Shown here piece after piece: positions 1 through 24,375 of a stretch of DNA of 24,375 bases. The stretch's first letter is position 1. Every line of letters begins with the position of its first letter. The notes under the pieces are model-generated. The model was not told where the DNA came from and searched no databases. It saw only the letters and a program-made list of their open reading frames with translations. The translations under genes were made by a program, and so were the position numbers. Source of the DNA: a virus; the IMG/VR virus record IMGVR_UViG_3300031999_003367, positions 1 through 24,375 of that record; one strand, given 5' to 3'.

Positions 1-2
1 GT

Positions 3-317
3 GCGATAACCGATTCCTATAATTGGTCTAATGACTTGGGCCACGGACGTATCATCCCCGAGGCCGGAGGCGAATCCGTAACCGTTGCCGGGATAACCAA
101 AGACAACGCCGGAGTCGCGCTCGGTTCATGCGATGTCTATTTATTCCGCGACAACGGGGGCGATACCGCAACATACATAGCCTACCAAGAAAGCAACTCT
201 GTAACCGGAGCATATTCCTTTACCGTGTTCCCTGGTTCCGCTTACTTCGTCGTGGCCTTCAAGGGCGGGGCAACACCCGTTATGGACGTTACGGACAGGA
301 CGGTAACGGCGGTATAA
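3..317 (+). CDS. C-terminal part of a structural protein with carboxypeptidase-regulatory/Ig-like fold (5' partial)
   Basis: The frame is open from the first bases of the window to a TAA at 315-317, so about 104 residues of a longer gene are visible and the true start lies upstream. A TTG at 36 could serve as a start, but the reading frame before it is uninterrupted and encodes plausible protein, so I treat it as internal. The visible part reads like one beta-sandwich of the carboxypeptidase-regulatory/Ig type: VTVAGITKDNAGVALGSCDV, then alternating strands ending VTDRTVTAV. Such domains occur at the ends of phage head-decoration or fibre proteins. It is followed after one base by the next small gene, as in a co-transcribed late operon. 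The fold is an inference from the strand pattern; the protein family is not identified. Confidence 0.6.
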   Translation, partial: AITDSYNWSNDLGHGRIIPEAGGESVTVAGITKDNAGVALGSCDVYLFRDNGGDTATYIAYQESNSVTGAYSFTVFPGSAYFVVAFKGGATPVMDVTDRTVTAV

Positions 318-318
318 C

Positions 319-465
319 ATGGCGGCAGACAAAGACGCATACCTGCGCTCCCTGGCCGATAAGGACGAAACGGGGAACCCGAAAAATCTTAGGCTTAGGT
401 CTGAGGCGGATAAGGTGGCCGCGCCTCCAACAGCTTACGTGCAACAGGTAATCATGGTGATGTGA
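319..465 (+). CDS. Small hypothetical phage protein (48 aa)
   Basis: An ATG one base after the preceding stop opens a 48-residue frame ending in TGA at 463-465. It begins MAADKDAYLRSLADKDETGN and is rich in charged residues in its first 35 positions, with a short hydrophobic end (VQQVIMVM). The next gene begins one base after its stop, so it fits exactly between its neighbours with no spare sequence. That is the main support that it is translated. No family is recognised. It lies just upstream of the connector genes, where phages often carry small structural accessory proteins. Confidence 0.55.
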   Translation: MAADKDAYLRSLADKDETGNPKNLRLRSEADKVAAPPTAYVQQVIMVM

Positions 466-466
466 C

Positions 467-688
467 ATGCCGACCATCGTAAGTATCATCCGGGCCATTC
501 TTGTCCATACCAAGATATACCCGCTCCTATTCGATGTTATTCCCCGGAACCGCATCTTCAACGCTATCGTCCGCAACCGCATATTCAACGCCAACCTGCG
601 CGACGGCATGTTCAACGCCGAAGTCAGAGATGGAATCTTTAATGTCGAGGTCCGCAACCGCATTTTCATTGCGGATGAGCGAGGTTAA
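467..688 (+). CDS. Small protein made of five tandem nine-residue repeats
   Basis: This 73-residue protein has a hydrophobic N-terminal part (residues 1-25, MPTIVSIIRAILVHTKIYPL). It is followed by five consecutive nine-residue units from residue 27 to 71 with the pattern R-[N/D]-[R/G]-[I/M]-F-[N/I]-[A/V]-x-x, for example RNRIFNAIV, RNRIFNANL, RDGMFNAEV and RDGIFNVEV. The arginine and phenylalanine are kept in every unit. The gene starts one base after the preceding stop. Short repeat proteins with an R-x-R-x-F rhythm are, from memory, seen near head genes in other tailed phages, but I cannot name a family. The regular spacing suggests stacked beta strands or a fibrous surface element; this is inference. 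Confidence 0.7.
   Translation: MPTIVSIIRAILVHTKIYPLLFDVIPRNRIFNAIVRNRIFNANLRDGMFNAEVRDGIFNVEVRNRIFIADERG
545..679 (+). repeat. Five tandem 27-bp coding repeats
   Basis: Five in-frame 27-base units make up positions 545-679. The first two share the string CGCATCTTCAACGC / CGCATATTCAACGC almost exactly. The third and fourth keep the protein pattern (R-D-G-[M/I]-F-N) with more synonymous change, and the fifth (RNRIFIADE) returns to RNR. Protein conservation beyond DNA conservation suggests old duplications held by selection rather than a recent slippage event. Confidence 0.75.
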
Positions 689-690
689 GA

Positions 691-999
691 ATGGCCACAG
701 AAAGACCCGTGATAGAGAAAGCCGTCGCCGAAACGTTCCCTATCGGTTTGACATATATCTCCCCGGACTTGGCAACCGGAGAAACCATCACCACGGCAAC
801 CGTCGCCGTGACGCCGACCGGTCTCACACTGAGTGCCGTTACGATTTCCACAACGACGGTTGCGTCCGATACGGTAAGCACATTTATCTCGGCCGGAACG
901 GCGGCCGTGGAATACGAGGTATTATTCCAGGTCAAGACCTCCAATGGAAAAACATTTAATAATCCCAACAAGGATGCGCTCCGGGTGCGCGTTATCTGA
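691..999 (+). CDS. Small beta-rich structural protein, possibly head decoration
   Basis: This 102-residue protein begins two bases after the preceding stop. After a polar N-terminus (MATERPVIEKAVAETFPIGL) it is rich in threonine, valine and alanine with alternating hydrophobic positions (ATVAVTPTGLTLSAVTISTT, then AAVEYEVLFQVKTSNGKTF), typical of an Ig-like beta sandwich. It ends DALRVRVI. Proteins of this size and composition directly before the gp6-like connector gene are common in siphovirus genomes and are often head-associated or of unknown role. No catalytic motif is visible. Function is inferred from position and composition only. Confidence 0.65.
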   Translation: MATERPVIEKAVAETFPIGLTYISPDLATGETITTATVAVTPTGLTLSAVTISTTTVASDTVSTFISAGTAAVEYEVLFQVKTSNGKTFNNPNKDALRVRVI

Positions 1000-1011
1000 G
1001 AGAGGTGAACT

Positions 1012-1869
1012 ATGTCGCTTTCTTCTACGGCCCTTATAACGCTGGCCCAGGCCAAACTTTATCTTGGGATTACCGATGAAAATACCGACCGAATCCTCGA
1101 ATCGCTCATCGAACGGGCGACCGGGTTCCTGGAGCGATACTGCGGCCGGAAGCTGAAAATGCAAACCTACACACGGGAGATATACTATGGGACGGGCGGA
1201 CCCAACCTCATCCTTGATCAGTATCCGGCGACGACCATAAGCCGGGTCTCGATGGGCCGGACCAACGCTTTCTCTATAACAAACACGAAGGCGACGAATC
1301 ATGCGACGGTGGAGATAACAGCGACAGCCTTAAAATATTCGGCGGACGGAGCGGCGGCAACCAGCTTGACGTTTTCCGATGTCGCTAATAATACTCTAAC
1401 CAAACTGATAGCCGTCATCAATGCGCTTGCAGGCACACCTTGGACAGCGACACTTCTTGATTCGAGTCTCGGAGCGCGCAAGTCATCCGACCTTCTCATC
1501 CGGCCGGGCATGTATTGCCTGAGTCCTTCGCTCGCCTACTGCGAAATTCCGAACGATGAATTGACGGATTACCAGCTCATTTCGCCATCCGAGGACCGTA
1601 ACTACGGCGTTCTTTATTGCCCATCCGGTTGGACGCGAGGCGTGGAATATTTCGTCGATTATACGGCGGGTTACACGGGCACCATACCCTATGCGCTCGA
1701 AGAGGCCTGCATCCTGCTCGTAGCCTATCGATATCACCAGAAGGACCAAGATCCCGTTATGAAGTCAGAGAGTTTAGGCGACTACAGCTATTCCCGTCAG
1801 GATATGGCGAACACTGTGCCTCAAGACCTCAAGGCGGAAATCGATCTCTATAGAAAGCGGATCATCTAA
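1012..1869 (+). CDS. Head-tail connector protein (HK97 gp6-like) with an inserted domain
   Basis: Proteins of the gp6-like/QLRG connector family form a ring beneath the portal and link the head to the tail. The N-terminal part (residues 8-80) has the family signature: a helix LITLAQAKLYLGI, an acidic turn, and a second helix ending ERYCGRKL, then strands. The C-terminal part (about 207-262) resumes it with VEYFVDYTAGYTGTIPYALE, a helix EEACILLVAYRYHQ and SESLGDYSYSRQ. Between them residues of about 85-205 form an extra beta-rich segment, so this protein is 285 residues where simple gp6 proteins are about 100. The start is an ATG preceded by an AGAGGTG site at 1000-1006. The stop overlaps the next start by one base. 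Confidence 0.85.
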   Translation: MSLSSTALITLAQAKLYLGITDENTDRILESLIERATGFLERYCGRKLKMQTYTREIYYGTGGPNLILDQYPATTISRVSMGRTNAFSITNTKATNHATVEITATALKYSADGAAATSLTFSDVANNTLTKLIAVINALAGTPWTATLLDSSLGARKSSDLLIRPGMYCLSPSLAYCEIPNDELTDYQLISPSEDRNYGVLYCPSGWTRGVEYFVDYTAGYTGTIPYALEEACILLVAYRYHQKDQDPVMKSESLGDYSYSRQDMANTVPQDLKAEIDLYRKRII

Positions 1870-2045
1870 TGGTCATCATCGACTATCGCGGCCCGGATAA
1901 ACCCCGATATGCCAACATTTCTTCGCGGGCAGACCTTGGGGCCTGTATCACGTGGCTCCTCGAAGTACTTGACGAGATGGAGGCCAAGGACCGCGATTCG
2001 GACACGATTGTCGATCTCAAGGATTATAACGGGGAGGCAATATGA
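1869..2045 (+). CDS. Small hypothetical protein between connector genes (58 aa)
   Basis: A 58-residue frame starts at an ATG overlapping the TAA of the connector gene by one base. It ends in a TGA that overlaps the next ATG as ATGA (2042-2045). This exact fit between two structural genes makes translation very likely. The sequence begins MVIIDYRGPDKPRYANISSR, continues with an amphipathic helix (ADLGACITWLLEVLDEMEAK), and ends acidic (DRDSDTIVDLKDYN). No family is recognised. Its place suggests a minor role in head-tail joining or translational coupling, but nothing in the sequence proves this. Confidence 0.65.
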   Translation: MVIIDYRGPDKPRYANISSRADLGACITWLLEVLDEMEAKDRDSDTIVDLKDYNGEAI

Positions 2046-2377
2046 GCTTCGCGTCGCTCCTCAATAGTACCGTCGATATCTATCACAAGACCGACACCGC
2101 CGACCTACAGGGCGGCTATACATCTACATGGGCGGTAATACATTCCAGCATCAAATGCCGATTCCAGGCATTGACATCGAAAGAAGCGATATTAACCTAT
2201 GACAAAACGGCGATCTTTGCCAACTATTACGTCCACATGGAACACCTGAGCGATATCGCAGAGGGGGATAGGGTCTATCTCGGAACGCGGAAATTTGAGG
2301 TAAAGCTTGTCCAGGACTGGGATGAAGTTGGCAAGTATCTCAAGTTGGCCGTGCTCGAAATCGGAAGGGGAGAGTGA
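2042..2377 (+). CDS. Head-tail joining protein (head closure, Phage_H_T_join type)
   Basis: Members of this family (HK97 gp7, SPP1 gp16-like) seal the connector after DNA packaging and provide the docking surface for the tail. The 111-residue protein has the usual length and beta-barrel pattern: SLLNSTVDIYHKTDTADLQG near the start (the family often has a 'V-[D/T]-I-x-x-x' strand followed by a D-x-x-G-G turn, here QGGYTSTW). It continues with IKCRFQALTSKEA, a strand ANYYVHMEH, and the late GDRVYLGTRKFEVKLVQDWD motif that aligns with the 'D-R-I-x-x-x-G-x-x-Y-x-V' end of the family. It overlaps the preceding gene by four bases and is followed at once by the next start. Its place after gp6 matches the usual gene order. 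Confidence 0.88.
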   Translation: MSFASLLNSTVDIYHKTDTADLQGGYTSTWAVIHSSIKCRFQALTSKEAILTYDKTAIFANYYVHMEHLSDIAEGDRVYLGTRKFEVKLVQDWDEVGKYLKLAVLEIGRGE

Positions 2378-2727
2378 TGTTCTGGCGCATTCGGCGGTTC
2401 GTTCTAAACATTCCGTATCGCATCCGGAGTATCGTATTCCGTTTGCGGCATGGATTCTCGATAGAGGACGTATGGAATCTGGATGATGCTACGGCTCGAT
2501 TCTTGTCTGCGAGACTTCTGTATCTGGCGGAGAATACTTCCGGATATCCGTCAGAATTCGATGGCGAGGACGGCGACGAAGTCTGGATCGCCATTCTATT
2601 TAAGATGGCCGATGGGTTCGAGCGGATGACGGCCCCGAACTGGGACTCGTTCGTACAAGAAGAGATGGACTACGCCAAAGAATGCCTAGACCTATTCCGG
2701 GAATACTTTTTCAATCTGTGGGATTGA
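2377..2727 (+). CDS. Hypothetical phage protein, probably cytoplasmic, near connector genes
   Basis: I choose the ATG at 2377, which overlaps the preceding TGA by one base (GTGATG), rather than the GTG three bases earlier. The 116-residue protein has an arginine-rich N-terminus (MFWRIRRFVLNIPYRIRSIV), then GFSIEDVWNLDDATARFLSA, a loop containing SGYPSEFDGEDGDEVWIAIL, and an aromatic acidic tail (FREYFFNLWD). The order 'W-x-L-D ... A-x-[F/W]-[L/I] ... L ... Y-P ... [D/E]-x-W' resembles, from memory, small proteins found in many environmental phages, some in structural operons and some in nucleotide modules. No catalytic residues stand out. It is co-transcribed with the connector genes and followed after one base by the gp10-like gene. 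Function unknown. Confidence 0.75.
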   Translation: MFWRIRRFVLNIPYRIRSIVFRLRHGFSIEDVWNLDDATARFLSARLLYLAENTSGYPSEFDGEDGDEVWIAILFKMADGFERMTAPNWDSFVQEEMDYAKECLDLFREYFFNLWD

Positions 2728-2728
2728 C

Positions 2729-3229
2729 ATGAGTACCGTAAACGTCAAGGTCGAGGGCATCGAGAAGACACTGGCGAGCCTCAAGAAGTGGCAGATCATC
2801 AAGCGCCAGGCTTGCGAGGATACGCTGAAGAAGATCGGGTTCAAGGTCGAGGCCGATGCCAAGCGCGGGACGCCGGTATGGACGGGACGGCTTCGGAACT
2901 CCATGTCAACAAACTGGTCGGGGTCCGGGATGACGAAGGGCAAGGTAAGCGGGACAGCCAAGGCCGACGATGGTGTCGGCGAGCCGCAAGGCCCGAAGGG
3001 ACTGGTCGTCGTCGTCGGGACGAACGTCCTTTACGCACACATGCAGGAGTTTGGCTCGTGGGGCGAGGGTCCGAAACCCGGGCCGGGCGAGAAGATTCCG
3101 ACAAGGGAGCATGAACCTTGGCCCCGTCCTCAAGGCGGATTCCAGATGCTTACAAAAGCCTATCTCCAGCACGAAGGCGAAGTCAGCACGGAGATCGGCA
3201 AGATCATGGGAAAGGATGAAAAGGTTTGA
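2729..3229 (+). CDS. Tail completion / minor tail protein (HK97 gp10-like)
   Basis: HK97 gp10-like proteins take part in finishing and joining the tail to the head. The 166-residue product shows the family pattern: an N-terminal strand and long helix (MSTVNVKVEGIEKTLASLKK), a second helix with KIGFKVEADAKRGTPVWTGR, in which the 'A-x-x-x-[T/A]-P-x-x-T-G-x-L-[R/K]' signature is clear, then LVVVVGTNVLYAHMQEFGSW, matching the usual '[V/I]-G-x-x-x-x-Y-A-x-x-x-E-F-G' motif. The C-terminus carries PWPRPQGG and a final helix. In most genomes the next gene would be the tail terminator; here the stop overlaps a TTG start of an aminotransferase by four bases, and the sugar block follows. Confidence 0.88.
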   Translation: MSTVNVKVEGIEKTLASLKKWQIIKRQACEDTLKKIGFKVEADAKRGTPVWTGRLRNSMSTNWSGSGMTKGKVSGTAKADDGVGEPQGPKGLVVVVGTNVLYAHMQEFGSWGEGPKPGPGEKIPTREHEPWPRPQGGFQMLTKAYLQHEGEVSTEIGKIMGKDEKV

Positions 3230-4338
3230 TAAGTTTATTCAAGGTCCACATGCCGTTAAGCATAGACGGCCCGCTCCTCGACGTTCTCCACTCGGGTTTC
3301 ATAGGCCAGGGGAAAAAGGTTGACGAGTTCGAGAAACTTATTGGAGCGTTCATTGGTAATGAACACGTCCTTACCATGAACAGCGGCACGTCGGCATTAC
3401 AGTTGGCCCTGAAGTTGGCCGACGTAGGCCATGGCGATGAGGTCGTAACGACGCCCATGACATGCTCGGCAACGTGTATGCCGATCCTGATGGCGGGGGC
3501 TAAGATCGTTTGGGCCGACATCGATCCCTGGACGGCTTGCATCGATCCGGAAAGCGTCAGGAAAAAGTTTACGGCTAAGACCAAAGCCGTCATTTGCGTA
3601 GACTGGGGCGGCTATCCTTGCGACCTTTCCGAACTGATGACGTTATGCCACGAGCATGGCGTCAAACTCATTGAGGATGCCGCACACGCTTTCGGAGCTA
3701 GGTATCAAGAAAAGCGCGTCGGACAAATTTCGGACTTCACGGCATTTTCCTTTCAGGCCATAAAACAATTTACGACAATCGATGGAGGCGCATGCGCGTG
3801 CGCGGACGCGGGCGCGTATAAGCGCGGCAAGCTCCTCCGCTGGTATGGCATCGACCGCGAGCAGAAACGAGGCGACTTCCGATGTGAAGCCGACATCGTT
3901 GAGGCTGGAACAAAGTGGCACATGAATGACGTGGCCGCAACCATCGGCATCGAGCAGATGAAATATTTGCCGTCGATTCTGAGCCAGCATCAAGACAATG
4001 CACTTTATTATGACGATGAGTTGAAAAGGGCGGGCATCCAAACCGTCCAGCCCTTGCGATATAAATACGATCGTTTCTCCGCTCATTGGCTTTACACCGT
4101 CCGTGCCCTTAGCCGGGACCGCTTCGTAAAATGGATGAATGACAACGGCATCCAGACGAGCCGCGTCCACCAACGGAATGATATCCATACCTACGCTAGG
4201 GAATTCAAGACCGACCTCCCCGGCGTCGATGAATTCAACGCTCACCAGTGCTCTATCCCGGTCGGATGGTGGCTTACGTTTGACGACAAGGCTTACATTC
4301 TAAACAAGATAAAGGAATGGGAGAATGTTTGCCTCTGA
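3226..4338 (+). CDS. DegT/DnrJ/EryC1/StrS-family PLP-dependent sugar aminotransferase
   Basis: These fold-type I PLP enzymes move an amino group from glutamate to a keto sugar bound to a nucleotide, giving a 3- or 4-amino sugar. Visible hallmarks are the N-terminal FIGQGKKVDEFEKLIGAF, the phosphate-contacting TMNSGTSALQLAL (Ser53-Leu60), VKLIEDAAHAFGA with the PLP-ring aspartate at 151, and SFQAIKQFTTIDGGAC with the Schiff-base lysine at 180. The usual T-T-G-E-G-G is T-T-I-D-G-G here. At 370 residues it has normal family length. The start is a TTG overlapping the gp10-like stop; the next ATG, at 3250, would cut off the conserved LFKVHMP strand, so I prefer TTG. The matching 4,6-dehydratase is not in the window, so the keto sugar must come from the host or from genes elsewhere. 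Confidence 0.92.
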   Translation: MISLFKVHMPLSIDGPLLDVLHSGFIGQGKKVDEFEKLIGAFIGNEHVLTMNSGTSALQLALKLADVGHGDEVVTTPMTCSATCMPILMAGAKIVWADIDPWTACIDPESVRKKFTAKTKAVICVDWGGYPCDLSELMTLCHEHGVKLIEDAAHAFGARYQEKRVGQISDFTAFSFQAIKQFTTIDGGACACADAGAYKRGKLLRWYGIDREQKRGDFRCEADIVEAGTKWHMNDVAATIGIEQMKYLPSILSQHQDNALYYDDELKRAGIQTVQPLRYKYDRFSAHWLYTVRALSRDRFVKWMNDNGIQTSRVHQRNDIHTYAREFKTDLPGVDEFNAHQCSIPVGWWLTFDDKAYILNKIKEWENVCL

Positions 4339-4882
4339 TGGCATTGTCTTTCGACCAGTCGAGTTTGCTGACTTGGAGGCGATTCGCGCCTTGAGAAATG
4401 ACCCATCAACATGGAGCCAGCTGACATCGATAGGACATATCTCAGCCGAAGCTCAGCAGGTATGGTTCTCGCGTTTGGATGGTGATCCTTCGCGGGCATA
4501 CTTCGCCGTCTTCACCGAAAAGCAGGATGAGCATTATCCCGTCTACTACGAGGGCGACTTCGTCGGTATCATCCGCATGGACGAGATAGACCGGACGAAT
4601 CGTTCCGTCCGCATCGGGGCTGATGTTGTCCCGGCATTGCGCGGCCAGGGCTACGGGACGCGGATTTACAAGGCGCTCCTCAAATACTGCTTCGATTACA
4701 CGGGGATGCATCGCGCCTGGCTCTTGGTTCTCGATACCAATGAGGTCGGCAAGAAGCTCTACTTCAACGTCGGGTTCAAACTCGAAGGGAAACACCGCGA
4801 GGCCATCTTCCGCAATGGGCGATTCGTGGATTACTTGGCCATGAGTATCCTTGAGAACGAATACCGAGAAAGGGTTGCATGA
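4325..4882 (+). CDS. GNAT-family N-acetyltransferase (RimJ/RimL-like), probably amino-sugar acetylating
   Basis: GNAT enzymes transfer an acetyl group from acetyl-CoA to an amine. The 185-residue protein has the expected order: VFRPVEFADLEAIRALRNDP at the N-terminus, the central strand YYEGDFVGIIRMDEIDRTNR, the acetyl-CoA pyrophosphate loop ALRGQGYGT (Arg106 to Thr112, the R-G-x-G-x-G/A type), and the late LLVLDTNEVGKKLYFNVGFK, a typical 'N-x-x-[A/G]-x-x-[L]-Y-x-x-x-G-F' ending. The gene overlaps the aminotransferase by 14 bases. In O-antigen and pseudaminic-acid pathways an aminotransferase next to a GNAT (for example PseC and PseH) makes an N-acetylated amino sugar; the same logic is inferred here. 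Protein N-terminal acetylation is an alternative, but the neighbours argue for sugars. Confidence 0.87.
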   Translation: MFASDGIVFRPVEFADLEAIRALRNDPSTWSQLTSIGHISAEAQQVWFSRLDGDPSRAYFAVFTEKQDEHYPVYYEGDFVGIIRMDEIDRTNRSVRIGADVVPALRGQGYGTRIYKALLKYCFDYTGMHRAWLLVLDTNEVGKKLYFNVGFKLEGKHREAIFRNGRFVDYLAMSILENEYRERVA

Positions 4883-5727
4883 TAGACATCCTTATTCCAA
4901 ACCGCTTTACCTGGAACTCAATTTGCCTGACGATTGAATCTATCATAAAGCGTACGTCGCCGGAGACTGGATATAAGATTATTGTTTGCGATAACAGTGC
5001 CGTCACGAGCCTGTCGGGGATGAACTGGGCACGTGATCCTCAACCCGTCTCAAGCACAGGCGATGACGGCAGTCGGCGTGAATATCTGCGGGCGATGGCC
5101 AGGATGGGGCATATCCAACTCATCGAAAAGACGGACCCCGGCACGCACTATGGACACGGCGAAAACTTGACCCTGCTATGTGCGGCATCGACGGCGGACT
5201 ATGCGCTCCTCCTCAATTCCAATTCCGAGGTCATTCGGGCCGATTGGCTGGATGTACTCGTGGACTTGATAAAAGACCCGGAGCATGATTTAGGCGTGGC
5301 CCGAGAACGTAATGGCGGCAATCACTGGGACTTATGTTGGATAACGCCGACCTACTGGCCGAATATCATGTTCTTGAACATGCCGCTTTATCGGCGGCAT
5401 TTCGCAGATCATAAATGGGAACTTCGGCAGATCGGGTTCGAGGAGTTCGAGCGGCCGGAGATATTCGCCGGGCAGACACCCCCACGCACGCCCGAGCGCA
5501 CGCCCCCGCTCGTGTTCGCGGATACGGGATGGTCACTCTGGGAGCGGTTGCACTTTGAGAATCCTACCGGACTCAGAATGATACCGCTTTCCGATAATTA
5601 CTGGAACACGCACATAATATGGAGGGGCGGGATAGATCGTAATAGTCATCGCCCCGATCACGAGCACGTCCGCAAGACGCTGGCCGAGACCGATCAGCGA
5701 CTGGCAGCATTGCGGGCCGAAGGATAA
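4879..5727 (+). CDS. GT2-type glycosyltransferase with an altered DXD motif
   Basis: This 282-residue protein overlaps the GNAT gene as ATGA. It starts like the other GT-A fold enzymes of the block: MIDILIPNRFTWNSICLTIE, followed by GYKIIVCDNS with the nucleotide-contacting Asp38. At the place of the metal-binding D-x-D it has LLLNSNSEV (Asn113-Ser114-Asn115), where its neighbours have DGD, DCD, DND or DID. Some GT2 rhamnosyltransferases tolerate N-x-D, but loss of both acids is unusual. A loop at about residues 199-212 is proline-rich (QTPPRTPERTPPL). The C-terminal half keeps the aromatic features of the others (FLNMPLYRR; WSLWERLHFENPTG). It may be a metal-independent transferase, have a different donor, or be an inactive partner of another enzyme. 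Confidence 0.82.
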   Translation: MIDILIPNRFTWNSICLTIESIIKRTSPETGYKIIVCDNSAVTSLSGMNWARDPQPVSSTGDDGSRREYLRAMARMGHIQLIEKTDPGTHYGHGENLTLLCAASTADYALLLNSNSEVIRADWLDVLVDLIKDPEHDLGVARERNGGNHWDLCWITPTYWPNIMFLNMPLYRRHFADHKWELRQIGFEEFERPEIFAGQTPPRTPERTPPLVFADTGWSLWERLHFENPTGLRMIPLSDNYWNTHIIWRGGIDRNSHRPDHEHVRKTLAETDQRLAALRAEG

Positions 5728-5730
5728 AAC

Positions 5731-6285
5731 ATGCACCCTGCGAATATGGAAGATAAGATCGGCGGCGTCCTGGATTATTCGTCCTTTAATTTGCCGATGC
5801 AGGGACGCCAGGAATGGTATTCATACATGGATCTCATCCGTGCCTATTTTAAGCGGCACGAAATTGAACATCCCGTCGTTGTCGAGATCGGCGTCTGGGC
5901 GAATTGGCAACGGCCATTTTATAAATACTATCTGGACGCTGAGCATATCGGCATCGACATATCATGCGAACAGAGCATGCCGGACATCCTGGGTGATAGC
6001 CATGCACCGGAAACACTGGCCAAACTCAAGGTTCTGCTCAAGGGGCGGACGATTAATCTGCTATTTATCGACGGGGCGCATGATTATGAATCCGTCCGTA
6101 AGGATTATGAGATTTATGCACCGCTTACGAAGGGCATCGTCGCGTTCCATGATGTCGCGTGGCCGGCTGGACCACGGCAACTTTGGAGGGAATTGATTGA
6201 TACCGCAAACGGAATGAAAACCTTCACGTTCATCGACGAACGAAATAAGACGCGGACCGGAATCGGAATCATTGCCGACCCCTAA
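5731..6285 (+). CDS. Class I SAM-methyltransferase-like protein (Methyltransf_24/CmcI-like), copy 1
   Basis: The 184-residue protein has a Rossmann-like order: VVVEIGVWAN (residues 50-58, motif I region), EHIGIDIS with the acidic Asp76 expected to contact the SAM ribose, PDILGDSHAPETLAKLK, NLLFIDGAHDYESVRKDYEI (109-128) and GIVAFHDV. The last three elements match the Methyltransf_24/cephalosporin-hydroxylase-like group, whose members include sugar O-methyltransferases. Motif I lacks the usual second glycine (E-I-G-V-W-A-N), so cofactor binding may be weak or changed. It is a close paralogue of the next gene: from IEHPVVVEIG on they share most motifs. It starts three bases after the preceding stop. 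Likely role: methylation of a hydroxyl on the glycan made by this block, by inference. Confidence 0.8.
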   Translation: MHPANMEDKIGGVLDYSSFNLPMQGRQEWYSYMDLIRAYFKRHEIEHPVVVEIGVWANWQRPFYKYYLDAEHIGIDISCEQSMPDILGDSHAPETLAKLKVLLKGRTINLLFIDGAHDYESVRKDYEIYAPLTKGIVAFHDVAWPAGPRQLWRELIDTANGMKTFTFIDERNKTRTGIGIIADP

Positions 6286-6286
6286 A

Positions 6287-6319
6287 ATGAAAACCGTCGC
6301 CATCCTGTCCAGGCGTTGA
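6287..6319 (+). pseudogene. Possible remnant of a glycosyltransferase start (10 codons)
   Basis: The only gap of note in the sugar block holds ATGAAAACCGTCGCCATCCT and then a stop at 6317-6319, coding MKTVAILSRR. The GT2 gene at 7651 begins with ATGAAAACCGT followed by TTCCATCTGT (MKTVSICITN), and other GT2 proteins of the block begin in the same way (MKSVEILIPN). The first bases of this gap therefore look like the 5' end of a lost GT2 gene fused to the region before the second methyltransferase copy. Ten codons are too few for proof; it could also be a short leader that couples translation to the next gene. Confidence 0.3.
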
Positions 6320-6326
6320 GGGCGGA

Positions 6327-6878
6327 ATGAACTTCGCACTTTTCAACACCCTGTTGCCGCCCTGCCAGAATGTCCATGAATGGCGATGGTTCCTTTGTTT
6401 CTGTGAGTCGTATTTCAATGCCCGGGGGATTGAACATCCCGTGGTCGTTGAGATCGGCCTGGATAAGAATGCCCAGAAAGCATTCTATGAAAACCTGCTT
6501 GGCGCAACCCATATCGGGATAGACAATAATCCCGAAGTGCCGGGAACTGATATTCTCGGTGACAGTCATGATCCCGCGACGGTAGAACGATTAAAGGAAA
6601 GGTTGGCCGGAAAAGCAATCGACTTACTCTACATTGATGGCGACCATGCTTATGAAAGCGTGAAACGCGATTACCAATTATTCTCGCCACTTGCACCCCG
6701 GCTTATTGCATTCCACGACGTTGTCGTCCTCGGTTCGGTCATGAAGTTATGGGAAGAACTGATTGCCGATCAAGGAAAGAACGGAGACCGACTTTTCATG
6801 TTGTTCCACAATCATCATATCGGTTGGATACGTGGCAAAGAACCCTTCGGTATCGGGCTAATGGTTTGTGACCCATGA
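6327..6878 (+). CDS. Class I SAM-methyltransferase-like protein (Methyltransf_24/CmcI-like), copy 2
   Basis: This 183-residue paralogue of the preceding gene shares IEHPVVVEIG, THIGID, DILGDSHDPATVERLK, DLLYIDGDHAYESVKRDY and LIAFHDVVV. A 30-base stretch at 6429-6458 matches 5863-5892 at 27 positions, with only third-base changes, so the pair arose by tandem duplication. The N-terminal 35 residues and the C-terminus differ, suggesting divergence in substrate. As in copy 1, motif I is degenerate (E-I-G-L-D-K-N). An Asp or Asn follows the second strand (GIDNN). It overlaps the next GT2 gene as ATGA. A methyltransferase role on sugar hydroxyls is inferred; a non-catalytic role cannot be excluded. 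Confidence 0.8.
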   Translation: MNFALFNTLLPPCQNVHEWRWFLCFCESYFNARGIEHPVVVEIGLDKNAQKAFYENLLGATHIGIDNNPEVPGTDILGDSHDPATVERLKERLAGKAIDLLYIDGDHAYESVKRDYQLFSPLAPRLIAFHDVVVLGSVMKLWEELIADQGKNGDRLFMLFHNHHIGWIRGKEPFGIGLMVCDP

Positions 6879-7654
6879 AGTCAGTCGAAATCCTAATACC
6901 AAATTATAATGTTGGTCCGGTTATCGAACTGAACATTGAAAGTATCCGCGCCCGAACAAATTATCCGAATTATTCCATTATCGTTCACGACGATTCGACG
7001 GAGGGGACGGACAGAGTGTATCTGGAAAAGATCGAAGCGAAGGGTTGGATAAGACTCATCCGGTCCACAACCCGCGAGAGGTGGGAAAAGGATAAGGAAA
7101 ATTTCATACCTAGCCATCCTGCCCCGTATTGGCATGGTTGTGCGCTGAACGTGTTGATTAACGAAGCCTGCGGGGCCGACCTAGTCATGATCCTGGACGG
7201 TGATGTTTATATCAAGGACCCATCCTGGCTCCGAAGAATGGTTGACTTCATGGGCGACAAAATTCTAGTTGCCGCGCATTGGCGTCCACCGTCATGCTTT
7301 CCTTCCGGCGCTTGCGTTCCGGGCTGGTGGATGCCGCATTTCTGTATGCTGAATATGGCCGCCTATCGTGACGGCATGGCCGTCGATTGGCGCGGCGGAT
7401 CGGCACTAATGGATAGCGAACCATATAAAACGATACTTGCTCCCCTGGCCGCTCGGATCGTTTGTTTCGACCCCGGTTCCTCGTTATGGATAAAAATGCA
7501 GACCAGCAATCCTAGGCACTACCGGGGATGCATCATTCCCGACGACATGCAGAAATATTATCACCACTTCTCGCACGGTTCGTTAAGGTCACTTGGGGAA
7601 GAAGAAAACAAATTAGTCATGTCTACACTTACCACGCTACGAAAGGCGATATGA
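6875..7654 (+). CDS. GT2-family glycosyltransferase
   Basis: This GT-A fold transferase of 259 residues would move a sugar from a nucleotide donor to an acceptor, probably in the cytoplasm since no membrane segment is seen. The N-terminus has MKSVEILIPNYNVGPVIELN with the first strand and UDP-contacting loop, then YSIIVHDDST (Asp39-Asp40), a helix EKIEAKGWIRLI, and the metal-binding LVMILDGDVYI (Asp108-Gly-Asp110). A tryptophan- and cysteine-rich middle (CVPGWWMPHFCMLNMAAYRD) precedes GSSLWIKMQTSNP, a block that recurs in the GT2 at 8987 (GCVLWCKMRHENP), showing close paralogy. The gene overlaps both neighbours by four bases. Confidence 0.9.
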   Translation: MKSVEILIPNYNVGPVIELNIESIRARTNYPNYSIIVHDDSTEGTDRVYLEKIEAKGWIRLIRSTTRERWEKDKENFIPSHPAPYWHGCALNVLINEACGADLVMILDGDVYIKDPSWLRRMVDFMGDKILVAAHWRPPSCFPSGACVPGWWMPHFCMLNMAAYRDGMAVDWRGGSALMDSEPYKTILAPLAARIVCFDPGSSLWIKMQTSNPRHYRGCIIPDDMQKYYHHFSHGSLRSLGEEENKLVMSTLTTLRKAI

Positions 7655-8388
7655 AAACCGTTTCCATCTGTATCACGAATTATCAGTCAGGAGACACCAT
7701 AGCCCTGTGCATAGAGAGCATCCGCAAATTCACATCGTATCCGCATGATATCATGGTCTATGACGATGCCTCGGATCCCGTACATTACGGCGACGACATT
7801 ACGTACCTCCGGGCTGCCCAAGAGAAAGGGTGGATCAAGTTCATCGAAGGCAACCCGCACGGCGGATGGGGGTGCGGCATCCGGACGATGCTTAATGCCG
7901 TGACAACCGACCTTGCCATGATCTTGGATTGCGATATCCAGATCCTTCGCGCCGGATGGCTAGAGAAGATAATTGCTCATCAAGAGGTAACGGGCGCAGC
8001 GATGATCACCGATATGGAGGTATTCCCCGATAACGTGTCTATCGCCTCATGGTTTTTTATGCTAGATATGGCGCAGTACCCGTTCATTAAACCCGCCGAA
8101 TGGGACTACACGACGAAGCCGGACTTTATCAACTGGGACGAAACGCCGATGGCATTATATCCTGCCGGTCATCAGGTGTATGCGAATATTCTCGCACAGG
8201 GGCGCATCCTGGCCCCGTTCCCGCCGGGTATCTCCGCAAAGCCGACGGGTCCGGGCGCTTATTACAATCACCCGGCACACATCTCCGTTCTTTCCATGCC
8301 GATGAGCGGTCCGAACTTTAATGTCAGGAAGCAGAAATACAAAGCAGTCCAAGAGGAGTTGATTAAATTGCGGAAGGGAACCTCATAA
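7651..8388 (+). CDS. GT2-family glycosyltransferase
   Basis: I place the start at the ATG at 7651, which overlaps the previous stop as ATGA and gives MKTVSICITNYQSGDTIALC, the standard GT2 opening. The frame stays open upstream to 7528 but only as a shadow of the preceding gene. The 245-residue product has YPHDIMVYDDAS (Asp38-Asp39), a run HGGWGCGIRTMLNAVTTDLA typical of the helix before the donor site, and MILDCDIQILRAGWL with the D-x-D at Asp93-Cys-Asp95. The same D-x-D-I-Q-I-L-R string occurs in the GT2 at 8987, so these two are particularly close. No membrane segment. Donor and acceptor are unknown. Confidence 0.9.
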   Translation: MKTVSICITNYQSGDTIALCIESIRKFTSYPHDIMVYDDASDPVHYGDDITYLRAAQEKGWIKFIEGNPHGGWGCGIRTMLNAVTTDLAMILDCDIQILRAGWLEKIIAHQEVTGAAMITDMEVFPDNVSIASWFFMLDMAQYPFIKPAEWDYTTKPDFINWDETPMALYPAGHQVYANILAQGRILAPFPPGISAKPTGPGAYYNHPAHISVLSMPMSGPNFNVRKQKYKAVQEELIKLRKGTS

Positions 8389-8990
8389 TGCATCCCCTAA
8401 ATCGGCACTTCTGGAGGCAGACGAGTCAGCGATATCCGTGCTATTTTAACGACCCAGCCGTTGTGATCGAGTTCGGGGCAGCCAATATCAACGGGTCCAT
8501 CCGCGATTATTTCCATTGTAAAAACTATATCGGTGTCGATTGGCGTCCTGGAAAAGACGTTGATGTTGTCAGCCTGACGCACGAGTTTCAATATCCGGCG
8601 TCATGCTTTAACACGGTCGCCTCGGCCTCGATGTTGGAGCATGACCCATACTGGAAACAGAGTCTCGCCAAAATGGTTGACCTCATGCGGGGCGACGGGA
8701 TGTTGGTGATCTCATGGGGATCGGCCCTTAATAATCCACACGAACTGGCTGTTGCACCCGACGGCCAATTCCACAGTCTCAAGTCCAAGGTGGTATTTGA
8801 TCACCTAGAATCGCTCGGATTATATATTCACCAATTCCTTTATGAGCACTCGGTGTTTCTGGGCCATTCCCCGAAAGTATTGACGGGATGGCAGGCGGGA
8901 TTCGGGGAGGCGACATTGATCGGATTCAAATCGCCGCAATATGCTGAGGGGTTCCGAATCATCGATCCATTCATCGAGGCCGACAAATGA
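8388..8990 (+). CDS. Class I SAM-dependent methyltransferase (Methyltransf_11-like)
   Basis: The 200-residue protein belongs to a different methyltransferase group from the tandem pair. Motif I is AVVIEFGAANINGSIRDYF (residues 24-42) with E-F-G-A-A-N-I-N-G, then YIGVDWRPGKDVDVV with the acidic Asp51 after strand 2. FNTVASASMLEHDPYW fits the 'F-D-x-V-x-[S/C]-x-[S/E]-x-[L]-E-H' motif common in small-molecule and sugar methyltransferases, and GDGMLVISWG follows as strand 5. The C-terminal part is aromatic (FLYEHSVFLGHSP; FGEATLIGFK). Its start overlaps the preceding stop by one base (TAATG) and its end overlaps the next GT2 as ATGA. Likely target: a hydroxyl or carboxyl on the glycan; inferred from neighbours. 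Confidence 0.82.
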   Translation: MHPLNRHFWRQTSQRYPCYFNDPAVVIEFGAANINGSIRDYFHCKNYIGVDWRPGKDVDVVSLTHEFQYPASCFNTVASASMLEHDPYWKQSLAKMVDLMRGDGMLVISWGSALNNPHELAVAPDGQFHSLKSKVVFDHLESLGLYIHQFLYEHSVFLGHSPKVLTGWQAGFGEATLIGFKSPQYAEGFRIIDPFIEADK

Positions 8991-9808
8991 ATCCGACGGA
9001 CATATTAATTCCTAACTACAATGGCCGCGAGGCATTGGAACTCTGCATAGAGTCTATTGCTCGGCATACGCCGGAAGCGCATCGGGTCATCGTCTATGAC
9101 GACGCATCGACGAATCCAGGGGAGCTGGAATATCTGGCAAGGGCGCAGGCACGTGGACATGTCAATGAGGTTATTTTAGGAAATGAGCATGGTGGACATG
9201 GAGTCGCGCTCAACACGCTGGTTAACAGCTCTCTTGCTTCCTATGCCGTCCTAATGGATAACGATATTCAGATACTTCGAAGAGGCTGGTTGTCGGGACT
9301 CATGGGACTGGCCGCAAATCCCCGCGTCTTAGTCGTCAGTACCGAAGGTCCCTCATTCGGATATTGCAGCCGAGGATACCTACCGGGGAGGTTCCATCCC
9401 TGGTTCGAACTCCTGAACATGGGTGCTTATCGGGATGGGATGACGGTCGATTGGTCACTCGCCGAGGCGCAACGGGAGGATGAACCTTGGCGGACGGAAT
9501 GTGCACATCTATATCCGCCTGACAATAATCCCATTTTTAGGCGTACACAAGCTACCTGGGGAAAATGCAAGGATGACTTTAATCCCGAAAAGATTATCTT
9601 CGATCCCGGTTGCGTCCTTTGGTGCAAGATGCGACACGAGAATCCGAAAGGATATATCCATCAGGAACTAACGCCGTACGTTCTGTCATCATTCAGACAT
9701 TGGGGGCATGCCCAAGCGTGGCTCGAACCGCAAAATGCAGAAACGGAAAAGGGCAGGATGCTCCGTGTTCGAGTTGGGGAAGAGCTGGCAAAGCTTCGAT
9801 GTACTTAA
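8987..9808 (+). CDS. GT2-family glycosyltransferase
   Basis: The 273-residue protein begins MNPTDILIPNYNGREALELC, then HRVIVYDDAST (Asp38-Asp39), the helix EYLARAQARGHVNEVILGNE, and GGHGVALNTLVNSSLASYAV before the metal site LMDNDIQILRRGWL (Asp91-Asn-Asp93). The middle (FHPWFELLNMGAYRDGMTVD) is strongly like that of the GT2 at 6875 (NMAAYRDGMAVDW). The end has FDPGCVLWCKMRHENPKGY and an acidic-basic helix. It is a full-length GT-A enzyme and clearly a paralogue of the other GT2 genes in this block, so the cassette seems to have grown by duplication and divergence, which would suit stepwise building of an oligosaccharide. Confidence 0.9.
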   Translation: MNPTDILIPNYNGREALELCIESIARHTPEAHRVIVYDDASTNPGELEYLARAQARGHVNEVILGNEHGGHGVALNTLVNSSLASYAVLMDNDIQILRRGWLSGLMGLAANPRVLVVSTEGPSFGYCSRGYLPGRFHPWFELLNMGAYRDGMTVDWSLAEAQREDEPWRTECAHLYPPDNNPIFRRTQATWGKCKDDFNPEKIIFDPGCVLWCKMRHENPKGYIHQELTPYVLSSFRHWGHAQAWLEPQNAETEKGRMLRVRVGEELAKLRCT

Positions 9809-10551
9809 CCATTGCCGCCGCCAACGTCGATTCTCCGGAATGGGTCGAGCTTCTTGTGAAAAGCGTCCGGAAATTTACGGCCCCGGGAACATACGAAATT
9901 ATCATAGTCGATAACGGGTCACTCGAACGGAACCTCGAATGGCTGAAACGGCAACCCGATATTCGGCTCATCGAGAACAAGGGAAATCTTGGGCATGGGC
10001 GAGCGATGGACCAGGCGGTTGAAGTGGCCATCGGTCAATATATCTGTGTCCTAGATATCGATGCCCATATTCAACGGACGGGATGGGAGAATGACCTCGT
10101 TGCGTTATATTATGCCGATCCGTTGACGCGGCTCATCGGCTGCGTCGGTCCGGCGCACAAACCGCTCCATCCGCCGTTATTTTTCTTCGAACGGGATTTC
10201 ATCCGGAATTATGGTTTGAGGTTTATGTTTCATCCCGACGGCGACCCCAGATCGACGGATACGGCACAACTTGTTTATTGGCAGATACTTGACCTCGGAC
10301 ATAAGGTCCTTCGTCTTGAAAAGGGAATGAAAATTTACCCCGATTGCATTGGAGACGAAATATGGATCGGGGATAAAGCGACCCTATACCATCATTGGTA
10401 TGGGACAAGATTCCGGGAAAACACGGACAAGCCGCAGCTGAACCTGGATGGTTATACACTCCGGGAACACATAGAGAATAAAGCGCGGGTTTTTGCACAA
10501 CCTTTCGTGAGGGAGATATTGGGGAATGACGGAACAGACACCCGGACTTGA
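9799..10551 (+). CDS. GT2-family glycosyltransferase (rhamnosyltransferase-like layout)
   Basis: I choose ATG 9799, 10 bases inside the previous gene, because it yields MYLTIAAANVDSPEWVELLV, a good first strand and helix; the open frame upstream to 9610 is only a shadow of the preceding gene. The 250-residue product has YEIIIVDNGS (Asp38), IRLIENKGNLGHGRAMDQAV, typical of GT2 enzymes ('N-x-G-[N/F]-[L/G]-G-x-[A/G]-x-[A/G]'), and YICVLDIDAHIQ with the D-x-D at Asp86-Ile-Asp88. The C-terminus contains KATLYHHWYGTRFREN, with a His-Trp-Tyr-Gly pattern seen near the base/acceptor region of several GT2 proteins. It overlaps the large four-domain gene by 26 bases. It is less like the other block members, so it may add a different sugar. 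Confidence 0.88.
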   Translation: MYLTIAAANVDSPEWVELLVKSVRKFTAPGTYEIIIVDNGSLERNLEWLKRQPDIRLIENKGNLGHGRAMDQAVEVAIGQYICVLDIDAHIQRTGWENDLVALYYADPLTRLIGCVGPAHKPLHPPLFFFERDFIRNYGLRFMFHPDGDPRSTDTAQLVYWQILDLGHKVLRLEKGMKIYPDCIGDEIWIGDKATLYHHWYGTRFRENTDKPQLNLDGYTLREHIENKARVFAQPFVREILGNDGTDTRT

Positions 10552-13111
10552 CCGAACCGCAATCATCATAACGACGTTTATGCGGGATGCGGTGCTTATG
10601 CGATGCGTCGAAAGCATCAGGAAATTCTATCCGGATATCCCGATCTTCGTGGGCGATAACGGGAATCCGGACGATAAAAAGACGGAATTCCTGAAGGCCG
10701 CCAAGTGCACCCATTTTCAACTTCCGTTTGACCTCGGCGTGAGCGGCGTCCGGAACGAAACGCTTAAGCTCATCCCGCCGGAATACGAATACTTGATGAT
10801 TATCGAAGATGACACGGCATTCACCGACAAGACGCAACTTGAAAAACTCCGGGCGGTCTTAGACGATGAACCAACGGCCGGACTTTGCGGCTGCCTAATG
10901 TTCCTCAAGGATGGCCGCGAGCAGCACTATGAAGGTACGATTTACAGCGAGGGCACAACGCACTTCATAAGGAAAGTTGATTCTCCGGCATGGCGGAAAA
11001 CAGTATCCGGCGTTCAGTTTACCATGAGTTTCGATCTTATCCTCAATATCTTCATGATGCGTCGCCAAGTCTGGATTGATAATCCGTGGGACGAGCAATT
11101 CAAGACGGCACTTGAGCATGAAGATTTTTTCATGGGGCTTCAGCAAAAAGCAAAATGGCGCATTGCCTATACCCGCGATGTATCGTTGCAACACCTGCCG
11201 GAGGGGACAGATGACTATAAAAAATATAGGTGCCGTCCGGTAGGATGGAAACTGTTCGGCGAGAAGTGGGGGTTGAAATACGTCAACAGCGATTATAATC
11301 CGGAATCGCCCCTTTCTTACGAGGCGATGGGCGAAGGGAAGGCGGTCGATCTCAAGGGCGATTGCCTGAAATTCTCCATTGATGTTTTAAACGCCAATCA
11401 ATGCACCTGGTGGTTGGAGGCCGGGACATGCCTCGGGGCAATGCGAGAGCAAGGTTTTATCGCGCATGATTCCGATATTGATATCGGCCTTCATCCGAAA
11501 GAACCGGCACTCTGGGACAAGCTCCAGGCCGACATGATCGCGGCCGGGTTCGAATTCTTGCGGGCGTGGACCCATGGCAAGAAGCGAATGGAGTTGAGTT
11601 TCCGGAAGAACGGCGTCAAGGTCGATCTTTTCTTCTTTTACGACGACGGCGATTTCTGGTGGCACGGCGCGTTCGGGCCGAACAATGATGGCGGATGGGA
11701 CCATGATTGGGAATTCCTTCCACATGTTTTTTCGGCCTATCTTTTCAAAGATTTGAAGCCGGTCATGTTCCATAATCTTCCGTGCTTTCTGCCGAACCCG
11801 CCGGAACGGTATCTCCTGGAACGCTATGGTTCGACCTGGAAACAGCGGCAACGGGGATATCGATTCTGGATGGATTGCCGGGCCCTCGACCGGAACTATT
11901 TCAAGCGGGGCGCGAAAGTCGTTTTCATCGGCGGCGTCTGGGATCTCTTCCACGAGGGACACCTAGCCATCCTGGAGCGAGCCAAGGCGCTCGGGACGAA
12001 ACTTATTGTCGGTATTCTGACCGACAAGGCCGCCTCTGGTTACAAATCTCAACCGGTCATTCCGTTCGAATCCAGGCGGCGAATTATCGAATCCTTGAAG
12101 TGCGTCGATAAAACCATCGTACAGAACGACAGGGATTCGACGGCCGACCTTGTAGCGGCGCGTATCCAGCCGCACTATCTCGTCCACGGCGATGACTGGG
12201 GCCAATGTCCCGGCGAGGCGTATGTCCGGAAGCATGGCGGCAAATTGGTTTATCTGCCTTACACGCAAGGCGTATCGACGACGGAAATCCGGCAGCGGAT
12301 TCTCGATAGCGAAAAGCCGAAGCCAGTTATCCGCGAGAACAAACTTGCCGTCGGCATCAAGACCTTCATGCGCGATGCGGCTTTTTATAAGACCATTGAA
12401 ACCTATCAGGCAACGCTCGGGAAGTCCGACCTGCCTTATCGGTTTTATATAGCCGACGATGGTCCGCAGGACGACGACAAGGCTCTATTCTATACTAAAC
12501 TCAAACAGACCGGCCATATGGTTATTTCTCTTCCTTTCGATGCCGGTGTTTCCTTCGGCAGAAACGCTATTGTCAAACAAGCCAAGGAAGATTACATCCT
12601 AATATCCGACGATGATGTGGTTATCAAGGATGCCGCATCCATCAAAAACATGAAGGCCGTCCTCGATTCGGACGAGAAGATAGGTTTGGTTGCAGCAATG
12701 CTCAAGCACGAAAAGGGCGCGTTCTTCGGCAACGAGAATTATGCCAAGGGGATAAGGCTTGAAAGGCGGGGAAAACTTCTGGCTCGTATACCCGCGCCCC
12801 GTGAAGTTTATGCAACGGCCGACGGCATCAAGTATGTCCTGGCCGATCAGGTTCCGAACATCTTCCTTGCCAAGCGCCAATTATTCAAGGACGTGATGTG
12901 GGACAATCGCATCAAGATCGAGTTTGAGCACATAGACTTCTTCCTGGAGCTCCAGAAAACAGCATGGAAGGCGGCTGTCTGCCTGGATGCCGAGGCGTTC
13001 CATCTTATCACGGATCAGCCAACGGCAGAATATAACCGATATCGCCGAACGGCACCGATGGCATATTTTCTACAAAAGCATGAACTGGGATCGGTGGTCA
13101 ACCAATTTTAG
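10526..13111 (+). CDS. Four-domain fusion: GT2 - LicD/fukutin-type transferase - HxGH cytidylyltransferase - GT2
   Basis: This 861-residue protein is the centrepiece of the block. Residues 11-260 form a GT-A domain: AIIITTFMRDAVLMRCVESI, LPFDLGVSGVRNET, IIEDDTAF (acidic triad 94-96), LEHEDFF (196-202). Residues 275-455 match LicD/fukutin-type enzymes: TWWLEAGTCLGAMREQGFIA then HDSDIDIGL (Asp315, 317, 319) and a second acidic strand KVDLFFFYDD (Asp367). Residues 464-592 are a glycerol-3-phosphate-cytidylyltransferase-like domain: FIGGVWDLFHEGHLAILERA with H476-E-G-H479, YLVHGDDW, and GVSTTEIRQRI. Residues 606-861 are a second GT-A domain like the first: TFMRDA, LPFDAGVSFGRN, ISDDDVVI (695-697), FEHIDFF (800-806). 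The cytidylyltransferase should make a CDP-linked compound (perhaps CDP-glycerol or CDP-ribitol) that the LicD domain could transfer as a phosphodiester to a glycan. Substrates are inferred. Confidence 0.88.
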   Translation: MTEQTPGLDRTAIIITTFMRDAVLMRCVESIRKFYPDIPIFVGDNGNPDDKKTEFLKAAKCTHFQLPFDLGVSGVRNETLKLIPPEYEYLMIIEDDTAFTDKTQLEKLRAVLDDEPTAGLCGCLMFLKDGREQHYEGTIYSEGTTHFIRKVDSPAWRKTVSGVQFTMSFDLILNIFMMRRQVWIDNPWDEQFKTALEHEDFFMGLQQKAKWRIAYTRDVSLQHLPEGTDDYKKYRCRPVGWKLFGEKWGLKYVNSDYNPESPLSYEAMGEGKAVDLKGDCLKFSIDVLNANQCTWWLEAGTCLGAMREQGFIAHDSDIDIGLHPKEPALWDKLQADMIAAGFEFLRAWTHGKKRMELSFRKNGVKVDLFFFYDDGDFWWHGAFGPNNDGGWDHDWEFLPHVFSAYLFKDLKPVMFHNLPCFLPNPPERYLLERYGSTWKQRQRGYRFWMDCRALDRNYFKRGAKVVFIGGVWDLFHEGHLAILERAKALGTKLIVGILTDKAASGYKSQPVIPFESRRRIIESLKCVDKTIVQNDRDSTADLVAARIQPHYLVHGDDWGQCPGEAYVRKHGGKLVYLPYTQGVSTTEIRQRILDSEKPKPVIRENKLAVGIKTFMRDAAFYKTIETYQATLGKSDLPYRFYIADDGPQDDDKALFYTKLKQTGHMVISLPFDAGVSFGRNAIVKQAKEDYILISDDDVVIKDAASIKNMKAVLDSDEKIGLVAAMLKHEKGAFFGNENYAKGIRLERRGKLLARIPAPREVYATADGIKYVLADQVPNIFLAKRQLFKDVMWDNRIKIEFEHIDFFLELQKTAWKAAVCLDAEAFHLITDQPTAEYNRYRRTAPMAYFLQKHELGSVVNQF

Positions 13112-13120
13112 GAGCACATG

Positions 13121-13534
13121 ATGGCAACACGTAAACTCGGATTCCAGCCGTTGATGAAGGCGATTTATACGCGGCTTGGGACCACCGGATATACGATTTA
13201 TAATTATGTTCCCAAGAATGCGGTCATGCCTTACGTATCCTTCGGAGCACCCATCGGAGTGCGGTCAACGTCGTTCACAACACGGGATACCCAGGCTGAG
13301 GATAATTCTGTTACCATCCATGTCTGGAGTGCGAAAGAGGGTGACAAGGAAGCCTCGGAATATATGGATGATATCGTCCAAGCCATCCTTGGGACCGATC
13401 TCGTCGTTAGCGGATATTTCACGCCTTTCATCGCCTTTCTTGATATGTCGGAACTTTTCGTTGACGATTCCATACCGACGCGCCTCGTAAGGCACGGAGT
13501 CCTGCGGTTCCGATTTGTTATGGCCCCGAGTTGA
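13121..13534 (+). CDS. Tail terminator / tail completion protein (DUF3168-like)
   Basis: DUF3168-type proteins (gp17-like tail completion factors) cap the growing tail tube and dock it to the head. The 137-residue product opens with a helix (LGFQPLMKAIYTRLG), then YNYVPKNAVMPYVSFGAPIG, fitting the family's 'V-P-x-x-x-x-x-P-[Y/F]-[V/I]-x-[I/F/L]-G' motif, then NSVTIHVWSAKEGDKEASEY ('[V/I]-x-[V/I]-x-[V/I]-W-[S]' strand and helix), and ends with a beta segment VRHGVLRFRFVMAP. AGGAG at 13110-13114 lies 6 bases before ATG 13121 and only 3 before ATG 13118; I prefer 13121, but 13118 is possible. In most siphoviruses this gene follows the gp10-like gene at once; here the sugar block separates the two. 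Confidence 0.85.
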   Translation: MATRKLGFQPLMKAIYTRLGTTGYTIYNYVPKNAVMPYVSFGAPIGVRSTSFTTRDTQAEDNSVTIHVWSAKEGDKEASEYMDDIVQAILGTDLVVSGYFTPFIAFLDMSELFVDDSIPTRLVRHGVLRFRFVMAPS

Positions 13535-13658
13535 TGCGGGATTTAATTAAAAGACATGTTGCAGACTTAATTTAGTCTATTCGCTTTACCCCGACCCACG
13601 AATCTTTTCTCACGCGGAGCCGGAAACCCAAAAACAAAAAACTTCAAAGGAGTTTATT
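13535..13658 (+). promoter_or_regulatory. Intergenic leader before the tail tube gene, with inverted repeat and strong ribosome binding site
   Basis: This 124-base gap is the longest non-coding stretch in the window. An AT-rich part holds AGACT-6-AGTCT (13563-13578), a short perfect inverted repeat. Near the end AAAGGAG (13646-13652) lies 6 bases before the ATG at 13659, a strong ribosome binding site that suits a protein needed in many copies. No convincing -35/-10 pair is seen, although the AT-rich section at 13545-13580 could hold a promoter recognised by host or phage polymerase. The leader and the terminator after the tube gene suggest the tube message is controlled separately. Confidence 0.4.
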
Positions 13659-14078
13659 ATGACTACTAATGCCGTAAGCGGCAAAAGCATGACGCTCTCC
13701 ATCGAGGGCGATTTCGTTGGCGAAGCTCAGTCTTTCGCACTTCATTTCGCGCAGTCCACGATTGATGTAACATCGAAGGACTCGAATGATTGGGGTGATT
13801 TCCTTGCTGGTCGCAAGGAATGGAGCATTGATTTCAGCGGACTCTATATCTATAACGACTACGCCCAGAGAGCCCTCAAAAACCACTTTCTTGCCTACAC
13901 GTCTTTAGTTCCTATTGCCGTTCCACACCTCCACGTCATTATCACCATGCCTGATGGGCAAACGTTTACGGGCGAAGCCGTCTTAGAATCGATGGACTAT
14001 GAGGGTCCGGCCGAAGAAGCATTGACCATCTCCGGATCACTCAAGGGCAAGGGCGCACTGGTGCCCTCAACAAGCTGA
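13659..14078 (+). CDS. Major tail (tube) protein
   Basis: This protein polymerises into the tail tube through which DNA passes. The 139-residue product has the beta-rich pattern of the TP901-1-like tube family: TNAVSGKSMTLSIEGDFVGE at the N-terminus, then STIDVTSKDSNDWGDFLAGR ('[I/V]-[D/E]-[V/T]-[T/S]-x-x-[D/S]' element), KEWSIDFSGLYIYNDYAQRA, a helix and loop, HVIITMPDGQTFTGEAVLES and a final ALTISGSLKGKGALVP strand. This '[F/W]-x-[V/I]-[D/S]-x-[S/D]-G-L' plus 'G-x-[A/G]-x-[V/L]-x-[S]-[M/L/I]' layout is well known in tube proteins. The gene is short for the family but complete. Its own strong ribosome binding site and the terminator after it fit a product needed in large amount. Confidence 0.85.
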   Translation: MTTNAVSGKSMTLSIEGDFVGEAQSFALHFAQSTIDVTSKDSNDWGDFLAGRKEWSIDFSGLYIYNDYAQRALKNHFLAYTSLVPIAVPHLHVIITMPDGQTFTGEAVLESMDYEGPAEEALTISGSLKGKGALVPSTS

Positions 14079-14113
14079 CCTTCCTCCTTTTTTTCCTTCC
14101 TCCTTTCTCCCTC

Positions 14114-14150
14114 GGGGGGCATCCCCGCGGATGCCCCCCACTTTTTAATC
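14114..14150 (+). terminator. Strong Rho-independent terminator after the tail tube gene
   Basis: GGGGGGCATCC at 14114-14124 pairs perfectly with GGATGCCCCCC at 14129-14139 around a 4-base loop (CCGC). The 11-bp stem is mostly G-C and is followed by ACTTTTTAATCTTTT. This is a typical intrinsic terminator. It stands within the structural operon, 36 bases after the tube gene stop, so it would end most tube transcripts while allowing some read-through into the chaperone and tape measure genes, which are needed in small numbers. Confidence 0.92.
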
Positions 14151-14168
14151 TTTTCGTAAGGAGATTTT

Positions 14169-14573
14169 ATGAAACCTCATGTAGAAGCAAGGTCCGTTCC
14201 TATTACTTTGCTTGATGGAAAGCCTCGGCATCTTTATCTCGGGTTCAATGCTCTGAATGCCCTGGTGAAGAAACTCGGTCTCGACATCATGGACATCCAG
14301 GCCGCACTAAAAGGGCCCGGCATGCTCGAAACCGTCCGGGCCGTTCTTTGGGCCGGATGCATCCATGAGGATGCCGCATTAACCCTTGAGGATGCCGGAG
14401 ACCTCATCGACTTCAGAAAAATCGCTGAACTTACCGATGCCATCATCAAGGCAATGGAGTTTTCATTTAAAGCCAGCGGAGAACTAAAAAACCCGGAAAA
14501 GCCGGAGACGGAGATAAACCCCTCGACGGTCCCGGCTTCCTCAGAGCGAGCGAACGGACTGCCTACGCCATAG
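14169..14573 (+). CDS. Tail assembly chaperone, short form (gpG-like)
   Basis: Tail chaperones bind the tape measure protein and recruit tube subunits. The 134-residue protein begins MKPHVEARSVPITLLDGKPR, continues with LYLGFNALNALVKKLGLDIM (a '[L/F]-x-[F/Y]-[N/D]-[A/F]-x-[A/C]-x-[L/V]-E/x' region common in this group), an alpha-helical centre with VRAVLWAGCIHEDAALTLED and a hydrophilic C-terminal tail. Its place between tube and tape measure genes is the classic chaperone position. A strong AAGGAG (14158-14163) lies 5 bases before the ATG. The 3' part overlaps a second open frame (-1), and a slippery A AAA AAC in the correct phase at 14486-14492 would produce a longer fusion. The short form ends at TAG 14571-14573. 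Confidence 0.85.
   Translation: MKPHVEARSVPITLLDGKPRHLYLGFNALNALVKKLGLDIMDIQAALKGPGMLETVRAVLWAGCIHEDAALTLEDAGDLIDFRKIAELTDAIIKAMEFSFKASGELKNPEKPETEINPSTVPASSERANGLPTP
14486..14538 (+). promoter_or_regulatory. Programmed -1 ribosomal frameshift signal (slippery heptamer plus stem-loop)
   Basis: In the gpG frame the codons CTA AAA AAC place A AAA AAC at 14486-14492, the canonical X XXY YYZ -1 slippery form. After a 6-base spacer, AAGCCGG (14499-14505) pairs with CCGGCTT (14532-14538). With A14506 bulged, GAC (14507-14509) also pairs with GTC (14529-14531), giving a 10-bp stem with a 19-base loop that may itself form GAG/CTC. Heptamer, spacer length and stem match known -1 frameshift sites. Confidence 0.85.
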
Positions 14574-14917
14574 GTTTGCGACCCTGGGAATTCCTCGATT
14601 TGACACCGGGTGATCTCTGTCTCATGGCCGACGCCGTGAGTGAGCGGGAATGCATGCGTGAGAAAGAACTGTGGAGGCGGTTCGCATTTTTGGCCGCTGA
14701 GGTCGTAAATATTTCCGGGAAAAGTCTCCCCCGCGGAAAGCATGTCAAGGCCAAGGACTTCATTCGGTTTGACGACGACGATAAGGAAAGAAAGGGGATG
14801 ACTCCGAAAGAAATCGAAACGAGGAAACGACAGGCAATGGAAACGGCAAAACTGCACAAGTCAAAATTCTGGACAAAGATCAAGGACGAGTCTGTCCGGA
14901 AAGTGACTGAGGGTTGA
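14492..14917 (+). CDS. Tail assembly chaperone C-terminal (T) domain, made as gpG-T frameshift fusion
   Basis: This frame is open from 14471 but has no ATG or GTG before 14576, where only a TTG exists. Residues encoded before that TTG (RASERTAYAIG) continue smoothly into LRPWEFLDLTPGDLCLMADA, which resembles the 'A-[L/I]-G-L-x-P-x-[E/D]-F-[W/L]-x-[L/M]-T-P-x-[E/D]-[L/F]' motif of T-type chaperone extensions. A start at TTG 14576 would therefore cut the motif. A -1 shift at the A AAA AAC heptamer joins 108 gpG residues to 141 residues of this frame, giving a protein of about 249. The remaining part is a charged helix (KERKGMTPKEIETRKRQAME). T extensions bind the tape measure protein, and the tape measure gene begins one base after this stop. 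Confidence 0.85.
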   Translation, partial: PGKAGDGDKPLDGPGFLRASERTAYAIGLRPWEFLDLTPGDLCLMADAVSERECMREKELWRRFAFLAAEVVNISGKSLPRGKHVKAKDFIRFDDDDKERKGMTPKEIETRKRQAMETAKLHKSKFWTKIKDESVRKVTEG

Positions 14918-14918
14918 T

Positions 14919-17621
14919 ATGGGCGAAGTTGGAAATATCTGGATTAAGATCGGCGCAAAAATCGACGACTTCGAAAGGAACATGTCTGCCGCCGAGAAGG
15001 CGATGGTCAAGGTCGGCGACAAGTTCCAGGACATCGGCAAGACATTAAGCATTGCCGGAGCCGCCATCACGGCATCTATGGGTCTTATCATTGCCAAGAC
15101 CGCTAACCTCGGCGATAAATTCTATGATCTAAGCCAAAGGACCGGCATTGCCGTAGAAACACTCTCGTCTTTCAAGCTCGCGGCCGATAAGAGTGGAACG
15201 TCCATCGAGGGTTTTGCGACAGGCATGAAGGGCTTGTCCCGCGTCATGTTCGAAGCCGCGTCCGGCGGTAAAGAAGCCAAGGAGGCCTTTATCGCCGTCG
15301 GCGTCTCGGCGACGGATGATGTCGGGAAACTCCGACCGCTCGACCAAGTCATGCTCGATGTGGCAGATCGCTTTGCCTCAATGGCAGATGGTGCCGAGAA
15401 GAACGCTCTAGCCATGAAGCTCTTCGGCAAATCCGGCATGGACCTCATTCCCATGCTCAATCTTGGGCGCAAGGGGCTCCAAGAAAACATCGATAAGATG
15501 CAGAAGTTTGGTGCCGTAACCCTAGAGGAGGCTCGGGCAGGCGATGCGTTTAACGATGCTATGACGGAATTGCAGGCGGCAACGGGCGGCTTGACTAGAA
15601 CCATCGGCAATGCACTGATCCCGACCTTGACCGATTTGGCAACGAAGATTGCCGGGGCCATTGCGAAGGTCAAGGATTGGGCGAAGGAACACCCTGGGTT
15701 GGTGAGTGGATTGAGTAAGGTTGCCCTTGGCGTAGGTGCATTCTTGAGCATTCTTGGACCCACCATCATTGGCCTTGCAACAATCCTTAAAAATATCGTA
15801 CCGCTCAAGGCGGCACTTGGATTACTTCAGGGTGGATTCGCAGCACTTATATCTCCCGTCGGCCTGGCAACGGCGGGTATCGTGGCTTTACTGATAGCCA
15901 TTGCACCCGGAGATACGATTGTTGAGAAATTCGGGGCCATCCTTGAAGCAACGACGCAAACAATTAAGGCTTGGATTCAGGCCGTCAGGGAGGCCAATGA
16001 AATTATAAGCGGATCTTGGTTTGCCAAATCCTTCAAGATGGAAATAGCTGCCCAGATGGCGGAAGCCAAGACGAAAGCCGTAGAATTTGCCGCATCGCTT
16101 CAAGTTCTCAAGCCATCGATGGATGCTATTCAGCAGACGATGGAACAGGGACCGAAGGTCTGGAACGAATGGAGCACTTCGGTCAAGGCGACGGATGCCA
16201 TTCTTGCGGCCAATAAGGAAACCATTGTCAAGTGGATTGATCAGGCTCTGGTCTGGCTGGGCCTAACAAAAGACATGTCGGGCGGAGCCAGCGTACTTGG
16301 GGATATGCTCAAGGCGCTCGGCCTCAAGACCAAGACTGAACTTACAGCGGAGCTGGCGAATGCCGAGGCAGCGCTCAAACTCTTAAAGACTTCGGCAGAG
16401 GCGACGCCCGGAGCCATCAAGGCGCTTGAAGATAAGATCAAAACCCTGAAGGAAGGAATCACCGGGGTCACGGTTGAGACCAGATCGCTCGCTGAACAAC
16501 TTGGCATTACCTTCCGCGCCGACGCCGAGGCCAGAATCAAGAAGCTCAACGAGGCGCTTCTGACCTATCGCGGGAAACTTACGTATGACGAAATCAAACG
16601 CATCTACGAAGAAATAAATAAACTCACGGCATCGATGGAGGGGCTGAAAGGCCCCGTGATGGATATCGAAAAGACCATCCGGGACTTGATTGACGGCCTG
16701 AACGATCTCCCGTTGACGGCTGAACAGGTTGCCGAAGACATTGCCGCCTCGTTTAAGGATACCAGCGGAGAGATAGACAAAGAATGGTATGACCTCCTCA
16801 AAAAGGACATTCCGGATTGGATGTTCGATCTCTGGACTCCCGCCGAGGAGACTACGGCTGTCTTTAAAACAGCCGCCGATGCCATTGCCGGGGGTTTTGC
16901 AATAGCCTTCGGAAACATCGCTTTGTATGGGGGAAATCTCGGTATCGCTTTAGCAACGATAGCTCAGGGAATGACCCAGGCGTTTTCTGGATTCTTCACT
17001 ACTTTCGCCACTACATCCAAGGCGGTATTTGATGGTTTTTCTCAAGCCGCCAACGACGCCGCGACACAGGTAGCATTCTCTTTTGCCAATATGTGGCTCG
17101 ACATTCTCGCGGGCATGCTCGCCTCGAAAGAAGCTTGGGATGACTACTGGGATGAAATTGAACGGGAGGCTTATCTTGCCGGAGAGATAATACGCAATGC
17201 GATCAATCGGGGGATGCTGCAAGACCCGAACGCGCCCGGATGGAGGCCCGGTGAACCCTCGTCCGGTCATGTTCCGCGCGAAGTAAATCCGTCACTTCCG
17301 GGGCAGATCAGACCTGCCCCAGGCAATCCGCATTATGCCGCGGGCGGCATCGCATGGGTTCCGCAACTTGCTCATCTCGCCGAACGCGGACCTGAGATCA
17401 TCATGCCGCTCCGCAAATACCGGGGGGCACAGACTCCGGCGGACGCGGGTAAATATCCTCAAGGCGGAGGACCCAGCGGTCCCATCAACCTTACCTTCAA
17501 TATCAAGGCACTCGATGGAGCCGACATGATAAACGTAGTGCACAATAAAATCAAACCGATCCTCCAGAACATATTGAATCACAACGGGTTGCGCGTGCCC
17601 ACGGGCGCGATAGGGGGTTAA
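14919..17621 (+). CDS. Tail tape measure protein
   Basis: The tape measure sets tail length and is released with the DNA. The 900-residue protein is the longest in the window, alpha-helical, and begins MGEVGNIWIKIGAKIDDFER-type sequence followed by a coiled segment and the hydrophobic stretch LSIAGAAITASMGLIIAKTA (about 43-62). The NLGDKFYDLSQRTGIAVETL region is the well-known start of the PhageMin_Tail-type domain. A long hydrophobic zone at about 258-331 contains GVGAFLSILGPTIIGLATIL. Coiled-coil-like helices fill 440-600. The C-terminus has GGIAWVPQLAHLAERGPEII, the usual 'G-x-x-x-x-x-G-E-R-G-P-E-[I/V]' end motif. If the common rule of about 0.15 nm per residue applies, the tail would be near 135 nm. 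It directly follows the chaperone frames. Confidence 0.93.
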   Translation: MGEVGNIWIKIGAKIDDFERNMSAAEKAMVKVGDKFQDIGKTLSIAGAAITASMGLIIAKTANLGDKFYDLSQRTGIAVETLSSFKLAADKSGTSIEGFATGMKGLSRVMFEAASGGKEAKEAFIAVGVSATDDVGKLRPLDQVMLDVADRFASMADGAEKNALAMKLFGKSGMDLIPMLNLGRKGLQENIDKMQKFGAVTLEEARAGDAFNDAMTELQAATGGLTRTIGNALIPTLTDLATKIAGAIAKVKDWAKEHPGLVSGLSKVALGVGAFLSILGPTIIGLATILKNIVPLKAALGLLQGGFAALISPVGLATAGIVALLIAIAPGDTIVEKFGAILEATTQTIKAWIQAVREANEIISGSWFAKSFKMEIAAQMAEAKTKAVEFAASLQVLKPSMDAIQQTMEQGPKVWNEWSTSVKATDAILAANKETIVKWIDQALVWLGLTKDMSGGASVLGDMLKALGLKTKTELTAELANAEAALKLLKTSAEATPGAIKALEDKIKTLKEGITGVTVETRSLAEQLGITFRADAEARIKKLNEALLTYRGKLTYDEIKRIYEEINKLTASMEGLKGPVMDIEKTIRDLIDGLNDLPLTAEQVAEDIAASFKDTSGEIDKEWYDLLKKDIPDWMFDLWTPAEETTAVFKTAADAIAGGFAIAFGNIALYGGNLGIALATIAQGMTQAFSGFFTTFATTSKAVFDGFSQAANDAATQVAFSFANMWLDILAGMLASKEAWDDYWDEIEREAYLAGEIIRNAINRGMLQDPNAPGWRPGEPSSGHVPREVNPSLPGQIRPAPGNPHYAAGGIAWVPQLAHLAERGPEIIMPLRKYRGAQTPADAGKYPQGGGPSGPINLTFNIKALDGADMINVVHNKIKPILQNILNHNGLRVPTGAIGG

Positions 17622-18394
17622 TGATGTCGCTAGAGCATACCCGGTTTCTATGGAATAACCTGTTTGACGATGCGATCCTGGACGCATCATCTGAGGCGAC
17701 AAATTATCCCGTCGAGAACATCCAAAACGAATGGCCGACCTTTGCATGGCGGGCAACGGGCAAAGCAAACGAATGGGTATCAATCAACCTCGGAACCACC
17801 TCGCCCGGCATTAAAGCACTCATTATCAAAGGTCACAATTTCAGCGCGACAGCTTCCGTCCGCATCCAGGCCGACGACGATTCCGGCTATGGTTCGCTCG
17901 ACGTGGAGCTCATCCTCCCGGTCGTCGCCGATACTATGACCTGCTTTTGGAGTACGGCCCAGAATTGGAAATACTGGAGGATCGCAATTGCCGATGCCGC
18001 AAATACCGACAGCTATGTCAAGATCGGACGCATGTTTCTCGGTTCCTATTTCTCGCCGACTTACGATGTGTCGTCCTATGCGATGCAGGTTGCCGACCCT
18101 TCCGAGGTCGGACTTTCCGTCGGCGGCCAGCTCTCGGCATCCAATCGGACGCACTATAAGGCATGGAATTATCAGTTCGCTTACGTCCCCGGATCAGATA
18201 AGACAACCTTTGAGAGCATTTTTTCCGAAGTCGGGTTTACGAAACCTTATTTCATCGTCGAGAACGTCTATGATTCCACATCGACGCGCTATGCTAGGAA
18301 TATCACGCCATTCAATTTCAATTTTCTATTCTATGATCCAGCCGGTGTGGGGTTTGCCTATGATATGGACTTCTCCATCGAGGAGGCCCGTTGA
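17621..18394 (+). CDS. Tail-tip protein, possibly galactose-binding-like fold (distal tail type)
   Basis: This 257-residue protein starts at ATG 17621, overlapping the tape measure stop by one base (ATG 17624 is also possible). It begins MMSLEHTRFLWNNLFDDAIL, followed by ATNYPVENIQNEWPTFAWRA and ANEWVSINLGTTSPGIKALI, a pattern seen in galactose-binding-like (discoidin) folds where a 'N-P-x-x-x-x-x-D-x-x-x-x-x-W-[R/K]' loop precedes 'I-x-I-D-L-G'. Later segments (AQNWKYWRIAIADA; VKIGRMFLGSYF) also fit that fold. The C-terminal third (YKAWNYQFAYVPGSDKTTFE) may be a strand-rich tip domain. Position right after the tape measure is where distal tail proteins lie. It may bind carbohydrate on the host or on the phage's own glycan; this is inference. 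Confidence 0.7.
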   Translation: MMSLEHTRFLWNNLFDDAILDASSEATNYPVENIQNEWPTFAWRATGKANEWVSINLGTTSPGIKALIIKGHNFSATASVRIQADDDSGYGSLDVELILPVVADTMTCFWSTAQNWKYWRIAIADAANTDSYVKIGRMFLGSYFSPTYDVSSYAMQVADPSEVGLSVGGQLSASNRTHYKAWNYQFAYVPGSDKTTFESIFSEVGFTKPYFIVENVYDSTSTRYARNITPFNFNFLFYDPAGVGFAYDMDFSIEEAR

Positions 18395-19080
18395 TGACCT
18401 TCAATCCTGCCTTGACGATTCAAGACCTTGTCTGGCTAGCCGAAATAGAACCGGCCCGGAGGCTTGAGGGCGAGACGTGGACTCATGTCCTTGTTACTTA
18501 TACGAACTGTTATTATATTGCACACCCCGAGGGTAAGCCGTCCCGGGTCCGTGAATGCCTGAAATCAACAGGCGTTATCGTGACCTATACGCCGGACGTA
18601 TCAGACCTAGCGACCTGCCATTCAACGGCTTCGTCCTGGTACTGGGACGCGGCGAATACCCGACTTTATGTCCACACGTCGACGGCGGCAGACCCGGGTC
18701 TACCTGGTACATTGTTTCTCGTCAATTCCTATTTCTGGGAGCGGCTTGCAGACCGCCAGGTTGATCTCGACAGTCATCCTTACCGTCCGCTCCTCGATCC
18801 ATCATCCATCTCCAATCTTAATTATGAGGCAAAGCTTTTCAGCGATGGAGGGATTGCGCAGAGCTTCGGGTCCGTCACCGCATTAAATCCTGATAGTTAT
18901 TGGGATGCGCGGCTTAATAACTATGTCTACGAGGGCAAACGCATCCTTATCAAATTCGGAAAGTACGGCGACGCTTATGCGAGCTACATCAAGCTCTTCG
19001 ACGGTTACACGGGCGGATGGAAGGGGACGGATGGGGCGGTCGTGTTCGATACCGAAGACCCTCGGCGATTCCAGGAATAA
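18394..19080 (+). CDS. Tail-tip / baseplate protein
   Basis: I choose ATG 18394 (overlapping the preceding TGA by one base) over the TTG three bases earlier. The 228-residue protein starts MTFNPALTIQDLVWLAEIEP, has a beta-rich central part (WTHVLVTYTNCYYIAHPEGK; SWYWDAANTRLYVHTSTAAD), then DPSSISNLNYEAKLFSDGGI and RLNNYVYEGKRILIKFGKYG. The last elements resemble the DUF2163/GTA-like second tail-tip protein group, in which a similar 'L-x-x-x-G-x-x-[V/I]-x-[I/V]-x-x-G' order is found, but I cannot confirm it. It has no enzymatic motif. Its place between two tip proteins fits a baseplate ring or hub role. Confidence 0.65.
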   Translation: MTFNPALTIQDLVWLAEIEPARRLEGETWTHVLVTYTNCYYIAHPEGKPSRVRECLKSTGVIVTYTPDVSDLATCHSTASSWYWDAANTRLYVHTSTAADPGLPGTLFLVNSYFWERLADRQVDLDSHPYRPLLDPSSISNLNYEAKLFSDGGIAQSFGSVTALNPDSYWDARLNNYVYEGKRILIKFGKYGDAYASYIKLFDGYTGGWKGTDGAVVFDTEDPRRFQE

Positions 19081-19082
19081 TC

Positions 19083-20888
19083 ATGCTGAACACCAAGCTT
19101 CCCAAGACTCGGTACAAAAAGGCGGCGGGCGTTTCTCCGAATTATCCGAATCTTGAGGATCGGGCCGACGGCGCATCGATCCCCATTGCCTATGGCGATC
19201 TTCACGATGTCGTACCGGTTTGCATTGAGGTGCTTGCCCAAACCTATAAGAACGCCGGACATGCTATCCAGGCCATTGATCAGGTCAGGATAGAAGCCGA
19301 GATCTTAGACCCTCTGGCAACCCCACCGGATTATACGGTCAATCTCGCGCAAGGGGAATTAAGTATTCCATCGACCCCCTTTCTTTCCGCCGGAGTGACC
19401 TATTATTTCGTTCTAGAGGTAGATTATATCGTCGATCCAGTCAATCATCTTGATGTATTGGGTTTCAATAATGTCTATGCGACTGGGAACTTCTTCTCTA
19501 TAGCCGATACTGGAATATGGACATCTTGGCCGACCTTAGATTTGCGGTTTCTGATTAGTGGATATAGAACCTTTCCCGGTCCGGTGATTACAATCGATAA
19601 TAGACAGGAGAATATTACCCCACCCCCCGCCTGGACCAACGTCAATCTCCGGGGTGAGACTTGGAATGATCGAATTGCGCAATCGTTCACGCCGACGGAA
19701 GATTTCTATTGTACGGGGATTTGCGTTTGGTTTTACAAGGGTTATATGTGGAATTTGGGTTATAACATACGCGTATCGATTTTATCGACTGTCCCCGTCC
19801 CGTTAAGCGATCCGCCATTACCGGCGGAGGTTCAGGTCGGGGCCTCGTCTGCATGGTATGCCTTAAAGAATTCGTGGGGTGCGCACATGAAATTCCCGTT
19901 CCGTACGGAAAGCGCAAATTTGCTCTGCGATATTGAAGGCGCAAAGATAACGGGCACGACCATCCATCGGGCCGTCTCCGGCAACGTAGCCACCATCGGA
20001 ACCGCCGCCGCTCACGGATTGATTGTCGGCAGTAGTGTCGTGATCAGCGGAATGACGGATGCGACTTATAACGGAACATTCACGGTGACGGTTGTCCCGG
20101 ATACCACCCATTTCAAATATGCGCTTACACACGGCGATGAGGGAGAGACGGCAGATACGGGCGGAACTTGGGTCGGGGCGATTGTCATCGGGGCCGATAT
20201 GCTCGAAGACCTCGTCGTCAACAGGCTCGGTAAATCGTCTACTATTCTTGAATCGACAGCTCTGGCGAACCTTAAAACGAAACGGAGGCAGGAGATCGCC
20301 GCCTATATCGATTGCGATAACATGACCTTCGGGGATATCGTCGGCAAATTAGAATCGTCACTTCTATTCAAATTCGTCCCACTTCACGACGGAACCTATG
20401 CGCCGATTGTCTATGAAGCCGACGTGGCTGAAGTGCGGCCTCACTTTTTCGATGAACATTTTCTATCGTTCTCCATGCGGCATGACTTTGCGGCAGTGAA
20501 AAGTATCATCAAGGTGAAGTACGACGAAAATCCGAGCAACGATGAATTCAAGGTTGCAGAGGCCGACTCTGACGTGGCGAAGTTCGTTTATGGCGTGGAG
20601 GAGACGCTGGAGGTCGAAACGTATCTCAAACAGGAGGCCGCCGCTGCAACATTGGCGTTGGATTACCTTGGTATGTATGAGACGCCGCCCCTTGAGATTA
20701 CGTTCGAGATTCGAGGGTACGGACTCGATCTCATTCCGGGGCGCGATAAGGTGAGGATCACGCGCACGCGAGCGGCCTATGCAGGCGGGGCATTGAACGA
20801 TGTGCTTTTCCGTATCATGAAAATTACGAAACGTCCGGCGACGGCATCGACGGAGATCGTCGCCGTCTTGGATACGCAAACTTATTAA
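19083..20888 (+). CDS. Tail hub / baseplate protein with an inserted Ig-like domain
   Basis: The start is the ATG at 19083, two bases after the preceding stop; the open frame upstream to 19017 belongs to the previous gene region. The 601-residue protein begins MLNTKLPKTRYKKAAGVSPN, and the first 50 residues with ADGASIPIAYGDLHDVVPVC ('[I/V]-P-x-x-Y-G' turn) resemble tail hub proteins. Residues about 120-290 look beta-sandwich-like. From about 290 to 363 lies a domain with VATIGTAAAHGLIVGSSVVI, then YNGTFTVTVVPDTTHFKYAL, a module common in phage structural proteins. The C-terminal part (FSMRHDFAAVKSIIKVKYDE; LEITFEIRGYGLDLIPGRDK) matches a typical hub end with a 'L-x-x-G-D-x-[V/I]-x-[I/L]-[T/S]' strand. 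The protein likely forms the plug at the tail end and holds the fibre. Confidence 0.72.
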   Translation: MLNTKLPKTRYKKAAGVSPNYPNLEDRADGASIPIAYGDLHDVVPVCIEVLAQTYKNAGHAIQAIDQVRIEAEILDPLATPPDYTVNLAQGELSIPSTPFLSAGVTYYFVLEVDYIVDPVNHLDVLGFNNVYATGNFFSIADTGIWTSWPTLDLRFLISGYRTFPGPVITIDNRQENITPPPAWTNVNLRGETWNDRIAQSFTPTEDFYCTGICVWFYKGYMWNLGYNIRVSILSTVPVPLSDPPLPAEVQVGASSAWYALKNSWGAHMKFPFRTESANLLCDIEGAKITGTTIHRAVSGNVATIGTAAAHGLIVGSSVVISGMTDATYNGTFTVTVVPDTTHFKYALTHGDEGETADTGGTWVGAIVIGADMLEDLVVNRLGKSSTILESTALANLKTKRRQEIAAYIDCDNMTFGDIVGKLESSLLFKFVPLHDGTYAPIVYEADVAEVRPHFFDEHFLSFSMRHDFAAVKSIIKVKYDENPSNDEFKVAEADSDVAKFVYGVEETLEVETYLKQEAAAATLALDYLGMYETPPLEITFEIRGYGLDLIPGRDKVRITRTRAAYAGGALNDVLFRIMKITKRPATASTEIVAVLDTQTY

Positions 20889-20899
20889 GGCAATAAACC

Positions 20900-23515
20900 A
20901 TGACTGTCGGCCCACAATTCGCAACGCGGAACGAGCTTGAACAACTGCGGCGTAAAATAACGCCGGCAATCTCCGGCAAGAACCTCATCTCGGTGAATGA
21001 GTATGATCTCATTGCTCCGCCCATCGCCTTCTTGAACTTGACGGATGTTCCGGTATCCTATGCGGCGGCGGGGAACTGGGTGGTGCGGGTCAAGAGCACG
21101 GTTGATGCGCTGGAGTTCGCAGACTTGAAGGGGACGACGAATCAGGTCACGGTGACGGAGAACGCGGCTGACTTTACGCTGTCGCTCCCGCAGGATATCC
21201 ACACCGGGGCATCGCCGACGTTCGTGACGGCTAAGCTGTCGGCCCTAACCGATGGTTATGTTCCTTATCACGTTTCCGATGCGGTCGGACTGGCAGATAG
21301 TCCTATGTATACGGATGGAATATCCGTCGTCACTATTAGAAACGATACGGATTCTGTAGTGGACCCGGTTCTCCAGTTCGCGCTCGGAGCCACACCAGTG
21401 GTCAAATATACGATGGGCGTGGACGATAGTGATAGCGACAATGCTTTTCGTTTGGACAAGGGTGCATCACTAGGGACAGAAGTTGTCCTCTATTCTGGGA
21501 ATACGAATACATTATTGGGTGAGGGGATTTGTTCGGGCGCGGGAGCTGATCCATCAGCCATGACGAATAGCGTCATCGTCGGCGATGATGCCGCTCGCCT
21601 TGCCGCTGGATACTGGGAAGATAATGTCCTCATCGGCTCGCAAGTCGGATACAACGTCCGGGATTGGTATACAACGAGTACCGAAGATGGTATTTATGAT
21701 TCAACAATTATCGGTCCGTATGCCGCAAAAGGACTCGCCGCTACAGTCTTCAGCCTGAACAATGTTATTGCCATCGGATACGCCACAATTGGGGAGGCGC
21801 AGGGATATCTTATAAGCGACATTTTTATCGGGGACCATGCGGGTTATAGCATTGATACTTCTGCCCAATCGTATGGGGTTTGTGGCGCAATAGTTATAGG
21901 TGGCTATGCATTTTCGTCATTCACGCCTACCGGTAACAACGAGGGCGAGGTAGTCGCTATCGGATATAGCGCACTTCGCAATTATGTTGATGATCTTATA
22001 GAAAACGATACGCAAATCATCGCAATAGGCAATGATTCTTTCCATGACCTAAAATATGGAACCGGAAATATCGGCATAGGTCCCAATGCTTTTTATGATG
22101 GGGGAACAATCGATGTCTCCGGTGGAACCGCAGGCATAAATTATTGTACGGGGGTTGGAGCCTATACGGGGACTGACCAAAATACTCCAGTAGATGGCCT
22201 ATGCTTTTTTGGCTATTCTACGGGAGGAGATACGGGAAGATACGGATATACGCAAGGAGATGTTATTGCGATTGGCCGCGAGGCATTACATATCATTGAC
22301 GTTTCCGGAACTCCATATTTCACTACCGAAAAAGGCTCCATCTATATCGGTTCTTACTCGGGATGGGATGTTACGAATATTGTGCCACCGGCCACGGGGC
22401 CGACAGGAGTCAAGGCGGCGGGGGCCGGGCTGGAAATCGGCAATTATAGATACCGAGTTTCCTTCGTTCTGGACGGCAAGGAAACGATGCTCGGGGCGGC
22501 ATCGGCTTCAAATATAGCCACGACCGCCGGGAATCTCATCATCAACGTCGCCGCCATCCCCGTTTATTCCGGCCCGAGAATCTGCACGGCCAGAAAACTC
22601 TACCGCTCCAAGGTCGGAGGCTCGCTTTACCTGCCATACTATTTTGTTGCCACCATCGGTGATAATTCAACGGTAATCTATGCCGATTCCACGCCGGATG
22701 CCAGCCTTACCGTGGTTGGCCCATCGACAAGTTATTCCATCGCTCTTGGATATGGGGCGAAGGTTTGGGCGGCCAACCAGCTGGTTATCGGCGGGGATAC
22801 GGGCGGATATATAGACGATATTTATCTAGGCAACGGAATCGTCAATGCAACGCCGGTCGATGTCACGATCAATGCGTCGGGCGGAGTCGGGACAAATATC
22901 GCCGCCGCCGATTTGATCTTGGCCGGGGGAAGAGCTACGGGGAGTGCCGCTTCCGGCGACATTATCTTTAAGACGGGAACAGTAGGCGCAGGTGGGACGG
23001 CTCTTCAGGTACTTGCCGAGCGGTTCAAAATTCAGGCTGGAACTGCCGGGGCGATTACAAGTTATCCCATTAGTTTATTAAACGTGGCGACTCCGGGAGT
23101 AGTAACAGATGGTTTCGCCGCTTATTCAGCGGACGCGGGCGGCATCGGCGGTCACGCAGCACCGCATTGGATAGGCGAGGCCGGGGGCATTGCGTCACTC
23201 GAATGCGGGGGCGGGACGGTTAACGAGTATCGCTATTATGCAGACCTTGCCAACGACGCCATCCTGACGCTCCCGTTCTCCATCACAAGTTCAGCTCGCG
23301 GGTTCATCGCCGCCGGAGACAATGAAGAGCGGACGGATTTCTGGGTCGATAACGACGGCGACGTAACGCTTGTCAATAACTCCACCAACGTTGTAGCCAA
23401 TGCCGATACGGACGACAAACTCTGCATCGGGACTGCGGCGGCGCAGGAACCTTTGCAGATAAAGAATCGACTCAATGCCACGAAGAAAATCTTCTTAGTC
23501 ATCTGGTATAATTAA
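20900..23515 (+). CDS. Tail fibre / spike protein with YadA-head-like beta-roll repeats and an Fn3-like domain
   Basis: The 871-residue fibre begins with MTVGPQFATRNELEQLRRKI, a short helix suitable for trimer formation and tail attachment. SLPQDIHTGASPTFVTAKLS (about 95-115) is a motif common in phage tail fibres. From about residue 220 to 495 many short units have the form [N/S/D]-x-[V/I]-x-I-G-x-x-[A/S]: VVAIGYSALR, IIAIGNDSF, NIGIGPNAF, VIAIGREAL, SIYIGSYSG. These match the left-handed beta-roll of YadA-type adhesin heads. About residues 496-610 form an Fn3-like domain (GNYRYRVSFVLDGKETMLGA; ARKLYRSKVGG). Then comes SIALGYGAKV, followed by a C-terminal beta region ending KIFLVIWYN. It probably binds a host receptor. 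Confidence 0.85.
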   Translation: MTVGPQFATRNELEQLRRKITPAISGKNLISVNEYDLIAPPIAFLNLTDVPVSYAAAGNWVVRVKSTVDALEFADLKGTTNQVTVTENAADFTLSLPQDIHTGASPTFVTAKLSALTDGYVPYHVSDAVGLADSPMYTDGISVVTIRNDTDSVVDPVLQFALGATPVVKYTMGVDDSDSDNAFRLDKGASLGTEVVLYSGNTNTLLGEGICSGAGADPSAMTNSVIVGDDAARLAAGYWEDNVLIGSQVGYNVRDWYTTSTEDGIYDSTIIGPYAAKGLAATVFSLNNVIAIGYATIGEAQGYLISDIFIGDHAGYSIDTSAQSYGVCGAIVIGGYAFSSFTPTGNNEGEVVAIGYSALRNYVDDLIENDTQIIAIGNDSFHDLKYGTGNIGIGPNAFYDGGTIDVSGGTAGINYCTGVGAYTGTDQNTPVDGLCFFGYSTGGDTGRYGYTQGDVIAIGREALHIIDVSGTPYFTTEKGSIYIGSYSGWDVTNIVPPATGPTGVKAAGAGLEIGNYRYRVSFVLDGKETMLGAASASNIATTAGNLIINVAAIPVYSGPRICTARKLYRSKVGGSLYLPYYFVATIGDNSTVIYADSTPDASLTVVGPSTSYSIALGYGAKVWAANQLVIGGDTGGYIDDIYLGNGIVNATPVDVTINASGGVGTNIAAADLILAGGRATGSAASGDIIFKTGTVGAGGTALQVLAERFKIQAGTAGAITSYPISLLNVATPGVVTDGFAAYSADAGGIGGHAAPHWIGEAGGIASLECGGGTVNEYRYYADLANDAILTLPFSITSSARGFIAAGDNEERTDFWVDNDGDVTLVNNSTNVVANADTDDKLCIGTAAAQEPLQIKNRLNATKKIFLVIWYN

Positions 23516-23534
23516 TATAGGGAGATATGACGAT

Positions 23535-23756
23535 ATGATCAAATGCCTTCCCGGCTGGCTGAATTTCATCCTGCTGTGGGTTTTCTATTTCGGCATCGGC
23601 ATCTTACTCGACCTTATCTGCGGCTGGCATACGGATAAAAGGTTTATCGGGTTTATGTGCGCCTTTTATAGTGGCGGATATCTCGCAAAATACCGTGCCT
23701 ACAAATCAAAACTATTGCCCGATGGAACCATCGAAACTACATATAGATTTTGGTAG
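23535..23756 (+). CDS. Small membrane protein (holin candidate or unknown)
   Basis: The 73-residue protein has a hydrophobic N-terminal stretch, LNFILLWVFYFGIGILLDLI (about 9-28), and a second, shorter hydrophobic region, FIGFMCAFYSGGYLAKY (about 37-53), followed by a charged tail. Two membrane segments and its small size fit a class II holin or another small inner-membrane protein, but composition alone is weak evidence. A GGGAG-like site (23520-23524) lies upstream, and an AGGAGGA site for the next gene starts at its stop codon. It lies between the fibre and a glycoside-hydrolase-like gene, where some phages put lysis or host-interaction genes. Role not established. Confidence 0.6.
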   Translation: MIKCLPGWLNFILLWVFYFGIGILLDLICGWHTDKRFIGFMCAFYSGGYLAKYRAYKSKLLPDGTIETTYRFW

Positions 23757-23765
23757 GAGGAGATC

Positions 23766-24375
23766 ATGTTTCAGGATGACAGATGCGGTATTGGTTGGGG
23801 CCGTTTTGTCCCGATGTCTCCATTGAACTTCGGCTCATTCGACGGGGTAAAGTTTACCCTGGATGAGACCGGCTTGGGCAAGGAATTCCATGCCGTATCC
23901 AATGCGGGGGCTAATTTCGTCCGCGTTTTTCCGGCGGATGTTTGGGCTAATTATAGGAGCAAGAAAGAAGTGTTCCAACCTTACGTCCTCGATATATCGC
24001 GGAATAAGTGGGACCTGTCGGCATTCAATTCCCAATATTTCCCTATCATGCGCCGGATATTCGAGCTGGCGAATGGGGTCAATATGTCCGTGATGTTTGA
24101 CCTATTTGACAACTGCCAATTCCACGGAACCTACAAGAAATGGTCACCCTGGTGTAACAATGTACAGGGCATCTTGCGGCCCGAGGAAAAAGCCGCCGAT
24201 AAATACACGAAGGTGTGGATCACCAAGTGCCTCGCGGAGTTCAAAAGTTTCGACGTGGTTTGGTCGCTCGGCAACGAGATGGTCTATTCCGGTTTCCCCG
24301 ACTTCGTGGCGCGGGTCGTTTGCCCGTTCATTCGGGCCAAGAAGTTCGCCTTCAAACGGCTGGTCGTCGGAGCAG
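23766..24375 (+). CDS. Glycoside-hydrolase-like TIM-barrel protein (GH5-like), N-terminal part
   Basis: The frame starts at ATG 23766, four bases after an AGGAGGA site at 23756-23762, and continues through the window end, so 203 residues of a larger protein are visible. The sequence has a TIM-barrel rhythm: VSNAGANFVRVFPADVWANY (residues 44-63, strand 2 and its loop), FPIMRRIFELANGVNMSVMF ('helix then strand' with DLFDNC), and VVWSLGNEMVYSGFPDF, in which the W-S-L-G-N-E at 166-171 is the typical acid/base Asn-Glu of clan A glycoside hydrolases such as GH5. The nucleophile Glu would lie beyond the window. Candidate roles are capsular polysaccharide degradation at the tail or cell-wall attack. 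No signal peptide is seen. Confidence 0.75.
   Translation, partial: MFQDDRCGIGWGRFVPMSPLNFGSFDGVKFTLDETGLGKEFHAVSNAGANFVRVFPADVWANYRSKKEVFQPYVLDISRNKWDLSAFNSQYFPIMRRIFELANGVNMSVMFDLFDNCQFHGTYKKWSPWCNNVQGILRPEEKAADKYTKVWITKCLAEFKSFDVVWSLGNEMVYSGFPDFVARVVCPFIRAKKFAFKRLVVGA

Follow-up and report, generated by a model that had tools for sequence, protein, structure and literature searches.

The window, by which we mean the whole 24,375-base stretch analyzed here, is a complete IMG/VR virus record derived from a single metagenomic contig, with head-tail genes on its left and tail genes on its right. The original prediction had placed a GT2, a LicD/fukutin, a cytidylyltransferase (CyT), and a second GT2 domain on a single polypeptide, and we found an 861-aa ORF, uninterrupted by any internal stop, at exactly 10526-13111. 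The genes of the surrounding cassette and the features of this chain are as follows:

2729..3229, + strand: HK97 gp10-like tail component (PF04883), left border of the cassette
3226..4338, + strand: DegT/PseC-like NDP-sugar aminotransferase (PF01041, 6e-88; best PDB match 4zwv)
4325..4882, + strand: GNAT N-acetyltransferase, PseH-like
4879..5727, + strand: GT2-like protein, score just under the cut-off; homologous to the GT2 at 8987
5731..6285, + strand: Methyltransf_24 methyltransferase
6327..6878, + strand: Methyltransf_24 methyltransferase, 43% identical to the one at 5731..6285
6875..7654, + strand: GT2 (Pfam)
7651..8388, + strand: GT2 (Pfam); ORF listed from 7528, ATG at 7651 likelier (the L007 version has 245 aa)
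8388..8990, + strand: SAM-dependent methyltransferase-like protein (phrog_32762, 6e-23)
8987..9808, + strand: GT2 (Pfam)
9796..10551, + strand: partner GT2 (ORF 9610-10551, ATG at 9796 the likelier start), overlapping the chain by 26 bases
10526-13111, + strand: four-domain chain, 861 aa
10547..11311, + strand: GT-A domain 1 (GT2, PF00535), residues 8-262; EDD at 10805-10813, EHED at residues 197-200, His223
11351..11890, + strand: LicD/FKRP-type phosphotransferase domain (PF04991), residues 276-455; D315, D317, D319, D367
11465..11491, + strand: LicD metal-binding motif HDSDIDIGL, residues 314-322
11912..12307, + strand: cytidylyltransferase-like domain (PF01467), residues 463-594; HEGH at 11951-11962, GVSTTEIRQRI at 12269-12301
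12338..13105, + strand: GT-A domain 2, residues 605-860, duplicate of domain 1; DDD at 12608-12616, EHID at residues 801-804, His826
13118..13534, + strand: tail terminator (gp17; PF11367, phrog_176), right border of the cassette
13659..14078, + strand: major tail protein (phrog_1407, 3e-25), candidate acceptor

The domains of the chain thus run in the order GT-A, LicD/FKRP-type phosphotransferase, HxGH cytidylyltransferase, and second GT-A. Pfam matched GT2 (PF00535) at 73.5 bits against a curated cut-off of 23.3 in two stretches (residues 13-139 and a second one), LicD (PF04991) at 48.7 against 22.6 from residues 290-323 onward, and CTP_transf_like (PF01467) at 64.3 against 21 over residues 468-591; given these scores, the motif likeness to the four enzyme families exceeds chance. 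All of the motifs named in the original prediction lie where it described them, namely, HDSDIDIGL, HEGH (residues 476-479), GVSTTEIRQRI (582-592), TFMRDA (17-22 and 613-618), LPFDxGVSxxRN (66-77 and 669-680), and [E/D]DD (EDD at 94-96 and DDD at 695-697). The two GT-A domains share 30% identity over 255 aa (E=2e-33) and, by this alignment, are duplicates of one another.

Judged from the alignments, the active sites of all four domains look intact. In human FKRP, D360, D362, D364, and D416 were shown to be essential (PMC6965139), and these residues align with D315, D317, D319, and D367 of the chain, which are conserved in every row of the family alignment. Likewise, the metal motif (EDD or DDD), the EHxD motif, and the late His are invariant across members in both GT domains. 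The CyT domain possesses HEGH, the Lys that follows, HGDDW, and STT, with PYTQG replacing the RTEG of TagD/TarD. At the position of the hG[GS] motif, which is reported to be absent in Mf1-type LicD, the window chain reads A-G-T (G300, T301), with Ser in the relatives L084 and L085. The chain resembles the bacterial LicD family (phosphocholine and other transferases, such as Mf1) in DxDxD and a PF04991 score above cut-off, whereas the bacterial proteins are encoded by separate genes and the Mf1 model matches the chain weakly (33.9 vs 225 bits).

An AlphaFold model of the full chain (mean pLDDT 87.3) displayed four domains joined by short linkers, while a pTM of 0.54 leaves domain orientation uncertain. 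The top PDB match of the whole-chain model was FKRP (E 9e-17), followed by B4GALNT1 (1e-16), which GT-A domain 1 resembles in both sequence and fold. The FKRP match spans 483 alignment columns, more than LicD could account for by itself, and so extends beyond that domain. FKRP, a ribitol-5-phosphate transferase, has a ppGalNAc-T10-like stem of GT-A fold ahead of its LicD-type domain (PMC6965139), and the first half of the chain therefore has the FKRP domain order in addition to the four catalytic Asp residues. On the other hand, FKRP is Golgi-bound, carries a C4 zinc finger, lacks a CyT and a second GT, and is only ~15% identical to the chain; its zinc-finger loop is not matched, as the only near-conserved Cys residues in the LicD domain are C302 and C420.

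The original prediction had drawn a parallel with the ISPD-fukutin pair of animals. The logic of making a CDP donor and then transferring a phospho-unit is indeed shared, but the pair consists of two proteins, and the likeness to ISPD did not hold up. ISPD is an IspD-type enzyme; Pfam found no IspD domain in the chain, and the CyT is instead of the HxGH type, as in mammalian ethanolamine-phosphate cytidylyltransferase, and not homologous to ISPD. Because the GT-A-then-LicD order corresponds to the stem and catalytic domain of FKRP, we consider FKRP itself the proper parallel.

Scans of viral contigs revealed at least 29 other IMG/VR contigs that encode the chain wholly or partly, at 39-98% identity, with the complete chain in a single ORF in at least 16 of them (among these, L005, L006, and L007 may be one phage). 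When close members were compared, dN/dS was 0.05-0.15 in each domain, which indicates that every domain is under purifying selection, and the catalytic residues of the three transferase domains (GT-A, LicD, and GT-A) are kept throughout the family. An assembly artefact, a decayed gene, or chance motif likeness might be suspected, as the window is one metagenomic contig; however, the independent occurrence of the complete ORF in the other contigs and the low dN/dS show that the chain did not arise by misassembly, and with the confident model, they make the chance of any such artefact or decay negligible. Among 50,697 phage records, none matched across 80% of the chain; scanning 84,980 species genomes by pattern did not uncover the four-domain chain; and a literature search for the four-part combination returned no relevant paper, in line with the original prediction that no phage protein of this layout had been described. 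A LicD search of the phage records gave only three weak matches, two of which are annotated LicD proteins in Vibrio phages. Within the reach of these searches, neither cultured phages nor bacterial genomes nor the literature yielded an equivalent. To that extent undescribed, the chain is a real and conserved new combination of known enzyme families, encoded at a constant site among phage tail genes.

We also looked for a cellular origin. The only hit of the species-genome scan was at the level of the CyT, in a Marinimicrobia genome. The LicD relatives of that phylum lie in ORFs of ≤445 aa, and the ten examined lack such a CyT or GT; we rejected this source. Because the best matches of the terminase and capsid are scattered over many hosts at <45% identity, we claim no host. 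One relative, L037, shares ~40-50% identity with the window as far as the CyT, beyond which the figure rises to 70-80% (79% in the tail terminator), a pattern that suggests an exchange within the chain near the CyT/GT border. No lineage member without the chain was found with a single peptide pattern, a search that is biased to close relatives.

The position of the chain is constant. In all 28 contigs where the downstream side is present, it stands immediately before the tail terminator, with the major tail protein next, and a homologue of the partner GT2 lies upstream in every relative whose contig reaches far enough on that side. A GT2 is fused ahead of the chain in L004, where it is the partner GT2 (1,116 residues), and in L032 (1,112 residues). 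In the window, the AGGAG ribosome-binding site of the tail terminator overlaps the stop codon of the chain, so the two genes are probably translationally coupled. GC content is unchanged across the cassette. Divergent phages sampled in many metagenomes retain the chain even as their accessory genes vary. L028 and L030 have a small cassette, made up of the partner GT2, the chain, and no more than two further ORFs (one or two), and others a long sugar cassette. In the window, both the aminotransferase (234.4 bits against 423.5 for the PseC model) and the acetyltransferase (72.0 against 93.1 for PseH) score below the cut-offs.

The explanation toward which we lean, by a modest degree, is that the chain is a soluble, self-supplied enzyme that produces a CDP donor and incorporates phospho-units into glycans, with virion proteins the most likely acceptors. 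The mechanism is plausible in outline. The CyT domain would use CTP to make a CDP donor from a small phospho- (or phosphono-) compound, the LicD domain would move the phospho-unit from this donor onto a sugar or an earlier phospho-unit, and the two GT-A domains would add sugars before and/or after it. Flanking sugars of this kind would yield a phosphodiester-containing glycan built on one scaffold, although extension on both sides of the phospho-unit is a guess. The original prediction already had the idea that one chain may both make and use the donor; this idea is supported, as are all four of its domain assignments. The variable upstream genes (the PseC/PseH-like pair, GTs, and methyltransferases) may make and tailor further sugars. 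A related architecture is the Hib capsule polymerase Bcs3, whose single multi-enzyme chain unites sugar-transferase and ribitol-phosphate-transferase functions; its domains, however, are CriT, CrpP, and CroT, it makes capsule, and its abstract describes no on-board donor synthesis (PMC10299916). Among the fold matches, giant viruses also encode LicD proteins (the Dasosvirus LicD/FKTN/FKRP protein and the GT-joined LicD + GT92 of Indivirus), but these are viruses of eukaryotes, no CyT-GT arrangement is named for them, and they lie outside a tail operon.

The acceptor is the least certain step. It would be a virion protein of the tail tube, capsid, or neck, with particles decorated while still inside the infected cell, either ahead of assembly or in the course of it. 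We favor a virion acceptor because the gene position and the likely translational coupling point to it, because the cassette has neither membrane nor lipid-carrier genes, and because mycobacteriophages, which glycosylate their capsid and tail-tube proteins, set a precedent (Freeman 2023, as cited in PMC12363180). The phage-encoded enzymes of Che8, Corndog, and Myrna are single GTs, unlike the chain, and no mycobacteriophage is among the chain matches listed. An independent hint, from a cellular genome, that CyT and LicD can serve protein glycosylation is an Octadecabacter plasmid on which genes for a CyT, then a LicD protein, then a sulfotransferase come after a flagellin gene. To our knowledge, no phosphate-linked glycans have been described on particles of bacterial viruses.

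A location in a structural operon is by itself no proof of a structural acceptor, and the main rival keeps the same chemistry but directs it at the host, with LPS, capsule, or another surface glycan remodeled, for instance so that superinfecting phages are excluded or the receptor is altered. Phage GT2s are often O-antigen modifiers, weak matches to phrog_841 were seen, and bacterial LicD and CyT neighbors also sit in capsule loci (Parabacteroides). However, no membrane segment was found in any cassette protein and no flippase or lipid-carrier gene in the cassette, and the chain stays locked in the neck/tail operon in every member, linked to the tail terminator, and persists across divergent phages despite changing accessory genes; we consider host remodeling rather unlikely. 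A different rival concerns the CyT, which could be mainly structural, with the working machine being GT-LicD-GT on a CDP donor from the host. The CyT motifs are lost in L033/L022, L030/L048, and L085, which form one clade (support 95/97 in a tree without the CyT columns and 99/99 with fewer rows), and L084 lacks the domain, with a ~35-residue Pro/Ala-rich linker in its place, while LicD and both GTs retain their motifs in these members. Depending on where the root of the tree lies, L084 may represent either a loss or a pre-CyT state. The degenerate CyT of L030/L048 is still constrained (dN/dS 0.15), that of L033 is modeled with an alpha/beta fold, and a sub-stretch of that of L085 still matches PF01467. 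No second PF01467 gene was found on the L033, L022, L030, L048, and L084 contigs, a weak result since all are fragments. The cytidylyltransferase of the original prediction is thus part of the layout in the window but dispensable in the family, and the members with a dead or missing CyT would obtain the CDP donor from elsewhere, most simply from the host. On the other hand, most members, including the window, retain HxGH, Lys, HGDDW, and S-T/S, and the CyT matches the other domains in its degree of conservation in most lineages, such that a mainly structural role appears improbable.

If the CyT does activate a small compound, the candidate phospho-units are an alditol phosphate, phosphoethanolamine or phosphocholine, and a phosphonate. 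The phosphorylated alditol of the original prediction gained no support from the curated models: the CyT fell far under the cut-offs for TagD (TIGR01518; 68.7 vs 165.4 bits) and HldE (TIGR02199; 93.5 vs 181.5 bits) and reads PYTQGVSTT rather than RTEGISTT; both identities were rejected, and no curated NCBIfam model identifies its substrate. The domain shares its fold, HxGH, and the ST[TS]xI signature with the Fom1 CyTase, TagD/TarD, and ECT but differs in being fused to LicD. In the CyT tree, with modest supports, the phage CyTs fall outside the TagD clade, and their nearest neighbors are CyTs from capsule loci of Bacteroidota, including one that adjoins a LicD gene. A phosphonate (2-aminoethyl- or 2-hydroxyethylphosphonate), which would give a phosphonoglycan, is suggested by the closest solved CyT, the domain of Fom1 (5x3d; 37% identity, TM 0.85), which activates 2-hydroxyethylphosphonate and has PYTxG[IV]S in common with the chain. 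In addition, a Bacteroides finegoldii relative adjoins a PhnW-like aminotransferase, though well under the PhnW model cut-off, and PF01467 domains are often joined to PEP mutase (PMC6697681). However, TagD fits the CyT model nearly equally (TM 0.84), the placement of Fom1 in the tree is unreliable because its long branch is joined to that of ECT, which is also long, and PEP mutase was found on none of 11 family contigs, mostly fragments, leading us to reject a phage-made phosphonate. We regard activation of any phosphonate as unlikely.

Returning to the self-supplied enzyme acting on virion proteins, a bolder and doubtful extension is that the phage uses this one polypeptide to place a phosphodiester-containing, alpha-dystroglycan-like glycan on its own tail or capsid proteins and that the GT-A and LicD tandems of the first half of the chain and of FKRP share a common ancestry. 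The shared order may reflect either common descent or convergence. The FKRP stem is not known to be an active GT; if the ancestry were shared, its acceptor-binding stem would derive from a glycosyltransferase.

If our favored explanation is true, the chain would be a compact enzyme that both makes the donor and installs phospho-units, which would be useful for glycan synthesis, and a soluble model of FKRP-type chemistry. Moreover, the natural variants in this lineage, in which the CyT is active, dead, or absent, the partner GT is separate or fused, and exchange within the chain may have occurred, would provide a test of how such a machine evolves.

When the four-domain chain of the relative L037 was compared with that of the window, we found about 40-50% identity up to the cytidylyltransferase-like domain and 70-80% past it, while the tail terminator, which directly follows the chain, showed 79% identity. 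Judged from the sequences, within-gene exchange has probably taken place in the L037 chain.

Elsewhere in the window, two Methyltransf_24 genes with 43% identity to each other lie in tandem at 5731-6878, and a partial ORF at the contig end (23766-24374) gave a weak Apiosidase-like match (0.016). Among the relatives that encode the chain, L007, which is close to the window, carries a DNA methylase-like ORF (N6_N4_Mtase; 5069-5722) within its sugar cassette, and the cassette of L033, whose cytidylyltransferase motifs are lost, includes a weak sulfotransferase match at 9257-9982. By-eye reading of contig G006, the record of L032, revealed two more ORFs near the capsid genes (29628-32389) with starts resembling GT4-type glycosyltransferases.

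On the Octadecabacter arcticus plasmid, consecutive genes for flagellin, a cytidylyltransferase-like protein, a LicD protein (515 aa) and a Stf0 sulfotransferase occupy 11093-14699, and this row sits within a flagellar gene cluster.

Searching with the chain matched 184 Salinibacter phage records. In the cultured Salinibacter phage 10_1, a putative major capsid gene is followed by a sulfotransferase-like ORF and a family 2 glycosyltransferase (6363-8116), with neck/tail genes further along, and this glycosyltransferase bears a distant likeness (28-32%) to both glycosyltransferase domains of the chain. Salinibacter phage 10_1 represents a culturable model.
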